Shown here: piece by piece, positions 1 through 64,000 of the stretch
Numbering within the stretch: position 1 is the stretch's first letter
Layout: each line of letters opens with the position of its first letter
NCBI GenBank assembly: GCA_017535315.1
Contig: JAFXUD010000010.1
Location: 1-64,000, forward strand
Source: Victivallales bacterium
GTDB taxonomy: Bacteria > Verrucomicrobiota > Lentisphaeria > Oligosphaerales > Oligosphaeraceae
Direction: 5' to 3'
Length of the DNA stretch: 64,000 nt
Notes under the pieces: model-generated
What the model was told of the DNA's origin: nothing
Database searches by the model: none
Seen by the model: the letters and a program-made list of their open reading frames with translations, nothing else
Program-made: the position numbers and the translations under genes

Positions 1-1
1 C

Positions 2-181
2 GCGCCCGATGCGCCACCCGCGCCCGATGCGCCACCCGCGCCCGATGCGCCACCCGCGCCCGATGCGCCACCCGCGCCCGATGCGCCACCCGCGCCCGAC
101 ACACCGCCCGCGCCCGACGCGCCACCGTCCACCGACGCGCCACCGTCCCCCGACGCGCCACCTACGCCCGAAGCATCACCT
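2..181 (+). repeat. 18-bp tandem repeat encoding APDAPP
   Basis: The unit GCGCCCGATGCGCCACCC is repeated about ten times with an 18-bp period. The first five copies (2-91) are identical and the later ones diverge. The period is a multiple of three, so length changes would keep the reading frame. The array may continue left of the window. Confidence 0.9.
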
Positions 182-262
182 TCGTCTGCGCCTCCCCAAA
201 AGCCTAACAAGCCCCCCAAAATGTTCCAATTGTCGTTTTTTGACGACGACAGCTTTAAATAG
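2..262 (+). CDS. C-terminal end of a proline-rich protein with a clamp-binding-like tail (partial)
   Basis: The frame starting at base 2 is open from the window edge to a TAG at 260-262, so only the last 86 residues are visible. They are about ten imperfect APDAPP hexapeptides, a short Ser/Pro/Lys linker, and the ending QLSFFDDDSFK. QLSFF resembles the bacterial beta-clamp binding consensus QL(S/D)LF, and the acidic run recalls SSB-type tails. Known carriers of a clamp motif near the C terminus include MutS and some polymerase-associated proteins, so this could be the end of such a gene, but no catalytic domain is in view. This frame is preferred over the Arg/His/Pro-rich alternative frame because it has normal acidic composition and stops cleanly before the next gene. 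Function is unassigned. Confidence 0.6.
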   Translation, partial: APDAPPAPDAPPAPDAPPAPDAPPAPDAPPAPDTPPAPDAPPSTDAPPSPDAPPTPEASPSSAPPQKPNKPPKMFQLSFFDDDSFK

Positions 263-342
263 GGGAGCATTGGGGGGCACTCCCCCGTCCTTTGGTGCCA
301 ACAGCCCCTGTGGCACAGAACACCCCCACCTAGAACCCCATC

Positions 343-1359
343 ATGAACTCCCCCACAGAAAAGATACTTACGATAGATGAGGCCGCAAATTGGGCAAAAG
401 AGCTGCGGCGTTCGGGGCACACCTTGGCTGTCACCAACGGTGTCTTTGACCTGCTGCACCGCGGGCACGTCCAATACCTGATGGAAGCGGCATCACAAGC
501 TGATGCTTTGCTCGTCGCCATCAACAGCGACGCAGCCGTCAAGCAGCTCAAGGGGCCCGAACGCCCCATCGTCTGCGAGCAGGACCGTGCCTTTATGCTT
601 GCCTCCCTGAAGTGCGTCTCGGCTGTCGTCATCTTCGACAGCACGCGCGCCACATCCGTCTTTCAGGCCATCGCACCAGATGTCTATGTCAAGGGTGGCG
701 ATTATACTGAGGAAACACTGGACCGTGAGGAACATGCCGTGCTAAAAGCTGCAGGAGCACGTTTCTCCTTCATCCCGTTCATCGCAGGTCGCTCCACCAC
801 GACGGTCATCAAGCAGATACGCGATGGTGCCTCTCCGCAGGTGCTGGCAGACCGTCGCATCGACCCCATCTTGAGCCGTAGAAGCATCCGCCGTTTCCAG
901 TTGCGTCCTGTCGGACAGGAACAGCTTAAAGAACTCTTGAAAGCAGGCATGGCCGCACCATCGGCCTGTGCAAAAGATCCGTGGTTCTTTTTGACCGTTA
1001 CGAAACCAGAGCTGTTAAAGGCAATTGCCGAAAAGCTACCGAATGGGAAGTTTTTGGCGGAAGCCCCCGCATGCATCTGCATCGCAGGTGACCTACACAA
1101 GGCACATGGCGGCGAGCTCTCCTATATGCTGCAAGACTGTTCGGCGGCAGCAGAAAATATCCTTCTGGCCGCAAATCTTCTGGGACTTGGAGGGTGCTGG
1201 CTTGGTGTCCATCCTCGAGAAGAACGCGTGAAGGCCCTGCAGGAGCTTTTCGCTTTGCCAGCGCATATTCTTCCCGTCTGCTGCCTCGCCATCGGCTGGC
1301 CTGCGGAATCACCGCAGCCGCGCACACGCTATCGCGACGAGGCCGTGCGCTTTCTGTAA
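343..1359 (+). CDS. HldE/RfaE2-like nucleotidyltransferase fused to a nitroreductase domain
   Basis: The protein has 338 residues in two parts. Residues 1-165 are a cytidylyltransferase-like domain of the HldE C-terminal (RfaE2) type, with GVFDLLHRGHVQYL carrying the HxGH nucleotide-binding motif, VKGGDYT, and GRSTTTVI. In LPS synthesis this family adenylylates D-glycero-beta-D-manno-heptose 1-phosphate. Residues 170-338 resemble an FMN nitroreductase, beginning with ILSRRSIRRF and including AAPSACAKDPW and GLGGCWLGVHP. No stop separates the halves. The start is the first ATG; its ribosome-binding site is weak. Whether the oxidoreductase half acts on a related substrate is unknown. Another family member such as a glycerol-3-phosphate cytidylyltransferase is less likely given the VKGGDY signature. 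Confidence 0.85.
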   Translation: MNSPTEKILTIDEAANWAKELRRSGHTLAVTNGVFDLLHRGHVQYLMEAASQADALLVAINSDAAVKQLKGPERPIVCEQDRAFMLASLKCVSAVVIFDSTRATSVFQAIAPDVYVKGGDYTEETLDREEHAVLKAAGARFSFIPFIAGRSTTTVIKQIRDGASPQVLADRRIDPILSRRSIRRFQLRPVGQEQLKELLKAGMAAPSACAKDPWFFLTVTKPELLKAIAEKLPNGKFLAEAPACICIAGDLHKAHGGELSYMLQDCSAAAENILLAANLLGLGGCWLGVHPREERVKALQELFALPAHILPVCCLAIGWPAESPQPRTRYRDEAVRFL

Positions 1360-1569
1360 TGTTCTCTTTTTCCAAGAACCTAAACGACCTAAACAATGAA
1401 AGCGGCTTAAAACCTAACAGTTTTTCTGGGAGAAGGAAATAATCAATAAAAAACGCCAGAAGAAATATTCATTGGCCAGTCAACTGGAAAAATAGGATAT
1501 CTGTATTATATTTATAAATCTGAATTATCATAATAATCAGAAAATAACCTAACTGATAGGAAGACAACA

Positions 1570-1770
1570 ATGGCAACCAGTACATTCCGCAACAAGAACG
1601 AAGTTCGTCCCAAAAAGCAGGGTGCAGCCAAGCGCGCCCGCATCAAAGCCCAGAAAAAACGTCTGGTAGCCCTCGGCGTTCCAGCAGAACTCGTTGAAAA
1701 CATGCAGTCTGACAAGCTTCGCGCTTTCCTCAAATACCCCAAGCAAACTCAGGCCGAGTTCGCCAAATAA
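1570..1770 (+). CDS. Small basic protein of unknown function
   Basis: A 66-residue, very basic protein with a central run of Lys/Arg/Ala/Gln (RPKKQGAAKRARIKAQKKR, about residues 14-32) followed by a short mixed helix. It has no signal peptide or membrane segment. A good Shine-Dalgarno (aggaag) precedes the ATG, an AT-rich 200-bp leader lies upstream, and a strong terminator sits 20 bp downstream, so it looks like an independently expressed single gene. The composition suggests RNA or ribosome association, but no family is recognised. Confidence 0.75.
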   Translation: MATSTFRNKNEVRPKKQGAAKRARIKAQKKRLVALGVPAELVENMQSDKLRAFLKYPKQTQAEFAK

Positions 1771-1790
1771 ATCAAGGGACATAAGTTTCA

Positions 1791-1829
1791 AAAAAAGGGC
1801 TGTTGTTATTTTTCAACAGCCCTTTTTTT
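1791..1829 (+). terminator. Rho-independent terminator after the small basic protein
   Basis: A perfect 9-bp stem, GGGCTGTTG (1797-1805) with CAACAGCCC (1814-1822), an 8-nt loop and seven T residues follow the stop codon of the small basic protein. Six A residues before the stem make it potentially bidirectional, so it could also end the convergent kinase transcript. Confidence 0.92.
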
Positions 1830-1886
1830 GTACCAAGCTTTATACTACTTGCATCGCTTAGGGCGTTAATCAACCCTTTTGGGGAT

Positions 1887-4106
1887 TCAGCCCACCGTCA
1901 CCTGTTTTTCCAACGTCTTGAAAATGGCACTCAAAGTGTCAATCAGCGTCTGAATCTTGTCTAAAGGCATTGCGCCTTCATTGCTCTCCTCCATGATCGT
2001 GGCGGACAATTCTGCCAGTTCAGGCAAGCCAATAGAGGAAAGCTGGCCTTTAAGTTTGTGTAGGATTGGCTTGACCTCCTCAAGCTGCCCCTTGCGTGCA
2101 AACACCCCCAAACTATCCAGGATGGGCCTCCAGTCGGATGCGGTTTGCGCCAGAATCATCTTGATCTCACCCAGCGAGATTCGATAGCGTTCACGCATGT
2201 ATTCATGCATTTCGCGGACGGTTGTCTCCTCCGAAGTCTCTTCAAACACTAAGGGCTGGCATAGTTTCCGTTGCGGTTCAATCGCCAAAGCATCCGCAAT
2301 GCAGAGAAGCAGCTGGTCGCGCTCGAACGGTTTGGGAATAAAGGAGTTTGCACCAGAGGCTAAAGCGTGCTCGACATCCTCCTGATAGGCAGAGGCAGTC
2401 AGCGCAATAATATGTACAGTTCCAGAATCAGGCAAGGCGCGGATGGACTTCATCGCAGCATAACCATCCATGACAGGCATCTGAATGTCCATGAAAATCA
2501 AATCGAACTTGTCCTGCTGGCAAAACTTGACCGCCTCCAAGCCATTCTGCGCAGTTCTGTATGGAAGGCCGATGCTTTGACAAATCGTCTCCAGCAGAAA
2601 GAGATTGGTAGGCGTGTCATCCACCAGAAGCGCATACTTCTTGCGCAACTCGGCGGTCGGCAAAATTATCTGGAAGTTTCCAGACAGGTGAAGTTGCTCT
2701 TCCTGTTTGCCGCGAGGTGCGCTAAAGGAAAAGGAGAAGGTGGTTCCCTCTCCTGGACGGCTTGAAACGGCAAGTTCTCCACCGAGGAGATGCACAATGC
2801 TACTGGAGATTGCCAGCCCCAGTCCTGTGCCACCATAACGTCTTGTCGTACTTTTGTTCGCCTGGGAATAAGGTTTGAAAAGCCTTTCCTGCTCCTGCAC
2901 CGAGATACCAATGCCAGTGTCGGCCACAGAGACATCAAATGCAACGCAGTTGTCATCATTTGGCATGGCATTCACTTGGAAAGTTATCTCACCTTGCTCT
3001 GTAAATTTGACGGCATTGGACAGCAGATTGTCAATGACCTGGCGTATGCGTGTCGGATCGGAACGGATGATGATGGAATGCTCTTCGGGAAGCAGTGCGA
3101 CCAACTTCACGTTTTTCTTGTTGCGAAGCAATTGTGAGGCAAAGGCGACACGATCCTCCAGAAGGGCCTTTAAGTCAAAAGCAACATTCTCCAACTCCAG
3201 CTTTTTGGAGTTGATTTTCGAGAAATCAAGAATTTCATCAATGATGTGCAGCAGGCTTTTTGCGCTGGAGTCAATGACATTCAGATATTGCATCTGCTGT
3301 GGATTGAGATTGGTTTCCGCCAGGCTACCCAGAAAACCGATAATTCCATTTAGCGGCGTTCGTATCTCATGGCTCATGCCCGCGAAGAAACTATCCTTGG
3401 CATCGGTGTTTTCCTGATTCTGCAGATTCAGCCGTTTTATATCCCCCTCGATATCCTTCACATCAGAAATATCTCGGCTAGCAGTCGCCTTGGGGTTCAG
3501 CAAGGCCAATAGGGCTTCGATTCGTTTCAAAGGTTTGACAGTCCCTTTCCAGTAAACCCAACAAAGCACAATAAGCAACACAAACATCACCGCCGAATAC
3601 TTTACTGTATTTTTGAACGTGGTAACTATATAGCCTGAATGTAGTTTGGAAAGTTCCTCTTGACGTGCCTTGAGCTCCTGCCTGAATGCAATGTAAGCAG
3701 CATTTGCCAAGCCACTATTCTTCAGCACATCATACCCTGATGCCACTCTAACGCGATGTTCTTTCAGTGAACTCCATAAATCGGAAAGGGAAAAGACACC
3801 TGGAAGTACCGCCACATACTCCTTTTCCGAAATACGATTGAACTCGGCGTCTATCCGTGCACTTGATTCTTCAATCTGCGTCTTCAGCTCTGTCTCGTCA
3901 CCATGTGCGGCGCGGACATTCCCCAGCTCCATCAAATAAACATGCTGGAGTTCCATGTCGCTGGCAACCTGATTGAAGACATTCTGCAATCCTGAAAGCA
4001 CCACGCACTTCCGCAATGTGAAGGCGTCATGAACAAGCATCACAGTTGAAACCAGCAAAATCGCCAATGCCAACAGAAGGATTTTATGAGCAGTCCGTAG
4101 CTTCAT
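1887..4106 (-). CDS. Hybrid sensor histidine kinase with receiver and HPt domains
   Basis: A 739-residue tripartite kinase of the BarA/ArcB architecture. A membrane segment (about 8-26), a periplasmic stretch, a second membrane segment (about 170-187) and a short linker lead to the HisKA domain with MSHEIRTPLNG (His246). The HATPase domain shows DNLLSNAVKF, DTGIG and GGTGLGLAI (about 355-445). The receiver domain (about 490-605) has Asp496/497, phospho-acceptor Asp540 in FMDIQMPVMDGY, and Lys592. The C-terminal HPt domain has HKLKG at His683. Phosphate would pass His246 to Asp540 to His683 and then to an unlinked regulator; none is encoded nearby. The sensed signal is not evident. It converges with the small basic protein gene. 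Confidence 0.95.
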   Translation of the reverse strand: MKLRTAHKILLLALAILLVSTVMLVHDAFTLRKCVVLSGLQNVFNQVASDMELQHVYLMELGNVRAAHGDETELKTQIEESSARIDAEFNRISEKEYVAVLPGVFSLSDLWSSLKEHRVRVASGYDVLKNSGLANAAYIAFRQELKARQEELSKLHSGYIVTTFKNTVKYSAVMFVLLIVLCWVYWKGTVKPLKRIEALLALLNPKATASRDISDVKDIEGDIKRLNLQNQENTDAKDSFFAGMSHEIRTPLNGIIGFLGSLAETNLNPQQMQYLNVIDSSAKSLLHIIDEILDFSKINSKKLELENVAFDLKALLEDRVAFASQLLRNKKNVKLVALLPEEHSIIIRSDPTRIRQVIDNLLSNAVKFTEQGEITFQVNAMPNDDNCVAFDVSVADTGIGISVQEQERLFKPYSQANKSTTRRYGGTGLGLAISSSIVHLLGGELAVSSRPGEGTTFSFSFSAPRGKQEEQLHLSGNFQIILPTAELRKKYALLVDDTPTNLFLLETICQSIGLPYRTAQNGLEAVKFCQQDKFDLIFMDIQMPVMDGYAAMKSIRALPDSGTVHIIALTASAYQEDVEHALASGANSFIPKPFERDQLLLCIADALAIEPQRKLCQPLVFEETSEETTVREMHEYMRERYRISLGEIKMILAQTASDWRPILDSLGVFARKGQLEEVKPILHKLKGQLSSIGLPELAELSATIMEESNEGAMPLDKIQTLIDTLSAIFKTLEKQVTVG

Positions 4107-4138
4107 TGTTTTCCCAGAAAACAGGCCGACATTCTAAA

Positions 4139-4292
4139 GAGGTAATTTCAAAACGAACGCAAAATACGCTAAGAGATGGGCGCATTGGCTAAGGCAACGG
4201 CTCGAAGCCGCACTTTTGTGCGGCGAGAGGCGTTGCCTTAGCCAATGTGTTCATATCGACACGCATTTCGATGATAGTTTTGAAATTACCTC
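4139..4292. repeat. Dispersed hairpin repeat, full copy A
   Basis: A 154-bp element bounded by perfect 16-bp inverted repeats, GAGGTAATTTCAAAAC at 4139-4154 and its complement at 4277-4292. Inside are a 17-bp perfect inverted pair (4183-4199 and 4231-4247) and a 7-bp stem with TTTT loop (GCCGCAC/GTGCGGC, 4207-4224). The single strand would fold into one long hairpin. It lies between the kinase start and the end of the surface protein gene. Related copies are at 28714-28866, 19480-19580, 4974-5021 and 12849-12867. No coding capacity. Confidence 0.85.
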
Positions 4293-4338
4293 CAGCGAGT
4301 GCCGGCCTATGCATGAAGGCTATTATAAAAAGAGTGTG

Positions 4339-4857
4339 TCAGAAGCAGAAATTGATGATGGGGAAGACGGGGACAACGGACTCTGTGATGACATTGATAA
4401 GTCCAATCTGCAAACCAGTCATGATTTCCGTATAGTTGATAAGACCAATCTGAAGACCACGGCATTCCAAAGCGCTGTTGACAATGCCGACCTCAATGCC
4501 TCTGACAGATTCATCCGTGATATTGAAACCGCCCAGAATGATGCCATTGGAGCGCCCCGCCTGATTCAGAATGGCAAACTGAAGACCACTGAAATTCTCA
4601 TGAGCACGATTGCACAGGATGTTCACTTGAAGGGCGGAAGTATCAATACTTGTGGAAGCAATACCCAAATCGACACCTTGGATATAGTCGTTGCCACCAA
4701 ACGGCAGGTTAATCTTCAAACCAGACACATTAATCTCCTCTGGCACAATCTGGAAATTGGACGGCCAGATGCCAAGCTGGAACGGGGTTGTGTCATAGGC
4801 AGAAACCATGGTTATTGCCGCAAACAGAAACAACGCGAAAAACAATGCTCTCTTCAT
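4339..4857 (-). CDS. Small secreted surface protein with GLQIGLIN repeats (LA_2272-like)
   Basis: 172 residues. A clear signal peptide (about 1-20, MKRALFFALFLFAAITMVSA) is followed by short beta-type repeats of the form G(L/I)(Q/E)(I/V)G(L/I)(I/V)N, for example GLQIGLINYTE and GLQIGLINVI near the C terminus. Surface repeat proteins of the LA_2272 type have such motifs; their function is not known. The ATG follows a Shine-Dalgarno-like aggaga. The gene ends about 45 bp from a dispersed hairpin repeat, and no operon partner is apparent. Confidence 0.7.
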   Translation of the reverse strand: MKRALFFALFLFAAITMVSAYDTTPFQLGIWPSNFQIVPEEINVSGLKINLPFGGNDYIQGVDLGIASTSIDTSALQVNILCNRAHENFSGLQFAILNQAGRSNGIILGGFNITDESVRGIEVGIVNSALECRGLQIGLINYTEIMTGLQIGLINVITESVVPVFPIINFCF

Positions 4858-4973
4858 GAATCATTCTCCTTTTATTATCTAGAATCTTTTGGAACTTATT
4901 TGCACCTTGTAAACATAATACACAAAAGGTCAAATGTCCAATCAATTCTTCAAAATATTTTACGATGGCACTT

Positions 4974-5021
4974 GAGGTAATACAAAACTGGCGCATTTTG
5001 ATGGGAGTCGTGACATTACTC
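4974..5021. repeat. Internally deleted copy of the dispersed hairpin repeat
   Basis: A left end resembling the family terminus (GAGGTAATACAAAAC) runs directly into GCGCATTTTGATG, the inner right arm of the family, and then into GTCGTGACATTACTC, a degenerate right terminus. The whole is 48 bp. It abuts the stop codon of the NYN-domain gene. Confidence 0.5.
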
Positions 5022-6087
5022 ACTTGCCTAACACATCAATCTTACCTGTCTTATTATCGACTCTGATGGTTTTCTGACATTGAAGAGTACTGATAATGGG
5101 AGAAATGTCTGGATTGGGTACATGGTAAACGTTTTTTAACGCCGTCTTCAGTTTTTCTGCATTTGTCAGTTTCAGTTTTCCGCTTCGTAAATCGGCGGCA
5201 AGAATTAAAACCATATCTCGTCGATAAGCCTTTCCAGCAGAGATGGTCGGCAGTAGCAGGCCATCGTTGGGAACAAGTAACTCAAACTCATTCTTGTCAT
5301 ACCAGATGGCCTTGCAATTGCTGCAAACATCGAGCTCTACACGATGCTTGCCAGAGGAAACATTCAACAAAGTCATGGAAGCACCGCAATCGGGGCAGAT
5401 ACATCCCAGCTGTTCTTGTTTTTTTGCCTGTGCCAAAAGGTCCTTCAAGCCTTCCTGTTCAAACACCTGGTTCAAAGATGCCAATTTGACCGTCATGCCT
5501 CCGCACGATGGGCACACTCTGCAATTCTGATTGGATTTTGTTCTGGAAGCAACCAATTTTTCGCCGCAACGCGGACAAAGTTGGCATGCCTCCCGAACAT
5601 TGTTCCCTAAAGCCGTTTGCGCAACCTCATGCAGGGTAATAAACTCCGTGCAAGCTGCACGAAAACTCGCAGGGGTGTTGGCATTTCCAAGCCCGTACAC
5701 GGTCTTTCCCTCCTCGCGTATCCTGGCAGCAAGCGTTGTGAAATCACTGTCACTTGAAACAATGCATATCCCTGTACACTGGCTTTTGTAGAGAAGAGTC
5801 ATTGCATCAATGACCAGGGCGATGTCCGTGACATTTTTATGGGAAATATTGCTGACTTGTGGGCGCGCCACTATCCCATATTCACGCAGTACCTTTGACC
5901 ATCCATCCGCACTGGAAAAACAATTGACCATTCCATAAGCACGGCGTACTATTGGCTCGCCAAGATGACGAATTCTCTCAAATATCTCCTTGGCCGATGC
6001 TGCGCTGACGTTATCTGCGTCAATCAATACCGCCAGCAGATTCGAAGACACCGCTTCAGATAATCCATCAAGTTTGGACACGTTCAT
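5020..6087 (-). CDS. NYN-domain putative RNase with zinc-ribbon modules
   Basis: 355 residues. Residues about 18-150 form a NYN (PIN-like, LabA-type) domain with VLIDADNVS, DIALVIDAM and SSDSDFTTLA supplying the conserved acidic residues of a metal-dependent RNase. Next are two cysteine modules: CPRCGEKL paired with CPSCGG, and CPDCGASM paired with CSNCKAIW, the latter like a TFIIB-type zinc ribbon. The C-terminal 70 residues look like a small winged-helix or LOTUS/OST-HTH domain, as often follows NYN domains, but this is not certain. A good Shine-Dalgarno (aggaat) precedes the ATG. It is likely cytosolic and acts on RNA; targets are unknown. Confidence 0.75.
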   Translation of the reverse strand: MNVSKLDGLSEAVSSNLLAVLIDADNVSAASAKEIFERIRHLGEPIVRRAYGMVNCFSSADGWSKVLREYGIVARPQVSNISHKNVTDIALVIDAMTLLYKSQCTGICIVSSDSDFTTLAARIREEGKTVYGLGNANTPASFRAACTEFITLHEVAQTALGNNVREACQLCPRCGEKLVASRTKSNQNCRVCPSCGGMTVKLASLNQVFEQEGLKDLLAQAKKQEQLGCICPDCGASMTLLNVSSGKHRVELDVCSNCKAIWYDKNEFELLVPNDGLLLPTISAGKAYRRDMVLILAADLRSGKLKLTNAEKLKTALKNVYHVPNPDISPIISTLQCQKTIRVDNKTGKIDVLGK

Positions 6088-6157
6088 GCTTATTCCTCTG
6101 GTAGGAAATTAAAAACGTGCAAAAGCAAATGACTGCCTTTTGCCATAATCTCTAATC

Positions 6158-9100
6158 TCAATAATCCATTTGCAGAATCTTTTTTCCACATACGACATAA
6201 ATACCGCCCCCGTTGCACCATAAATGGGTGATGCAGTCAGGTAAACGAGAAAAATGTTTTTGCGTTCCATTCCCATCGAAAACGACAAGGCTACGCTTGT
6301 CCGCTACCACAATCCGCTTGCCAATGGCATCAATGGCAAGGAGACTGGGGTGGAATGGGACATCGACATTCCAGAGGGGAACGCACTGGCCATCAATTGC
6401 AAGCAGTTCATCTGTATAGGTGATGACAGCTATCTCGGGGCGTACATCGCCCGTGAAATCGCCTACTGTCCAATCACAGATGACACGCCCAGGTCCCAGG
6501 TTCACCTGCCGTTCAGGGGTCCCATTGGCATGGTAGAGATTGAACCATGTGTACATCCCCTGCGCATCCGCCAGCAGTTCGGGGACACCGTCGCCATCAA
6601 AGTCATCGACAAAGGCCCTGGTGCGATAAAGCGAGCCGAAGCTCGGGAAGTTGCGGTAGCCAGGCATATTGTCGCGGTAGTTGACGGTGTTCTTCCCCGT
6701 ACGGCTGTTGACAGTCCACATATAGGTGCCATCCGTCCCCTTGTTGCGCAACCCAACGGTATTATTGGAGCCATCCTCCTGGTCGATGAAGCAAATTTGT
6801 CGGCAGCACCCCCATGTCTGCGGATAGCGCGCAACAAAATTGCCAGAAAAATCGACCACCTCCATCGTGCAGGCACTACCTGCATAGAGCTTACCATTGT
6901 GAACAGCCAGCGAGAAGACGCCAGGATAGGCTCCCTTGAACCAGTAGTACTTCTGTGTTTTCTCGACTTCTGGAGCCAGCTGCGAAGTAAAACTCCAGAG
7001 TTTTTTACCTGTAATGTCAAAAGCTGCAATCTCCTCGTTCTTGCAGCCTGCGAAAAAGAGTTGTCCATCGGTCGTGGCGCACTGTACAAGGTCGTTCAAC
7101 TGGCAACGCACCTTGATGCGATAGTCGGTGTCAAGGACCAGCAGTTCCTTACCCATGCCGACCAGATAGCCTCCCTTGCAAGGAGTGACGAAACTAACTT
7201 CCTCCTCAAACTCTGCCACGTCAACCAGCTTGCACGACAGGGTGCCCCGTGCAAGTTTTGTCTGTGGATCGGCAGGCTCACGTTCTTGTGCAGATATGTT
7301 ATCATAGGACTTCAATATCAACCGCCAGATCTCGTAATCCCTAGGCATCACTTCATCGACAACCAGTTGTCCTGCCCCGTCCAGTTTATATGGCTGGCCA
7401 TTTACAATGCAGTCAGTGCCAGGTTCGCCCGAAACCGCCAGTGACTTGCCGAAGTGCCAATCTATCATTACAGGTGTTTTTGTGGTGAAGCTACCAGCCA
7501 GTTTTGTGACACCGCTTCCCGCGATGCTATCACTCTCCAACACGACAAAATCACCTTGTCCAATTCTTTCCCAGTCCCCGCAGAAAGCAAGCATCGGTTC
7601 TGACGGAAATATGGCAGCATTGTCATTGACTGCGAAGGCACTCCTCTCCGCAAGCTCCCGATTTCGATTGAAAAGCGTAAAAGTCGTCACAGGACGCTTT
7701 GGATCGCTCTTGATGCGGCGCTTCAACAGGGTGTCGCTTGATGTCCTCCGTACCAAATTGCCTGCCGAAGCGGTGAGATAGAAGGTATTCCCCAGGGCAC
7801 CACCATTCAAGGTGAAAGTACCCGCGCCGATGTAAGCCGCCGTGGCGGAGGGGTGGAGCGACATGACTTCAATCTCCAGTGTATGGCTGCCAGACGACAG
7901 CGTAACCCGCCCCAGTGGGAGATGGTGCGCCTGAAGATCGCTCTCTGGTGAATAGTGCTGAATCCCTGTGAGGATTCGTTTCCCGTCCAGCAGGATATCA
8001 ACCGTCCCCGCCCGCGTGTTGTGGTCGTAGAGCATCAGAACAGGATTGCAGGTGACGGTCTTCTCCACATTAAAGCCGATGATGGCACGGTCGCCAACCT
8101 TCTCCGTATGAAAAAGCGTGTTGCGCGGGCCCCATGAAATCTGGTGCTCAGGCTTCGTGGATTTTTGCATGTCGCGCACCAGCGCTGGCCTCCCCGAGCT
8201 AGAGGTGATTTTGGCGCGTGGAGTACCATCGCCCACCAGCGCAAAAGGCTCCTTCGATTGATAGTTTATTAAAACAGTCAAATCGTCGCCCTCCTCGAAA
8301 GGCGTCACCGTGTCGGCCAGCAGCACAAATGAGCGGTTGCGAAGCAGCAGACTGCGCTTCCAAGCGCCAAAGGAGTGATTCGGCACGCCGCCGCTCATGA
8401 AGACCGATGCTCCAGCCTGCCCGTAGTTGTAAATCTGCCCAACGGTTGGTATCTCACGATCCACGGTTCCACCACGCGTAATCTGTACATAGTTTCCAAA
8501 GCCTGAAAGTAGCCCTTGTCCATCCAGACGCAGCCCATTCAGACTAAGCAGCTTGAAAGACGTACGGTAGCTTTCATTGAAGCAGTTGAAACTAATCCAA
8601 TCTCCCGTAGTATCGAGGGTATCGCGCCATGCAAGGCCAAGGCAGCACTTCTCAAGCGGCTCCTTCAAGCCGAAGAAGCGGTGCTCCGCCTCTTTCATCG
8701 GCGCCACGGTCCAGGTATTCAGCAGTTCTGTCGGCGCACGCTTCGCGATTTTGCCTGTGGGACTGAAGGAGGCCCCCAGTTTGAACGCATCCTTTGGGTA
8801 AGGCGGCAGCAGATCTGCATACCAGATGTACTTCCCATCACCAGTGTGCTCGCTGATGAGGTAGAAGGCCTGACGATGAGCAGTGCTGAATATCTCGCTT
8901 CGACCGCTTCCGTCCCACTGCGTCTCCATAAAACGGAGGGCATTGGCAAACGCGCCATCGGAATTGTACTCCATCTCGGTCAAGGCGGAAAACTGTGCTG
9001 TTGGGTTGATGGCTCCTGAGACAAACCATGCGACAATTCCCCGCTCGCCTTCAATCCAGCCATCTGTACTGTTCGAGTTGGCAAAGTCGGCTTCGGCACG

Positions 9101-10090
9101 ACGCATTGCATCTGCCCACACGGGCGCGGGATAGTCGCGGTTGAAGTAGCGCCCCAGCACATACATCGAAATGGAGGCCCACTGGCCGTGGCGTGAACTG
9201 GTCAGCCGACTGCTACCCGCAGGACGAGTCCAGCGGAAGTGATGCTTCCACTGGCGTGCAAAGCCATTGGTGACCCTCAGCCGTTCTTCATCGGAGAAAA
9301 CGGGATGCTCCTCCACAAGGTCCCAGAGCAGAATCATCTGGCTGGCGCAGTAGTGGTAAGGCCCCGCAAGCGGGTCGTCAGGCAATTCAATGCTTTCAGG
9401 ATTGTATTTCTGAAAATCCTTTTTTGCCTTGGCATCGGGGAAGGCAAGACGCAAGAACTCTTTGGCGTAGAATGCATTGCCAGTCTGGTAGAAAAGGGCG
9501 AGCATCCCCGAAAGGTAGTTCCAGCCATAGTAGCCACCCTTGCCGACAAGATAGTAGTGATCAGGGTCGTATGCGTCAAATGCCTCCTTGAAACCAGGTA
9601 CCTTCAGTTTCATCAGATGCCCCACGACAGGCGGCTCCTGCGCAAGCAGCTCAGCCGCCTCGACAGCCCCCCGCTCATCGCTTCCACCGCAGAGGATCAC
9701 ATTGAAGCCCTCACCCGTCGGATTGTGGATGCTCCTGAGTTCATGTCCCCCACTTCCTGGATAAACCAGATCCGTATAGCAGAAACCACGACGATACAAG
9801 TGGTTGATGAATGGGTTGTTGACGCGGTTTCCAATTGCAATGACATGTCGCGACAACGGCAATTCGACACTCGTGGCATCGACAACTTCCGCCCCGAACT
9901 CCGCTGCCAGTTTCGCCGCAGCCTTCTTAAGCGTAGGGTCGTCTCCTGGTGCAATTACCGCCTCCACCAGAGGCGTTGTCAGACAAAGCTTCTTGAGCTT
10001 CGTCAATTCAACTGGCTCTTCTGGAGCCGCCGCAGATGCAACACCCCCACACAACAAGATTGTCCAGATTAGCAGGTTTCTTCTTGGCAT
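6158..10090 (-). CDS. Large secreted protein: polysaccharide-lyase-like body with C-terminal beta-propeller
   Basis: 1310 residues. A signal peptide spans about 1-22. The next several hundred residues have the Trp/Tyr-rich helical look of an alpha/alpha toroid, for example YYGWNYLSGMLALFYQTG and DGWIEGERGIVAWF. A beta-sandwich-rich part follows, with wording typical of heparinase-like or family-8-like lyases (LLLRNRSFVLLADTV). Roughly residues 1000-1310 resemble a PQQ/VCBS-type propeller, with AFDITGKKLW, VDDFDGDGVPELLAD and VGDFTGDVRPEIAV. It probably acts on an extracellular polysaccharide. The catalytic residues were not identified, so the enzyme class is an inference. It lies downstream of a Gfo/Idh oxidoreductase and an acetyl-xylan esterase on the same strand. 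Confidence 0.55.
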   Translation of the reverse strand: MPRRNLLIWTILLCGGVASAAAPEEPVELTKLKKLCLTTPLVEAVIAPGDDPTLKKAAAKLAAEFGAEVVDATSVELPLSRHVIAIGNRVNNPFINHLYRRGFCYTDLVYPGSGGHELRSIHNPTGEGFNVILCGGSDERGAVEAAELLAQEPPVVGHLMKLKVPGFKEAFDAYDPDHYYLVGKGGYYGWNYLSGMLALFYQTGNAFYAKEFLRLAFPDAKAKKDFQKYNPESIELPDDPLAGPYHYCASQMILLWDLVEEHPVFSDEERLRVTNGFARQWKHHFRWTRPAGSSRLTSSRHGQWASISMYVLGRYFNRDYPAPVWADAMRRAEADFANSNSTDGWIEGERGIVAWFVSGAINPTAQFSALTEMEYNSDGAFANALRFMETQWDGSGRSEIFSTAHRQAFYLISEHTGDGKYIWYADLLPPYPKDAFKLGASFSPTGKIAKRAPTELLNTWTVAPMKEAEHRFFGLKEPLEKCCLGLAWRDTLDTTGDWISFNCFNESYRTSFKLLSLNGLRLDGQGLLSGFGNYVQITRGGTVDREIPTVGQIYNYGQAGASVFMSGGVPNHSFGAWKRSLLLRNRSFVLLADTVTPFEEGDDLTVLINYQSKEPFALVGDGTPRAKITSSSGRPALVRDMQKSTKPEHQISWGPRNTLFHTEKVGDRAIIGFNVEKTVTCNPVLMLYDHNTRAGTVDILLDGKRILTGIQHYSPESDLQAHHLPLGRVTLSSGSHTLEIEVMSLHPSATAAYIGAGTFTLNGGALGNTFYLTASAGNLVRRTSSDTLLKRRIKSDPKRPVTTFTLFNRNRELAERSAFAVNDNAAIFPSEPMLAFCGDWERIGQGDFVVLESDSIAGSGVTKLAGSFTTKTPVMIDWHFGKSLAVSGEPGTDCIVNGQPYKLDGAGQLVVDEVMPRDYEIWRLILKSYDNISAQEREPADPQTKLARGTLSCKLVDVAEFEEEVSFVTPCKGGYLVGMGKELLVLDTDYRIKVRCQLNDLVQCATTDGQLFFAGCKNEEIAAFDITGKKLWSFTSQLAPEVEKTQKYYWFKGAYPGVFSLAVHNGKLYAGSACTMEVVDFSGNFVARYPQTWGCCRQICFIDQEDGSNNTVGLRNKGTDGTYMWTVNSRTGKNTVNYRDNMPGYRNFPSFGSLYRTRAFVDDFDGDGVPELLADAQGMYTWFNLYHANGTPERQVNLGPGRVICDWTVGDFTGDVRPEIAVITYTDELLAIDGQCVPLWNVDVPFHPSLLAIDAIGKRIVVADKRSLVVFDGNGTQKHFSRLPDCITHLWCNGGGIYVVCGKKILQMDY

Positions 10091-10127
10091 TTTTTCTTAC
10101 TAAGTAGTGATAAGAGCCTGTCCTGTG

Positions 10128-10235
10128 CCCTGCGCTAGACAGCGCAGGGGGACGAGAGAGTAGCTTAATACGGGACAAGAGCGACGGGAGGGACGGGAGA
10201 GAAAGTAAAATGCTGTATTCAGTCGCTCCTGTCCC
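10128..10235. other. Intergenic hairpins between the oxidoreductase and the large secreted protein
   Basis: CCCTGCGCT AGAC AGCGCAGGG (10128-10149) is a perfect 9-bp stem. A second, long-range pair joins GGGACAAGAGCGAC (10172-10185) to GTCGCTCCTGTCCC (10222-10235), 13 of 14 matching. Neither has a T tract on the minus strand, so they may be mRNA structures in the leader of the downstream gene rather than terminators. Confidence 0.5.
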
Positions 10236-10274
10236 TTAGGCTTCAATTTAGGAGTATTACCATCCTTGCACCTG

Positions 10275-11276
10275 CTACAACCCTTTCTTCCAACTCATGT
10301 GCCTGTGCCGTATGCAGTCGGCTAGTTCCACGGCGTCAAGCGACATCTCCAGGTCGTTGAACGCAGGGAAGCCATTGCGAAGCCGCTCGACAAAGGCCTG
10401 GTTTTCCCCGTAGTAGCCCGCCAGATAGACATCGTTACGGTTGAGTGATGTCGGTGCAGGCGCCTCATCACGCAGGTGGAAGCCCTGTTTGAAGACCTCA
10501 ATGCAGCCAGGCACGTCGCTGCCCCCGCCTGGCGTCACGGTGTGAGCTATCAGTGTCCAATGTCGCGTCGTCACCGTATAGCGTTCGAAAAGCGCGCCTG
10601 TCGAGGGGATAAACGAAATCACGCCAAAGACTCCATTGTCAAACCTTGCGTTCATGTAGATGTTGCAGGTCGGCTTCTCGCGCTGCAAATCCTGATAGAA
10701 GAACTGCGCCTCCTGATAGGCACCACCAGCGAGATGGCGGATGGCATCGATTCCATGGATACTGGTGGTGGAGAAGTCCGCGTCCATACGCTCGCTTCTG
10801 TAGAAGTCGCAGCGCACATGTTCGATTGGCTCTTGGCACTCCCTCTGCACAATGTCCAACATCTGAGCAAGAAGCGGCGAATAGCGCCTGTTGAATGCTA
10901 CCATCGCGGGAGCCTTGCCGCGCTTGGCTGCATCAATCAGGTGGAGTATCTCTTCGCGGTTGCGACCTGGTGGTTTCTCCATCATCACAGGAATGCCTTC
11001 CGCCAGCACCTCGCCAGCCGTGCGGCTGGTGGCGGCGACGCCCGTCAGCACGCAGATGCCGTCTGGCTTCTCCTGCGTCGCCATTTCGCGCCAGTCACTA
11101 TAGAATCGAGGTATGGCGAATTGCTCCGCAAACCTCTTTGCCTTCTCTGGCTCCAGGTCGGCCACGGCGGCATACTCGACATTCGGGTCCTGCCAACGCA
11201 GCAGATTATAGGAGGGGCCATGCACTCCACGGGCAAAGTTCCCCGCACCTATCACGCATATTCGTATCTTTGCCAT
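10275..11276 (-). CDS. Gfo/Idh/MocA-family oxidoreductase
   Basis: 333 residues. The Rossmann N terminus IRICVIGAGNFARGVHGPSY binds NAD(P), followed by ADLEPEKAKRFAE and the family signature EKPPG (about residue 90), whose Lys is catalytic. The C-terminal half is the usual substrate-binding alpha/beta domain. The start is set to the ATG at 11276, which overlaps the TGA of the upstream esterase gene (ATGATGG context), implying translational coupling; an ATG one codon earlier is equally possible. An upstream extension would lie wholly inside the esterase gene and is rejected. It likely oxidises or reduces a sugar derivative released by the neighbouring secreted enzymes. Confidence 0.88.
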   Translation of the reverse strand: MAKIRICVIGAGNFARGVHGPSYNLLRWQDPNVEYAAVADLEPEKAKRFAEQFAIPRFYSDWREMATQEKPDGICVLTGVAATSRTAGEVLAEGIPVMMEKPPGRNREEILHLIDAAKRGKAPAMVAFNRRYSPLLAQMLDIVQRECQEPIEHVRCDFYRSERMDADFSTTSIHGIDAIRHLAGGAYQEAQFFYQDLQREKPTCNIYMNARFDNGVFGVISFIPSTGALFERYTVTTRHWTLIAHTVTPGGGSDVPGCIEVFKQGFHLRDEAPAPTSLNRNDVYLAGYYGENQAFVERLRNGFPAFNDLEMSLDAVELADCIRHRHMSWKKGL

Positions 11277-12577
11277 CATTTCTTTGACAATACATCGGCC
11301 ATCGCCGTGTTGCCAGCGATGTTGGGCGATGTGCCATGGTTGCCGTTGGGGGTCATGGTCAGTCCCTTCTGGCACTCCTTGGGCAGGTTGTGGTAAACCA
11401 GCCATACTCCGACAGGGGCGCAGGTGGTGTCGTTGAAACCAGTCGAGATGTAGGTGTCGCACTTGATGCGCTTGGCAAAGTGGACATTGTCATAATATTC
11501 CACAGTCTTGGCAATCGCCTCCTGTTCGGGAGTAAGCATACCGTCTCTGGCAAAGTAGAAAGTGGGCCAGCCTGGCTTGTGCGGTGGCTTGGCAATGCTG
11601 CCCGTATGGTCGCTCACGGCGGGAACGCCCGCCACGCACATCGTCACATCGTGGTCAAGGGCCGCTGCCACAATCGACTGTGCACCACCTTGGCTGCCTC
11701 CTGTCACAATCAGTCTCTTCCCGTCCCATTCGGGCAGGGTCTTCACATAATCCAGAGCACGCATCACGCGCAGATACATGTCGCGGAAATAGATGGTTTC
11801 GCGGTTGTTGCTGTTGCGCGTGCGGTAGTCATGCAGTTCGCCTTTGTTGAGATTGTTGTAGTACTCGCCAGGCTGGCCATTCAGGATGCCGTGCGCATTT
11901 ACATCAAAGCTGATGGCACCATAGCGATAGGGCTTGTAGGAGCTCCGAACTCCCGCACCGTGGTAGCTGACCACAACCGCGCAGCTCTTCGGGGCCGCCC
12001 CCTTCGGAATGCTCAGATACCCTGAAACGGGCCTGATGCCCGCGCAGTCAACCTTCACGTCATAGGTGACAAAGGCGTCGTTCAAGGAAGGAACCTCCTC
12101 GCGCGTCGCCTTCACGGGCACCTTGTCCAGCAAGGCACGCTGCGCCTTCCAGAACGCGTCGAAGTCGGCAGGCTCTTTTGCCGCGCAAGGCAACTCCTCG
12201 GGAGCCACCAGTGCGCCGACGCCGTTAGAGGAGCCGCGTTTGATGTCGATATTCTTCCCTTCCGCGTCCTTCAGCCAGCAGCTCACATAGACCCAGCCTG
12301 CATAGTCCAACTGCGCATCGATTGTAAAGGGTTGTCCGTTCAAGAGGGTTTCACCGTCGTTGCTGCGAACGCCATCATAAGTCAGCTTGTACCTGAGTTT
12401 CATGCCAGAAACAGGCTTGCCATCCTCCGTAGCTTGAATCGAGAAGGTTATCTTCTCCCCCTTGGCGTAGATTCCACTTTCCTTGTCCGTCTTTCCCACA
12501 ATCAGGAAATCCCCTGCAAACAGCCAGGCAGCGCAAAAGACAAGACCCAACGATAGCTTTTTCAGTGACAGATTCAT
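11276..12577 (-). CDS. Secreted acetyl-xylan esterase / cephalosporin-C deacetylase family protein
   Basis: 433 residues with a signal peptide (about 1-21). An Ig-like N-terminal part (about 25-125) precedes an AXE1-type alpha/beta hydrolase. Catalytic signs are GGSQGG with the nucleophile Ser295, GFNDTTCAP near the acid position, and GNHGTSPN supplying the late histidine. VVVSYHGAGVRSS forms the oxyanion region. The family removes acetyl groups from xylan or related sugars. The start at 12577 is chosen over one 39 bp earlier because GGAGAT lies correctly before it and the signal peptide begins there. The last base overlaps the next gene's start. Confidence 0.85.
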   Translation of the reverse strand: MNLSLKKLSLGLVFCAAWLFAGDFLIVGKTDKESGIYAKGEKITFSIQATEDGKPVSGMKLRYKLTYDGVRSNDGETLLNGQPFTIDAQLDYAGWVYVSCWLKDAEGKNIDIKRGSSNGVGALVAPEELPCAAKEPADFDAFWKAQRALLDKVPVKATREEVPSLNDAFVTYDVKVDCAGIRPVSGYLSIPKGAAPKSCAVVVSYHGAGVRSSYKPYRYGAISFDVNAHGILNGQPGEYYNNLNKGELHDYRTRNSNNRETIYFRDMYLRVMRALDYVKTLPEWDGKRLIVTGGSQGGAQSIVAAALDHDVTMCVAGVPAVSDHTGSIAKPPHKPGWPTFYFARDGMLTPEQEAIAKTVEYYDNVHFAKRIKCDTYISTGFNDTTCAPVGVWLVYHNLPKECQKGLTMTPNGNHGTSPNIAGNTAMADVLSKK

Positions 12578-12712
12578 AACATCTCCAGTTTCAATGCCCA
12601 AACACAACCAATCCACCTATGGATGGTGACTACTTTACTTGAATACGATCCGATAGAGGAACTGCCTCTATACTTAAAAACCCGCAACTCATTGGAATTA
12701 CGGGATAAATAT

Positions 12713-12790
<78 letters not shown>

Positions 12791-12848
12791 CGCATTTGAC
12801 AATTTGGAAAAATAATATATGGTATTTTTAAGTTTTTGCAAATAGTAA

Positions 12849-12867
12849 GAGGTAATTTCAAAATTAC
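12849..12867. repeat. Minimal remnant of the dispersed hairpin repeat
   Basis: GAGGTAATTTCAAAATTACC joins the left terminus of the family directly to its right terminus. The core GGTAATTT-CA-AAATTACC is a perfect 8-bp inverted repeat. It looks like a copy whose interior was lost, and it lies just upstream of the LplT-like gene. Confidence 0.55.
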
Positions 12868-12891
12868 CATTTCCACTACAATACCCATGTC

Positions 12892-14151
12892 ATGGAAAAA
12901 AGACAAAAGCCATTATATAGACGCTCTGGGTTCCTGGCATTTCTCGCCACGTCATTCCTTGGAGCGTTCAACGACAACTTCTTCAAGCTTATTGTCACCT
13001 GCTTCGCCATAAGCCGCCTCAATAAATCGGAGCTGAACACTTACGTCCCTCTGACGGGTGCGATGTTCGTTCTCCCATACCTGCTTTGCTCCAGTTATGC
13101 GGGGTACCTGGCAGACCGTTTCGCCAAACGACGCCTTCTCATCTGGACAAAATGGCTGGAGCTGCTAGTGATGCTTTTCGGTCTATGGCTTTTCCATTGC
13201 AATGCAGTTTATACTCTGCTGGCAGCGCTTTTCCTCATGGGGGCGCAAAGCGCCTTCTACAGCCCCGCAAAATACGGTTACATCCCCGAAACCATGGAGG
13301 AATGCGACCTGCCAAACGGCAATGGACTGACGCAGCTCTGCACCTTTATCGCCATCATTGTGGGGAGCTGGGCAGGGGGGGCCATCTCTAGAATCCACGC
13401 CTCCAACTGGACACTTGGCGCGTTTTACTGTGTCCTTGCTGCCGTTTTCGGCATTGGAACAAGCTATTTCACCGACAAGACACCCATCGGCTCCGCTAAG
13501 GCGCATTTTCAATTGAATCCCCTTCAGACGCACATCGCGACGCTAAGGGCCATCTGGAAAAACAGGCTTCTCCTGCTTTCTATGCTGTGCAACTCCTTCT
13601 TTTGGTACATTGCCGCACTCTTTCAAAACAATCTTTCCCTGCTGGTCAAACAAGACCTCGGCGGCAGCGAGCAGGTTTTGGGAGCACTGCTGGGGGCAGT
13701 GGGACTTGGAATCGGCCTAGGCTGCCTTGTCTCTGGCCTGCTCTCACGCAGACGCATCGAATATGGCTTGATTCTGCCAGGCGGAATCTTCACGGCCTTC
13801 TCCGCCATTCTGATGGGCACGCTGGGCCGTCACCTTCCTGCCGCATTCCTCTTCTCCGCCACACTAGGCTTTTTCGCTGGCATCTACCAGTTGCCGCTAT
13901 CCACCTCTGTCCAGAAACACAGTCCTCCTAGTAAGCGGGGAAGCTGCCTGGCCCTTGGAAACGCAATGGACTGCATCGGTATGCTGCTGGCCTATTTCAC
14001 GCAGTGGATACTGCTCAACCTCTTCAGACTGACGGCAGGCGGGGTGTTTGTCGCCTTGGGAGCCATCACCTTGCTTGTTCTTCTCTACATAGCCTTCAAA
14101 GCCCCTGCTTTCCCACGCAAATCAAAGGAACTGCTCTTCAAGACTAATTGA
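12892..14151 (+). CDS. MFS transporter, LplT-like (lysophospholipid transporter family)
   Basis: 419 residues with about 12 membrane helices. The N terminus FLATSFLGAFNDNFFKLIV is typical of the LplT/Aas-associated MFS family, and ADRFAKRRLLIWTKW is the MFS loop 2-3 motif. FYSPAKYGYIPE is another hallmark of this group. LplT moves lysophosphatidylethanolamine across the inner membrane for re-acylation; no acyltransferase is encoded next to it, so the substrate is assumed from family resemblance. The ATG has no strong Shine-Dalgarno. Upstream is a remnant of the dispersed repeat and tRNA-Arg on the other strand. Confidence 0.85.
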   Translation: MEKRQKPLYRRSGFLAFLATSFLGAFNDNFFKLIVTCFAISRLNKSELNTYVPLTGAMFVLPYLLCSSYAGYLADRFAKRRLLIWTKWLELLVMLFGLWLFHCNAVYTLLAALFLMGAQSAFYSPAKYGYIPETMEECDLPNGNGLTQLCTFIAIIVGSWAGGAISRIHASNWTLGAFYCVLAAVFGIGTSYFTDKTPIGSAKAHFQLNPLQTHIATLRAIWKNRLLLLSMLCNSFFWYIAALFQNNLSLLVKQDLGGSEQVLGALLGAVGLGIGLGCLVSGLLSRRRIEYGLILPGGIFTAFSAILMGTLGRHLPAAFLFSATLGFFAGIYQLPLSTSVQKHSPPSKRGSCLALGNAMDCIGMLLAYFTQWILLNLFRLTAGGVFVALGAITLLVLLYIAFKAPAFPRKSKELLFKTN

Positions 14152-14197
14152 TTACGCCTTCCTTTCACCGATTATCCACCAAATCTCAAAATCACAA

Positions 14198-15295
14198 ATG
14201 AAAACCATGCTTAAAAGCCTATCGACATTGTTTTTTTTCTCAATCGTGCTTATGGCCCAGGACTTCCCAACTGCGCCAAAGCCAAAGGGCAATTTCGGCA
14301 GATGCATGGAAATAGCCAAACAATACGAAATAAAACCGATGCCCAAGCCTGACTGGGCAGACCAGAAGGATGAGCCGCTTTTCAGAGCCGTCTGGTTTTC
14401 CGACCTGCACATCACCTCGAATGAAAGCGAAGCATTGGTCAAAAGTGCCTTCAATACTACACGCGATCTCATCAAGCCCGATTTCGCCTTCATCACAGGC
14501 GACAACGCTGCCATCTACCACAATCTCCCTGCAGAACAGCAGAATTGTACAGTGGGCGAAAAACGCCACCTGTGGTTGGAACGCTTCATTCAGAAGGAAC
14601 TCTCGCTTCCGTTTTGCATCATCCCTGGCGACAACTGGCCCTGGGGATTCGAAACGGTCTTCGGTTCATTCCACTATTCCTTCGACTTCAATGGCTTCCA
14701 TTTTATCTTCACATCAACCGACCGTCAGGCAAAGTCTGAGGGTTGCTCAGTCTTCGACGCGAATACCTGGGAGTGGATGAAGCAGGATTTGACAAAGAAC
14801 TCAACCAAGCCAACTCTCTTCGTCATGCACGAAACTATCTGGCCGCCTACCTTTCTAGACGCACCCCAAACAGAGATCCTTCTCAATGCCAATCCACATT
14901 GCCTCGCCACATTGAGCGGCCATCTGCATCTTGACCTCGACCTCACCCATGGTTCCTTCCGCCAATTTGTCGCCCCCTCCATAGGACGAAGTCATCGCCC
15001 CGCCTTCAAACACCTTCGATTCTACAAGAAACTCATTGTCATCGAAAGCTATGAGTGGAACAGCAACGACAACACATTCACCCAGGCGGAAAAATGGCAG
15101 AAAATCGACATCCCCGCAGAACTCCAGAAAAACCTCCAGAAACAGGAAAGCGGATTCAACCCTGTCAATAAATCCCAGCTGCCACCACTTCCAAAGGAAC
15201 TGGATGCTTCCCTGAAAGATAGGGCAGGCGAATGCTCCAACAACCTCTTCGGCTTTATCGTCACATTCGGTGTCAAAAAGGTCTTCGGAAAATAA
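14198..15295 (+). CDS. Secreted calcineurin-like metallophosphoesterase
   Basis: 365 residues with a signal peptide ending near MAQ (about residues 1-21). The metallophosphoesterase motifs appear in order: WFSDLHI (D-x-H), FITGDNA (GD), IPGDNWPWG (in the GNH position), FVMHE, and SGHLHLD (GHxH). Together these form a two-metal site that hydrolyses phosphate esters. Homologs in this class are often purple-acid-phosphatase-like secreted enzymes. It ends 5 bp before rsmA on the same strand, so the two may be cotranscribed. Substrate unknown. Confidence 0.85.
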   Translation: MKTMLKSLSTLFFFSIVLMAQDFPTAPKPKGNFGRCMEIAKQYEIKPMPKPDWADQKDEPLFRAVWFSDLHITSNESEALVKSAFNTTRDLIKPDFAFITGDNAAIYHNLPAEQQNCTVGEKRHLWLERFIQKELSLPFCIIPGDNWPWGFETVFGSFHYSFDFNGFHFIFTSTDRQAKSEGCSVFDANTWEWMKQDLTKNSTKPTLFVMHETIWPPTFLDAPQTEILLNANPHCLATLSGHLHLDLDLTHGSFRQFVAPSIGRSHRPAFKHLRFYKKLIVIESYEWNSNDNTFTQAEKWQKIDIPAELQKNLQKQESGFNPVNKSQLPPLPKELDASLKDRAGECSNNLFGFIVTFGVKKVFGK

Positions 15296-15300
15296 AACGC

Positions 15301-16125
15301 ATGAATAAAAGCCAATTATTGGAGACGCTAGAGCGTCTTAATATACACCCAAGCCGCAAGCTGGGTCAGAACTTTCTGATGGATTCCAACATGCTGGCTG
15401 CACTTGTCCAGGACGCTGGCGTCCAAACAGGACAGCGCGTACTGGAGATAGGCCCAGGATTGGGAATGCTCACCGAAGCCTTGCTGGACATGGGGTGTAT
15501 TCTGACTTCCGTGGAGCTTGACCATCGCCTGGCTGAATACATTTCAGACAGGTTCGGCTCCCGCGCCAATTTCCGCTTGATTCAGGGGGATGCCTGCAAA
15601 CAGGACTACGATGCCCTTATGGGGGAAGAGCCCTACCGTTGCATTGCAAACCTCCCTTATTCTTGCAGCACACCTTTCCTTTCGTTGATTTGCGGAACCG
15701 CAAATCCGCCAACGGACTTGTGCGTGCTGCTGCAAAAGGAGATGGCTGACAGGTTGACGGCATCCCACGGCAGCAAGGACTATGGATTGCCGACGGTAAA
15801 ACTGGCGTTGCGGTATCATTCGCGCATTTTGCGTATGGTGCCCCCAAACGTCTTTTTCCCGCCTCCAGAGGTTACGTCGGCATTTACCAGGTTGGAGTTC
15901 TGTGACCGCTGCACAGATGAACGATTGCGGAAAAACGTGGAGTCAATTGCGACTGCAGCCTTTGCGCAGCGGCGCAAAAAGGCGGTGACACAAGTTGCAC
16001 CCCTGTTTCCACAAGCAGATGTCGCATCGGCGTTTCGGCGGGCAGGCCTGTCTGAGGATGTCCGCGCGGATGCAATCTCAGTGGCTGCCTACATAGCCCT
16101 GGGAAAAGAACTTTTAGGAGATTAA
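15301..16125 (+). CDS. rsmA: 16S rRNA dimethyladenosine transferase RsmA (KsgA)
   Basis: 274 residues, normal for the family. It shows LGQNFLMD at the N terminus, the SAM-binding EIGPGLGML (about 49-57), the acidic VELD, and the adenine-methyltransferase motif NLPYS (117-121). RsmA dimethylates two adjacent adenines near the 3' end of 16S rRNA during 30S maturation. The ATG at 15301 is chosen because upstream in-frame codons overlap the phosphoesterase gene and the conserved N terminus begins here. The gene precedes the ExbB-ExbD-TonB operon by 23 bp. Confidence 0.95.
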   Translation: MNKSQLLETLERLNIHPSRKLGQNFLMDSNMLAALVQDAGVQTGQRVLEIGPGLGMLTEALLDMGCILTSVELDHRLAEYISDRFGSRANFRLIQGDACKQDYDALMGEEPYRCIANLPYSCSTPFLSLICGTANPPTDLCVLLQKEMADRLTASHGSKDYGLPTVKLALRYHSRILRMVPPNVFFPPPEVTSAFTRLEFCDRCTDERLRKNVESIATAAFAQRRKKAVTQVAPLFPQADVASAFRRAGLSEDVRADAISVAAYIALGKELLGD

Positions 16126-16148
16126 AAAAATAAATTGGGAGAGTCGAA

Positions 16149-16904
16149 ATGTACGACTTAAGCGTATCTCAAATCATTACAACAGCCTTTAAGACAAGTG
16201 ACATTGTTGGACAAAGCATCGTAGTGCTACTGGTGATCGTCAGCGTGTTTTCATGGTCCATTTTGGGAAACAAGCTTTTGACCATCTGGCAAATGCACAA
16301 GAGCTGCGATGCCTTCCTGAAGCGCTTTGACAGCATGCATTCCCCCCTTGCGACGGGCCTTTTTCTTCATGAACTGACTGGTCCGCTAAAGAATATCTGC
16401 CAGATTGGCATAAAAGAAGTCCAGGAAATCTGCGAACTAGATGACAAAAAGCTGGAGCAAACCCTGCGGACAGCACAGCTTCCGCGAAAATTGACGCAAG
16501 CAGAACTTGACAAAATACGCAGTTTCATGAACCGTGAAGTCAACCAGCAGTCGCTGATGATGGACGAGGGGCTGGGATGCCTTTCCGTCGCGGTGACCGT
16601 CAGCCCCTTCCTGGGACTGTTTGGCACTGTCTGGGGCGTCATGAGCACATTCAGCAACATCGCCAGTTCGGGGCGCATTGAAATCAACCTGATTGCCCCT
16701 GGCATCAGCGGAGCCCTGCTGACAACCGTGGCAGGGTTGTGCGTCGCCATTCCCGCGGTCATCGCCAACATCCTCATCAATTCGCATATCAACGGCATCA
16801 ACATGAAGATGGATATCTTTGTCGATAATTTCGTGACTGGACTGACACTGGAAGAGCCATACGGCCAGAACAATGCTGAAACTTCAAACGCCGTACAAAG
16901 ATAA
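16149..16904 (+). CDS. MotA/TolQ/ExbB proton channel family protein
   Basis: 251 residues with three membrane segments (about 18-38, 140-165 and 185-212). SVAVTVSPFLGLFGTVWGVM and the GISGALLTTVAGLCVAIPA stretch are the conserved TolQ/ExbB pore regions. With the following ExbD/TolR-like protein it would form an inner-membrane proton channel that energises a TonB- or TolA-like partner. A clear Shine-Dalgarno (gggagag) precedes the ATG. The next gene starts 12 bp downstream. Confidence 0.93.
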   Translation: MYDLSVSQIITTAFKTSDIVGQSIVVLLVIVSVFSWSILGNKLLTIWQMHKSCDAFLKRFDSMHSPLATGLFLHELTGPLKNICQIGIKEVQEICELDDKKLEQTLRTAQLPRKLTQAELDKIRSFMNREVNQQSLMMDEGLGCLSVAVTVSPFLGLFGTVWGVMSTFSNIASSGRIEINLIAPGISGALLTTVAGLCVAIPAVIANILINSHINGINMKMDIFVDNFVTGLTLEEPYGQNNAETSNAVQR

Positions 16905-16916
16905 TATAGGCTGGAT

Positions 16917-17354
16917 ATGAACAGAAAAAACTACAAGAAAAGCCTGGCCACCATTGATATGACGCCCTTGATGGACTTGACGTTCATGCTGCTCATCATT
17001 TTTGTCATCACGGTGCCTGCCATGTATTACAAGTCGGATGTTCAGCTCACACCCCCCGAATCCACCACCAATGACAAGATGAAGGTGGAGGAAAACTCCC
17101 TCTTTGTGGAACTGGACCGCGATGGACAAATCTGGATTGGCGACGCAAACAACAAACGGAGCCGTAGCATTGCATCACCATTCGACTTGACCACGGAGCT
17201 TAAGAATCTTCACGACACCAAGCCCGACATGGTGGTTTTCCTCGTGGGAGACAAAAATCGAAAATACGAAGAAGTTATTGAAATTGCCAATGCAGTGCAG
17301 CGTGCTGGCGTCGATACCCTTTCACTGGTCTTTAATCCAGAAAAGGAAAAATAG
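16917..17354 (+). CDS. ExbD/TolR family biopolymer transport protein
   Basis: 145 residues. A single N-terminal membrane helix contains MTPLMDLTFMLLIIFV, in which Asp20 corresponds to the proton-conducting aspartate of ExbD/TolR. The rest is a small periplasmic domain ending in the family-typical region about AVQRAGVDTLSLVF. It sits between the ExbB-like and TonB-like genes in one operon. Confidence 0.93.
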   Translation: MNRKNYKKSLATIDMTPLMDLTFMLLIIFVITVPAMYYKSDVQLTPPESTTNDKMKVEENSLFVELDRDGQIWIGDANNKRSRSIASPFDLTTELKNLHDTKPDMVVFLVGDKNRKYEEVIEIANAVQRAGVDTLSLVFNPEKEK

Positions 17355-17383
17355 GGGGAAATCAGGTAGGAGGGAAAACAATC

Positions 17384-18247
17384 ATGGAAGAACAGGAGAA
17401 AAATAAAAAGCGAAGAACTATTTCCTTGGTGACCAGCACGATCATTCACGTCGTGCTGTTTGCAATCGTGCTGACAGCCTCTGCCATGCCAGTCAAGGAA
17501 AAGACAAAGATATTGAAGGTGCGTCTTGCTTCTGTGAAAAAACAGGAGCCGCTTCCTGCCCCCCCCAAGGTTGAACCTCCGAAAACCCCACCTAAACCTG
17601 AACCACCTAAGCCTGAGCCACCTAAACCCGAGCCACCCAAGCCGAAACCCGAGCCACCCAAGCCGAAGCCCGAGCCACCCAAGCCGAAGCCCGAGCCACC
17701 CAAGCCGAAGCCCGAAGTCAAACCGTTGCCCACGCCTAAACCTGTGGTTAAAAATCAACCGAAACCTGAGCCACCCAAGCCAAAGCCTCAAAGTATCGCA
17801 GAGCGTCTGGCCAACGCGAAACAACAGCAGCCAGTCCAACAACCAAGGAAATCAGGTAAGGAGATAGCGGCACGACTACAGGAAAGCCTCAAGCAAACAG
17901 AACAAAATCCCCCTTCTCTTCCACCTAGTTCAGAGACAGCGGCGATTGAGGTAGAAACGCGTAGTTATGCAGAAGAGGTGGTCCGTCCCTATATCCAGCG
18001 CAATTGGTTTGAGCCAAGTAAAGGTGAGCTGGATGTGAAAAATCCATCCAACGTGGAAATCAGTTTCACGGTCTATGCAAGTGGTAACGTCGCCAATGCG
18101 CGCATTGTCAAAAAATCCAATTCCCAAGTGCTTAACAAATCCGTCCAGGAGTTTTTGAGCAACATGACCAGACTGGCCCCTTTGTCCACAATTGGAAGCA
18201 AATCCTCTAGCCTGACCATTATCGTTACCATGACCATTGCCAATTAA
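17384..18247 (+). CDS. TonB/TolA-like energy transducer with proline-rich linker
   Basis: 287 residues. A cytoplasmic basic N terminus and one membrane helix (about 12-32) are followed by a long Pro/Lys/Glu-rich linker (about 55-145, PEPPKPKP repeats) that can span the periplasm. The C-terminal ~90 residues (VRPYIQRNWFEP onward, with FTVYASGNVANARIVKKS) resemble TonB/TolA C-terminal domains. With the two upstream genes it forms a three-gene energiser. TonB-like would drive outer-membrane uptake and TolA-like envelope constriction; no TonB-dependent receptor is in the window, so the choice stays open. Good Shine-Dalgarno (ggaggga). Confidence 0.88.
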   Translation: MEEQEKNKKRRTISLVTSTIIHVVLFAIVLTASAMPVKEKTKILKVRLASVKKQEPLPAPPKVEPPKTPPKPEPPKPEPPKPEPPKPKPEPPKPKPEPPKPKPEPPKPKPEVKPLPTPKPVVKNQPKPEPPKPKPQSIAERLANAKQQQPVQQPRKSGKEIAARLQESLKQTEQNPPSLPPSSETAAIEVETRSYAEEVVRPYIQRNWFEPSKGELDVKNPSNVEISFTVYASGNVANARIVKKSNSQVLNKSVQEFLSNMTRLAPLSTIGSKSSSLTIIVTMTIAN

Positions 18248-18357
18248 ACAACGATGAAAAGCAACAATTATATGTTGGCATATATTGATTGTTGGGTATA
18301 TATTATGATTGTTGGAAAATTGTCCATTAATTCAAAAACAATCTTCAGGAGTATGCA

Positions 18358-19422
18358 ATGAAAAACGGTAAGTTTGGTTTTGGTATCATCGGTTGCGGCG
18401 TCATCGGCGGAGCACACGCCAAGGCCATCAAGGCAGTTGAAGAGGCAGAACTGGTCGCCGTCTGCGACATTGATGAACCAAAAGGACGTGCCTTCGGTGA
18501 GACGCACGGATGCACCAACTTCTACAAGAACTACTTGGAAATGGTAAAAGATCCCGCTGTCGATATCGTTTGCGTCTGTACACCATCTGGCATTCACGGA
18601 GATGGCGTCATCGCTGCAGCCAGAGCTGGACGTGCCATCCTCTGCGAAAAACCCTTTGAAATCAAACGAGACCGCATCAGCCAGATGATTGACGAGGTCG
18701 AAAAGGCAAAAGTGAAATGCGCCTGTGTCTTCCAGCTGCGCACCTATCCCAACACCATCAAGGTACGGAACGCCATCCAGTCGGGCATTCTGGGCAGGCT
18801 GACCCTGGCGGACGCATATCTCAAGGACTACCGTTCCCGCGCATACTACAAGAGCGCTGGATGGCGCGGCACCTGGGAACTGGATGGAGGCGGCTGCCTG
18901 ATGAACCAGGGCGTCCACGGCGTGGACCAGCTGCTCTGGCTCACAGGTCTGGAAGTCGATTCCGTCTTCGCGCGCGCCAAGCACCTTGTAAGGGACATCG
19001 AGGTTGAAGATACCTGCGTCGCCTCGCTCCAGTTCACCAACGGCGCGCTTGGAACCATTGTCGGGACAACCTCCTGCAATCCAGGAGTAATCCGCCGTTG
19101 GGAACTCCACGGGGACAACGGCACCATCTGCCTCGCTGGTCAGAACATCACCCAGTGGGCAACTGCCCCCATCGGCAGCGACGAGATGGCAAAAGAGTGC
19201 AAACCAGAAGACACGGAGGAAACTGCTGGCGGCTCCAACAATGACAACAAGGTCATCGGACTACAGGGACACGCATTCCTCATGAACGACCTCATCCAAG
19301 CTCTCAAGGATGACCGTGACCCGTATGTCGTGCCACGCGAGGCCCGCAAGGCCGTTGACCTGATCCTTTCCATCTACGAATCCGAAAGGACTGGCAAGGA
19401 CGTTAAGGTCCCGCATTATTAA
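18358..19422 (+). CDS. Gfo/Idh/MocA-family oxidoreductase
   Basis: 354 residues. The N terminus has FGIIGCGVIGGAHAKAI for NAD(P), then AVCDIDEPKGRAF, CVCTPSGIHGD, and CEKPFE carrying the catalytic Lys. The C-terminal domain includes GGGCLMNQGVHGVDQL with the usual active-site His/Asp. A strong Shine-Dalgarno (aggag) precedes the ATG. The 110-bp upstream region is AT-rich with several short inverted repeats around TTGATTGTTGG. It is followed by a hairpin at 19441-19464. The substrate is probably a sugar or inositol derivative; it shares only family-level features with the oxidoreductase at 10275-11276. Confidence 0.9.
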   Translation: MKNGKFGFGIIGCGVIGGAHAKAIKAVEEAELVAVCDIDEPKGRAFGETHGCTNFYKNYLEMVKDPAVDIVCVCTPSGIHGDGVIAAARAGRAILCEKPFEIKRDRISQMIDEVEKAKVKCACVFQLRTYPNTIKVRNAIQSGILGRLTLADAYLKDYRSRAYYKSAGWRGTWELDGGGCLMNQGVHGVDQLLWLTGLEVDSVFARAKHLVRDIEVEDTCVASLQFTNGALGTIVGTTSCNPGVIRRWELHGDNGTICLAGQNITQWATAPIGSDEMAKECKPEDTEETAGGSNNDNKVIGLQGHAFLMNDLIQALKDDRDPYVVPREARKAVDLILSIYESERTGKDVKVPHY

Positions 19423-19440
19423 TCCTCGGCAGCACACACA

Positions 19441-19464
19441 GCGCATCGTCCAATGGCGATGCGC
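19441..19464 (+). terminator. Hairpin after the oxidoreductase gene
   Basis: GCGCATCG and CGATGCGC form a perfect 8-bp stem around an 8-nt loop 19 bp after the stop codon. The T run after it is short, so termination is only probable. Confidence 0.5.
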
Positions 19465-19479
19465 ACTTTCAGTCACAGA

Positions 19480-19580
19480 AGATGATTCCAAAACTAGCTC
19501 AAATGCGCTAAGAGATGGGGGGCGCCAACGCCAATGAGTTCATATCGATGCGCATTTCGATGATAGTTTTGAAATATCCC
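19480..19580. repeat. Shortened copy C of the dispersed hairpin repeat
   Basis: The ends GATGATTCCAAAAC and GTTTTGAAATATCCCC match degenerate family termini. Inside, GCGCTAAGAGATGGGG and CATATCGATGCGCATTTCGATGA match copy A. The central hairpin arm is missing. The element ends 18 bp before the start codon of the GH10-like gene, so it probably lies in that gene's leader or promoter. Confidence 0.7.
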
Positions 19581-19598
19581 CACAGGAGAACAACCGCA

Positions 19599-21488
19599 AT
19601 GAGACTCAGCCTGACATTTATTCTGACACTGTTTCTAGCGTATCTTCTGCCAGCAGATGAGGTGACCACAGAGACGGTTGACCTTGTCAAGAACGGAATG
19701 TTCAACGACAAGGCATCCAAAACCGCCTTCTGGTCCCTCCGCACAGGCGGACTGGGGGTTGCAATGGTTTCTCCTGCCAAGGAAGAGGGAAGTTCGAACA
19801 TTCTTTCCATAAAGGTCAAGGACATTTCCCCAAAACCCTGGGACTTTGAACTCCTGCAGCGCTTCGAGACGGAAATACCGAAAAGCACCGTCGTTTATGT
19901 CTCTTTTGACTATAGGATTAGCGACGGCTACTCCTTCAATTTCTACTGGCAGGAGGAACATGCCCCATGGCCCAAACTGCTTTCGCTCCACATCGATTCC
20001 CCCATCGACATCTGGCAACGTGTGCAAATGGCGGTGCCCGTGCATGAGAGCTTTGGTCCCAATGCCACCGCGTTTTCCTTTCACTTGGCGGAAAAGGTCG
20101 GCACCTGCGAACTTCGCAATATCTCCGCCGTCATTCTTCCTCCAGGCACCAATCCCGATACGCTGAGCACCAACACCACGCCTGTCCTGGGCGGTGATTT
20201 CTACGACAAGGACTGGCGCGCGCTGGCAACAGCAAACATGAAGAGGAACCGCCAAATACCTGTGACATTCAAAGTCATCAGGAAAGGAGCACCTGTCCCT
20301 GATGTTTCCATCTCCATGAACCAGCTTTCACGCTCCTTCCAGTTTGGCGTGGAGACTATTTTCCCGATTTTCAGCCAGGCAGCCTTGAACGCCCGTGAAA
20401 ACGATGCCCTCAAGAAAAAAATAACCCCTGTGGCCGAAAACATCCCAAAGTACAAGGAGCTGCTCCTGAATAAAAAACTCTTCAACTTCATCACCTTCAC
20501 GGACGGCTTCATCTGGCGGGACTATGAACTCTGGGGAAACAAGGTTGATACCTCTATCATCGATGAGGCACTGGCTGCTGATTTCACGGTGCGCGGCCAC
20601 GCGCTCTTCGTGCCGACTTTCATGTTTGCGCCTGTCCCCTGCCGTAAAATGAACAAGGAGAAGCTCTCCGAGGCCGTGATAAAGCACATTGCCAGTCTCT
20701 CTTCCAAACACAAGGGTAAAATTGCGCAATGGAATGTGGTGCATGGCGCAACAGACTATTCGGAAATCTACAACAAGATTGGGGTGGAGAGCCTGCAGGA
20801 AGCATACGCGGTCGCATCCAAAGAGGCACCTGACGCCGAGTTGCTGATCAGTGATTTGCGCAGCCTGAGCGCCATCTCCGATGTAACGCTCAAGGACAGC
20901 ATCGAACTGGCGGACTGGCTGATTCAAAGCGGCTGCAAAATCAGCGGAATCGTCCTCGGCGCAAATATGAAGCGGTTGGACGTGGCGCCGCAGACCATGG
21001 AACGGCGTTTGAATATGGTCGCATCCCGTCTTAAGATACCGATTCACATAGCGCATTTTGCCGTAAACAACGAATCAGATGAGTTCCAGACCGCCACCAT
21101 CAGCGACTATATGCTCCTGTTCTTCTCCCATCCAAGCGTGAAAAGCCTTTCATTTGCCGAAAGCTGGGCTCCCCTGCTCCTCAACCCCAAGATGGCTTTC
21201 TTCAACGATGACCTCTCGCCACGCCCCTCCGCAGAGATGATTCGAAAGCTGATTACCGAGGAATGGGTGACAAACGCCATGATCAAGACTGGAGCAGACG
21301 GAACCGCGACATACACCCCCTTCCGCGGCAACTATGCCATCACCCTTTCCAATGCAAAAGGCTTGAACAAAAAACTCCTGCTTGATTTGGATGAGCTCCT
21401 TAAACATGACGACAAGCTTTTCAAGTTCGAGGATGGCTCCGCCAAGAATACAAGGGAAGGTTTGCATATTACCCTCTATGTGGATTGA
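19599..21488 (+). CDS. Secreted GH10-like protein lacking both catalytic glutamates
   Basis: 629 residues with a signal peptide (about 1-18), a carbohydrate-binding-like beta domain (about 25-185) and a GH10-like barrel (about 245-560), recognisable from SFQFGVE, FNFITFTDGFIWRDYE, VRGHALFVP and WNVVHGATDY. In active GH10 xylanases the acid/base reads WDVVNEA; here Gly383 replaces the Glu. The nucleophile motif ITELDV is IAHFAV, with His486 in place of Glu. The protein is therefore probably a binding pseudoenzyme or has an altered mechanism. The start at 19599 has AGGAGA upstream and begins the signal peptide; an in-frame start 84 bp earlier lies inside the repeat and is rejected. Confidence 0.75.
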   Translation: MRLSLTFILTLFLAYLLPADEVTTETVDLVKNGMFNDKASKTAFWSLRTGGLGVAMVSPAKEEGSSNILSIKVKDISPKPWDFELLQRFETEIPKSTVVYVSFDYRISDGYSFNFYWQEEHAPWPKLLSLHIDSPIDIWQRVQMAVPVHESFGPNATAFSFHLAEKVGTCELRNISAVILPPGTNPDTLSTNTTPVLGGDFYDKDWRALATANMKRNRQIPVTFKVIRKGAPVPDVSISMNQLSRSFQFGVETIFPIFSQAALNARENDALKKKITPVAENIPKYKELLLNKKLFNFITFTDGFIWRDYELWGNKVDTSIIDEALAADFTVRGHALFVPTFMFAPVPCRKMNKEKLSEAVIKHIASLSSKHKGKIAQWNVVHGATDYSEIYNKIGVESLQEAYAVASKEAPDAELLISDLRSLSAISDVTLKDSIELADWLIQSGCKISGIVLGANMKRLDVAPQTMERRLNMVASRLKIPIHIAHFAVNNESDEFQTATISDYMLLFFSHPSVKSLSFAESWAPLLLNPKMAFFNDDLSPRPSAEMIRKLITEEWVTNAMIKTGADGTATYTPFRGNYAITLSNAKGLNKKLLLDLDELLKHDDKLFKFEDGSAKNTREGLHITLYVD

Positions 21489-21521
21489 TCTGCTGCACGA
21501 GCGTGCAGAATTATATTATAG

Positions 21522-22661
<1,140 letters not shown>

Positions 22662-22695
22662 CAATAATTGCGTATCCTTTCATTGAGGAGTCGTT

Positions 22696-23916
22696 ATGAA
22701 ATATTTCCTAGCACTTTCTTTGCTTGGCTTCGGATTCCTGCTCCACGCAGAAACACTTGGCGAATACCTGCAGAAACTAAGCGAGGAATCCTATTGGCTC
22801 AAGGCAGCTGAACGACCTGAAATCACGCGCACCAACCTGATTCAGGCGATTGAGATGGCACGCGCATATTACCTGAACCATCAGAAAGTGGACGGCAATT
22901 TCATCTACGCCATGGACATCTCCAACGGCGAGATGATTGACAAGGACAACCAGGTGCGCCAGGCAGGCGCACTGTGGGGACTGGCATGCCTCAACCGAGA
23001 CCGTTTCAATGAGCCAAACCGACGCGCCCTCCTGCTGGGCATCGACTTCTTTGCATCGCGCGTCGCCCCCCTCCAAAACGGCGAGAAATGCTTTATCTAC
23101 CCCAACGATTCAACCATCAATACGGGAACTGTCGCACTCTTCGCTTTGACCCTCATCGAATACCTGCATGGACAGAAGAATTTCATCGATGAGAAATTGC
23201 GCCAGAAATACACGGAACTTCTCGACATCCACCTTTCATTCCTCCGCTCAATGGAGATGGAGGATGGTTCCTGGGCGCACAACTACAATCCAGAAGCAAA
23301 CACCAAGCCCTTTAACTCCAGTCCCTACTATGACGGCGAGGCGCTGCTGGCCTACTGCAAGGCCGCACGCTACCTTGATCGCACGGACCTGATGGACCGC
23401 ATCAACAGTGCCATCCCAAAACTCATTGCCAAATATACCGTCAAGGCATGGGAAAAGGAGCTTGAAAGCGAGGAAGCCAAGGGCTTCTACCAATGGGGCT
23501 GCATGGCATTTGCGGAATATGTGGAAGCTGGATGGCAACCCCACGCAAAACTGGTCTCGGAGGCCGCATACGCCCTCTCATGGTGGCAAATTCACTCCAA
23601 CCAGATTGAATACCGCCTTGGCAACACCTCCTACGCCGTGGAAGGTCTCATCGCCACCTACCAAATCGCCAAGCATAACGGCGACGCATCCAAACAGGAA
23701 AAGCTGAAGGAAGTCGTGCTACGCATAATGTCCTCTCTGATGACTTGGCAATACAAGGGTCCCTTCATGCGCTTCAACCCTGCCCTGAACCAGTTGAAGG
23801 CCTATCCTGGCTCCGACGGTGGAATCGTCAATTCAAAGGGCTCAACGCTTGTCCGCATCGACACCCATCAGCACCAGACACACGCCATGCTCCTCATGCT
23901 CAAGCACTTTTTCTAG
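22696..23916 (+). CDS. Secreted alpha/alpha-toroid-like protein of unknown function
   Basis: 406 residues with a signal peptide (about 1-18). The body alternates long helices with aromatic/Gly loops, for example WGLACLNRDRFNEPNRRALLLGIDFF, shown in part by GTVALFALTLIEYLHGQ and DGSWAHNYNPE. This pattern fits six-hairpin or terpenoid-cyclase-like toroid proteins, including some glycan-active enzymes. The C terminus is His-rich (DTHQHQTHAMLLML). No catalytic signature was recognised. A strong Shine-Dalgarno (gaggag) precedes the ATG. It converges with the CapA gene; both stops are in one palindrome. Confidence 0.6.
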   Translation: MKYFLALSLLGFGFLLHAETLGEYLQKLSEESYWLKAAERPEITRTNLIQAIEMARAYYLNHQKVDGNFIYAMDISNGEMIDKDNQVRQAGALWGLACLNRDRFNEPNRRALLLGIDFFASRVAPLQNGEKCFIYPNDSTINTGTVALFALTLIEYLHGQKNFIDEKLRQKYTELLDIHLSFLRSMEMEDGSWAHNYNPEANTKPFNSSPYYDGEALLAYCKAARYLDRTDLMDRINSAIPKLIAKYTVKAWEKELESEEAKGFYQWGCMAFAEYVEAGWQPHAKLVSEAAYALSWWQIHSNQIEYRLGNTSYAVEGLIATYQIAKHNGDASKQEKLKEVVLRIMSSLMTWQYKGPFMRFNPALNQLKAYPGSDGGIVNSKGSTLVRIDTHQHQTHAMLLMLKHFF

Positions 23917-23930
23917 AGGTCAACCTCTAG
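23913..23930. terminator. Palindrome holding both convergent stop codons
   Basis: CTAGAGGT-CA-ACCTCTAG is a perfect 8-bp inverted repeat with a 2-bp centre. It contains the TAG of the plus-strand gene and the TAG of the minus-strand CapA gene. It may work as a compact two-way 3' end, although it lacks a T tract. Confidence 0.5.
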
Positions 23931-25141
23931 AATTCTCTCTTGTAGAGATTTGCCTTTGCCTCTTCGACACGCCCCTCTTCGACGAGGCGCATGAAGGTCT
24001 TCAGAAGGTCGTTGTGGGCCTCGCAGGTCAGAAGATTGCGCAGGGGCATTAGCTTCCGATTCGGCGCGGGTTCGGCAAAATCCTCTGGCTTGACGGAATA
24101 GTTGACGAGATAGTTTGCATAGCCGCTGTTCGCCACCCAGCCTTCATAATACTTCTGCAGCAGAACAGGGTCGGCTATAGGCTGCGATATCTCATCCAGA
24201 TAAGCGGCAAAACGGGCATTCTCCTCTGGCGACAGATTTTTCACAAAGGCGCCTCCCATGTCAAACCGCACAGGAACCGCCTGGAAGGCGCAAATCCCCT
24301 TTGCATCAACGACTAGTTTCGCGACATAACCTAGCGTCCACATCTTTCCAGGCTTGTAGCCACGGTCTGTCGGCCATGGGAAATAGAAGTTGCCTAGGCT
24401 ATAGACGATGAGTGAACCCTCATAGTATTCGTACCCCTGCGGGCAATGCGGGTGGATATTAATGACAACATCCGCGCCCGCCTCGGCAAAGGCTCTGGAC
24501 ATATCGACGACACGCGGACTGGGCAACGGATTGTGCTCATTGCCGCCGTGCGTGATGACCATGCATACATCCACCTTCTTGGAAAGCTTCATGATCTGGC
24601 GGATGTTCAGGCAGGGGTTGAGCGGAGCGGAACCTGGCTTGTCGGGCTTCGCCGAACCAAACTCGTTCTCCGCTATGTTCAGGATGCCGACAGTAATTCC
24701 GCCAGCCTTGCAAAGCAACGGCTTGTAGGCATCATCAAGATTCTTCCCCGCTCCGACAGTCTTGAATCCGTTGCGCTTTAGAATCTCCATGGTCTCCAGC
24801 ACGGGCTTCGGGCCAAAGTCGCCAATATGGTTGTTGGCCAGCAGCGCCACATCCCCACCCCACGCATGGAGCAATTCAATCGTGCCAGGGTGACACCGAA
24901 GGTTGGGACCGCTCTTGACAATCGGGGTCTCATCCGTCGTCAACGGAGTCTCAAACTGCATAATCGAGAGGTCGGCCCCCTGGAAAATATCCATGGCAGG
25001 CGCCATGATCTCCTCAGCCTTACCATCCAGGATGAGCTGTTCGCCAGGGTTTCTGGGACAGCAGTCCCCTGTAACCACGATGGTGGCTGTCTCGTTTGCG
25101 GTTTTACGCAGTTGCACGAATCCGTTTTTATCCAGTGTCAT
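23927..25141 (-). CDS. CapA family protein (poly-gamma-glutamate/capsule-type metallophosphatase fold)
   Basis: 404 residues. Motifs of the CapA family include VVTGDCCPRN, LSIMQFETPLT, VALLANNHIGDFG and VVINIHPHCPQGYEYY, followed by IVYSLGNFYFPWP. The fold is a calcineurin-like phosphoesterase. CapA takes part in poly-gamma-glutamate or capsule synthesis in some bacteria and has other roles elsewhere. No signal peptide is visible. Good Shine-Dalgarno (ggagaa). A tandem repeat array lies upstream; the DegT/isomerase pair beyond it is on the same strand. Confidence 0.82.
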   Translation of the reverse strand: MTLDKNGFVQLRKTANETATIVVTGDCCPRNPGEQLILDGKAEEIMAPAMDIFQGADLSIMQFETPLTTDETPIVKSGPNLRCHPGTIELLHAWGGDVALLANNHIGDFGPKPVLETMEILKRNGFKTVGAGKNLDDAYKPLLCKAGGITVGILNIAENEFGSAKPDKPGSAPLNPCLNIRQIMKLSKKVDVCMVITHGGNEHNPLPSPRVVDMSRAFAEAGADVVINIHPHCPQGYEYYEGSLIVYSLGNFYFPWPTDRGYKPGKMWTLGYVAKLVVDAKGICAFQAVPVRFDMGGAFVKNLSPEENARFAAYLDEISQPIADPVLLQKYYEGWVANSGYANYLVNYSVKPEDFAEPAPNRKLMPLRNLLTCEAHNDLLKTFMRLVEEGRVEEAKANLYKREF

Positions 25142-25211
25142 TGTCGTTTCTCCATTGCTATTCCGCCGCGCTCAATCGCAGCGCACAGTACAGGCGGTTT
25201 CGGGGGCATCA

Positions 25212-25445
25212 GCCCCGTCCTTTGGGAAGCCACCACCTGGGGGCGCGGGGGGCGCAAGCCACCCGTCCCTTGGCAGCCGCCACCTGGGGGGCGCAAGCCA
25301 CCCGTCCCTTGGCAGCCGCCACCTGGGGGGCGCAAGCCACCCGTCCCTTGGCAGCCGCCACCTGGGGGGGCGCAAGCCACCCGTCCCTTGGCAGCCGCCA
25401 CCTGGGGGGCGCGGGGGGCGCAAGCCCCCCGTCCTTTGGCAAGCA
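25212..25445. repeat. 39-bp tandem repeat array in an intergenic space
   Basis: The motif GCGCAAGCCACCCGTCCCTTGGCAGCCGCCACCTGGGG recurs at a 39-40 bp period (starts near 25252, 25291, 25330 and 25370), with diverged units on each side. The core CCCGTCCYTTGG also occurs once near 283-294. The array is very GC-rich and is open in several frames on both strands, but no ribosome-binding site or plausible protein is associated. Confidence 0.85.
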
Positions 25446-25514
25446 CCCTGCACCTGGCTTCGCCGCGCTCGGCGCGGCGCACCTTTTCTGTACAGCGGGT
25501 TCAGCCCGCAGGCA

Positions 25515-26321
25515 CTATCGCACTTCCTTGAGGATCTGCACGACCGTGGCGATGCTCTGCTCCCACTTGGAATCAAAGCCCCCCTCGGGCTCGAAGGAGA
25601 ACCAGCCGTCGTAGCCTACTTCCAGAAGCATGTCGCGGATGAAGCGATAGTCGGGATGGCCTTCGCCAGTGGGGCAGTACTTGTAGGGGCGCGGGTAGTC
25701 GGGTGGCGCAGGGACATGGGATTTCACATGCACATGGCCGACCTTGGCGCGCAGTTTCATGATGGCGGTGTGGGGTTCGTCCCCGCGGGTGATGAAGTTG
25801 CCGCCGTCAAAGGTGATGCGCATATTGGGCTGCTTCACCTCTTTCAGAACGCGCACGAGGGAATCACCATTGTTGCACATCTTGCCAGCGTTCTCAATGC
25901 TGAAGATAAGCCCAGCCTCGTTGCAAAGCTCGGCCGCCTTGTTCAAGCCTTCCATATAGCGCTTGAAAGCCTCCTCGCCTTCGTTCTGGTGCTGCCCGCC
26001 ATGGCTGAAGAGGTGCTTGACACCAAGGATGCCGCAGGCGTCAATGCCGTACTTGATGGTATCCATGGACTTTGTGAACAGGGTGGGGTCCCCAGGCGTA
26101 ATGAAGTCCGTCGGGACGCAGAAGACGGTCGGCTCCAGCCCCAGGTCATCCAGGACAACCTTGATGGAGGCTGGGGTTTCATTGCAATTCTCCAGCATCC
26201 TGTGGAAAATGTCCACGCCTTCCAGACCAAGTTTTTTCCAGGCGGCCAGTTCGGCCTTCCAGTCCGTGGGCTGTCCATCTGGCCCACGGTTATTCATCAG
26301 CATGACACCTGCCTTAATCAT
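25515..26321 (-). CDS. Sugar phosphate isomerase/epimerase (xylose isomerase-like TIM barrel)
   Basis: 268 residues, single domain. The barrel shows LGLEGVDIFHRML, HLFSHGGQHQ, FSIENAGKM, ITFDGGNF and GWFSFEPEG, in which His, Glu and Asp form the metal site of this family. Members isomerise or epimerise sugars, or act as dehydratases on inositol derivatives. A strong Shine-Dalgarno (aaggag) precedes the ATG. It starts 18 bp after the DegT aminotransferase gene, so the two form an operon, suggesting processing of an amino or keto sugar. Confidence 0.85.
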   Translation of the reverse strand: MIKAGVMLMNNRGPDGQPTDWKAELAAWKKLGLEGVDIFHRMLENCNETPASIKVVLDDLGLEPTVFCVPTDFITPGDPTLFTKSMDTIKYGIDACGILGVKHLFSHGGQHQNEGEEAFKRYMEGLNKAAELCNEAGLIFSIENAGKMCNNGDSLVRVLKEVKQPNMRITFDGGNFITRGDEPHTAIMKLRAKVGHVHVKSHVPAPPDYPRPYKYCPTGEGHPDYRFIRDMLLEVGYDGWFSFEPEGGFDSKWEQSIATVVQILKEVR

Positions 26322-26339
26322 CGTGCGTCTCTCCTTCTG

Positions 26340-27635
26340 TTATGCCTTCGCCTTTCTGTCCTCTTCGATGACCTTCATGATCTTGTCAGGCTGCGAGGTG
26401 ACCTTCTTGAAGCCCTCTACGTAGGTCTTCATCAGGTTCATGTCATTGGGCGGGAAAACACCGCCGAGATAGGCGTGCGAGGCGATGAAATTGACGGTCA
26501 CGGGGTAGTCCTCGCCACGATAGGTGATCTCGTGGTTGTAGTGCTTGCAGTCCCACGGGCATCCCTTGCCGTAGCCCATCTTCTTCGTGAAGACATCCTG
26601 CGCGGGAACGGGCTTTCTCTGCCACTGGCCCATGCGGATACCCTCCGCCGCCAGAATCTTCTGCATGGCTTCCTTGTATTCGGCCATCGTGACATCCAAC
26701 CCCAGTTCCTCGGGGCAGAAGCGGACAATATAGCTGAAATAGACAGGTTCGCGACCAGCGGGGGTATAAGGTCCGCGCAGACCAGGAATGTTCGCCAGTT
26801 CAGCCGTCAGGTATTCCGCGAACTCCTTGCGCTTGGCGTTGTTTTCAGGCAGGTGCTTCAACTGGCTGCGGCAGAAGGCATTAACAAACTCGTGTGCGCG
26901 GTAGTTCCAGCCCAGGCCGAAGGAGTTGTATTCGCGCTCCGCGCCAGCAACTACCACCTCGCCGAACTCACGCAGACGGCGCGCAATCTGGTAGGCCTCC
27001 TCGTTATTGGTCACAAAGAAGCCGCCTTCGCCGCTGGAGAGGTTCTTGGAGCGGTTTGTGCTGAAGCCCGTGGTGTCCTCGATGGTGCCGACCTTCTTGC
27101 CATGCACCGCTGCGCCGTGCGCCTGGCAGGCGTCGCCCACTACAAAGAGGTTGTGCTTTTTGGCGATGGCCATCACCTTGTCCATATCGGCAGGCATACC
27201 ATGGATGTGGACAGGCAGAATCGCCTTGGTGCGCTCAGTGATGGCAGCCTCAATCTTGTTGGGGTCGATGCAGAAGGCATCGTCTTCGATATCCACGAAG
27301 ACGGGGATGGCATTGTGATGCAGGACGGCGGCTGCCGTTGACCAATAGGTGAAGGCGGGAACGATGACCTCGTCGCCTGGGCCAATGCCAAGTGCCGCAA
27401 TGGCCATGTGCAGGGCGGAGGTTCCGCTGTTGGTGACCAGGCAGTACTTGGCGCCAAGGAAATCAGCAAACTCTTGCTGCAACGCAACTGCATTGGGGGC
27501 GCTGTTCCCATGGAAGATGTTGCTGTCAAATACGGCGTTCACGGCATCGCGGTCCTCTTGGGTAATGGGGGGCCATGTCTTCACTGAACCAGGTGTCACT
27601 GCGGGGGTTCCGCCAAACAAAGCAAATTCCTGCAT
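26340..27635 (-). CDS. DegT/DnrJ/EryC1/StrS-family PLP-dependent aminotransferase
   Basis: 431 residues. The family signatures are GTSALHMAIAALGIGPGDEVI, VPAFTYWSTAAAVL, VGDACQAHGA, and FSTNRSKNLSSGEGGF, whose Lys would bind PLP. Such enzymes aminate keto sugars or scyllo-inosose-type cyclitols. First gene of a minus-strand operon with the downstream isomerase-like gene. A strong Shine-Dalgarno (aaaggag) lies before the ATG. CapA further downstream may be part of the same theme, but the repeat array separates it. Confidence 0.92.
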   Translation of the reverse strand: MQEFALFGGTPAVTPGSVKTWPPITQEDRDAVNAVFDSNIFHGNSAPNAVALQQEFADFLGAKYCLVTNSGTSALHMAIAALGIGPGDEVIVPAFTYWSTAAAVLHHNAIPVFVDIEDDAFCIDPNKIEAAITERTKAILPVHIHGMPADMDKVMAIAKKHNLFVVGDACQAHGAAVHGKKVGTIEDTTGFSTNRSKNLSSGEGGFFVTNNEEAYQIARRLREFGEVVVAGAEREYNSFGLGWNYRAHEFVNAFCRSQLKHLPENNAKRKEFAEYLTAELANIPGLRGPYTPAGREPVYFSYIVRFCPEELGLDVTMAEYKEAMQKILAAEGIRMGQWQRKPVPAQDVFTKKMGYGKGCPWDCKHYNHEITYRGEDYPVTVNFIASHAYLGGVFPPNDMNLMKTYVEGFKKVTSQPDKIMKVIEEDRKAKA

Positions 27636-27782
27636 CTCGTCTTCTCCTTTGTGGGGTTGAATCTAAAATATCTAAGCCGAAGAAAAAACATCTACCAAAA
27701 CATATAGCCTTTTTTCCCGTTTGCAAACCCAGTTCCATATTATTCTGCTTTTTTCATCGTATATAATGATTCACAAAAAAGA

Positions 27783-27810
27783 TTGACTTTGGGGTAGAAT
27801 CGCTTATATT
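27783..27810 (+). promoter_or_regulatory. Probable sigma70-type promoter
   Basis: TTGACT (27783-27788) and TATATT (27805-27810) are separated by 16 bp, about 75 bp upstream of the next plus-strand start. The region is AT-rich and lies between divergent genes. Confidence 0.5.
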
Positions 27811-27884
27811 AGAACAACAGAAACGAAATAAGTGACACTCTGCCAGAGGGTTCAGGTTAACTCAATGGAGAAGGAGTGTATGCA

Positions 27885-28094
27885 ATGGGCAGGTTCGATC
27901 TTCGTCTGAAAAGGGTCTTCAGCAAGCCCAGGTTTTTTGCGGCTGTGTTCAACGGCTTCTATCACAAGGGACGGCAGCTAATTCTCCCCGAACAGCTTAC
28001 CGATCAGCCTGGGCAGGAGGCTTATTTCATGACATGCGAGGAGAAGGAAGCCAAGGTTTTTCTCAAGGAAGCGGAACTAGTCTCTTGTAAATAA
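27885..28094 (+). CDS. Small protein, possibly a truncated Rpn/transposase-like N terminus
   Basis: 69 residues. The ATG at 27885 is chosen because aaggag lies 8 bp before it; a GTG nine bases earlier is in frame but overlaps the Shine-Dalgarno. The stretch RFFAAVFNGFYHKGRQLI followed by LPEQLTD recalls the N terminus of Rpn-family putative transposase/nucleases, which are normally about 300 residues. If so, only the first fifth remains and no nuclease motif is present. It sits just upstream of a second small gene and a dispersed hairpin repeat. The family link is tentative. Confidence 0.5.
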   Translation: MGRFDLRLKRVFSKPRFFAAVFNGFYHKGRQLILPEQLTDQPGQEAYFMTCEEKEAKVFLKEAELVSCK

Positions 28095-28147
28095 CAGAGA
28101 AAAACAACCATCTTGAGAAACATAGCGAAACGTAAGGGAGCGACAAA

Positions 28148-28714
28148 ATGATACCCAGCGACCATTTCGTAAGATTCTACAACGAGGTGTTCAAATTCCT
28201 TGACAAAAATAACGGTCTGGAAGAATACTATCTGGAAATCAGCCGTCACCAGGAAGGCCACTGCTATCAGCTCTTCATGGAAAAAGGGCTCGAGGGCATG
28301 GAAGAATATTGGGGACATATCCGCGTAGAGGAAAACTGTGTATCCTCCTCCTACATCAAGGATGGAGTCCGCTATTCGGAAATGAACCGCTGCCCCAGCC
28401 TCTCCAAGGTGCTTGACTGTGATGCAACTCCCTGCGAAAAATACTGCCTGCACTGCCCTGGATGGGTCATTCCCCTCATGACCAAGTGCGGTTTCTATTT
28501 CGTCGATTACATCATCGGTTTGGCTGATCCCCGCTGCCGCGCCTTCCAGACAGAATACCGCGAAAAGGCCCAGAAGATCATCGCCGACCTCATCGCAGAG
28601 GGACATGACCCTGATATGATTTTCTCAAACGTTGACAATGCTGAAGAAGTCGAGGCCAATAAGGCATATCGGCACTCCCTTCTGGCGAACAAGGCGTTGG
28701 GAATAAAGCGTTAG
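28148..28714 (+). CDS. Hypothetical cysteine-rich cytosolic protein
   Basis: 188 residues without signal peptide or membrane helix. Six cysteines lie between about residues 82 and 118, including CPSLSKVLDC and CEKYCLHCPGW, which could bind a metal. The C terminus is helical and charged. A faint resemblance to L-2-amino-thiazoline-4-carboxylic acid hydrolase-like proteins was considered but cannot be confirmed. Good Shine-Dalgarno (aagggag). Its stop codon is the first base of the dispersed repeat copy B. Confidence 0.6.
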   Translation: MIPSDHFVRFYNEVFKFLDKNNGLEEYYLEISRHQEGHCYQLFMEKGLEGMEEYWGHIRVEENCVSSSYIKDGVRYSEMNRCPSLSKVLDCDATPCEKYCLHCPGWVIPLMTKCGFYFVDYIIGLADPRCRAFQTEYREKAQKIIADLIAEGHDPDMIFSNVDNAEEVEANKAYRHSLLANKALGIKR

Positions 28715-28866
28715 AGGTGATTTCAAACTTAGTGAGAACTGCGCTATGAGATGAGTGCAGTGGCTAAGGCAACGACTCGGAGACGCATAAGTGCGTCAAG
28801 AGGCGTTTTCAACGCCAATTTATACATAATTAACGCACATTTTGATGACAGTTATATAATTGCCTC
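28714..28866. repeat. Dispersed hairpin repeat, full copy B
   Basis: A 153-bp copy with diverged ends GAGGTGATTTCAAACT and GTTATATAATTGCCTC. It keeps GGCTAAGGCAACG and a central stem GACGCA/TGCGTC (28782-28797) where copy A has GCCGCAC/GTGCGGC. The changed pair is compensated, so the stem is kept. It fills the whole space between two convergent genes and could act as their shared 3' structure. Confidence 0.8.
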
Positions 28867-28871
28867 GTTAG

Positions 28872-30140
28872 TCAACCGTTTTGCAATACCCTGCTCAAAA
28901 TGGTGTCTATGGCTTTGTTCACATCACCAGCGCCAATGACGGCAAGCACAGCAGGTGGTTGCCAGTGCGGAAGAGCCGCCTCCGCGATGGCCTCTGGGGT
29001 GTTCGGGAGGCACTGGCATGGGGCAGTGATTTTGGCGGCGATGGTGTGTATGTCCGCCGTGTAGCCATCGGTGCGCCACGCGCCGAAGGGCTCTACAAGT
29101 CCGCACCAATCGACGGTTGAAAGTAACTCCGCGAAGCGGTCACCATAGCGTTCGACACGCTCCATGCGGTGCGGCTGGAAAACCACCAACAAACGGTGCG
29201 CAGGATAGGCCTCGCGCAGGGCATCCAGCGTTGCCTTCAGTTCTGCAGGGTGATGGGCGTAGTCCTCCAGCAGCACCAGCTTGCCGTCGTCGCTATGATA
29301 GCGTATGCTCATGCGCCGCGCCACGCCTGGGAAGGTGATGATAGCACAACGCGCCTGAGCCTCATCGACGCCCAGCATTGTTGCTGCGCATACAGCCATG
29401 GCGGCATTAATGCGCACATGCCATCCAGGGAGGGGCATCTCGCCATCAAGAGGCGTATCCAGCAGCGTGCAACGCTTCCAGCCGCCAAACAGCGCCTCTG
29501 TATGAGGAGCGCGCCAGGCAAGCACCTGTCGAGCGGAGAATGCCAGCTCTAGAAAGCTGCGTTCAAGACCGCGCGTACCGCCCGCACTCCAGCAGTGGTC
29601 GTCGTCGATGTTCAGGATAACAGCGAGGGTTGCAGGGAATCCAGCTTGGCTGCCGTCGCTTTCGTCCGTTTCCGAGACGAAGATAGTGCCATCGCCAGCA
29701 GCGGCAGAACGTTCCCACCCGTTCACCTTGCCACCAACCATATAGCCTGGCTTTAGGCCGCAGGTTTTCAGGATATGGACCAGCATGGCACTGGTACTGG
29801 TTTTGCCATGGGAACCTGAAACCGCCACACGCACAGGAAAATGCAACGCCAGCAGGTTGAGGTAATCGCCACGACGCAACTGACGTATGCCCAGGCGTTT
29901 CGCCTCCAGACGCTCCGGGTCGTTTTCAGGCACAGCAGAGGAATAAACCAGCAACTCCGCGTCCTGCAATAGCGCGGGATCGTGGCCGACGCAAAGCGGC
30001 ACGCCACGTGCGCGTAGCGTCTCTAGCATGGCGGAATCCGCCACGTCGCTGCCCGTGACTTGATAACCTAAATCCAGTGCAATGTGCGCAAGTCCGCACA
30101 TTCCGACGCCACCCGCGCCTGTGAAGTGTATTCGTTTCAT
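28872..30140 (-). CDS. murC: UDP-N-acetylmuramate--L-alanine ligase (MurC)
   Basis: 422 residues, a little short for MurC (usually about 450-490). It begins with HFTGAGGVGMCGLAHIAL, has the ATP-binding VSGSHGKTSTSAML (P-loop), ETDESDGS, NIDDDH, and the C-terminal EDYAHHPAEL. MurC adds L-alanine to UDP-MurNAc in peptidoglycan synthesis. It stands alone instead of in a division/cell-wall cluster. The start abuts a telomere-like repeat array directly upstream, so its promoter must lie in or beyond that array. Confidence 0.92.
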   Translation of the reverse strand: MKRIHFTGAGGVGMCGLAHIALDLGYQVTGSDVADSAMLETLRARGVPLCVGHDPALLQDAELLVYSSAVPENDPERLEAKRLGIRQLRRGDYLNLLALHFPVRVAVSGSHGKTSTSAMLVHILKTCGLKPGYMVGGKVNGWERSAAAGDGTIFVSETDESDGSQAGFPATLAVILNIDDDHCWSAGGTRGLERSFLELAFSARQVLAWRAPHTEALFGGWKRCTLLDTPLDGEMPLPGWHVRINAAMAVCAATMLGVDEAQARCAIITFPGVARRMSIRYHSDDGKLVLLEDYAHHPAELKATLDALREAYPAHRLLVVFQPHRMERVERYGDRFAELLSTVDWCGLVEPFGAWRTDGYTADIHTIAAKITAPCQCLPNTPEAIAEAALPHWQPPAVLAVIGAGDVNKAIDTILSRVLQNG

Positions 30141-30277
30141 ATAGGGATTAGGAATTAGGGGATAGGGACTAGGGTCAGGGGATAGGGATTTAGGGCCAGA
30201 AATAGGGATTAGAGGGCTAGAGATGTTTTATAGCTAACTAATCCCTAAATCCCTAATCCCTAACCCCTAATCCCTAC
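30141..30277. repeat. Telomere-like TTAGGG/CCCTAA inverted array
   Basis: A G-rich arm (30141-30215) of variants of GGGATTAGGG and GGGGATAGGG is followed by a C-rich arm (about 30238-30277) of CCCTAATCCCTAA variants. The arms are largely complementary, so the region can form a hairpin, and the G-rich strand has several GGG runs. It separates murC from the GH123-like gene and overlaps the latter's last codons. Confidence 0.8.
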
Positions 30278-33200
30278 TGCAGTTGAGCAATGGCCTTGGC
30301 GAGTTTGGCACGGTGCGCCTCCATCGGGGCAGGCGAGCCTGTGAAGTTGATGGGAGAGGTCGTGACATCCGCTGGTACCTTGAGCAATGCCTCGCACTCA
30401 GCGCGCTTGGCATCGGAGAGTTTGTCGCCTTTTGCAGTAAGGAGCTTCTTAAGCATCGCAAAGTACTCGTAGTCCTCGATGCCGTCACGCAGCATCTCCA
30501 GGCGGATGCACCCCACGGGAGGCTCGTCCACAAATGCCTCCGCTGTACCATCGGCGATGCTTTCGGGCGGATATACAAAGCGTCCGTCGCCGTTGCCCCA
30601 AGGCTTCTTGGTACCCTTGGGAGTGTCGTAGCCAGAGACCCAGCTCATCGGGTCGAGATAGGGGTTTTGAAGGGAATCAGGGTAGGCGCAGGGACTCGTC
30701 CAGTGGTTGGTCGCCCAGATGAGGATGCCATCGATGTTGAGGTCCCAGGTCTGCCAAAGCCAGACACGCATCTCGGTGCCAGGGTGGTCGATAAAAAGCG
30801 TCGCATAGGGAGCCTTGGGGCCTGTGCAAACATACCACCAGTACTGCTCGCCAGCGGCGTGGCGGCTCTCCACGTCCTCGCGCAGGACATGCGCACTGCC
30901 AGGACACCAGAGGTTGGGGCCGCCGATGAGTTCGGGCTCCACCTGCTCCGTCAACATGCGGCGAATGTTGGGAGCGTACTTCTTCAGCTTGCTGAAGCCG
31001 TTCATCACGAATTCGTAGTCCTTCGGGTCGGGTTCGTCAAACCAATAGACATACGACTTGTCCAACCAGCCCTTTTCGCGGAGGTGCTTTTCGATTTCGC
31101 CGAAGTAGAGCGGCATCAGGTGATCGTATTCAGGGGTGTTTTCAGCAAAGCCGAAGAGGGTTGGTTCGCGGCGGGCGTGGAAGGTGCCGCTGCCCAGGCC
31201 GTTCACAGGCATTCTGAGGGTGTTGGCGTGGTATTTTGCGAATGCCTCCTCCACGTAGGCATCCCACTTTTCCCAATTGAACTCCAGCTTGAGTTCGTCG
31301 GGGTTGCACTTCCGCATCGAGATGGGGGCGATTACCACCTTGCCCGTGGCGGCTTCCTTCAGCGTGAAGTCGGCGGCGGTCAGCGTGCCGACGGGGGAGC
31401 CGTTTTCGCGCCAGCGCGTCGCGCGCAGAGTGACGCGAATGGATTTAGCACCTGGCTTAAAATCCTTAATCGTCAGCTTTTGGGTCTTCCAGGTGCCATC
31501 CCCCTTGAGAACGAAATCCTTGTTGCAGCCGCTCATCCATTTGCCGTTTTCATCGTGGCTCATGAAGGTAATCTGCGCCTCGCCCTCCGTTTTGTACGGG
31601 AACTCGCACTCAAAGCCTCCTTCGGGGATGGGAATCAGATCGGCATAGTCGGATGCGACGTTCTTGGTCGTGGAGGTGTCTTCGATGGTGATGGCGTTGC
31701 TGCCTTTTGCGGGGGTGTCAGCTAGGTACGTGCAGTTGCTCCACTTGGCGTTGTTGCCGACGAGCTTCACCTCGTAACGCGACAGCTGGCCTGGATCATA
31801 GATGCTGATATGGTGCTTGGAAAGCTCCGCCATATACATCTCCCACAGCTTGTGCTTCTGCTCGAAGGTCTTCGCCTTGTGGTAGGTGGCAGCGTTCCAG
31901 ACACCGAAGCCGAACGCGGTCTCGCAGGACATCACATCAGGCATAGTGAAATCGAACACTTCCACCGTCATTGGCACGGAGGCCTTCCAGCCTGCATCGT
32001 CACTGACGGTAATGGTGCCCTTGTAAAGCCCTGCCTTTGCATCCTTTGGCACATTCACGCGAATCCAGACGGGCTGGTTGAAATTGGCGGGAATCTCCAA
32101 CCCCTCAGGCTTGATAGGCGGCAGCGCGTCGGGCCACAAGCCAAGGATACCCGTGCTGTCTGTCTTGACCTTGACATCGTGGTAATAGACCTTCAGCACA
32201 TCGACGGCAGAAGCGGGAATGACCTTGCCGCCAAAGAATCCGCTCTTCAAGTCGGAGACGCTAATCTTCACGCCCTTCAACGTCTTCTTCGGCGTAATGA
32301 CAAGCTGCGCCGCCTCGGCCTCGTTGCGCGCAGCAGAGATGGCAAGAGCCTTGCCCTTGGCCGCAGGCAACTTGCGGTTGACGGATATCTTCCAGCCCGA
32401 AGAGGCCCACCAGATGGCGTTCTCCCCATCCGCCAATATCTCGCCATAGTTGATGCTGTAGAATTCGGGCACGTTTATCTCCGTGGAAATGCGGTACTTG
32501 GAATCACCGCCAAGAGCTGCCTGAATTTGCCACGCCCCCGTGTCGGGAACCTCGTAGGTGATAGCGATGCGCTGTGTCTCGCCCGCCTTGAGCGTCACAG
32601 GTGTACCTTGAAACACAACGGGCTGCTTGTTGACCTGCGACAAGGATGCGCTGGGCTGGAAGCTCTTGACTTGCGCGGCGTTGTTCTTCACGTTCACCAC
32701 AATGACGTTGTTGCCGCCAGGCAAGGCATCCCCCATGCTCTCAATAGCCACCTGTACGTCATCCTCGCGATCAAGAATCTGCACAAAGCGTGTGGTGCCC
32801 TTGATTTCGGTGGGCGTGCCAGATAGGCTCGCCTTGTAGGTGAGGAGGCTGATCTGGAATGCGCCTGGATCGGAGTCCTTGGAGCCCGTCTTCTGGCTGG
32901 CCTCGCCCGCCAGGCAGAGGTAGATGGTGTCGGCGGGATAGAGCGATTGCGGCAGAGAAACATCAAAGGAGCCCATGCCGCTTTGGGAGCCGACCTCAAC
33001 CCAGTTCTGGTTGTCCTTGCTGGCCTGCACCTTCAGCGTGCCGCCCGCATAGTAGTTGACGGTGGCAACGACTTTGCCGCTCAATTGCTGGCGGCCATTC
33101 ACGTTGAACTTATAGACCACCTTCGTGCCCTTGCCGAAGACCCAGCGGTGCGTGTTGAAGTCTGCGGAGTTGAAGACAAGCGGACGCGCAAACGTGCGCC

Positions 33201-33744
33201 CCATGTCATCGAAAGAGTGCGTGAAGCTGTATTCGTTGATGGAGATTTTCTCGCCTTCGCCCAGCTCAATCCCATCCGCTTTCGCAAAGATGGGATGGAC
33301 AGGCAATATCTTCAGGTTGGCGTACTGGATGGTCGCTTTCGCATGCCACTGCCCCATGCGGACGCACGGTGCCTCCTTGGTCGGAGCTGCAAAGACGTTC
33401 TTATAGAGCCGCCACTGCGGACCAGGCAGTTTGATATCGACGTTGCAGCAGACGGGGCCTGTCACGCCGCACCCGCCACTTGAATGGCTGCTTTTCATCA
33501 GGAACTCCACCATATACGCCTCGCCCGCCTTCACATCAATAGGATTGGAGAGCCAGTAGGTGCAGTCATCGCCTGTGCCCGTGACATAGATGGTGCCGTC
33601 AGGGTTGGTGCCACCCGCGCCCGTCAGCTTCCACCCCTTGAAACACTCCCCATCAATGACGGGGTTCTCAATGATGCGCCCCTGCTGGGCAAAAGATGTG
33701 ATGGCAAAAAATGCCAATATGCACAGTGTAATTGCTTTCTTCAT
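30274..33744 (-). CDS. Secreted GH123/DUF4091-like glycoside hydrolase, paralog 1
   Basis: 1156 residues with a signal peptide (about 1-19). An N-terminal carbohydrate-binding-like region, a central beta-rich part and a C-terminal DUF4091 domain are visible. YVYWFDEPDPKDYEF places an Asp-Glu pair at about 903-904; GH123 beta-N-acetylgalactosaminidases use such a pair. WLWQTWDLNIDGILIWAT and YPPESIADGT are further domain marks. Good Shine-Dalgarno (aaagga). The next gene upstream is a close paralog: the last 252 residues align without gaps at about 70% identity by eye. It is probably exported to act on host or dietary glycans. Confidence 0.8.
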   Translation of the reverse strand: MKKAITLCILAFFAITSFAQQGRIIENPVIDGECFKGWKLTGAGGTNPDGTIYVTGTGDDCTYWLSNPIDVKAGEAYMVEFLMKSSHSSGGCGVTGPVCCNVDIKLPGPQWRLYKNVFAAPTKEAPCVRMGQWHAKATIQYANLKILPVHPIFAKADGIELGEGEKISINEYSFTHSFDDMGRTFARPLVFNSADFNTHRWVFGKGTKVVYKFNVNGRQQLSGKVVATVNYYAGGTLKVQASKDNQNWVEVGSQSGMGSFDVSLPQSLYPADTIYLCLAGEASQKTGSKDSDPGAFQISLLTYKASLSGTPTEIKGTTRFVQILDREDDVQVAIESMGDALPGGNNVIVVNVKNNAAQVKSFQPSASLSQVNKQPVVFQGTPVTLKAGETQRIAITYEVPDTGAWQIQAALGGDSKYRISTEINVPEFYSINYGEILADGENAIWWASSGWKISVNRKLPAAKGKALAISAARNEAEAAQLVITPKKTLKGVKISVSDLKSGFFGGKVIPASAVDVLKVYYHDVKVKTDSTGILGLWPDALPPIKPEGLEIPANFNQPVWIRVNVPKDAKAGLYKGTITVSDDAGWKASVPMTVEVFDFTMPDVMSCETAFGFGVWNAATYHKAKTFEQKHKLWEMYMAELSKHHISIYDPGQLSRYEVKLVGNNAKWSNCTYLADTPAKGSNAITIEDTSTTKNVASDYADLIPIPEGGFECEFPYKTEGEAQITFMSHDENGKWMSGCNKDFVLKGDGTWKTQKLTIKDFKPGAKSIRVTLRATRWRENGSPVGTLTAADFTLKEAATGKVVIAPISMRKCNPDELKLEFNWEKWDAYVEEAFAKYHANTLRMPVNGLGSGTFHARREPTLFGFAENTPEYDHLMPLYFGEIEKHLREKGWLDKSYVYWFDEPDPKDYEFVMNGFSKLKKYAPNIRRMLTEQVEPELIGGPNLWCPGSAHVLREDVESRHAAGEQYWWYVCTGPKAPYATLFIDHPGTEMRVWLWQTWDLNIDGILIWATNHWTSPCAYPDSLQNPYLDPMSWVSGYDTPKGTKKPWGNGDGRFVYPPESIADGTAEAFVDEPPVGCIRLEMLRDGIEDYEYFAMLKKLLTAKGDKLSDAKRAECEALLKVPADVTTSPINFTGSPAPMEAHRAKLAKAIAQLQ

Positions 33745-33765
33745 GGTTGTTTTCCTTTATTAATT

Positions 33766-33791
33766 TCCCCTAACCCCTAACCACTAATCAC
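33766..33791. repeat. Short telomere-like repeat between the GH123-like paralogs
   Basis: CCCCTAACCCCTAACCACTAAT matches the C-rich arm of the array at 30238-30277. It occupies the space between the two paralogous genes, at the same relative position (3' end of the gene). Confidence 0.7.
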
Positions 33792-36700
33792 TTCAGCGAA
33801 GCAATGGCCCTAGCGAGCTTCTCGCGGTGGGCCTCGACGGGTGCGGGGGAAGCGGTGTAGCTGGTGAGCGATTCGCTGACATCATCTGGCACCTTGAGCA
33901 GAGCCTCGTATTCGGCACGCTTCGCGGCGGGGAGCTTGTCGCCCTTGGCGGCAAGAAGCTTCTTCAGCATGACGAAGTACTCGTAGTCTTCAATGCCGTC
34001 GCGGAACATCTCCAGGCGGTAGCAACCGACGGGGTCGTCAGCGACGAAGCCCGCCTGGGTGCCGTCGGCAGCGGCCTCAGGTGGGTAGATGAAGCGACCG
34101 TCGCCATTACCGAAGGGCTGGCGAGTACCAGGTGTCAGGTGGGCACCAGAGACCCAACCCATCGTGTCGAGGTAGGGGTTCTGGAGAGAATTGGGGTACG
34201 CCTGCGCGCTGGTCCAGTAGTTGCTCGCCCAGATGAGCACGCCCTGCACGTTGTAGTCCCAGGTCTGCCAAAGCCACACGCGCATATCGGTGCCTGGGTG
34301 GTCGATGAAGAGCCCCGTGTAGGGGGCACGGCAGGCAGTGGAGATGTACCACCAGTACTGGTCGCCATCCGCCTGGCGCGTTTCAACCGCCTGGCGCGTA
34401 GTGCGATTCTTGTGGGGGCACCAAAGGTTGGGGCCGCCGATGAGTTCTGGCTCCACCTGCTCCGTCAGGAGGCGGCGGATGCCTGGGCAGTATTCTTTCA
34501 GCTTGCGGAAGCCGTTCATCACAAACTCATAGTCCTTCGGATCGGGCTCGTCGAACCAGTAGATATATGCCTTGTCCAGCCACCCCTTTTCGCGGAGGTG
34601 CTTTTCGATTTCGCCCAAATAGAGGGGCATCAGGTGGGCGTATTCAGGCGTGCCCTCCTGGAAACCGAAGAGGGCAGGCGCGCGGCGGGTGCGGAAGTTG
34701 CCGCTGCCAAGGCCGCCCACGGGGACGCGGATGGTCGTGGCGTGGTACTTCGTGATGGCCTCCTCCACATAGCGATCCCACCCGCTCCAGTCGAACTCCA
34801 GCTTCAGCTCCTTGACATCGGTCTTCTGCATGGACGAACTGTCGATTAGCACCTTGCCCGTCGCCTTCTCCTTGACGCAGAGGTCGGTCACGGTCATCTC
34901 GCCCGTGTTGGAGCCGTCTTTCGTGTATAAATGCGGCAGGAACGCGACAAGAAAGTACTTGGCGCCTGGCTTGAAGCCATTCACCGTCACCGTCTGCGTC
35001 TGCCAGTTGGTGTCACCTTTCAGGCGGGTATCCTGGTTGCAGCCAGGCATCCACTTTTCCGTGTCGTCAAAGGAGCGGACAATGAAGATCGCCTGCCCTG
35101 GCTGCGCCAACTTGAAGCGGAAAGAACACTCCAGCCCCCCCGCGGGAACTGGAACCAGCTCCTGGTAGTTCGCGGAGATGTTTGAGGTCTTGGAATCGTC
35201 CTTTATGAGCATGGCGTTGCTGCCTGCCGTTGGCATGTCCGCCAGGAAGGTGCAGTCGTTCCAAAGAGGCTTCTTGTCGCCGACCACCTTTGCCTTGAAG
35301 GGTGAGAGCTGGCCTGGGTCGTAGATGCTCACATGGTGCTTGGCAAGCTCCGCCATGTACTTCTCCCAAAGCAGGTGCTTCTGCTCAAAGGTCGTGGCCT
35401 TATGGTATCTGGCAGCAAGCCCCACGTTGAAGCCGAAGGCGGGCTGACAGGTCATCGTGTCGGGCAGCGTAAAGCCGTACACCTCCACTTTCAACGGGAC
35501 ACTCGCCTTCCAGCCAGAGGCGTCGCTCACCGTGATGATGCCGCTGTAGAAGCCTGGCTTCGCCTCCTTTGGTACATTCACGCGGATCCAGACAGGCTGG
35601 TTGAAGTTGGCGGGGACCTCCATTCCCTCGGGCTTGATGGGTGGCAGTGCGTCTGGCCACAGGCCAAGGATGCCCGTGTTGTCCGTCTTGATTTCGACAT
35701 TGTGGTAATAGACCTTGAGCACATCAACAGAAGAGGCGGGTATTGTTGTGCCAGTTTCGCCGCTCAAATCAGAAACGCTGACCTTCACGCCCTTCAACGC
35801 CTTCTTGGGCGTGATGACGAGCTGCGCCGCCTCTGCCTCGTTGCGTGCCGCACTGATGAAAAGTGCCTTGCCCTTGACTGCTGGCAGCTTGCGGTTGACG
35901 GATATCTTCCAGCCTGAGGAAGCCCACCAGAGGGCGTTGTCTCCCTCCGAAAGTATCTCGCCGTAGTTGATGCTGTAGAAGTCAGGCACCACTACGTCGG
36001 TGGAAATGCGGTATTTGCTGTCGCCGCCTAAAGTCACCTGGATGTTCCACGCCCCCGCATCCAACAGCTCGTATGGCACGGTGAACACCTGCGTTGCACC
36101 CGTTGCAATGGTGGCCGTTTTTGCCTCGAATGTTGTGGATTCCTCCTTGGCGTTGCGCAGGATGACGGCGGGTTTGAGTGTGCGCGCCTTCTGTAAGGTG
36201 TTGGTCACGCTGAACTGGACGACGTTGTTTCCGCCAGGCAGGACATCGCCATAGCCTTCCAGAACAACCTTCAAGGCATCGTCACGCTCCAGTACCTGCA
36301 CAAAGCGCGTGTTTCCACGAACGCCAGTCGGCGAGCCCGACAGCGTGGCCTTATAGGTAAGTATGTTGATCTGGAAGGCCCCAGGGTCCGAATCCTTCGC
36401 CCCAGTCTTCTGGCTGGCTTCACCCGACAGCCTGAGGTAAAGAGTGTCCGCGGGGAAAAGCGTCTTTGGCAGTTCGGCTTTCACAGAGCCCATGCTGCTC
36501 TGCTCGGCAAGCTCAACCCAGTTCTGGTTGTCCCTGCTGGCGGCAATCTTTAGTGTGCCGCCAGCATAGTAGTTGACGACGGCGGAAAAAACACCGCTCA
36601 ACTGCTGTTTTCCGTTGATGTTAAACTTGTAAACGACCTGTGAACCCTTGCCAAAAACCCAGCGGTTTGAATTGAAGGTGGCGGAATTGAAAATGAGCGG

Positions 36701-37273
36701 ACGCGAGAAGTTGCGCCCCATCTCGGAGAAACTCGGCATGAAAATGTATTCGTTCTCAATGATGTTTTCGCCGTCGCCCAGTTCGATGCCCTCATATTTG
36801 TTGTACAAAGGAAAAACGGGCACCACCCGCAGGTTGGCGTACTGGATGCTGGCCTTTGCATGCCACTGCCCCAAACGCACGGCTGGCTGCTCTTCCGACG
36901 TAGGTGCCGCAAAGATGTTCTTGTAGAGATGCCACTCGGGCCCAGGCAAGGGGACATCGACATTGCAGCTGACGGGGCCTGTCACGCAACATCCGCCGCT
37001 GCTTTCATCGCTCTTGCAAAGAAACTGCACCATATAGGCCTCGCCACCCTTCAGCTGCGTCAACGGCTTGGAGAGCCAGTAGGTGCAGTCGTTGCCGTTT
37101 CCCGTAACGCTGATGGTGCCGTCGGGGTTGATTTTGCCCGCGCCTGTCAGCGTCCACCCCTGGAAACATTCCGCATCAATGACGGGGCTCTCGACACCCC
37201 GTCCCTGCTGGGCAACGGTCATCATAGCTGTAAATATCAGTGTTAGCAGAAGCAGCATAAATGTTTTTTTCAT
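33788..37273 (-). CDS. Secreted GH123/DUF4091-like glycoside hydrolase, paralog 2
   Basis: 1161 residues from the ATG at 37273, which has AAGGA upstream and opens a signal peptide (about 1-21). A longer in-frame start would overlap the neighbouring lactonase gene and is rejected. Domain order matches paralog 1, with YIYWFDEPDPKDYEF at about 903-914 and an Asp-Glu pair at about 908-909. The paralogs are tandem on the minus strand with 43 bp between them, consistent with gene duplication followed by divergence in the binding regions. Substrate preference may differ between the two. Confidence 0.8.
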   Translation of the reverse strand: MKKTFMLLLLTLIFTAMMTVAQQGRGVESPVIDAECFQGWTLTGAGKINPDGTISVTGNGNDCTYWLSKPLTQLKGGEAYMVQFLCKSDESSGGCCVTGPVSCNVDVPLPGPEWHLYKNIFAAPTSEEQPAVRLGQWHAKASIQYANLRVVPVFPLYNKYEGIELGDGENIIENEYIFMPSFSEMGRNFSRPLIFNSATFNSNRWVFGKGSQVVYKFNINGKQQLSGVFSAVVNYYAGGTLKIAASRDNQNWVELAEQSSMGSVKAELPKTLFPADTLYLRLSGEASQKTGAKDSDPGAFQINILTYKATLSGSPTGVRGNTRFVQVLERDDALKVVLEGYGDVLPGGNNVVQFSVTNTLQKARTLKPAVILRNAKEESTTFEAKTATIATGATQVFTVPYELLDAGAWNIQVTLGGDSKYRISTDVVVPDFYSINYGEILSEGDNALWWASSGWKISVNRKLPAVKGKALFISAARNEAEAAQLVITPKKALKGVKVSVSDLSGETGTTIPASSVDVLKVYYHNVEIKTDNTGILGLWPDALPPIKPEGMEVPANFNQPVWIRVNVPKEAKPGFYSGIITVSDASGWKASVPLKVEVYGFTLPDTMTCQPAFGFNVGLAARYHKATTFEQKHLLWEKYMAELAKHHVSIYDPGQLSPFKAKVVGDKKPLWNDCTFLADMPTAGSNAMLIKDDSKTSNISANYQELVPVPAGGLECSFRFKLAQPGQAIFIVRSFDDTEKWMPGCNQDTRLKGDTNWQTQTVTVNGFKPGAKYFLVAFLPHLYTKDGSNTGEMTVTDLCVKEKATGKVLIDSSSMQKTDVKELKLEFDWSGWDRYVEEAITKYHATTIRVPVGGLGSGNFRTRRAPALFGFQEGTPEYAHLMPLYLGEIEKHLREKGWLDKAYIYWFDEPDPKDYEFVMNGFRKLKEYCPGIRRLLTEQVEPELIGGPNLWCPHKNRTTRQAVETRQADGDQYWWYISTACRAPYTGLFIDHPGTDMRVWLWQTWDYNVQGVLIWASNYWTSAQAYPNSLQNPYLDTMGWVSGAHLTPGTRQPFGNGDGRFIYPPEAAADGTQAGFVADDPVGCYRLEMFRDGIEDYEYFVMLKKLLAAKGDKLPAAKRAEYEALLKVPDDVSESLTSYTASPAPVEAHREKLARAIASLK

Positions 37274-37340
37274 GCTAAAATCCTTGTATTTTGGGGTAAT
37301 TGCAAAAAGTTTCGCATATTTCGACGACGGGCCGTCGTCA

Positions 37341-38369
37341 CTACGCCCTTTCCACAATGCAGATGGGGCGTGGGATGTCGCGGACGATGTTGCCGTCTGG
37401 CGTGAGACGTCCGCTGATGGGGTCATAGCCGTAGAAATAGACATGGTTGCTCTTTTCGTGACCAATGGCAAACTTGCCGCAACTAGGCAGGAAGTTGAAG
37501 TCGCGCGGAAAGCTTCCTGCGCAGAGGGTCAGGTCGGACTGCCCCAAAATCCCGCCATCAAAGACGCGATAGGTGACGATGCTGTCGTAGCCACGGTTGG
37601 AGGCGAGCAGGAACTTCTCGTCAGCCGAGAGGCGGATGGCCGCCGCGCCATTGAAGTCCTTGTAGGCTTCGGGCAGCATGGGCACCGTCTGGATGATGCC
37701 GAATTGGCCATCCTCGTAGGTGAGGGAAGTGACGGTGCTTGCCAGTTCGTTGAGCAGATAGGCGCGTTTGCCGTCCTGCATGAAGACCAGGTGGCGCGGA
37801 CCGCTGCCACCTGGCACGATTTTCGAGCATTTCACGCCGTCGCGGTCGATGCCGTCGGCGGTCAGGGGATATGCGAAAATGGCATCGACACCTAGATCGA
37901 CCACGCAGAGATATTTCTGCTCAGGCGAGATGATGGTGAAGTGCGCATGCGCATTCTCCTGCCTGTCGGCGCGAGGGCCGTGTCCAGGGTGCTGTACAAA
38001 GAACTCCGCCTCGCCGACGATGCCGTCATGAAGGGGGTATTGCGCCAAGCGCCCCAACGGATAGTTGGCGGTGAAAATGTGCGTGGCTTCTGGATTGCAG
38101 CAGAGATGGCATGCCTGCATTTCAGGCGCTACAACCTCGCACAGCTTTTCAAGGCTGTCGTCTGCGTTGATTTTGAAGGAGGCGATGCCGCCGATGCCTT
38201 TGGCGGCGATGCTGGTAAACAGGAACTGCTTGTCAGGCGAAAAGGCGATGTAGTTGGCGTTCGCCACTGGATAGAATCCAGTCTCCACGACATGGTTGTC
38301 CTCATAGACATAGCTGTGGATGCCGCCTTCTGGCGCGCAGGATGCAATGTAGAATGTCTTGCTTTTCAT
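37341..38369 (-). CDS. Lactonase-family beta-propeller protein (6-phosphogluconolactonase YbhE-like)
   Basis: 342 residues, one seven-bladed propeller of the Pgl/YbhE type. Repeated blades include QFLFTSIAAKGIGGIA, AHFTIISPEQKYLCVVDLG, GSGPRHLVFMQDGKRAYL and FAIGHEKSNHVYFY. The family hydrolyses 6-phosphogluconolactone or related lactones. No signal peptide is visible. The ATG at 38369 begins the conserved region; an earlier in-frame ATG would add 18 basic residues. It is 67 bp upstream of GH123-like paralog 2 on the same strand and diverges from nagB. Confidence 0.82.
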   Translation of the reverse strand: MKSKTFYIASCAPEGGIHSYVYEDNHVVETGFYPVANANYIAFSPDKQFLFTSIAAKGIGGIASFKINADDSLEKLCEVVAPEMQACHLCCNPEATHIFTANYPLGRLAQYPLHDGIVGEAEFFVQHPGHGPRADRQENAHAHFTIISPEQKYLCVVDLGVDAIFAYPLTADGIDRDGVKCSKIVPGGSGPRHLVFMQDGKRAYLLNELASTVTSLTYEDGQFGIIQTVPMLPEAYKDFNGAAAIRLSADEKFLLASNRGYDSIVTYRVFDGGILGQSDLTLCAGSFPRDFNFLPSCGKFAIGHEKSNHVYFYGYDPISGRLTPDGNIVRDIPRPICIVERA

Positions 38370-38441
38370 TTTGAATCTCAAATGTAGGAATGATTGTTTT
38401 TTTACCGCTATGTTCTTTTCCACTAATATAGCCGTTTTTTT

Positions 38442-38461
38442 CCATTGGACATGTCAATTGG
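38442..38461. promoter_or_regulatory. Palindromic site between lactonase and nagB
   Basis: CCATTGGACATGTCAATTGG is an imperfect 20-bp palindrome around the perfect GACATGTC. It lies in the region between divergent starts and could be an operator for one or both genes; no regulator is known. Confidence 0.35.
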
Positions 38462-38628
38462 CATAATCTTTGACGTTTTTTTGAAAATACCTCAAAAGAG
38501 GGTTTCTGAAAAATTCGTCTCTTCGGCGTGAAAAAAAACAATTTCACATTATGTTAAATACGATGTTATTGTCAAGGACGGAAACAAACCGTCGGAACGT
38601 TCATCGTAAAACTCACGAGGTAATTGCA

Positions 38629-39420
38629 ATGAAGGTCATTATTCAGAAAGATTATGACAACATGTGCGAATGGGCGGCCAACCACATCATCGCTGCCATC
38701 AACAACCACAAGGAAAACAGGCCGTTTGTGCTGGGTCTCCCGACAGGCTCCTCTCCTCTCGGCGTTTACAAGCGCCTGATCGCCGCCAACAAGGCTGGCA
38801 AGGTTACCTTCAAGAATGTCGTGACATTCAATATGGACGAATATGTCGGCCTCCCCAGGACGCACCACGAGAGCTACTGGTTCTTCATGCACGACAACTT
38901 CTTCGACCACATCGACATCCCTGCCGAGAATATCAACATCCTCAACGGCATGGCCGATGACTTGGAAGCCGAATGCGCACGCTATGAGGCCAAGATTGCC
39001 TCCTATGGCGGCATCGACCTCTTCATGGGCGGCTCTGGCGTGGATGGGCACATCGCCTTCAACGAACCCTTCACCTCCCTTGCCTCCAGGACAGGCATCC
39101 GCGACCTCACGGAAGACACCAAGATTGTCAACTCCCGTTTCTTCGACAACGACCCCGACAAGGTGCCGTCGAGGGCGCTTTCCGTCGGTGTCGCGACCGT
39201 CACGGACTCCCGCGAAGTCCTGCTTCTCATCAGTGGCCACAACAAGGCGCGTGCCCTGAAGGAATGCGTCGAGGGTGGCGTCAACCAGATGTGGACCATC
39301 TCTGCGCTCAATATGCACAACAACGCCTACATCGCCTGTGATGAAATGGCCTGCGGCGAACTCCGCGTCGATACCTACAAGTACTTCCTTGATGTTTATA
39401 AGAAGGAAAGAATCCAGTAG
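38629..39420 (+). CDS. nagB: Glucosamine-6-phosphate deaminase (NagB)
   Basis: 263 residues, usual length. It has [28 protein letters not shown] (catalytic Asp), and [15 protein letters not shown], in which Asp, His and Glu form the ring-opening relay. The enzyme converts glucosamine 6-phosphate to fructose 6-phosphate and ammonia. The start at 38629 has a CGAGG element and begins the conserved protein; an upstream in-frame ATG at 38551 adds an unrelated leader. It diverges from the lactonase and GH123-like genes, which could supply amino sugars. Confidence 0.95.
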
Positions 39421-39519
39421 TTTTTTCCCAAAAGGACAAAAAAACATTCCAGCCAACTTGCGACTGGATAAATCCCTGCTATATTAATAGCATCTAAACA
39501 TTCATTTTTGTTATTCAAT

Positions 39520-39598
39520 CGGGACGTAGCGCAGCCTGGTTTAGCGCGTTTGACTGGGGGTCAAAAGGTCGCGGGTTCGAATCTCGCCGTCCCGACCA
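39520..39598 (+). tRNA. tRNA-Pro (GGG)
   Basis: Cloverleaf with acceptor CGGGACG/CGTCCCG, D arm GCGC...GCGC, anticodon loop CTGGGGG giving GGG, and T loop TTCGAAT. The 3' CCA is encoded at 39596-39598. It reads CCC and probably CCU codons. The 3' part of this gene recurs downstream in damaged form. Confidence 0.95.
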
Positions 39599-39610
39599 TT
39601 CATTTACCAT

Positions 39611-39647
39611 AAGGCACTTGGGTCTTTGCCCGAGTGCCTTTCTTTTT
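39611..39647 (+). terminator. Terminator after tRNA-Pro
   Basis: AAGGCACTTGGG (39611-39622) pairs with CCCGAGTGCCTT (39629-39640) over 12 bp with one G-T wobble; a 6-nt loop and TCTTTTT follow. Confidence 0.9.
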
Positions 39648-39654
39648 GCCATTT

Positions 39655-40115
39655 TGAGGGCGTTTTTCGAGGTCAAAACGCCTCAATGCTTATACTGTAG
39701 AAGATTTCGGGTGAATCCCGCCGCCCCGAAATCCCCCTTTCTCCGATTTATCCACTCCGTTTTCCAAAGTCCCAGGACTTTATCCAGTCGCCATTCTATC
39801 TCTGCTTGAAAATAGCCATTTACGCATATTCCCCCGCCCAGGCAGTTCCTTTTCCCAATTCAAGACAACAACAGCGGTGAAAACAAAACCTTCTCCATCG
39901 CGCCGAAAATTCACCGCCTCTCCTCATACGAAAGGTCTTCTGCCGCCCGAGTGTTCACGCTCTGCCGATTCTGGCAGGTGGAATTGATTTAAAACGCGAC
40001 CTTTTGCCTCACGAAAGCACTGCTCATTCCCAAAAACATTTTCGGAAGATTTAGCGAAATCCGCTTGAAACTTTTAGAAAACTATGTATATTTTTCTAAA
40101 ATTACGAGGCGAGAA
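39655..40115. other. Non-coding segment with a tRNA 3'-end remnant and hairpin
   Basis: No gene is seen here. A hairpin (GAGG-CGTTTT with AAAACG-CCTC) lies at 39655-39683. At 39708-39729, CGGGTGAATCCCGCCGCCCCGA matches the T arm and acceptor end of tRNA-Pro (39572-39595) at 20 of 22 bases with a 2-base gap. The remainder is unremarkable up to the Shine-Dalgarno of the AbiEi-like gene. Confidence 0.6.
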
Positions 40116-40748
40116 ATGAAATCGATAAAGGAAAAAATACAGAAGAGGATAGAGCGTCTTGAGGCGGGATATGCCTTTTCCGCAAGAGACTTCCTGCGTG
40201 ACTTCAGGAGGTACGAGGTGGATGTGGCTCTGTCCAGTCTTGTCAAGGAAGGCTTCATCCGTCGTATCATTCCTGGCATCTACGAGCGTCCGCGCATAAA
40301 CACCCTGCTTGGCACACAGGCTGCCCCAGACCTCTATAGTGTCGCCAAGGCACTGGCCCGCAAATTCAGCTGGCGAATCCACCCATCTGGGAACACTGCT
40401 CTGAATCTTCTCGGTCTCTCCACGCAGATACCGGGGCGAATGATATTCCACTCGGATGGACCATCCAGGAAATACGCCATCGGCAATCGTGACCTTGAGT
40501 TCAGGCACACATCCCTGAACGAACTCGTCTTCCGTCTGCCGGAGAGCACTCTGGTTGTTCAGGCACTGAAGGCATTAGGCAGGGAGCACCTTGACAAAGA
40601 GGCAATCGAAACCCTGCATGGAAAATATCCGCCCGCCCTTTGGTCAAGAATCGTCGCAGACACCTGCAATGCAAGCGGATGGATACACGAAGCCATTAGA
40701 ACAATCAGTACACAGGAGGAGGACCATGCGTCAAATCACGCTTCTTAG
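40116..40748 (+). CDS. AbiEi/DUF6088-like antitoxin
   Basis: 210 residues. The N-terminal region (about 1-60, FSARDFLRDFRRYEVDVAL and IRRIIPGIYERP) is a winged-helix DNA-binding part typical of AbiEi-like antitoxins; IHPSGNTALNLLGL marks the following domain. Such antitoxins repress their own operon and counter the AbiEii nucleotidyltransferase toxin. The start at 40116 follows a gaggcgag element; an upstream in-frame ATG lacks one. Its 3' end overlaps the toxin gene by 23 bp, implying translational coupling. Confidence 0.85.
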   Translation: MKSIKEKIQKRIERLEAGYAFSARDFLRDFRRYEVDVALSSLVKEGFIRRIIPGIYERPRINTLLGTQAAPDLYSVAKALARKFSWRIHPSGNTALNLLGLSTQIPGRMIFHSDGPSRKYAIGNRDLEFRHTSLNELVFRLPESTLVVQALKALGREHLDKEAIETLHGKYPPALWSRIVADTCNASGWIHEAIRTISTQEEDHASNHAS

Positions 40749-41724
40749 CCAAAACCAGAGAAAAGTCTTGTTTGAGGATGCATCTGAAAAACTCAGCATT
40801 CCATACGGAATGATTGAGAAGGATTTCTGGGTATGCTGGGTGCTCTCACGAATCTTTGGCGACCAGAATCTTCGCGGGCTTCTCCGCTTCAAGGGAGGTA
40901 CGTCGCTCTCCAAGGTGTTCCACCTGATAGAGCGTTTCTCCGAGGACATAGACCTGATTCTGGACTGGCGACTGGTAACGCAGGACGACCCGATGAAGGA
41001 CAGAAGCAACGCCCAGCAGGACAAGTTCAACAAGCGCGTACAGGAGGAGTCGGCGGACTACATCAGCACCACGCTGAAGGGGCGGATCGCCTCCGTCTTT
41101 GACGGGGAATGCCGCGTCAATGCCGATGATGATGACGGGCACATCATCTGGATTGAGTATCCACACGATGACAACGACAGCTACATCCTGCCGCGCGTCA
41201 AACTGGAGATAGGACCTCTGGCCGCCTGGGTTCCGCACCAGGCCTTTCCCGTCATGCCTTACGTTGGCGAGGCGTTCCCGCAACTAGGCATCAAGCCTTT
41301 CGATGTCCCGACTATCTTGGCGGAGCGCACCTTCTGGGAGAAGGTCACGATTCTGCATCAGGAACATTTCCGTCCAGAGGGCCTGGCTGTTCCGTCACGA
41401 TTCTCAAGGCACTACTACGACCTCTTCAAGATGTCATCGTCGGAAGTCTGTCGCAACGCCCTTGCAAATACAGAACTCCTTCGCAAAGTCGTGGATTTCA
41501 AGCGCAAGTTCTATCCAAGAGCCTGGGCGAGATACGACTTGGCGATTCCCTGTGAGATTCGCCTGATGCCCCCAGTACACAGTCTGAAATCGCTTGCAGC
41601 GGACTATGCCCAGATGAGGGAAATGATTTTCGGCGACTACCCCCAATGGGAAGACATCCTCACGGGATTGCAAAATCTTGAGGCCGTCATCAATGGCAAC
41701 ACGGACTTTATCCTCAAAACTTGA
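40726..41724 (+). CDS. AbiEii/AbiGii-type nucleotidyltransferase toxin
   Basis: 332 residues. The nucleotidyltransferase motifs are FKGGTSLSKVF (G-G-x-S/T) and FSEDIDLIL (D-x-D), about residues 50-85. In type IV AbiE systems this protein is the toxin and causes reversible growth arrest, giving phage resistance; related MenA-type toxins modify tRNA. The ATG at 40726 has AGGAGG upstream; a longer reading frame in the antitoxin gene is rejected. The operon lies in the apparent tRNA-Pro island. Confidence 0.9.
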   Translation: MRQITLLSQNQRKVLFEDASEKLSIPYGMIEKDFWVCWVLSRIFGDQNLRGLLRFKGGTSLSKVFHLIERFSEDIDLILDWRLVTQDDPMKDRSNAQQDKFNKRVQEESADYISTTLKGRIASVFDGECRVNADDDDGHIIWIEYPHDDNDSYILPRVKLEIGPLAAWVPHQAFPVMPYVGEAFPQLGIKPFDVPTILAERTFWEKVTILHQEHFRPEGLAVPSRFSRHYYDLFKMSSSEVCRNALANTELLRKVVDFKRKFYPRAWARYDLAIPCEIRLMPPVHSLKSLAADYAQMREMIFGDYPQWEDILTGLQNLEAVINGNTDFILKT

Positions 41725-41783
41725 TGCAGTCTACGGATGACTGAATTTTTCTGACGCAAACGGCAAAAAAAAACAATGCGCAC

Positions 41784-41807
41784 GGCAGTGTCGGGACTGG
41801 CACTGCC
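41784..41807. terminator. Hairpin between convergent genes
   Basis: GGCAGTG and CACTGCC form a 7-bp stem around a 10-nt loop after the AbiEii gene. No T tract is present, so termination is uncertain. Confidence 0.35.
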
Positions 41808-41835
41808 CATTCGGCATTAAGTGCCAAAACGAAGT

Positions 41836-42357
41836 TTAGTATTGATTGGGAACAAGTACAACACGAAAGCCAATGCTAAGACGTCGCCCGTCAGGTGCAA
41901 ATTTGCTTCTTAACGCAACACGAGCATTGTAATCCCAAGCTCCGCCACGATCCACCCTTTGCACAGCACTTTTATCATTTTCTCGAATGAATTCTGGTTT
42001 CATCTTACTGCTGTCATCTATATAATCGTCCAAGCACCACTCCCATACATTTCCGCTCATATCGTAAATACCAAGTTCATTTGGCATTTTTGTCTTTACC
42101 TCATGAGTTTTTCCATCAGAATTATCTTTATACCACGCGAGCAAGCATCGCCAGGCCACCTTTCTTGGCTCGCACCCAATGGCGTGAGCCAGTTCCGTGC
42201 CGTTCCTGAACCGCCCTTCGTCGAGGTACCGCTGCCACCGCCGCCCCCTGGCAAACACCAGCATCAGCGTGTCGGAGATCGAAGTAGGAATGTCCTCCTC
42301 GCCGTCCACCACGATGCGGCGGGGTTGCCCCGTCCATTCTCCGCTGAATGGGGCATA
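41836..42357 (-). pseudogene. Chimeric pseudogene: recombinase-associated HTH fragment joined to a SUMF1/FGE fragment
   Basis: The minus frame is open from 42357 (after a TGA) to the stop at 41836. Its first ~60 codons (DIPTSISDTLM, RGRRWQRYLDEGRF, GTELAHAIG) resemble the helix-turn-helix of a protein found near site-specific recombinases. It then changes abruptly to the C-terminal half of a formylglycine-generating-enzyme/sulfatase-modifying domain: WYKDNSDGKTHEV, NELGIYDMSGNVWEWC, RGGAWDYNA and IGFRVV. Each family normally has much more sequence on the missing side. The start assigned by a GTG at 42312 is arbitrary. It looks like a deletion fusion within the island. Confidence 0.7.
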
Positions 42358-42735
42358 TCACGCCAATCAAGAACCAAACGATCTTTTCAAAGCCGTTTTT
42401 CGAGGTGGAGAACAACGATTTTTCCTTTCTCTGGACGACTGGCTTTCGAAAAGGTCGCGGGTTAGCGATTGGAAAACACCAGAGAATGGTTCAGAATCCC
42501 CCAGCTTGTACGACGATAAAAACTCTCGTCTTCCTCGTCATTTTCATACCATTCAGTTGAAATACGCTATTGGCGGTTATATTAGATGAGTGACGAAAAC
42601 GGGAACGGCAAAAGTTCTTTTTCGGATAGATGAGTTCTGTGACTAGATGCTGACAGACGAGGCGAATATGAAGGATGACTGATATAACAAAGACTCCATA
42701 CTGCGTCCGAAACCAATAGGGGAAAGGATTTGAAG
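42358..42735. other. Gene-poor segment with a tRNA-Pro-derived direct repeat
   Basis: No gene is supported. AAAAGGTCGCGGGTT at 42449-42463 is identical to 39563-39577 within the T arm of tRNA-Pro. The last part (42721-42727) holds the ggaaagg ribosome-binding site of the GH39-like gene. Confidence 0.5.
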
Positions 42736-44166
42736 ATGATTTTTGAGCATAAGAAAGTATCATTGGAAGAGTTTGGAGCGTTGAAAACCTTTACCTCGCG
42801 GGAGATCGGGAATTCTTTCATCAGCATCGGTTTTGAATGCCTTGACCGCAAGATGTTCGACCCAGAGAAGTGTTACGATCTTCTGGGTGCTTCTGGGGTG
42901 AAATGGGCGCGCTGTCAGACTGGTTGGAACCGTTGCGAAAACCAGAAAGAAATTTACGATTTTGCCTGGCTCGACGCTATTGTCGATGAACTGCTCCAGC
43001 GCGGTGTCCAGCCGTGGTTCAATGTCGGCTACGGCAACAAACTCTACATGACGGGGCTCTACAGCGATGCGGCGGTTGGTTTCGTGCCGCTGTATTTCGG
43101 CGAGGAAACGCTTCAGGCTTGGAAGAATTATGTACGCGCTCTGGCCAAACATTTCAAGGGGCGCGTCACAGACTTTGAAATCTGGAACGAATCCAATATC
43201 GGAGGTTTTTGGCAGCCTCGCGGGGCGGATCCGCTGGACTATGCCAAACTCATCAAACTGTCGGCGGATGAAATCCGCAAAGAGATACCCGATGCCAAAA
43301 TCGGCGCCTGCGTGAGCGGCGGAACCAGATGGTGGAACAACGGGTTCGCTCAGCGTCTGCTCCGTTCGGGAATTGCCAGGGATTTAAACTTTTTCTGCAT
43401 GCATGCGTATTGCATCCAGCCAGAACTAAACTACCGTCAGAGCCTCGCCATGCTTCGCCGTATTCTGGACGCCAACGATGGTGCGCATGTGGAGCTCTGG
43501 CAGGGCGAAGCTGGGTACGCCTCCTGGTTTCCGGAAAACCACCATCTCTCGCCCTATGTGCGGGAAAGCCAGCGGAATCAGTCCGTCTGGATGCTGCGCC
43601 GCTATTTTCTGGATTGTGCGCTCGGACTGAAACGCAGCTCCTTCTTCCAGATGGCAGATATGAAAAACAACTACAAAATGGCCAATTTTACCAAGAAGAA
43701 TCCAGCGCGGCACGGTCTTTTGGACGGCGAAACCTATCTGCCGAAGCAATCGTACCAGACCATGCGCCATCTGACCGCATTCTTCAAAGACGGCATGAAA
43801 CCCGCCGAACTGTATTGCGTCGCCAGACTGGACGACGTGTATCCGCGCTCGGAACGCCATTCACGGCTGGTGGACATCGCGGTGCAGAACAATGCCTATG
43901 TGCGCGACGGACATCCGTTCTTTGAATATCATCTGGCGGAGGATATGCAGTACGATTTCCAGGGCATTGCTCCAATCTCCATTCTGACGGAGAAAAATCC
44001 CGATTTGAAAGCTATCGATAAGCCAGTCCTAATTGATATGCTAACGGGGAAAACTTACCATATAAAAAACTGGAATACGGACAAATACAACGAGCTGTAC
44101 TATTTTCACGAACTCCCGCTGACGGATTATCCTCTGGTCATCTGCGACGAAACCGCGCTGCCGTAA
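42736..44166 (+). CDS. GH39-like glycoside hydrolase (clan GH-A)
   Basis: 476 residues, no clear signal peptide. The clan GH-A barrel shows VKWARCQTGWNRCE, FEIWNESNIGGFW with the acid/base Glu152, and VELWQGEAGYAS with the likely nucleophile Glu258. Similar proteins act as beta-xylosidases or related exo-enzymes; a GH5-like assignment is the main alternative. The ATG at 42736 is 8 bp after GGAAAGG; a TTG six bases earlier is too close. It begins just outside the apparent island and precedes a DUF4838 gene on the same strand. Confidence 0.75.
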   Translation: MIFEHKKVSLEEFGALKTFTSREIGNSFISIGFECLDRKMFDPEKCYDLLGASGVKWARCQTGWNRCENQKEIYDFAWLDAIVDELLQRGVQPWFNVGYGNKLYMTGLYSDAAVGFVPLYFGEETLQAWKNYVRALAKHFKGRVTDFEIWNESNIGGFWQPRGADPLDYAKLIKLSADEIRKEIPDAKIGACVSGGTRWWNNGFAQRLLRSGIARDLNFFCMHAYCIQPELNYRQSLAMLRRILDANDGAHVELWQGEAGYASWFPENHHLSPYVRESQRNQSVWMLRRYFLDCALGLKRSSFFQMADMKNNYKMANFTKKNPARHGLLDGETYLPKQSYQTMRHLTAFFKDGMKPAELYCVARLDDVYPRSERHSRLVDIAVQNNAYVRDGHPFFEYHLAEDMQYDFQGIAPISILTEKNPDLKAIDKPVLIDMLTGKTYHIKNWNTDKYNELYYFHELPLTDYPLVICDETALP

Positions 44167-44239
44167 GAGGCTGCCGTCAAGGGTGCATTGGCTATTTTAA
44201 CATATCAAGATTTGTGGCAGAAGGCATGAAAGGATGAAT

Positions 44240-46438
44240 ATGAAGAATTTTGTTCAAGTTGTGATGTTTTTTGCAGCAGGGATTATCTCTGCCGCAGCAG
44301 GGGAAATTCATGTGGCATCTGATGCGACCGCGGCGGAGCGTGCAGCCGCCAAGGATTTCGCGGCTTATTTTGAAAGGGTGACTGGTAAAAGCCTTGCGTT
44401 GTCGCCTTATACGGTTTATCTTGGTCAGGCTGCGAAGGAGGCCAAGTGGTTCCAGATGCCCGAAACTGCGTTCGAGGAATGGGTGATCGAAAGCAATGGT
44501 GACGAACTGGTGATCACGGGGGATGTGCGGGGCACTGTCTGGGGCGTTTACGAGTTTCTTGAAAAACACCTCGGATGCGCGTTTCTAGCCAACGATACCG
44601 AGGTGGTGCCGAGCTGCCCGAACTGGCGGCTCACCCCCATCAAAGAGCGCCACCGTCCAGCCTTTTTCAGGCGCGAGATGTCCTCTGGCGCTGGCGGCCC
44701 ACGGCTCAATCACCCTGTTTTCCGTATGAAGCGTAAGGAAAACGTCCGCACGCCTTATCCCGAAATCTGGATGCATTCAGGCTCTCCGAAGGGCTGTCAC
44801 ACCTTTGCCTCCTATGTGGAAAACTGGCCCGCGAACGGTCCCTTCGCGGTCGGGAGCGACGGCAAAAGCCCCTGCTACAGCAATCCCGAGGCGCGGAAAC
44901 TTTTTGCCGAAAAACTCAAGAACTATATTGAAAAGGACAGGGAAGGCAAACCCCGCGAACTCTGGCCGATGATTTACAGCATCGACCAGAACGACGGCTT
45001 CGGCAACAACTGCAAATGCGCCCAATGCCGCCAATATCCGACGCCCGCCGATGCCAATGTGGACTTCATCAACGCCATTGCCGCAGCCATCGAGCCAGAT
45101 TATCCCGAAGTCATCATTCAGACATTCGCCTATCAGCACACGCTTCCCCCGCCGCAGCAGCACAAAGCCCGACCCAATGTGATCATCCGCTTCTGCGGCA
45201 GTGAAATCACCGCACCTCTGCTGCCTGGAACGGAATATGGCGATGCATTGGAGGCATGGCGGCAGAAAGCCGACCAGTTGGCGCTTTGGAGTTACTGGAA
45301 GCCGTACACAGGCGAGGAAACGCCCTATCTCAAACCGCGCAAGATCATGCAGCAGGAACTCCAGTACTGCCGCGACTCTGGAGTGCGTACTTATTACGCC
45401 GAAAATGAAAAACCCTATGTTCGGAACTTCTGGCCGCTCCAATACTATCTATGGAGCCATCTTGTGATCAATCCTGATTGCGACATTGAAAATCTTTCCG
45501 ATACATTCTTCCGTGGATATTATGGGAAGGCCGCGCCGCAGATGAAGGAGTTCTGCGAATATCTGGAAAAACGCATGGCGGCGATTCCCTGGCAGGCCCG
45601 CGGCAATGTTTACAGCATATTCGATCGGGAGTTTTTCGACACCGCCAACCGCCTGCTCGACGCGGCAGAACAAGCCGCCGTCGGAGATGAAAAGAGTTTG
45701 CGCCATGTGCGCTGGGAGCGCGTCCCCGTCGATCACGCTCTTCTGATGCGGCAGGACAAATTCCCGCTCGGTGACAGGCAGGATACAGTCATCAACCGCT
45801 GGCTCGCCAACGCCAAGATGGTGCGGGAACAGTTCGCCCTCGATGCGGAGTGGCGCAAAAACTTGCTCAAACCGACTCTTGCCGAACTCGACAATGAAGT
45901 CGCGCTCTTTCGCGCCATGCCGTTCCCGATCCCAGAACAGTTTCAGGGCAAAAAAATCCAAGATTTCCACTGGCCCGACTTTGATCCGTGGAACGGCCAC
46001 AAACGCTACCTCGTGGACGATCCCGACGCCTCCAGCGGCAAGGCATTCACCCTGCGGAACGACAGAAAACCCAAGGTAGACGGCGTTAAGCACAAGGCGG
46101 TGCATGAGCTGCCGCTGTCGATTGGCCTGTATGACAGCACAGCGCCCAAAAAACAGCAGCTTGTCGCCCAGTATTACTGGAATCGCGGCGATTACGCTTC
46201 CGATGAAAAATACCACTGGTACAAACTCGGCGAAGCGGTGATTACACCGAATCTACGGATTTATGTACACTGGAGCTGGAATTGTCGGATATTCCTACGC
46301 AAGGGCATTACTGGAATCGATCAGAATATCCCGAAGGAAATCTGGGCTTCAATCAAGATCACTGGACCAGCCTATGTGGAAGGCTCAACCCAAACGGACG
46401 GCATTTTCATCGACCGAGTGATTCTGGTGGAAAAATAG
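44240..46438 (+). CDS. Secreted DUF4838 protein (GH67-N-like plus glycosidase-like barrel)
   Basis: 732 residues with a signal peptide (about 1-20). The first ~130 residues resemble the N-terminal domain of alpha-glucuronidase and GH20-type enzymes (ATAAERAAAKDFAAYFERVTG, GDVRGTVWGVYEFLEKHLG), followed by DUF4838 with YSIDQNDGFGNNCKCAQC and WSYWKPYTGEETPY. DUF4838 proteins are common in glycan-degrading PVC and Bacteroidota genomes; the substrate is unknown. The start is set to the second ATG (44240) because AAAGG sits at the right distance; the ATG two codons earlier overlaps it. Confidence 0.8.
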   Translation: MKNFVQVVMFFAAGIISAAAGEIHVASDATAAERAAAKDFAAYFERVTGKSLALSPYTVYLGQAAKEAKWFQMPETAFEEWVIESNGDELVITGDVRGTVWGVYEFLEKHLGCAFLANDTEVVPSCPNWRLTPIKERHRPAFFRREMSSGAGGPRLNHPVFRMKRKENVRTPYPEIWMHSGSPKGCHTFASYVENWPANGPFAVGSDGKSPCYSNPEARKLFAEKLKNYIEKDREGKPRELWPMIYSIDQNDGFGNNCKCAQCRQYPTPADANVDFINAIAAAIEPDYPEVIIQTFAYQHTLPPPQQHKARPNVIIRFCGSEITAPLLPGTEYGDALEAWRQKADQLALWSYWKPYTGEETPYLKPRKIMQQELQYCRDSGVRTYYAENEKPYVRNFWPLQYYLWSHLVINPDCDIENLSDTFFRGYYGKAAPQMKEFCEYLEKRMAAIPWQARGNVYSIFDREFFDTANRLLDAAEQAAVGDEKSLRHVRWERVPVDHALLMRQDKFPLGDRQDTVINRWLANAKMVREQFALDAEWRKNLLKPTLAELDNEVALFRAMPFPIPEQFQGKKIQDFHWPDFDPWNGHKRYLVDDPDASSGKAFTLRNDRKPKVDGVKHKAVHELPLSIGLYDSTAPKKQQLVAQYYWNRGDYASDEKYHWYKLGEAVITPNLRIYVHWSWNCRIFLRKGITGIDQNIPKEIWASIKITGPAYVEGSTQTDGIFIDRVILVEK

Positions 46439-46554
46439 GCTTTCGGCTGGCACCCACAGCGTAGAGTACGGTAAGACTCGGTGAGACAGTGCTGTGAAGG
46501 TAATTTGCATATTGGCACATAAGCAGGGCAATTAAATGCTAGGAGAGAAGGCAA

Positions 46555-47367
46555 ATGGTTGATTATGGCTTGAAGCATCGGGTGGCACTGATTACGGGGG
46601 CGAATAACCCGCAGGGAATTGGAGCAACGACGGCGCTTGCCTTTGCCCGCGAGGGTGCAAAGGTGGCTTTGGTATATAAGAAAGTGCCTAGGGCGTTTGA
46701 TAAGAATAAGACTGGCAAAAACGGGAAAGACCGATATTACGAGGCGAATGCAGGAAATGCCGATATTGTGGCGGCAAGACTCAAGGAGCTGAAAGCCGAG
46801 CATCTGATTTTGGAAAGCGACATTGCCGATGAAAAGGCTGTAGAGGAAATCTATTCGGCTGTTATTGAACATTACGGAAGAGTTGACATTTTGGTGAATA
46901 ATGCGGCGACAGACGATGAAAATGGTTTGGACACAATAGAAACAATCACCAAAAATGTCATTGACGATACCTTCGCTGTCAATGTTCGCGGAAGCATCTT
47001 GATGATGAGGGAAATGATTAGGCATCGTGGTGATTATGGACGGATTATCAATATTTCCACTGATGCCTCCCAAATCTTTGCAGGCCAGATTACATACGGA
47101 GCAAGCAAAGCGACTTTGGAGGCACTGACACGCAGCATTGCCCTTGAAGTGGCAAAGTATGGAATCACTGTGAATTGCGTTGCACCAGGACCGACCCAAA
47201 CAGGCTGGATTGATGCTGATCTGGAGAAAGCCGTCATTCCGTTAATCCCCATGGGAAAGCTCATTCAACCAGAAGACATAGCAGAGACGATTCTGTTCTT
47301 GGCAAGCGAACAGGCAAGAATGCTCACGGGGCAAGTCATAAAAGTGTCTGGCGGACATGCCCTCTAA
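46555..47367 (+). CDS. SDR-family oxidoreductase
   Basis: 270 residues. The Rossmann signature is TGANNPQGIGATTALAFA, followed by NNAATDDEN and the active-site YGASKATLEALTRSIAL (Tyr and Lys). GPTQTGWID and IAETILFLASEQARMLTGQ complete the family pattern (FabG-like). The substrate is unknown. Strong Shine-Dalgarno (aggaga). By eye the gene is less GC-rich than its neighbours. It precedes the acetyltransferase/nucleotidyltransferase operon by 42 bp and could belong to it. Confidence 0.88.
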   Translation: MVDYGLKHRVALITGANNPQGIGATTALAFAREGAKVALVYKKVPRAFDKNKTGKNGKDRYYEANAGNADIVAARLKELKAEHLILESDIADEKAVEEIYSAVIEHYGRVDILVNNAATDDENGLDTIETITKNVIDDTFAVNVRGSILMMREMIRHRGDYGRIINISTDASQIFAGQITYGASKATLEALTRSIALEVAKYGITVNCVAPGPTQTGWIDADLEKAVIPLIPMGKLIQPEDIAETILFLASEQARMLTGQVIKVSGGHAL

Positions 47368-47409
47368 GTTCCTTATTAAAAAACTGTAACCCAAAAATAC
47401 AAAGGAATC

Positions 47410-48444
47410 ATGAGGATAACCGAGTTTTTTGAATCCAACGAAGCCACGCGCGAACTGCTGCTCCAGGCTCTACGTCAGTGCGACTGGGACGCCGCAAACT
47501 TCCTTTTGCGTCTGCTGGAAGAAGGAACGTTTGCAGAAACCCTCGGCGGAAAAGGACGGCTCTTCTTCCTGCTGGATGGAGATGTTGTCGTCTCCTTTCT
47601 GACGCTGACCATGCAAGACTGCATTGCCGCGCCTGACATGACGCCGTGGATTGGATTTGTCTTCACATTCCCCGAATACCGTGGCCGTGGCAACATTGGA
47701 ATCCTGCTCGACCACGCGCGGAAATGCGCGGCTTCAGACGGTGCGCCTTTTGTCTTCCTTGCCACGAACCATATTGGCCTGTACGAGAAGTATGGCTTCA
47801 TCTATTGGGGAAACCGCAAGGACATCCACGGCGAGGACAGCCGCATCTATGTCGCACCCGCTGCTGATATCATGCTGTTTGCGGAAACGATGCAGGAGAG
47901 AGCGCACGAAGTCATTCGCCAAAGCGGAATTCGGGAGGCGTGGAAAGAAATTGGCGCGAAGGTCAACCAGGTCGGCTCGTTGGCGACAGGGCTTCTGATG
48001 AAGCACCGTGACATCGACTTCCACATCTATACCGACACGCTGGATGTTGCAGAGAGTTTCAAGGTGATTTCGCAAATCTGTGTCAACCCGAATGTCACTA
48101 GGCTGAAATACCGCAATCTTGCCGCGACGGACGAGGCATGTCTGGAATGGCATGTCTGGTACAATCTCGACGGCGAAGAGTGGCAGATCGACATGATACA
48201 GATTCTGCTGGGTTCACAGTTCGATGGCTATTTCGAGCACGTCACCGAGCGCATCAAGGCAGTCTTGACACCCGAAAGCCGTCGCACGATTCTTGAACTG
48301 AAATATCTCACGCCTGCGGAGGAGCACATTGCGGGCATCGAATATTACCAGGCGGTGATTGCTGACGGCGTCAGGACTTACGCCCAGTTTACCGCTTGGC
48401 GGAAGGAACATCCAATGACTGGAATCAACCAGTGGTGCCCATGA
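47410..48444 (+). CDS. GNAT acetyltransferase fused to a nucleotidyltransferase-like domain
   Basis: 344 residues. The N-terminal half (about 1-155) is a GNAT fold with FTFPEYRGRGNIGILLDHA (acetyl-CoA loop) and LYEKYGFIYWG. The C-terminal half (about 165-344) has VGSLATGLLMKHRDIDFHIY, a G-S with D-x-D pattern of the nucleotidyltransferase superfamily, plus WQIDMIQI. Such folds occur in drug-modifying adenylyltransferases, but the target here is unknown. Good Shine-Dalgarno (aaagga). The TGA overlaps the ATG of the next gene (ATGA), so translation is coupled. Confidence 0.75.
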   Translation: MRITEFFESNEATRELLLQALRQCDWDAANFLLRLLEEGTFAETLGGKGRLFFLLDGDVVVSFLTLTMQDCIAAPDMTPWIGFVFTFPEYRGRGNIGILLDHARKCAASDGAPFVFLATNHIGLYEKYGFIYWGNRKDIHGEDSRIYVAPAADIMLFAETMQERAHEVIRQSGIREAWKEIGAKVNQVGSLATGLLMKHRDIDFHIYTDTLDVAESFKVISQICVNPNVTRLKYRNLAATDEACLEWHVWYNLDGEEWQIDMIQILLGSQFDGYFEHVTERIKAVLTPESRRTILELKYLTPAEEHIAGIEYYQAVIADGVRTYAQFTAWRKEHPMTGINQWCP

Positions 48445-48959
48445 GCAATAGCTATATTGATATGACATTCTCAAATATGAAGATAGTAACGGCAAGACTC
48501 CTGCTTTATCCCATCAGCGATGAGGATATGCAACTGTTGATTAAGCAAGAGAGGAATGCCGACCTGAAGCAGGCCTATTCGGAAATGCTCCAGGGCTGCT
48601 TCGATGAGCCTGAAAAGAGGATTTGGCACATCCTGTGGTTCATTGAACTGAAGAGCAAAAAGGGAACAGTTGTCGGTGACTTGTCCTTCAAGGGACTTGA
48701 CGCAAACGGTATGGTCGAACTCGGATACGGTCTGCGCGAGGGCTATTGCGGGAACGGCTATATGACCGAGGCGGTCAAGGCAATAACCGAATGGGCGGTT
48801 TCCCAAAAGGGCGTGAGCAGTGTCGAGGCGGAAACCTCCCCTGAAAACACGGCTTCACAGCGGGTGCTTACCAAGGCAGGTTTCATTCCCACGGGGGAAA
48901 ATGGCGAGGAAGGACCAAGATTTAGGTACGAAAAATCATGTGCACAAGCATTGTCGTAA
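48441..48959 (+). CDS. GNAT N-acetyltransferase
   Basis: 172 residues of the RimJ/RimL-like GNAT type: TARLLLYPISDEDMQLLI, VELGYGLREGYCGNGYMTEA (acetyl-CoA loop) and ENTASQRVLTKAGF. The substrate could be a protein N terminus or a small amine. The ATG at 48441 overlaps the preceding TGA and is preferred over an in-frame start 45 bp earlier. The 3' end overlaps the next gene by 22 bp. Confidence 0.85.
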   Translation: MSNSYIDMTFSNMKIVTARLLLYPISDEDMQLLIKQERNADLKQAYSEMLQGCFDEPEKRIWHILWFIELKSKKGTVVGDLSFKGLDANGMVELGYGLREGYCGNGYMTEAVKAITEWAVSQKGVSSVEAETSPENTASQRVLTKAGFIPTGENGEEGPRFRYEKSCAQALS

Positions 48960-49642
48960 ACAAGAAAAAGGCCATCATCGGATGGAATCTTGACATTCTG
49001 GACTTCGCATGGCGTGTGCGACCAGCATCTGACGGCGTTTTCATCGAAATCGACGACCCGAAGGAAGGATGGCTTCCGCTATTCGGTGCGAACAGCAGGG
49101 GCGACTTCGTGGGAATGCCTACCTGCTGGCCATTTGACGAGCGAAGCAATCCCGCAGGCGACGGCGAAAACATCATCATGCTGAACATAGACCTCCTGAT
49201 CCAGAGGAAGACCTTGCAGGAGATTCGCGCAATCGCAGACAAAAGGCCAGTGTTCAGCGTTCCAGGCGTCACCTTCATGTCTGCATTGTCGGATGCGGAT
49301 GGAAATGTGCTTCACATCGTCCCTGGTCAGGGTTGCCTGTACTACAAGAAGCCCGAATACAAGATATTGACCAACTTCTCGCCATTCAAACAGGATTCGG
49401 AGAAGCATCCGTGGATGGGCTGGGACAGATATCAGAAGGCAGAAGAAATGCTGCAAAATGCATTGGACGCCTTTGATGTCGAAGACTGCTTCGCAATTCT
49501 GCGGGCGGTGTCGCAGGAGGTCTGTCCCACCGTCGTCTCCATGGTGTATGATGTTCAGAAAAGGACGGTGTATTGGTGCGAAAACCGATGTTGGGACGCA
49601 ATTAAGACTACAAAACTGAAGACAGCAGACAATCCTGTCTAA
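48938..49642 (+). CDS. Choloylglycine hydrolase/C45-like Ntn amidohydrolase
   Basis: 234 residues starting MCTSIVVNKKKAIIGWNLD. Cys2 becomes the N-terminal nucleophile after Met removal, as in bile-salt hydrolase, penicillin V acylase and C45 acyltransferases; ALSDADGNVLHIVPGQG and NILTNFSPF-like sequence fit the Ntn fold. The protein is shorter than most bile-salt hydrolases (about 315-330), so it may be a distinct branch acting on another amide. It overlaps the upstream acetyltransferase gene, suggesting a joint modify-and-cleave function. Confidence 0.7.
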   Translation: MCTSIVVNKKKAIIGWNLDILDFAWRVRPASDGVFIEIDDPKEGWLPLFGANSRGDFVGMPTCWPFDERSNPAGDGENIIMLNIDLLIQRKTLQEIRAIADKRPVFSVPGVTFMSALSDADGNVLHIVPGQGCLYYKKPEYKILTNFSPFKQDSEKHPWMGWDRYQKAEEMLQNALDAFDVEDCFAILRAVSQEVCPTVVSMVYDVQKRTVYWCENRCWDAIKTTKLKTADNPV

Positions 49643-49651
49643 GGAGTGCGT

Positions 49652-50206
49652 CTATTCTGGTTTCTTTTCCAGTTTTTCTTCAGTATAAGGAGAAAACCCA
49701 AGTTCCTCCTGCAATACGATTGCCAATGGAATTCCGAACACAATGGGGAACACGGATGTATTGCCTAGTACACTGTAAGCAAACAACTTTGCATTCACCT
49801 CTGGATAGGCATAGGCGACGGCTGGCGTGATAATGGATGCCTCCAGAATCGCGCCCAGAACAATGACCAGCGTGTGAAAGAGCAAGTCTGGAATTGTCCT
49901 TAAGGCGAAAGGATGCTTTCCGAAGCGTTTCCAAAGGTACCAGATCATGAAGGGGCCAAGGAAATTAGCCGAAAAGCCAGCAAGAGAAGACCAGCGTAGC
50001 GCATCGTCGATGATGTCGGCAATTAAGTTCCCGAAGGCACAGACAACACAACCCAATGGACCATAGAATACCCCGTATATCGAAGCCAGTGCGCAAACGG
50101 GGCGTACATCCGAAAAGCCAGGGATCAGGTTCATTGCTTTGAAAGGAATTGCAACGACCAGATAAACGAATAACAGCAAGAAAAAACGAATAATTAGACG
50201 CTTCAT
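49652..50206 (-). CDS. ECF transporter S component-like membrane protein
   Basis: 184 residues with five or six membrane helices. NLIPGFSDVRPVCALASIYGVFYGPLGC and FGNLIADIIDDAL resemble the substrate-binding (S) subunits of ECF vitamin transporters, including QueT-like ones. The ligand is unknown and no ECF ATPase is nearby. Its start overlaps the stop of the DMT transporter by 4 bp (ATGA type), so the two are coupled. C-terminal tail is charged and cytosolic. Confidence 0.65.
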   Translation of the reverse strand: MKRLIIRFFLLLFVYLVVAIPFKAMNLIPGFSDVRPVCALASIYGVFYGPLGCVVCAFGNLIADIIDDALRWSSLAGFSANFLGPFMIWYLWKRFGKHPFALRTIPDLLFHTLVIVLGAILEASIITPAVAYAYPEVNAKLFAYSVLGNTSVFPIVFGIPLAIVLQEELGFSPYTEEKLEKKPE

Positions 50207-51156
50207 CGTTTTACCTCCTGCTTGGTGGACTCATATTCCGTGCGTTTTCCCCTGATATCCAATATTTCCATAAGATTGCCGAGAATGATAAAGGCTGCCC
50301 CTAGAAGGACGGAGGGCGTCAAATCAACTGGCGTGATTAAACTTGCGGGGAGGAATGTTCCCCAGATTATGGAAAACACAATCTCCAAAGAATAGACGAG
50401 GGTTGCGTTCGTGGCAGTAACCCTGCTCATTGCAATCGTGTTGAATGCCTGTGCTATTGCCACTATGAAATAGGAGTAGATGGTCCATGAGGCTATCAGC
50501 GTCCGTGACATAGGCAGGCCAAAAATGAGTTTGGGATCTTCCCACAGCCAGACCACCAGAGAGATTATTCCTACGAAAAAGCCCAGAAAAATGGCGATAG
50601 CCAATGGTTCATGTTTCTTGGCCATGTCGGCGAGAACGACGATGAAAATCGCTCGCAGAAGGTTACCGCCACCCATAAGGGCAAGTCCTGGCAACTGCTC
50701 CCCCTGCAACGATTTTCCCACTGCAAGCACAATGCCCGTACCTACGCACACCACAGATAGCAAGGTTTCCAATCCGATGCGTCGCCTTAGGCTCAACAGC
50801 ACAACTGGCAACAAGACAACAACCATGCAATATGTGAATGCCCCCGATGTAATATCGAATGACTTGACTCCGCAAATGAACATCGCGTTGTACATCGCAT
50901 TCAGCAGAGCAAGGATAGCGGAGCCTGTAACCAGTGAACGCCAATTCTTGCGCAGTGCCGCCAGCATTCGCTTGAAAAAAGCAGCAAGTAGCAGCAATGA
51001 TCCCGCAAATGACGTAACACAGGTGGTCGCAAATGCAGGAGTGCCTTCAGGAATGGAGGAATAGATGACAATCTCCATGGACCAGCACATGGTCACGCAG
51101 ATAAGGCATATGTTTGCTTGAAGTCGATTCATTTTTGTTGTCATGTTATTTAACAT
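50203..51156 (-). CDS. EamA/DMT-family transporter
   Basis: 317 residues with ten predicted membrane helices in two EamA repeats. The N terminus CLICVTMCWSMEIVIYSS and the later SLEIVFSIIWGTFLPASLI are typical of drug/metabolite exporters. The exact start is uncertain because no Shine-Dalgarno is seen; Met5 or Met9 are alternatives. First gene of a two-gene minus-strand operon with the S-component-like gene. Confidence 0.85.
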   Translation of the reverse strand: MLNNMTTKMNRLQANICLICVTMCWSMEIVIYSSIPEGTPAFATTCVTSFAGSLLLLAAFFKRMLAALRKNWRSLVTGSAILALLNAMYNAMFICGVKSFDITSGAFTYCMVVVLLPVVLLSLRRRIGLETLLSVVCVGTGIVLAVGKSLQGEQLPGLALMGGGNLLRAIFIVVLADMAKKHEPLAIAIFLGFFVGIISLVVWLWEDPKLIFGLPMSRTLIASWTIYSYFIVAIAQAFNTIAMSRVTATNATLVYSLEIVFSIIWGTFLPASLITPVDLTPSVLLGAAFIILGNLMEILDIRGKRTEYESTKQEVKR

Positions 51157-51271
51157 AACAATATAAGCAATGATTCCCTATATTCCAGCTTGATTCCTTT
51201 TTTTCGATGTTTATGGATCCCCATTTCAATGCGGGATGACTGGAAAACAATCTATGGCAAAGAGGTCATAA

Positions 51272-51363
51272 GAGGTAATTTCGAGACTGAAAAACATGTG
51301 CTGGCTCTGAAGAAGCCCCGCATCCATGAGGTTTAAAACCAACGGATGCGGGGCGTTTTTGTT
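51272..51363 (+). terminator. Perfect hairpin with T tract, next to a repeat-family end
   Basis: GCCCCGCATCC (51315-51325) and GGATGCGGGGC (51344-51354) form an 11-bp stem, then GTTTTTGTTT. Just before it, GAGGTAATTTCGAGAC (51272-51287) resembles a terminus of the dispersed repeat. Both flanking genes are on the minus strand, so the plus-oriented T tract has no obvious partner transcript. Confidence 0.6.
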
Positions 51364-51374
51364 TAGCGATTCAT

Positions 51375-52001
51375 CTAGACCAGCTGGCCTGGCAGCTTCA
51401 GTTTCTCCTTTGGCGGAAAGGATTTGTCGAACTCCTCGGCTTCCTTCTCGTCCACCAGATAGCCTTGGGGTGTGGCGTATTCGCCTGTCACACCGTCAAG
51501 ATACCCAGGGATAAGTTCCTTGCAGAGGAAGAACGAATCGTCCACGCCAGCGGGGAGACCGTGGTAGCGAAGACCGAATTTCCGTGCGAAGGTGAAGCCG
51601 CTCTTGCCGTAGAAGCCAATGTTGCCCTCGAAGCAGACAGCTCCGCAGCCGAGTGCGGCGGCCTTCTCCAGCGCATAGTCGAGCAGGATTTTGCCGTAGC
51701 CTTTGCCCTGCAAGTCGGGTGCGATGCAGATAGGCCCCATCGTCATGATCGGGATGTCCCTGCCGTTGTCGGCGTGGATGGCCGTTCTCACGAAGATGTC
51801 CTGACCGATCAACCGTCCGTCCAGCTCCATGACAAAGTCCAGCTCGGGCACGAATTCCGCGTCGCCGCGCAGGCAATGCAAGACATAGTGCTCCAGGCAT
51901 CCTGGACGATAGACGTTCCAGAACGCCTCCCTGACGAGTGTCTCCACCTCGCGGTGCTCGCCAGTCTTCTCCAAACGAATCGCATAGTCATTTTTTCTCA
52001 T
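51375..52001 (-). CDS. GNAT family N-acetyltransferase
   Basis: 208 residues. IMTMGPICIAPDLQGKGYGKILLDYALE carries the acetyl-CoA loop (QGKGYG), and CFEGNIGFYGKSGF is a further family mark. The target is unknown. The ATG is preceded by a run containing aggat. No close operon partner; a 327-bp intergenic region with hairpins lies upstream. Confidence 0.85.
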   Translation of the reverse strand: MRKNDYAIRLEKTGEHREVETLVREAFWNVYRPGCLEHYVLHCLRGDAEFVPELDFVMELDGRLIGQDIFVRTAIHADNGRDIPIMTMGPICIAPDLQGKGYGKILLDYALEKAAALGCGAVCFEGNIGFYGKSGFTFARKFGLRYHGLPAGVDDSFFLCKELIPGYLDGVTGEYATPQGYLVDEKEAEEFDKSFPPKEKLKLPGQLV

Positions 52002-52056
52002 TGTTTATCCTTGAGGCAATGTTGCCTCCCTCCTGATGATTGTTGACTGCAATACA

Positions 52057-52086
52057 GGGAGGTTTGAGAACATCAGCAAACCTCCC
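52057..52086. other. Hairpin in the intergenic region before the Fe-S flavoprotein gene
   Basis: GGGAGGTTT (52057-52065) and AAACCTCCC (52078-52086) form a perfect 9-bp stem. A second stem, CCGCAGG/CCTGCGG, lies at 52149-52167. Together with the promoter below they account for the 327 bp between 52002 and 52328. Confidence 0.5.
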
Positions 52087-52139
52087 GATTAGCCGACAAT
52101 CTCCAGTGTTCTGTTCGTCTTCAAAAAGCACACTCCTTT

Positions 52140-52273
52140 AGATGTTTCCCGCAGGACCACCCTGCGGTTTATCTGTAATTTACAGCCGAAAGACGCATCT
52201 TGCCATTCAACCTGCGCAAAAAAGATTTTACCCAGTGTCATCTGATTTTAGAAAAGTGATTTGACACGATGCC
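52140..52273 (+). repeat. Duplicated regulatory cassette, copy 1
   Basis: Shares long identical runs with 54247-54390, including TGTAATTTACAGCC, CGCATCTTGCCATTCAA, CGCAAAAAAG, TGATTTTAGAAAA and ATTTGACAC in the same order and spacing. It ends in the promoter of the Fe-S flavoprotein gene. Confidence 0.8.
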
Positions 52274-52288
52274 TATCCACATTACATT
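52261..52288 (+). promoter_or_regulatory. Promoter with TGACA half-sites for the Fe-S flavoprotein gene
   Basis: TTGACA (52261-52266) and TACATT (52283-52288) are 16 bp apart. GTGTCA (52235-52240) and TGACAC (52262-52267) form an inverted pair, matching the TGACA/TGTCA sites near the TetR gene, so the same regulator may bind here. Confidence 0.55.
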
Positions 52289-52328
52289 CATCAAAAACAA
52301 CCCCATAACCAACAATAAGGAACATGCC

Positions 52329-52874
52329 ATGAAAAAAGTGCTCGTCATTTCCGCGTCGCCTCGCAAGGGCGGCAATTCCGACCTTCTCTGCGATGAGTTC
52401 GTCCGCGGCGCAACCGAGGCAGGACACGAGGTCGAAAAGATCCGTCTTGCCGAGAAGAACGTGGGCTTCTGCAAGGGCTGCTATGCCTGCCAGAAGCTGA
52501 AGAAATGCTTCCAGAACGACGATGCCAACGAACTCATCGAAAAGATGCTCTCCGCAGACGTCATCGTCCTTGCCACGCCCGTCTATTTCTATTCGATGGA
52601 CGCGCAGCTCAAGGCGCTCATCGACCGCAGCGTCTCCCGCTGGGAGGACTTCGGACGCTTCAAGGGCACGGAGTTCTGGCTGGTCATCACGGCGGGCGAC
52701 GAGAACCGCGACATGATGTCTGCCACGTTGGAGGGACTGCGCGGCTTCATGCGCGACTGCATGGAAGGCTCCATCGAGCGCGGCGTCCTCTATGGCACGG
52801 GTGCGTATGAAAAGGGATCTGTTCGCTCGCTGCCCGTCTTCAAGGAAGCCTACGAGGCGGGAAGGAAATGCTGA
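52329..52874 (+). CDS. Flavodoxin-like Fe-S flavoprotein / NADPH-dependent FMN reductase family
   Basis: 181 residues. VLVISASPRKGGNSDLLCDEF is the FMN-binding N terminus. CKGCYACQKLKKC gives CX2CX2CX5C, the compact Cys motif of iron-sulfur flavoproteins, and VIVLATPVYFYSMDAQLKALIDR is the next family mark. It probably transfers electrons between a reductant and a cytosolic partner. Start at 52329 follows AAGGA; upstream in-frame ATGs do not. It shares a duplicated promoter with the TetR operon at 54.4 kb. Confidence 0.88.
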   Translation: MKKVLVISASPRKGGNSDLLCDEFVRGATEAGHEVEKIRLAEKNVGFCKGCYACQKLKKCFQNDDANELIEKMLSADVIVLATPVYFYSMDAQLKALIDRSVSRWEDFGRFKGTEFWLVITAGDENRDMMSATLEGLRGFMRDCMEGSIERGVLYGTGAYEKGSVRSLPVFKEAYEAGRKC

Positions 52875-52941
52875 GCAAGCATAGGAGAAAAACACTCTGA
52901 AAAAGACAATTCTGGCATTTGCCTTTCCATTTGTCGTGCTT

Positions 52942-54243
52942 CTATTGTAGAAGCGCTTGGTGTTTCGCCATCGTTGTGCGCAACGTGGCGGAATCAAGCT
53001 CCTTCGGCGAGCATTTTTGCGTCACGCATAGCGCGGCGGCAAATCCAGCCGCCTGCCCTGTGATGAAACAGCCTGGAATGACACGGATGGAGGCAAAGAC
53101 GTAGCGGTCGCAACTGATGCAGCGTCCGCAGACCAGAAGATTATTGGAATGGAGGGGAATGAGCGTACGGTATGGAATGCCGTAACTTTCGCCTCGCTTG
53201 TAGCGCTCCCCACTAAAAAGGCGTTTATGTTCTTCGAGCATTTCGCGCGTCGGTTGTACGGGATGTAGGTCTGCTGGAAAGTTGTAGCGACCGATTTCAT
53301 CGGGGAATGAACGGCGGGCAAGATAATCGTCGCGGCAAAGGAGATACTCGCCGATGATTCGGCGCGTTTCGCGGACGCCCAACATGGAGCCGCTGGCGGC
53401 GATGAAGGCGTTTTCAAATCCAGCGATGTGCTTTTGGTAGAACTTCTCGTATTCCACAAGCTGGCGGCGCGCGGTCACGAGTGCCTCCGAAACGGAGCGT
53501 TCATCCATCACATCGACGTTGAAGACGTGCCCGATGTTTGCGCCTGCGAGTTGCGGCGTCAGTCTTGTCATGCCTGTATGATGCCAGTCTGGCACACTCA
53601 GCTCGCCCGATGCAAAGGCCGCCGACAATGCTTCCAGCATGTTCTCGTCATTATGGCTAAATGTCCTGCCCGCGCGGTACGCCTCCCAGTCGATTCCCGA
53701 CCAGAGGGAACATAGGGTGGGCGGCATGGTCTCCCCCGAGTCGCCTCCAACTGCATATTCACAGCCGACCGCCACTGCGAGCACCCCATCGCCGCTTGCG
53801 TCAATGAACAGTTCAGCCTCCACCGCGAAGTTCCCTGAAATAGATTGGAAGCATACGGAGCGAATCTTGGCATTTTCGCAGTCAGCGGCAAAGAAATGAC
53901 AGCCGTACAGGACTTCGACCCCCGCCTCATCAAGCATCGCATCGAAAACACGCTTGACGTGTTCTGCCTCCAATGGACCGCCTGTGCCAAGGCGTTGCAG
54001 GAAATCTTCCCCGAAGCCTTTCATAAGGATGCGCGTACCGTCGGAATACGTCATCAGGACAGGCACCCGCGCCGCCGTACATAAGCCGCCAGGAAAGGAG
54101 TTCGCATCCAGCAGAATCACCTTTCTGCCAAGACGGACCGCGCTCACCGCAGCCGCGATACCTGATGGCCCCGCGCCAATTACGCAGATTTCCGCCCTAT
54201 ATTTGACTGGAACTTCAAGTGATAAATGAATTGTGGAGGTCAT
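52942..54243 (-). CDS. FAD-dependent oxidoreductase (FAD_oxidored family)
   Basis: 433 residues. The dinucleotide fold EICVIGAGPSGIAAAVSAVRLG starts near residue 17, followed by LLDANSFPGGLCTA. The C-terminal part has LVCGRCISCDRY and RVIPGCFITGQAAGFAAALC, typical of the PF12831-type proteins common in PVC bacteria. The reaction is unknown. The start at 54243 places the FAD motif at the expected distance; ATGs up to 114 bp earlier lie in the duplicated cassette and are rejected. It diverges from the TetR gene and converges on the Fe-S flavoprotein gene. Confidence 0.8.
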   Translation of the reverse strand: MTSTIHLSLEVPVKYRAEICVIGAGPSGIAAAVSAVRLGRKVILLDANSFPGGLCTAARVPVLMTYSDGTRILMKGFGEDFLQRLGTGGPLEAEHVKRVFDAMLDEAGVEVLYGCHFFAADCENAKIRSVCFQSISGNFAVEAELFIDASGDGVLAVAVGCEYAVGGDSGETMPPTLCSLWSGIDWEAYRAGRTFSHNDENMLEALSAAFASGELSVPDWHHTGMTRLTPQLAGANIGHVFNVDVMDERSVSEALVTARRQLVEYEKFYQKHIAGFENAFIAASGSMLGVRETRRIIGEYLLCRDDYLARRSFPDEIGRYNFPADLHPVQPTREMLEEHKRLFSGERYKRGESYGIPYRTLIPLHSNNLLVCGRCISCDRYVFASIRVIPGCFITGQAAGFAAALCVTQKCSPKELDSATLRTTMAKHQALLQ

Positions 54244-54246
54244 GGG

Positions 54247-54390
54247 AAATAATGTTGTTTCCACCGCAGAACCACTCTGGGGATATTTGTAATTTACAGC
54301 CTGATTTCGCATCTTGCCATTCAAGCTCCGCAAAAAAGTTTTTTTACACAGCGTCAAGTGATTTTAGAAAATTTATTTGACACAATGTCA
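54247..54390 (+). repeat. Duplicated regulatory cassette, copy 2
   Basis: The counterpart of 52140-52273, lying between the divergent FAD oxidoreductase and TetR genes. It contains the -35 element and first operator-like site of the TetR operon. Confidence 0.8.
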
Positions 54391-54435
54391 ATAAAGGTTA
54401 TATTATAACCATTACACGATGTCAGACTGTTGACA
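54377..54435 (+). promoter_or_regulatory. Promoter and two operator-like palindromes of the TetR operon
   Basis: TTGACA (54377-54382) and TATTAT (54401-54406) are 18 bp apart. TGACA-CAA-TGTCA (54378-54390) is a perfect inverted repeat over the -35, and TGTCA-GACTGT-TGACA (54420-54435) lies after the -10. Both would suit autoregulation by the adjacent TetR protein. Confidence 0.6.
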
Positions 54436-54453
54436 CTAGCAGGAGATTCGGCC

Positions 54454-55095
54454 ATGGCCATTTCAGAGAAAACCACGACAAGCAGGCGCGAGGAGATTGT
54501 CACTGCGTGCGAAAAGCTGTACAGAACGATGTCCTTCCGTGAAATCACGCTGAAGGAGATCAGCGAGGAGACCTCCTTCTCGCGTCCGTCAATCTACAAC
54601 TACTTCGCCACGAAGGAGGAGATATTCCTTGCACTGTTTGAGAGGGAGTATGACCGCTGGAATGCGGAACTAGAGGAAATCCATAGAGGTAAACATGCGC
54701 TTTCCGTCCGTGCGCTGGCGGAGAAGCTGGCGAAATCCCTGGCGGCGCGTCCGCAGCTGCTGAAGCTGCTGTCGATGAACCTCTACGACATGGAGGCCAA
54801 CAGCCGTCTGGAATGTCTGACCCGCTTCAAACATTCCTATGGTAGGGCGTTGGAGAACATGAAACGGATTCTCCTGAAGTTCCGCCCTGAGATGACAGGA
54901 CGACAGATACGCGATTTCATCTACGCCTTCTTCCCCTTCATGTTCGGCGTCTATCCCTACACGGAGGTGACCGAGAAGCAGAAGGAGGCGATGGAACAGG
55001 CGGGCATCGACTTCGAACTGTCGTCAGCTAGGGAACTCATTTTCATTTTCATATATAATTACCTCAACAACAAACAAGGAGGAAGCGACAAATGA
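54454..55095 (+). CDS. TetR-family transcriptional regulator
   Basis: 213 residues. The N-terminal helix-turn-helix (about 10-60) includes SRREEIVTACEKLYRTMSF, LKEISEETSFSRPSIYNYF and KEEIFLALF. The C-terminal domain (PF17924-like length) would bind a ligand. It starts at the ATG 54454, 8 bp after AGGAG; an in-frame TTG upstream is in the operator. It heads the redox operon and likely represses it through the TGACA/TGTCA palindromes. Its TGA overlaps the flavin reductase ATG by 4 bp. Confidence 0.9.
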   Translation: MAISEKTTTSRREEIVTACEKLYRTMSFREITLKEISEETSFSRPSIYNYFATKEEIFLALFEREYDRWNAELEEIHRGKHALSVRALAEKLAKSLAARPQLLKLLSMNLYDMEANSRLECLTRFKHSYGRALENMKRILLKFRPEMTGRQIRDFIYAFFPFMFGVYPYTEVTEKQKEAMEQAGIDFELSSARELIFIFIYNYLNNKQGGSDK

Positions 55096-55634
55096 AGAAG
55101 AACATCGGTGCATCGCTGGCACTCTATCCCGTCCCCGTGGTTGTCGTCGGCGCGATGGTGGACGGCAAGCCCACGTGGACGCTGGTCGCACATACGGGGA
55201 CCGTGGCGCACAGCCACCTGATGGTGTCGCTTGTGCAGGCGCACTACATCAACAAGGGCATCCGCGAGACGAAAAAGCTATCCATCAACGTGGTTGACGG
55301 AACATGGCTGAAGGAGGCCGATCGCATGGGGACCATAAGCGGACACAAGGTTGACAAGTCCCAGGCGTTCGCCTACACAATGGGGGAGTACGGGACGCCA
55401 TTGATCGACAAGGCAAAGGTCTCCATCGAATGCGAAGTGGACGGCAACTACGAGCTGGAAAACTTCGACCATTTCATCTGCAAGATTCTCGCAACCTACG
55501 CGGACGAAGGCATCCTGAATGAAATGGGAAAAATCAACTACCAGATATTCAAGCCCGCGCTCTTCGAGTTCCAGACATACTCGTATTTCGAGACGGGCGA
55601 CAAGCTTGGAGACTGCAGGAAAATGAACAATTAA
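55092..55634 (+). CDS. Flavin reductase-like FMN-binding protein
   Basis: 180 residues, single split-barrel domain. It begins LALYPVPVVVVGAMVDGKP, followed by KKLSINVVDGTWLKEADRMG and DHFICKILATYADE, matching flavin reductase-like proteins that bind FMN and use NAD(P)H. No signal peptide, so it acts in the cytosol and could reduce the flavoproteins encoded nearby. Translationally coupled to the TetR gene. Confidence 0.85.
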   Translation: MKKNIGASLALYPVPVVVVGAMVDGKPTWTLVAHTGTVAHSHLMVSLVQAHYINKGIRETKKLSINVVDGTWLKEADRMGTISGHKVDKSQAFAYTMGEYGTPLIDKAKVSIECEVDGNYELENFDHFICKILATYADEGILNEMGKINYQIFKPALFEFQTYSYFETGDKLGDCRKMNN

Positions 55635-55649
55635 GTACTAGGAACGCCT

Positions 55650-57041
55650 ATGACCAAGCGAACACTACTATTGACGATGAGCGTGGTTGCCGCAATTTCC
55701 CTGTCTGCCGTCGAGCCTCAGGTCGTGGACGTTCACAGCCACTTCATCACGGGAGGCTATCTTGAACTGCTGAAAAGGCACGATGCGCTGATGGACGAGC
55801 TCTATCCGATTCCAGAATGGTCGGAGGACGCGCTTCGTTCCTTCATGGAACAGGTAGGCATCGGCCTGTCCGTGCTGACCTCGACAGCGCCACAGCCTCA
55901 TTTCGGCGACGCGGCGGAAAGCGCAGCTGTCTGCCGTGCGATGAACGATGAAATCGCCGTCCTGGCCGCCAAGTCGCAGAGACGCCTCCTGTGGTGCGCT
56001 ACGCTGCCGCTGCCGTCGGTTCCAGAGGCGGTTGCCGAGGCTGAACGGGCACTTGGAAAGCTAGGCACGGCTGGAGTCAAGCTGCCGACCAATGCCCGCG
56101 GCCTCTACCTCGGTTCCCCTGAACTTGACCCGCTGATGGAGGTTCTGGACAGGCTGAAGGCCGTCGTGATCCTGCATCCCCACCGTCCCGAACCGTTCAA
56201 CGCCAGCCTGGCAGAGGGGCTTCCTCTTGCGATGTACGAATACCATGCGGAGACAACCCGTGCGCTGTCCCGTCTATTCGCCAGAAACGTCCCCGCCCGC
56301 CATCCGAACATCCGCTTTGTCGTCCCCCATGCGGGCGCGTTTCTGCCGTTGGCGCTGCCGAGGATGAAGGCGGTTCACCCGATTGTCAGGGCAAAGGGGC
56401 TGGCGGACGAAATCGACTGGGAAGCAAACATGAAATCGCTGTGGTTCGACCTGGCGGGTTCCACAACCGCCGAAAACGTCCACAGGCTGCTTGAAATCAC
56501 GACGCCCGACCATATCCTCTACGGTTCCGACTTCCCGTATGCACCCCCAAAAGCCTTGACAGCGAACCTTTCCCGCTTCCGTGCCGAACTGGAGGCAGAC
56601 CCGCTGCTCAAGCCACTGGCGGGAGACATCCTTGGTGGCAACGCCCGTCGGCTTTTCCTCGGCGATGCGAAGGAAGCGAGTGTCCCCGCTCCGCAACCAG
56701 CAGGCGAAATGCTCACGCGCATCGCGGAAATAGAGGTGTTCCACGAGTTCCTTCAGGAGTATCTGGCCGCAGCCTCGACGGTGGGCGCGGAATCCGTTGC
56801 GAAGGAGCCTGGTGTCATCTGCATCTTCCCGATGCAGCGCAAAGAGTCTCCCAACATCATCCGCATCGTGGAGATCTACCGCGACGAGGCCGCATATAAA
56901 TCCCATCTGGCCACGCCGCACTTTCTGAAATACAAGGAGGGGACGCTGCACATGGTCAAATCCCTGAATCTCGTGCCGATGAATCCCCTGGACGCCCCGA
57001 ACATGAACAGAATCTTCAGGAAAAAGCAATGGAAAGACTAA
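55650..57041 (+). CDS. Exported amidohydrolase fused to an antibiotic-biosynthesis-monooxygenase-like domain
   Basis: 463 residues with a signal peptide (about 1-20). The amidohydrolase-2 domain (about 25-345) shows VVDVHSHFI (metal-binding HxH), VVILHPHRPEP, FVVPHAGAF and ILYGSDFPYA with the catalytic Asp; ACMSD-like decarboxylases share this fold. Residues about 360-455 resemble an ABM (monooxygenase) domain: EVFHEFLQEYLAA and IVEIYRDEAAYKSHLATPHF. The fusion suggests cleavage or decarboxylation plus oxidation of an aromatic or lactone compound in the periplasm. It overlaps the next gene by 13 bp. Confidence 0.75.
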   Translation: MTKRTLLLTMSVVAAISLSAVEPQVVDVHSHFITGGYLELLKRHDALMDELYPIPEWSEDALRSFMEQVGIGLSVLTSTAPQPHFGDAAESAAVCRAMNDEIAVLAAKSQRRLLWCATLPLPSVPEAVAEAERALGKLGTAGVKLPTNARGLYLGSPELDPLMEVLDRLKAVVILHPHRPEPFNASLAEGLPLAMYEYHAETTRALSRLFARNVPARHPNIRFVVPHAGAFLPLALPRMKAVHPIVRAKGLADEIDWEANMKSLWFDLAGSTTAENVHRLLEITTPDHILYGSDFPYAPPKALTANLSRFRAELEADPLLKPLAGDILGGNARRLFLGDAKEASVPAPQPAGEMLTRIAEIEVFHEFLQEYLAAASTVGAESVAKEPGVICIFPMQRKESPNIIRIVEIYRDEAAYKSHLATPHFLKYKEGTLHMVKSLNLVPMNPLDAPNMNRIFRKKQWKD

Positions 57042-58066
57042 TCGTTCTCATCACGGTCATTTTGACCATTCAAGGAGCAGTTGCAATGGAAAACACCCTG
57101 ACACAGAAAGAACTCGCCATCGTCGATTTATCCGCCGCCGTCGCCCGTGGCGACCAGACGGCACTGGCCAATGCGCTGAACACAGGATTTGACGCGGGAC
57201 TCACGCTCAACGAGGCAAAGGAGCTGGTCGGACAGCTCTACGCCTACTGCGGCTTCCCGCGTGCCCTCAACGCCGCCGCCACGCTGATGAAGGTGGCCGC
57301 AGAGAAGAAGCCCGCCGAGGGGCGCGTCCCCAATCCACCGCCTGCGGGCAAGACCCTCGAATTTGGCACAGCCAACCAGACGAAGCTCTGCGGCGCACCC
57401 GTCAAAGGCGCGTTGTTCGACTTCCATCCGCAGCTGGACGAATACCTCAAGGCGCACCTCTTCGGAGACATCTTCGCAAGAGACAATCTGGATTGGCGCA
57501 CCCGTGAAATCGCCACCGTAGCCGCACTGGCGGCGCGCCCCGAGACGGAGCCGCAGATGAAGGCTCATATTGCCATCGCGAAAAACAACGGCGTCACCGA
57601 TGCGCAGGCGGCGGAGATTGTCGCCCGCGTTCGTCGTCCCTCCGATCCGTCGCGTCTCCCCGCCGACTGGTCGCCGATCCCCGTCGGGCAGCCCAACGAC
57701 GAATATGCGAAGTATTTCATTGGCAGGAGCTACCTGCATAAACTCACGCTGGACCAGGTTCCCGCCTTCGGCGTCACGTTCGAACCAGGATGTCGCAACA
57801 ACTGGCACATCCACCATGCAAAGACGGGCGGCGGGCAGATTCTCATCGTCACCGCTGGCGAGGGCTACTACCAGGAGTGGGGGAAGCCAGCGCGGCGCAT
57901 CCGCAAGGGTGACACGGTGAACATCCCCGCAGAAATCAAGCACTGGCATGGCGCGGCTCCCGACTGCTGGTTCCAGCACATCGCACTGGAGGTGCCTGGC
58001 ACAGAGCAGTCCAACGAATGGCTTGAAGCCGTCGATGAAAAGGCCTACACCGAAGCCACGAAATGA
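57029..58066 (+). CDS. Carboxymuconolactone decarboxylase-like protein fused to a cupin
   Basis: 345 residues. A signal peptide (LIVLITVILTIQGAVA, about 4-19) is followed by a CMD-type helical domain with FGDIFARDNLDWRTREIAT and AHIAIAKNNGVTDAQ, and by a C-terminal cupin with WHIHHAKTGGGQILIV and KHWHGAAPD, which would bind a metal. A second ATG at 57086 has AAGGAG 8 bp before it and would give a cytosolic form. CMD-cupin pairs often occur with flavodoxins and alcohol dehydrogenases in stress clusters; the substrate is unknown. Confidence 0.85.
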   Translation: MERLIVLITVILTIQGAVAMENTLTQKELAIVDLSAAVARGDQTALANALNTGFDAGLTLNEAKELVGQLYAYCGFPRALNAAATLMKVAAEKKPAEGRVPNPPPAGKTLEFGTANQTKLCGAPVKGALFDFHPQLDEYLKAHLFGDIFARDNLDWRTREIATVAALAARPETEPQMKAHIAIAKNNGVTDAQAAEIVARVRRPSDPSRLPADWSPIPVGQPNDEYAKYFIGRSYLHKLTLDQVPAFGVTFEPGCRNNWHIHHAKTGGGQILIVTAGEGYYQEWGKPARRIRKGDTVNIPAEIKHWHGAAPDCWFQHIALEVPGTEQSNEWLEAVDEKAYTEATK

Positions 58067-58116
58067 CAACGACAGATTTTTAAGAGCATAAACAAAAAAA
58101 ACAAGGAGAATACACA

Positions 58117-59283
58117 ATGCTGGGCAACTTCCAATTTCACAATCCGACTAAGCTCCATTTTGGAGAGAACGCGCTTGACTTCCTCGCCGACGAGCTGAAG
58201 AACTACGGGCCGACCGTGCTGCTTTCTTATGGCGGCGGCTCCATCAAGAAGAACGGCATCTACGACCAGGTCATGGCAATCTTGAAAAAGGCTGGCAAGA
58301 CCATCATCGACGACGGCGGTGTGATGCCCAACCCCACGCTGGACAGGATGCTTGAAGGCGCGGCACGGGCGAAAGCCAACAACGTGGACCTCATCCTCGC
58401 CGTGGGCGGCGGCTCCACCATCGACTACGCGAAGGGCGTCAGCGTCTCCGCCTGGTGCGACGAAGATCCGTGGGAGAAATACTACATGCGCTTCGAAGAA
58501 CCCACCTGCCGCATAATTCCCATTGGGAGCGTCCTCACAATTGCTGGCACGGGCAGCGAGATGAACGGTGGCAGCGTCATTAGCAACCACAAGGCGAACC
58601 TCAAGGTCGGCAAGGTCTTTGGTCCCGCCGTCTATCCGAAGTTCACCGTCCTCAACCCGCGCTTCACCTTCACCGTGCCAAAGCGGCAGATGGTGGCGGG
58701 CATCTTCGACATCATGAGCCACATCCTCGAACAGTATTTCAGCGGTGAGGACGACAACACCAGCGACTACATCGCCGAAGGCCTGATGCACTCCCTCATC
58801 CATTCATCCCGCATTGCCGTGAAGAATCCCGAGGACTACGAGGCACGGAGCAACATCATGTGGACGGCCACCTGGGCACTCAACACCCTTATCGCCATGG
58901 GCAAGACGACGGACTGGGAGGTCCACATGCTCGGTCACGCCGTCGGCACACTGACAGACGCCACGCACGGCATGACGCTCTCCGCCGTTTCCCTGCCATA
59001 CTACCGCCTCATCATGCCATACGGGCTGAAGAAGTTCGCGCGGTTCGCGACAAACATCTGGGGAATTGCGGCGGATGGCAAGTCCGACGAGCAGTTGGCC
59101 AACGAAGGGCTTGCTGCGTTTGAGGCTTGGATGCACGAAATCGGCGTCTCCATGAACATCACGGAGCTCGGCGCGACGAAGGAGATGCTCCCCGCCATCG
59201 CCGACGCGACCTTCATTCTCGACGGCGGCTACAAGAAGCTCACCCGCGAGGACGTGCTGGAAATCCTTCGCCAGAGCCTGTGA
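58117..59283 (+). CDS. Iron-containing alcohol dehydrogenase
   Basis: 388 residues of the YqhD/BDH type. GGGSIKKNGIYDQVM and AVGGGSTIDYAKG bind NAD(P)H, and metal ligands are in MVAGIFDIMSHILEQYF and MLGHAVGTLTDATHGMTLS (three His, one Asp). It reduces aldehydes or ketones in the cytosol. Good Shine-Dalgarno (aaggag). Sixth-from-last gene of the redox operon in spirit; it may detoxify carbonyls released by the exported enzymes. Confidence 0.92.
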   Translation: MLGNFQFHNPTKLHFGENALDFLADELKNYGPTVLLSYGGGSIKKNGIYDQVMAILKKAGKTIIDDGGVMPNPTLDRMLEGAARAKANNVDLILAVGGGSTIDYAKGVSVSAWCDEDPWEKYYMRFEEPTCRIIPIGSVLTIAGTGSEMNGGSVISNHKANLKVGKVFGPAVYPKFTVLNPRFTFTVPKRQMVAGIFDIMSHILEQYFSGEDDNTSDYIAEGLMHSLIHSSRIAVKNPEDYEARSNIMWTATWALNTLIAMGKTTDWEVHMLGHAVGTLTDATHGMTLSAVSLPYYRLIMPYGLKKFARFATNIWGIAADGKSDEQLANEGLAAFEAWMHEIGVSMNITELGATKEMLPAIADATFILDGGYKKLTREDVLEILRQSL

Positions 59284-59315
59284 TTCAAAATACTCAACCA
59301 TAGGAGAACACAACC

Positions 59316-59918
59316 ATGAAAAAAGCAGTAATGTCACTCGTTTGGGCACTGGCCGCGCTGCTGCCGTTTTGCTGCTGCGCAAAGGAAAACACAACTGTTA
59401 ACACTGAAAAAGGAGTCACAACCATGAACAACACAGGCAAATCACTCGTCGTCTGCTTCTCCGCCACGGGAACTACCAAGGGCGTTGCACAGCGCCTTGC
59501 GACCGCCATTGGTGCGGAATTCGTTGAAATCGTCCCCGCGAAGCCATACACTACAGCCGACCTGAACTGGCGTGACAAGAAGAGCCGCAGCTCCGTCGAG
59601 ATGGCCGACCGCAAGAGCCGCCCCGCCATCGCAAATGCCGTCCCCAACCTGGCGGACTACACGACAGTTTTCGTGGGCTTCCCGATCTGGTGGTACCGCG
59701 AGCCGTCCATCATCGACACCTTCATCGAAACGAACGCTGAGGCACTGGCTGGCAAGACTATCGTGCCGTTCGCCACATCGGGCGGCAGCGGCATGGGCGA
59801 TTCGACCGCCAACCTCCAGGCGCTTGCACCCAAGGCAAAGGTGACCGCAGGACGCCGTTTCAGCGCCTCCGTCGATGCCGACACGCTGAAGGCATGGGCG
59901 GTTGAGGTCGCGAAATAG
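59316..59918 (+). CDS. Exported (possibly dual-localised) flavodoxin
   Basis: 200 residues from 59316. The leader MKKAVMSLVWALAALLPFCCC looks like a signal or lipoprotein peptide. The flavodoxin core begins SLVVCFSATGTTKGVAQRL (FMN phosphate loop), with VGFPIWWYREPSIIDTFI and FATSGGSGMGDST later. A second ATG at 59424 has AAGGAG at 59411-59416 and would give a leaderless cytosolic flavodoxin; the upstream ATG also has AGGAG. Flavodoxins pass electrons to partners such as radical SAM enzymes, one of which (biotin synthase) ends this operon. Confidence 0.85.
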   Translation: MKKAVMSLVWALAALLPFCCCAKENTTVNTEKGVTTMNNTGKSLVVCFSATGTTKGVAQRLATAIGAEFVEIVPAKPYTTADLNWRDKKSRSSVEMADRKSRPAIANAVPNLADYTTVFVGFPIWWYREPSIIDTFIETNAEALAGKTIVPFATSGGSGMGDSTANLQALAPKAKVTAGRRFSASVDADTLKAWAVEVAK

Positions 59919-59941
59919 ACATCGCAAGTTGCGAGGGTGAT

Positions 59942-60598
59942 ATGAACCGACGTGATTTCATTCGGGACATGGCGATTGCCGCCGCGGGAATCAGCGCCGC
60001 TGGCCTTCTTGGCGGCGCTGCGACTGCCGAGGCGGCGACAGGTAAGATGCAGGGGAGAAAAGGCAAGATGAAGATACTGGTGCTGACTGGAAGTCCGCGC
60101 AGGAACGGCAATTCCGCGACGTTGACGGAGCATTTCATCAAGGGCGCGAAGGAGGCTGGGCATTCCGTCGAACGCTTCGATGCGGCCTTCAAGAAGGTGC
60201 ATCCGTGCATCGCCTGCAATTCCTGCGGCATGGACGGCCCGTGCGTGTTCAAGGACGACTTCGAGTTCGTCCGCAAGCACATCATCGATGCAGACTGCGT
60301 GGTGTTCGCCACGCCGATGTACTATTTCGGCATCTCCTCGCAACTCAAGGCGGTCATCGACCGCTTCTACGCCATCAACGGGCAGATTCACGTCCCCAAG
60401 AAGGCGGTCCTGCTGATGACCTACGCCAATTCAGCGGCCTCCGAGGCCGTGCCCATCAAGTCCCACTACGAAGTGCTGCTGAGATACCTGGGCTGGACGG
60501 ATGCGGGACAGGTCATCGCACCTGGCGTCTGGCCTGTCGGCGCAGTCAACCGCACTGAATACCCTGAACGTGCATACCAGCTTGGAAAGAGAATCTGA
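59942..60598 (+). CDS. Tat-exported Fe-S flavoprotein
   Basis: 218 residues. The leader NRRDFIRDMAIAAAGISAAG is a twin-arginine signal, used for folded cofactor-bearing proteins. The mature part has KILVLTGSPRRNGNSATL (FMN site), CIACNSCGMDGPCVF (CX2CX2CX5C) and VVFATPMYYFGISSQLKAVI, as in the protein at 52329-52874. An internal ATG at 60068 lies after a ggggag/aaagg region and would give a cytosolic form. Stop is 4 bp before bioB. It may shuttle electrons in the periplasm. Confidence 0.85.
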   Translation: MNRRDFIRDMAIAAAGISAAGLLGGAATAEAATGKMQGRKGKMKILVLTGSPRRNGNSATLTEHFIKGAKEAGHSVERFDAAFKKVHPCIACNSCGMDGPCVFKDDFEFVRKHIIDADCVVFATPMYYFGISSQLKAVIDRFYAINGQIHVPKKAVLLMTYANSAASEAVPIKSHYEVLLRYLGWTDAGQVIAPGVWPVGAVNRTEYPERAYQLGKRI

Positions 60599-60602
60599 AA
60601 AT

Positions 60603-61604
60603 ATGTTATTGAAAATGAAACTGAACCCTTTGATTGAAAACGCATACAAGGTCCTGGACGGCGGCAATCTCGAACGCAAGGAGGCCGTGGTTCTGGCACA
60701 CGAAATAACTGGCCCTGATATTCTGGACTTGGTTTCATTAGCAAACAAGGTGCGGCTCGCATTTGCGCCGAAAGACGCTGGCAGTTGCTCCATTGTCAAT
60801 GCAAAATGCGGTAAATGCGGCGAAAACTGTCGCTTCTGCGCCCAAAGCGCCCATTACCATACGCACATCGACACCTTTCCACTGCTGTCGGAAGCGGAGG
60901 TTGTTGACGCAGCCCAGAAGGTCTATGACAGCGGTGTCCGCATCTTCGGCTATGTCACCAGCGGACGTGGCTGGCTGAAGCCAGACGAAGATTTCCGTCG
61001 CATTCTTTCCACGTTGGACTGTCTGCACGAACGCTTCCCCGACATGAAGCTCTGCGTCTGTCTAGGCATTCTCTCCGATGAATGCGCACGGGAGCTTTCC
61101 CTCCACCATGTCTGGCGGTACAACATGAATCTCCAGACCTCGCCCGTCCGATATGCGGAACTGGTCGCCACCACCCACACCATAGAGGAGAAGATCGCCA
61201 CCATCCGCCTCATGCAGAAATACGGCATCACCAACTGTACAGGCGGCATCTTCGGGCTTGGCGAAAACTGGGAGGACCGAGTCGATATGGCGTTCGCAAT
61301 CCGCGACCTCAAGGTCGAGGCATCCACCCTCAACATACTCCTTCCTATTCCAGGCACGCCACTGGAGGCGCAGCCACCAGTCACTCCTGCGGATGCCACC
61401 AAGATCTTCGCGTTGTTCCGTCTCATCAATCCGACCATGACGCTCAAGTTCTGTGCGGGGCGCGAGACGACCATGAAGGATTTTCAGGGACTGCTGATGC
61501 TTTCAGGTCTTAATTCGCTGATGACAGGCGGATATCTTACTACCCGTGGCCGCCAGGTGGCAGACGATTTCGCCTTCTGGAAACTGCTTGGAGGATTCGG
61601 CTAA
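60603..61604 (+). CDS. bioB: Biotin synthase BioB (radical SAM)
   Basis: 333 residues. The radical SAM motif CX3CX2C is Cys72, Cys76, Cys79, in CGKCGENCRFCAQS. Later motifs are VTSGRGWLKP, YNMNLQTSPVRY, GGIFGLGENWEDRV and GRETTMKDFQGLLML. BioB inserts sulfur into dethiobiotin and needs flavodoxin as electron donor. It is 4 bp after the Tat flavoprotein gene. The start has no clear Shine-Dalgarno; Met5 is an alternative. No other biotin gene is in the window. Confidence 0.93.
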   Translation: MLLKMKLNPLIENAYKVLDGGNLERKEAVVLAHEITGPDILDLVSLANKVRLAFAPKDAGSCSIVNAKCGKCGENCRFCAQSAHYHTHIDTFPLLSEAEVVDAAQKVYDSGVRIFGYVTSGRGWLKPDEDFRRILSTLDCLHERFPDMKLCVCLGILSDECARELSLHHVWRYNMNLQTSPVRYAELVATTHTIEEKIATIRLMQKYGITNCTGGIFGLGENWEDRVDMAFAIRDLKVEASTLNILLPIPGTPLEAQPPVTPADATKIFALFRLINPTMTLKFCAGRETTMKDFQGLLMLSGLNSLMTGGYLTTRGRQVADDFAFWKLLGGFG

Positions 61605-61619
61605 TCCAGCCAGTCGGCG

Positions 61620-61721
61620 ACGGGAAAATCTATATAAATTCTATATAAATAAGTTCTACGAAATAGCGTTTATTATAATCATAGAACAAGAAGCAACCTC
61701 AGAACCACGAGGTGAATATAC
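61620..61721 (+). promoter_or_regulatory. Promoter-like region before the large secreted protein
   Basis: A direct repeat TCTATATAAAT occurs twice (about 61630-61651), and TATTATAAT follows near 61671-61679. GTTCTA and TAGAAC flank it as an inverted pair. A GAGGTGA ribosome-binding site is at 61709-61715. Confidence 0.45.
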
Positions 61722-64000
61722 ATGACAAGAAAACGAGTCGCATATTTCCTGGTATTTGCCCTCATGGCAGTCGTTTCGCTATGCCATGCCTACACGACGG
61801 AAAACGCCACTTTCATAGATTTCAGCGACAGCGGCGTAAATGTCACCGCAGGTCCATATACTGGCTATTCTGTGAAAAACACCACTGTCACACTTAGTGC
61901 CGCAGGAACATACGTGTTTTCAGGGGCTTGCTCAAACGGCTCAATCAAGGTCAAAAAAGCGACAACTGGCACAGTCAGGGTTGTTCTGGCTGGTGTGACG
62001 CTCACGGCGGGCGGCTCCGAAACAACGGATGACGAGGGGCTTGTCGTCCACACGGCGACGGCTCCGCTCCTTGTGAACAAAGACAACACGGTAATCATCG
62101 AGGCATACGCTGGTACAGTCAATACCCTGACGGACTCGCCATACAACAACGACGACAGCGCACCATCGGCCAGTACGGACACCGAAAACGCCGTCCTCAA
62201 GGTAAAGGCTGGCTCGACGGCGACTCTTTGCGGCACGGGAACGCTGAAAATCGTGTCCTACGGCAAGAATGGCATCAAAGCTGGTTCGGAGACGGATTCC
62301 CCTTCGCTTCTGATAATAAAAGAACTCACGCTAGATGTCACTGCAAAAGTGAACGACGGTATCTCCGTCGAGAACGCCGTTAAGTTCTACAGCGGCGACA
62401 TTAGCGTCAATGCCGTAGGCGATGCAATCCAGGCCGAGCCAGATGAGGAAGACGCAAGCGGTGCCGGCGATGTTGTCATCTATGGCGGTACGCTCAAGCT
62501 CACAGCTGATGGCGAGGGCATCCAGGCATCCAATGAACTATATGTCTCAGGCGGAAGCATAACCGCAACTGCTGGGGAAGACGGTCTCAAGGGCGAAAAG
62601 AACGTCTTCATCGACAGCGGCGCGATCAATGTCACATCCACGCTTGACGGCATACAATCCGACGAGGGTGGCGTCTATATAACTGACGGAACGGTAAACA
62701 TCAAGGCGGGCGGTGGAGCCTCCACCAAGCTGACAGGCGATTCCGACAGTTGCAAGGGCATCAAAGCGGAGACGACACTGTTCGTCACGGCAGGCGACTT
62801 CGTAGTCAACTCCGCCGACGACTGCCTCCACTCGGACGACACCATCGCCATCACGGGAGGCATGTTCACGCTGGCTACCAGCACTTCTGGCAAAGACTCC
62901 ACCTACAGCGGCGGCGATGCCATCCATGCCGACTACACGCTTGTCGTCGGAACAGACGGCGGCGGTGTCACGACACCGTCCATCACCATCACCTCCTGCT
63001 ACGAAGGGCTTGAGGCGGCGAAAATCTACGTTCTGTCAGGCTATGTCGATGTCACCTCCTCGGACGATGGCTTCAACGCAGGCAATAAGAACATTGCATC
63101 AGAAAGCACAACCGCCTTCTCCCTGAACATCTATGGAGGGGAAATCCATATCAAGGCCGCAGGCGACGGGCTTGACTCGAACGGGAACATGAAAATCTAC
63201 GGTGGAACCACTGAGGTGAACTGCACGGCAAACGGCGGAAACAACGCGCTCGACACGGCGGACAGGGGCTACCTCTCCGTATCAGGGAGCGGAAGCCTGG
63301 TGACCCTTGGTCCAAGCGACATGGCCGTCACCCCTAATGCCAACTATTCGACCGTGCCATACGTGACATTCGGCAGCGCCAGCCAGGGAGGTCCTGGAGG
63401 CGGACCTGGTGGCTTTGGCGGCTCTTCCTCCAGCACAAGCATCTCCATCCCATCGGGGACAACCTGGTACATCAGGAACTCGTCGGGGACAACGCTTGCA
63501 ACAGGAACGACTGCATCCACGGTCAGCTATGTGGTCTTCGCTTCCTCCACCCTTACGGCAAACCAGACCTACTACCTGGTTTACGGCTCGACCCAGAAAT
63601 CCGCAACAGCGACCGCCTCGAAGGCGAGTTCCGTCACGCAGGAAAACGTTCCTTCTGTCGCCCAGGACGTATCGGCATATGTCGGCACGGGAGCGGAGGA
63701 GTACCTGCTGACGGTGAACGGCGTGACCACAGAGAAGGCGCAAGGTCAGACCATCTCCGTCACGGCGGAGGAAAAGGAAGGCTCGACCTTCCTCTCGTGG
63801 TCTGCTGTGGGAATCGAACTTGATGACCCTGCCGCAAGGACGCAGACATTCAACATGCCTGCCAACGACGTCACGCTGACCGCAAACTACGATGACGACA
63901 GCAACCCGATCCTTCTCTTCAGCAATACCTCCATAACCCGTGTTTCGGGGACTGCAAGAGGATATACACTGGACGGCACGACTCTTTCCATCACCAGCGC
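61722..64000 (+). CDS. Large secreted beta-helical carbohydrate-binding-type protein (5' part)
   Basis: At least 759 residues, open to the window end. A signal peptide (about 1-23) is followed by a DUF4353-like (carbohydrate-binding, beta-helical) region of repeats such as GDAIQAEPD, GEGIQASNELYVSGG, DGLKGEKNVFIDSG and DGIQSDEGGVYITDG, to about residue 540. A Gly/Pro/Ser linker is followed by a beta-sandwich stretch and a Listeria-Bacteroides-type repeat (FLSWSAVGIELDD, TFNMPANDVTLTANY). The C terminus is not visible. Likely a surface adhesin or glycan-binding protein. Start chosen by GAGGTGA upstream. Confidence 0.8.
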   Translation, partial: MTRKRVAYFLVFALMAVVSLCHAYTTENATFIDFSDSGVNVTAGPYTGYSVKNTTVTLSAAGTYVFSGACSNGSIKVKKATTGTVRVVLAGVTLTAGGSETTDDEGLVVHTATAPLLVNKDNTVIIEAYAGTVNTLTDSPYNNDDSAPSASTDTENAVLKVKAGSTATLCGTGTLKIVSYGKNGIKAGSETDSPSLLIIKELTLDVTAKVNDGISVENAVKFYSGDISVNAVGDAIQAEPDEEDASGAGDVVIYGGTLKLTADGEGIQASNELYVSGGSITATAGEDGLKGEKNVFIDSGAINVTSTLDGIQSDEGGVYITDGTVNIKAGGGASTKLTGDSDSCKGIKAETTLFVTAGDFVVNSADDCLHSDDTIAITGGMFTLATSTSGKDSTYSGGDAIHADYTLVVGTDGGGVTTPSITITSCYEGLEAAKIYVLSGYVDVTSSDDGFNAGNKNIASESTTAFSLNIYGGEIHIKAAGDGLDSNGNMKIYGGTTEVNCTANGGNNALDTADRGYLSVSGSGSLVTLGPSDMAVTPNANYSTVPYVTFGSASQGGPGGGPGGFGGSSSSTSISIPSGTTWYIRNSSGTTLATGTTASTVSYVVFASSTLTANQTYYLVYGSTQKSATATASKASSVTQENVPSVAQDVSAYVGTGAEEYLLTVNGVTTEKAQGQTISVTAEEKEGSTFLSWSAVGIELDDPAARTQTFNMPANDVTLTANYDDDSNPILLFSNTSITRVSGTARGYTLDGTTLSITS

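Follow-up and report, generated by a model that had tools for sequence, protein, structure and literature searches.

A palindromic MITE family in a Victivallales bacterium, probably moved by an IS1182-related transposase, with hairpins apparently altered by deletion and template switching

The closest described systems are insertion sequences (ISs) of the IS1182 family and multi-copy bacterial MITEs. ISPse1 of Paracoccus (IS1182 family) is 1653 bp long, with 16/16-bp TIRs and 4-bp direct repeats (PMC3281130), and IS1272, of the same family, has 16-bp ends, replaces palindromic targets, and produces no target-site duplication (TSD) (PMC5678879). By description, the repeats analyzed here resemble the longer ISPse1 in having a 16-bp TIR and a 4-bp repeat; with IS1272 they would share the broad family, and they likewise have 16-bp ends, but they have 4-bp TSDs as a rule and no enrichment of flanking palindromes. 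QMITE1 and QMITE2 of Coxiella burnetii and Chunjie of Geobacter uraniireducens are multi-copy MITEs with wide size variation, TIRs, direct repeats, and many partial copies, as set out in the portions of PMC10969869 cited here; they are alike to our family by that description, although the hosts differ and those portions make no mention of arm homogenization. Template switching creates and maintains paired stems, according to the sections of PMC8794818 drawn on here, and the same kind of clustered arm change is described there as we find among copies of one MITE family. This arm homogenization is the most interesting part of the system; the kind of MITE itself is already known.

The window, meaning the whole 64,000-nucleotide stretch of DNA analyzed, is contig C47:1-64000 of the bacterium's genome (G000; 4.9 Mb, 96 contigs); L-numbers denote individual loci. 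The five copies proposed in the initial annotation were confirmed with small boundary shifts (copy C to 19479-19581 and copy E to 12849-12870), and perfect 4-bp TSDs that it had not noted were found on copies B, C, and D. The features are as follows.

4139 to 4292, plus strand: copy A, a full-length 154-bp MITE with perfect 16-bp TIRs and a near-perfect hairpin
4237 to 4243, plus strand: right-arm stretch of copy A, CTTAGCC versus CAACGCC in the family consensus (columns 110-112)
4974 to 5021, plus strand: copy D, a 48-bp MITE of the short class
4970 to 4973, no strand: left TSD of copy D, ACTT
5022 to 5025, no strand: right TSD of copy D, ACTT
12849 to 12870, plus strand: copy E, a 22-bp remnant with its two ends fused and no TSD
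19479 to 19581, plus strand: copy C, a 103-bp MITE with an internal deletion, without the central hairpin
19475 to 19478, no strand: left TSD of copy C, ACAG
19582 to 19585, no strand: right TSD of copy C, ACAG
28714 to 28866, plus strand: copy B, a decayed 153-bp full-length MITE
28710 to 28713, no strand: left TSD of copy B, GTTA
28867 to 28870, no strand: right TSD of copy B, GTTA
51272 to 51287, plus strand: possible solo terminal repeat with 2 mismatches, ATAA directly before it

Copy A occupies a tandem intergenic setting, with a histidine-kinase gene on one side and a small ORF on the other. Its fold is calculated at -90.6 kcal/mol (z -13.7), and it is without an intact TSD (flanks TAAA/CAGC). 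The decayed hairpin of copy B is weak (z -2.5). Copy E has a counterpart at L097:8964-8985, an intact 22-bp form flanked by GTAA/GTAA. With up to 3 mismatches allowed, the TIR matched 9 times in the window versus 0.37 expected. The flanks of copy A themselves form an inverted repeat at window positions 4123-4308 (AGGCCGACA / TGCCGGCCT), and copy A is placed as if inserted in the loop of an older hairpin. This is no general pattern: IS1272-style palindrome targeting, considered on account of these flanks, was rejected when flanking palindromes proved not to be enriched overall.

A whole-genome search with the terminal sequence, as the initial annotation had proposed, revealed a family larger than it had stated. 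The terminal 16-mer, at up to 2 mismatches, matched 278 times in G000 (132 + 146) versus 0 times for the reversed control, and copy A matched about 38 near-full-length copies (about 154 bp) at 79-92% identity. In all, the elements occupy well over one hundred sites in the genome. We analyzed their anatomy in 80 stretches of G000 (1.6 Mb including the window) and 40 of G001 and G002, two genomes of the same genus. The 16-bp sequence GAGGTAATTTCAAAAC lies at both termini, the TIRs ending GAGG..CCTC, and two-ended elements fall into discrete sizes of 152-162, 108-112, 72-73 (91-92), 44-59, 33, and 22 bp, alongside solo ends. As expected of a MITE, the elements are small (22-162 bp), number more than 100, and contain no transposase gene. 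An exact 4-bp TSD flanks 52 of the 105 two-ended elements from the three genomes, versus a mean of 2.2 and a maximum of 8 in 2000 shuffles of the flanks; 76 of the 105 agree at no fewer than three of the four positions (14.8 in shuffles). Of the 72 G000 elements, 33 have a TSD match at offset 0, compared with 0-2 at any other offset, and the match is thus specific to the exact element boundary. Insertion targets are AT-rich and without a fixed motif. By crude gene calls, 69 of the 72 elements are intergenic, versus about 10% expected by chance. The most economical view is of a genomic parasite tolerated between genes, with putative effects on neighboring genes possible. A literature search for the end sequence returned no relevant match.

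The family is also present in G001 and G002, at up to 92% identity, and no full copy was found elsewhere among 99 relatives. Comparison of orthologous flanks between G000 and G001 revealed sites filled in one species and empty in the other. The site orthologous to a 50-bp element at L147 (TAAT) is empty in L093, that of a 154-bp element at L148 (TATA) is empty in the window, and that of a 154-bp element at L069 is empty in L122; the element is also absent from the copy C site in G001 (L148). One old insertion is common to both genomes (L057/L121). Two 48-bp elements that differ from each other in arm type, L146:9000-9047 in G001 and L100:18070-18117 in G000, seemingly occupy the same locus, the right flank alone being clearly orthologous. 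Copy number, TSDs, and empty sites within the genus therefore identify these repeats as a palindromic MITE family. Of the readings offered in the initial annotation, the MITE is the one borne out, by TIRs, 4-bp TSDs, empty sites, and the matching ends of autonomous ISs in relatives.

REPs, the other mobile element then proposed, are tied to RAYT genes, and REP/RAYT systems are not known to make a TSD. REP or REPIN elements mobilized by a RAYT (Y1) transposase would account for the REPIN-like hairpin form, and Y1 transposase genes are present in G000, G001, and G002, including an IS200/RAYT-type gene about 7.6 kb past the window (G000:C47:71592-71945; L313). Our elements instead have 4-bp TSDs and genuine TIRs that end GAGG..CCTC, and DDE ISs carry the same ends; we therefore consider this origin extremely unlikely.

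Five G002 loci (L149, L150, L153, L155, and L156) have identical or near-identical GAGGTAATTTCAAAAC ends around unrelated cores, with lengths of 90-197 bp, and the ends therefore define the element. The L155 element has a tandem repeat, CTATCGAAGCCGCTGG, within it. A scan of GTDB genomes with an 18-mer from the end gave matches in many phyla, some of them arising by chance, and revealed paired elements with a different core in Verrucomicrobia SZAS-4, Syntrophaceae, Lentisphaerae, and others. At L167 and L177 of SZAS-4, an unrelated MAG, 108-bp near-perfect hairpins carry the variant end GAGGTAATTGCAAAAC. Viral contigs contained one 18-mer match and no relative of the transposase described below.

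A search for a transposase with matching ends, also suggested initially, succeeded in relatives, where it is an IS1182-like DDE enzyme, but not in G000, G001, or G002. We searched genomes having the ends for DDE_Tnp_1 and then searched with the G105 protein. One homologous transposase group was found in five genomes (G101, G102, G105, G110, and G111), with the same ends outside the ORF. Within the bacterium's own class, 27 of 198 genomes have the transposase, and some of these ORFs are also flanked by the ends. At L294 (G026, same family as the window), the IS is 1390 bp with a 377-amino-acid ORF and GAGGTAATTTCAAAAGTCT on both sides, its terminal sequence being GAGGTAATTTCAAAAG at both ends. 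The matching ISs are about 1.4 kb and encode DDE transposases of 360-380 amino acids related to IS1182/ISUnCu17. Their ends vary along GAGGTAATTTCAAAAG, GAGCCAATTTCAAAAC, and GAGCCTTTTGCAAAAG; those of L294 share 15 of 16 bases with the MITE ends, and position 16 in the IS ends is G instead of C. A perfect 4-bp TSD flanks 6 of the 17 ISs examined (L286, L288, L289, L312, and the plasmid ISs L318, which is ISUnCu17, and L320).

An alignment of eight transposases revealed D156, D285, and E333 (L294 numbering) as invariant, and by position these residues would form the DDE triad. The best NCBIfam model was IS1182, for which all proteins tested fell below the cut-off (73-105 versus 270 bits for full-length transposases). 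The nearest plasmid relatives are annotated as IS1182 family, including ISUnCu17 of the Aeromonas caviae plasmid pKAM643_2 (NZ_AP026405.1), whose transposase is about 40% identical over 98% of the query. ISUnCu17 is about 1.48 kb, with ends GAGCCTCTTGCAAAAGG / GAGCTTCTTGCAAAACT that are unlike the MITE ends at several positions and a TSD of ATGA/ATGA.

No homologous transposase was found in G000, G001, or G002; since these are draft MAGs (95.6, 85, and 78% complete), either assembly loss or true absence may be the cause. The sequence covered, 1.6 Mb from G000 and about 0.3 Mb from G001/G002, contained no convincing TIR-bounded autonomous element; longer TIR pairs there were combinations of neighboring MITEs. 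Two adjacent DDE_Tnp_1 ORFs (475 and 300 amino acids) at G000:C88:109840-113742 (L117) lack the MITE ends and apparently belong to an unrelated IS. Across 198 genomes of the class, the ends and the transposase are weakly associated, with exact ends in 7 of 27 genomes having the transposase and 30 of 171 without it. We base the link between MITE and transposase on the sequence of the ends, the length of the TSD, and the physical flanking of the ORFs, and this co-occurrence is not used as support.

An IS1182-like transposase probably moves the MITE copies and, because none was found in the bacterium or its two congeners, we infer that it does so in trans. The MITE would be a non-autonomous transposon whose ends, GAGGTAATTTCAAAAC, are its sole required parts. 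An IS1182-related DDE transposase encoded by ISUnCu17-like ISs of about 1.4 kb would recognize these ends in trans, excise or copy the element, and insert it in AT-rich intergenic DNA through a cut staggered by 4 bp. Afterward, deletions between short direct repeats in the long hairpin would yield the 112-, 73-, 50-, 33-, and 22-bp forms, as their junctions imply, and arm-to-arm template switching, strongly suggested by clustered changes, would make the arms more complementary. We hold this account, a palindromic MITE moved in trans by an IS1182-related transposase with its hairpin then altered by deletion and template switching, to be highly probable. Movement by a transposase that is unrelated and unsampled, and whose ends became similar by convergence, would fit the lack of the IS1182-like group in the genus and the weak genome-level co-occurrence. 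The ends agree at 15 of 16 bases with those of ISs from the same family, however, and the TSD length is likewise 4 bp, which makes such convergence unlikely. The results also reveal a short-ended MITE superfamily, with a common TIR and unrelated cores, spread through Lentisphaeria, and tie it to an IS1182-like transposase group.

Deletion at microhomologies, stimulated by the hairpin, is consistent with the size classes of 154, 112, 73, about 50, 33, and 22 bp. The 33-bp form, GAGGTAATTTCAAAACTAGCGCGAAATTACCTC, is the expected product of a deletion from GAAAT in the left arm to GAAAT at the right end, and a deletion at AAA would account for the 22-bp form. Forms of 33 or 34 bp occur at at least 7 loci, with 3-4 of 4 TSD positions intact in all and differing arm variants, which suggests independent hairpin-stimulated deletions in place. 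No clean pair of long and short forms, each from a different species, was found at an orthologous site. The 44-59-bp forms may themselves be mobile, since exact TSDs flank 11 of the 32 and their ends are no more decayed than the ends of full copies.

The initial annotation had pointed to a compensated base pair keeping the central stem between copies A and B. The pair is real (columns 70-89, C-G in A and A-U in B), but the hairpin of copy B is weak. Among 52 full copies, covariation does exceed that in shuffles, with double-sided changes at 15 pairs and in 26 cells versus 6.2 and 6.9, and 0 of 500 shuffles reached the observed values. These counts, like the very stable fold of copy A, would be expected of hairpins maintained by selection as a structured RNA or cis-regulatory family and spread secondarily. 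The alifold covariation term is near zero (-0.26), however, and Rfam covariance models identified only two tRNAs in the window and did not match the repeats. Wholly different cores occur on the same ends, and many copies are cut to 22-50 bp. Some of the covarying pairs are explicable by inheritance; for example, seven copies, all in G001, have UA changed to GC at columns 10-157. Several others are explicable by arm copying, in which clustered changes bring one arm of an individual copy into complementarity with its partner. In copy A, mismatches of the consensus at columns 47/117 and 52-54/110-112 have all turned complementary, L093 having three of them, and with the CTTAGCC change at 4237-4243 the right arm is exactly complementary to the left arm of the same copy. 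Across the element, L126 and L127 differ solely by a change of ATGATA to CGCAA, which renders the right arm of L127 fully complementary to its own left arm, and L094 has the same kind of change with a different arm sequence. Multi-base, self-templated changes are a known signature of template switching at quasipalindromes, according to the parts of PMC8794818 and PMC7202029 cited here, and the pattern of substitutions strongly suggests template switching between hairpin arms. Such switching requires no RNA function; we therefore do not take the covariation as evidence for RNA, and we regard a selected RNA family as very unlikely.

Bidirectional transcription terminators moved around the genome would have long, GC-rich central stems such as those found here, and copy A does lie within the inverted repeat of its flanks (AGGCCGACA / TGCCGGCCT). 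Convergent gene contexts are nevertheless rarer than background (4 of 66 versus 79 of 513), inverted repeats in the flanks are no more frequent than shuffling produces, and no terminator-like site (GC stem plus T run) is present at the ends of A or B, the sole weak match in A being an internal 5-pair stem. A terminator function is highly improbable on these grounds; with no Rfam match and DNA replication as an explanation for covariation, neither the RNA nor the terminator proposal of the initial annotation is supported.

Returning to the MITE, we tentatively propose, at somewhat less than even confidence, a lineage in which template switching between arms recurs and renders individual copies self-complementary, these altered copies go on to transpose, and forms down to 44 bp remain mobile, with no transposase of its own in the genus. 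If this is true, covariation would arise from DNA replication alone. The family also serves as a natural caution: base-pair covariation in dispersed repeats, even when statistically significant, can stem from template switching rather than RNA function.

Other repeats are present in the window. An 18-bp tandem repeat (CGCGCCCGATGCGCCACC) occupies its start (1-216), and G-rich tandem units of 39-48 bp with CCCGTCC(C/T)TTGG lie at 25199-25460, a related distant unit being at 262-295. Inverted arrays of TAGGGATTAGGGATTAGGG-like repeats lie between two genes at 30142-30276. Adjacent large ORFs at 30274-33744 and 33788-37471 (1156 and 1227 amino acids) are tandem paralogs, sharing blocks that are 70-83% identical in DNA and spaced about 3.5 kb apart. 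Finally, a 63-bp repeat (TTTTACNCAG...GATTTTAGAAAA...ATTTGACAC), 78% identical between 52226-52288 and 54342-54404, is possibly a second dispersed or regulatory repeat.

Follow-up and report, generated by a model that had tools for sequence, protein, structure and literature searches.

The run of genes headed by a TetR-family repressor in this DNA (the window, 64,000 nucleotides) is probably a TetR-repressed operon against electrophile, quinone and aldehyde stress, with one arm in the cytosol and one in the envelope. The inducer class, the substrates and the envelope location of the proteins are what we infer from the gene families and their leaders. Besides this genome, 23 others of the family and class have the mosaic core of the cluster, and a Bacteroidaceae MAG has part of it. 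Literature searches returned no description of it, and the cluster (CMD-cupin, flavodoxin, Fe-S flavoprotein, ABM protein, aldo-keto reductase) is widespread and apparently uncharacterised.

Gene organization

Eight plus-strand genes, from TetR through FlvR, AH-ABM, CMD-cupin, FeADH, Fld and FSF2 to BioB, follow each other closely, no gap exceeding 50 bp, and both genes and domains are as the initial annotation described them. The genes of the region are:

52329..52874, plus strand: FSF1, Fe-S flavoprotein-like NAD(P)H/FMN oxidoreductase, predicted cytosolic; PF03358/PF02525; CX2CX2CX5C
52942..54243, minus strand: FAD-dependent oxidoreductase, divergent from TetR; PF12831 (6e-99); likely ATG near 54243
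54454..55095, plus strand: TetR-family repressor, predicted autoregulator; PF00440 and PF17929
55092..55634, plus strand: flavin reductase-like protein (FlvR); PF01613
55650..57041, plus strand: amidohydrolase_2 and ABM fusion (AH-ABM); PF04909 and PF03992; Sec-type leader
57029..58066, plus strand: CMD-cupin with leader; PF02627 above the cut-off, Cupin_2 just below
58117..59283, plus strand: YqhD/BDH-like iron-containing alcohol dehydrogenase (FeADH); PF00465/PF25137
59316..59918, plus strand: flavodoxin (Fld) with leader; PF12682
59942..60598, plus strand: FSF2, Fe-S flavoprotein, predicted Tat export; PF03358; RRDF leader; CX2CX2CX5C
60603..61604, plus strand: BioB, type-II-like biotin synthase; TIGR00433, 326.7 bits against a cut-off of 225

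With the start codons picked by Shine-Dalgarno boxes, the gaps are -4 bp (TetR/FlvR), +15 (FlvR/AH-ABM), -13 (AH-ABM/CMD-cupin), +50 (CMD-cupin/FeADH), +32 (FeADH/Fld), +23 (Fld/FSF2) and +4 (FSF2/BioB). The genes may be co-transcribed. The more likely start of TetR is 54454 rather than 54430, and that of BioB 60603 rather than 60501.

Regulation

Two putative operators lie upstream of TetR:

54378..54390, plus strand: operator O1, TGACACAATGTCA, overlapping the -35 box (TTGACA at 54377) of a promoter-like match
54412..54424, plus strand: operator O2, TTACACGATGTCA, 3' of the -10 box (TATATT), its centre 34 bp from that of O1

They are 13-bp palindromes of the type TGACAC-G/A-ATGTCA. Each of the five TetR orthologues found has such a pair, 33-34 bp apart, in its upstream region, where it flanks the -10 box, with the -35 box falling within O1. 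In a pattern search of 4.9 Mb, just nine sites had one mismatch or none, O1 and O2 among them, and with up to two mismatches 94 sites were obtained as compared to 34 for the reversed control. A wider TetR regulon was considered and rejected, as the other near-matches checked fall within open frames of at least 100 codons, which is a weak test given the composition. The repressor has a helix-turn-helix domain above the cut-offs of PF00440 and PF17929 and a putative palindromic operator overlapping its own promoter, as in autoregulated operons of the TetR family. TetR would bind O1 and O2, and its control of the operon through these predicted operators is well supported by the sequence. Orthologues at 84-88% are present in G001, G012, G020 and G024. 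No match above cut-off to NemR or another named regulator was obtained with the curated family profiles. The sensor cysteines of NemR are Cys106 and Cys21/Cys116. Two cysteines of the present TetR, which may or may not correspond to these, are kept in all aligned orthologues. A clear operator makes the inducer directly testable.

FSF1 has a similar region in front of it:

52149..52271, plus strand: copy of the TetR promoter region, lying ahead of FSF1, with a TTGACA box at 52261 and a promoter-like match at 52261-52288

A manual count of 52149-52271 against 54264-54387 gave 102 of 125 alignment columns identical, the TTGACA box included, and a degenerate operator, TGACACGATGCCT, is found at 52262-52274 with two mismatches to the operator pattern. 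The predicted FSF1 promoter is an imperfect duplicate of the TetR promoter region. FSF1 lies outside the transcript of the TetR operon because the minus-strand FAD oxidoreductase gene intervenes, and we count it in the TetR regulon because in G001, of the same genus, it sits directly within the TetR operon. The earlier proposal that this second Fe-S flavoprotein shares the promoter of the operon thus holds as far as a copied promoter and a common regulon are concerned, but the transcript is separate and the region is duplicated, not shared. The FAD oxidoreductase (PF12831) found no match among the related loci, and it is probably not part of the system.

Conservation of the cluster

The linkage was examined at 30 CMD-cupin loci in 24 genomes, within 6 kb and on the same strand. 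A flavodoxin was found at 22/30 of these loci, an Fe-S flavoprotein at 21/30 and an ABM protein at 15/30, which is far beyond chance, while BioB was found at one, the present locus. Aldo-keto reductases are encoded at 15/30 of the loci, DUF362 proteins also occur in related clusters, and LysR or MerR regulators replace TetR there. The gene order is TetR-FlvR-AH_ABM-CMD-FSF2 in G024, TetR-FeADH-Fld-FSF2 in G012 and CMD-FeADH-Fld in G003. A comparison of gene order in related genomes, which the initial annotation had suggested as a check, shows gene order conserved beyond this strain for the core, but not for BioB. The AH part is absent from most related clusters and the redox core is retained. 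The present locus indicates that such a mosaic cluster can form a regulated unit, with a clear predicted TetR operator, a conserved Tat leader and pairs of predicted cytosolic and envelope proteins.

Predicted cytosolic and exported proteins

FlvR is found next to TetR in G024 too, and as remnants in G001 and G020. FeADH scores 259.8 bits against PRK15138, under the curated cut-off of 645, and is therefore not assigned to YqhD; it is YqhD/BDH-like by its matches to YqhD and BDH structures. The metal-ligand motifs are retained, and orthologues are present in G003 (94%) and G012 (90%).

The full-length AH-ABM fusion is found at 79% in L004/G024, and in the Bacteroidaceae MAG the two parts are separate genes. 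The AH part matches carboxyvanillate, ACMS and dihydroxybenzoate decarboxylases and oxalomesaconate hydratase. In the CMD-cupin the CMD is of PcaC type and the cupin is TM1010-like. An AhpD-like peroxidase role for this CMD was rejected, as the AhpD-type CXXC motif was not found in it.

A twin-arginine leader (RR-x-F) is present in 17/18 FSF2 homologues, including that of the Bacteroidaceae MAG, which agrees with the Tat export predicted earlier; judged by this leader, FSF2 is a putative Tat substrate. The motif CX2CX2CX5C is kept in the homologues of FSF2, and the Cys motif of FSF1 is kept in its orthologues. We considered whether the flavodoxin has an electron donor of its own in the membrane, the candidate being the 4Fe-4S membrane protein encoded directly after it in G003, and rejected this; the 86% orthologue of that protein in this genome is on another contig, behind a hybrid cluster protein.

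Three export leaders sit ahead of conserved internal Met codons, two of them with strong Shine-Dalgarno boxes: at 57086 in the CMD-cupin and at 59424 in Fld, each with AAGGAG 8 nt upstream. These internal starts could yield cytosolic forms. A more speculative idea, to which we give little credence, is a stress module with two forms per gene, a long envelope form with a Sec/Tat leader and a short cytosolic form from the internal start. The genes concerned might then be the CMD-cupin (57086), the flavodoxin (59424) and possibly FSF2 (Met of MKILV), though we would hold this assignment just as loosely. It is a doubtful prospect, too, that such a dual-form module would be one not described before; if true, a single operon would defend envelope and cytosol against the same electrophile.

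Biotin synthase

BioB is above the cut-off of TIGR00433 and has the CX3CX2C motif (CGENCRFC) and the BATS domain (PF06968). In structure-sequence comparisons it scored 252 and 188 bits against 8vdw and 8vcw, which we take to be type II biotin synthases (4Fe-5S), and far lower, 132 bits, against E. coli BioB (1r30). No cysteine aligns to FC of the E. coli enzyme (the Cys97 position), and the protein can be predicted to be a type II-like biotin synthase. As compared to type II enzymes in general, the present one is an orphan ending a redox operon, because bioA, bioD and bioF are not found above cut-off in this genome. No BioY was found, and an ECF-like protein at 49655-50206 scores below the cut-off.

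The initial annotation saw in the flavodoxin, the flavin reductase and the Fe-S flavoproteins a donor set that ties the redox state of the envelope to the radical SAM catalysis of BioB. The bioB gene does start 4 bp past FSF2 on the same strand, no terminator-like site was found when the junction was scanned, and a single transcript across it is possible; furthermore, E. coli BioB is activated by flavodoxin and a reductase, but this reductase is Fpr (PMC11099021), and FlvR is a PF01613 protein, not of Fpr type. The flavodoxin and FSF2 bear export leaders, whereas BioB is cytosolic. The linkage speaks against BioB as a member of the system in both directions, with BioB in 0/29 other CMD-cupin loci and the core in 0/20 other BioB loci, and the missing bioA, bioD and bioF count against it as well. 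The closest BioB (G012, 85%) has unrelated neighbours, one gene Na/Pi cotransporter-like and the other UvrA-like, on a different contig from the TetR-FeADH-Fld-FSF2 operon of G012. BioB is a local addition at the operon end in this lineage. The donor set, already strongly weakened, is highly improbable, and a misleading link is removed with it. BioB is an Fe-S enzyme and oxidant-sensitive, and one may imagine that in this lineage stress damage to Fe-S clusters raises the demand for biotin synthase and that the repressor co-induces a replacement. The tight gene placement and the possible co-transcription fit this, but the arrangement is seen in one genome only, and without bioA, bioD and bioF the step would rely on external dethiobiotin; we regard it as improbable, if less so than the donor set.

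Proposed function

As an alternative, the genes could serve the catabolism of a lignin-derived compound, aromatic or phenolic: AH would decarboxylate, the CMD-cupin and ABM would handle ring-derived intermediates and the flavin enzymes would give reduced flavin. The decarboxylase and hydratase matches of AH, the PcaC-type CMD and the ABM domain are in its favour, and the PcaC, decarboxylase and ABM folds agree with aromatic catabolism about as well as with stress. However, genes for a ring-cleaving dioxygenase, a transporter or a CoA ligase are missing from the operon, the loss of AH from most related clusters leaves the redox core in place, and stress is the better fit for a YqhD-like alcohol dehydrogenase with aldo-keto reductases, so we find catabolism unlikely. 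In favour of the stress reading are the families, which fit detoxification (YqhD/BDH-type alcohol dehydrogenase, FMN_red and flavodoxin folds, PcaC-type CMD, ABM, decarboxylase-type amidohydrolase), the E. coli precedents YqhD and NemR, the aldo-keto reductases and DUF362 proteins in related clusters, the predicted operator pairs and the modular gene orders. The original view of a TetR-led, partly exported redox or detoxification system is supported. On the other side of the stress reading stand the FeADH score, the lack of a named-regulator match for TetR, and the leaders of the CMD-cupin and flavodoxin preceding possible internal starts.

In a stress operon of this kind, induction would follow when TetR is freed from both operators by a reactive electrophile, be it an aldehyde, a quinone or a breakdown product of aromatics. 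The YqhD-like aldehyde reductase, the flavin reductase and FSF1, the latter joining the regulon through its copied promoter, would then reduce carbonyls and quinones in the cytosol, and AH-ABM, the CMD-cupin, the flavodoxin and FSF2 would act on the same compound class outside the inner membrane. BioB, if expressed, probably converts imported dethiobiotin to biotin.

Comparison with known systems

E. coli YqhD detoxifies glyoxal, and the TetR-type NemR senses electrophiles (PMC5297802). With yqhC-yqhD-dkgA of E. coli (glyoxal/furfural response) the operon has in common a YqhD-type aldehyde reductase, likely for aldehyde detoxification, and many related clusters share the aldo-keto reductase partner. 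The regulator is TetR here and LysR or MerR in the relatives, whereas YqhC is of AraC type, and the flavodoxin, the Fe-S flavoproteins, the CMD-cupin and AH-ABM, several with export leaders, are extra. E. coli nemR-nemA-gloA, with a TetR electrophile sensor, is likewise an operon of flavin-dependent reductases headed by a TetR-family repressor, but NemA (old yellow enzyme) and GloA are absent here and the present TetR is below the named-family cut-offs. The reactive chlorine responses of Pseudomonas (rclX) and E. coli (rclABC) also combine flavin redox enzymes with a protein of the CMD/AhpD family, RclX; the AhpD-type CXXC motif is reported for RclX (PMC7950407), whereas the CMD here is PcaC-like and no such motif was found in it, and RclA, RclB and RclC are absent. 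FSF1 and FSF2 share with the iron-sulfur flavoproteins (ISF) of Methanosarcina type, as far as their sequences tell, a flavodoxin-like fold and a compact CX2CX2CX4-7C motif, to which FSF2 adds its Tat leader.

Operon layout and predicted regulation

The window is contig C47 of a draft genome of 4.9 Mb, 95.6% complete. The run of eight same-strand genes described in the initial annotation was confirmed, with intergenic gaps of at most 50 bp, and domain searches gave the protein families listed below. TetR is better started at 54454 and BioB at 60603.

Features of the operon region
49655-51156, minus strand: protein weakly resembling an ECF transporter S component, scoring below cut-off, with a 4-bp overlap with an EamA transporter gene
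52329-52874: FSF1, an Fe-S flavoprotein upstream of the operon, behind a copy of the TetR promoter region
52942-54243, minus strand: gene for an FAD_oxidored protein, oriented divergently to TetR and not present in related clusters
54454-61604, one strand: TetR, PF01613 flavin reductase, amidohydrolase_2 + ABM fusion, CMD + cupin, iron-containing alcohol dehydrogenase, flavodoxin, FMN_red with Tat leader (the Fe-S flavoprotein FSF2), BioB
61722-63998, directly after the operon: protein with Cthe_2159 carbohydrate-binding-like and InlB B-repeat-like domains

A pair of 13-bp palindromes patterned as TGACACGATGTCA is found upstream of TetR in the window and in G001, G020, G024 and G012, spaced 33-34 bp in all five (counted by hand). 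The first overlies a TTGACA box, and a -10-like TATATT lies between them. Nine matches with at most one mismatch occur genome-wide, two of which are the pair upstream of TetR. This is strong comparative evidence that TetR would regulate itself through the predicted operators, which the FAD_oxidored promoter may overlap. The regulators vary: TetR in the window and four relatives, a divergent LysR in many class-level loci, and MerR-like proteins in others.

FSF1 had been proposed to share the promoter of the operon. The promoter sequence is indeed duplicated, 102 of 125 columns being identical, and the copy ahead of FSF1 retains a single degenerate palindrome (2 mismatches), but because the minus-strand FAD oxidoreductase gene intervenes, the transcript is separate. 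That FSF1 belongs with the TetR system is borne out by G001, of the same genus, where it stands next to TetR, an independent tie between the two.

Conservation of the core

The operon is conserved as a mosaic. Of 98 other genomes across the class, 26 carry a CMD-cupin homologue, or 23 without the weak or partial matches of G008, G023 and G035. Its neighbours recur, and the gene order of the core extends outside this strain. Gene order was read from the DNA around 29 CMD-cupin loci of other genomes, and neighbours were counted on the same strand within 6 kb. Among the 30 loci including the window, some of them interrupted by contig ends, the neighbours were flavodoxin in 22, Fe-S flavoprotein in 21, ABM in 15, aldo-keto reductase in 15 and DUF362 in 10; in the 19 loci flanked by 5 kb or more on each side, the counts were 15, 14, 13, 11 and 6.

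Gene order in relatives
G024: TetR, flavin reductase, amidohydrolase-ABM, CMD-cupin, FSF2
G012: TetR, iron-containing alcohol dehydrogenase, flavodoxin, FSF2 (contig end)
G003: CMD-cupin, iron-containing alcohol dehydrogenase, flavodoxin
G001: TetR, FSF1, flavin reductase remnant (25 residues), CMD-cupin (contig end)

The window operon is therefore the sum of modules found apart elsewhere. In G020 the ABM part is joined to the first ten residues of the flavin reductase, which reflects either a deletion or an error of assembly. A Bacteroidaceae MAG holds a 50% relative of the amidohydrolase-ABM fusion as two genes adjoining an FSF2 homologue.

Two loci (L063, G076:C35; L064, G075:C44) encode a single 514-residue CMD-cupin and flavodoxin fusion, adjoining genes for a Ser/Thr protein kinase and for a zinc alcohol dehydrogenase that carries a leader. 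Elsewhere in the genome of the window (L154, G000:C61, 1-6350), TetR is followed by a hybrid cluster protein (prismane) and a 4Fe-4S membrane protein, and an Fe-S aldo-keto reductase lies upstream. This 4Fe-4S protein has 86% identity to the membrane protein following flavodoxin in G003.

Biotin synthase

The protein at the operon end is BioB by TIGR00433, and the PDB entries 8vdw and 8vcw, which we take to be type II (4Fe-5S) biotin synthases, are closer to it than E. coli BioB. Biotin synthases are divided into type I and type II (PMC11099021). No full BioB match besides the window copy occurs in this genome, where bioD and BioY were not found and bioA and bioF gave matches far under the cut-off only; in G004, G007, G008 and G017 BioB occurs together with bioA and bioD. 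The closest BioB, that of G012 (85%), is flanked by a Na/Pi cotransporter-like and a UvrA-like gene (names assigned by reading their sequences). The tree pairs the window and G012 BioB with full support, far from the same-genus G002 copy, so the window BioB was probably gained by transfer or remained after differential loss.

The initial annotation proposed a link between periplasmic redox and BioB, with flavodoxin and flavin reductase as its known donor set. In E. coli the electron donor is flavodoxin with Fpr (PMC11099021), whereas the reductase here is a PF01613 protein. Moreover, bioB is in none of the 29 other CMD loci, and core genes adjoin BioB in 0 of 20 other BioB loci. The proposed mechanism thus loses its main supports, the place of BioB beside the core being accidental or lineage-specific.

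Function

The operon is real, mosaic-conserved and, on comparative evidence, regulated, and is best read as a variant of a familiar stress-operon type. Its role is most likely defence against reactive electrophiles, since responses of this type are known to involve YqhD-type alcohol dehydrogenases, flavin-dependent reductases and CMD-family proteins alike (PMC5297802, PMC7464077, PMC7950407). The main rival is catabolism of an aromatic compound, given the likeness of the amidohydrolase part to aromatic-acid decarboxylases.

Export leaders and possible internal starts

Judged from their leaders, the operon products are predicted to be partly exported. The Tat leader reported for FSF2 holds up, the twin-arginine being kept in 17 of 18 homologues (L004 and L037 being one contig), as is the CX2CX2CX5C motif (17/18). 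Hydrophobic leaders occur on the CMD-cupin, flavodoxin and amidohydrolase-ABM, in the window and in relatives.

Unexpectedly, a conserved internal Met directly follows the leader in CMD-cupin (57086), flavodoxin (59424) and FSF2 (about 60068). In CMD-cupin it has AAGGAG 8 nt upstream, both here and in most members of the family; in flavodoxin AAGGA(G) lies 8-9 nt upstream in all four close orthologues (AAGGAG at 8 nt in the window), and FSF2 shows a weaker, variable box. Of the 870 internal Met codons in the family loci, only 14 are preceded by a box match of at least 6 bases. Two CMD orthologues have lost the box through synonymous change, and in class-level members GGAGG coincides with Leu/Thr-Glu-Ala codons, so codon use may partly account for the boxes. 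The possible internal starts are the one unusual testable point of the operon: either cytosolic proteins would have gained leaders, or long and short forms would both be produced.
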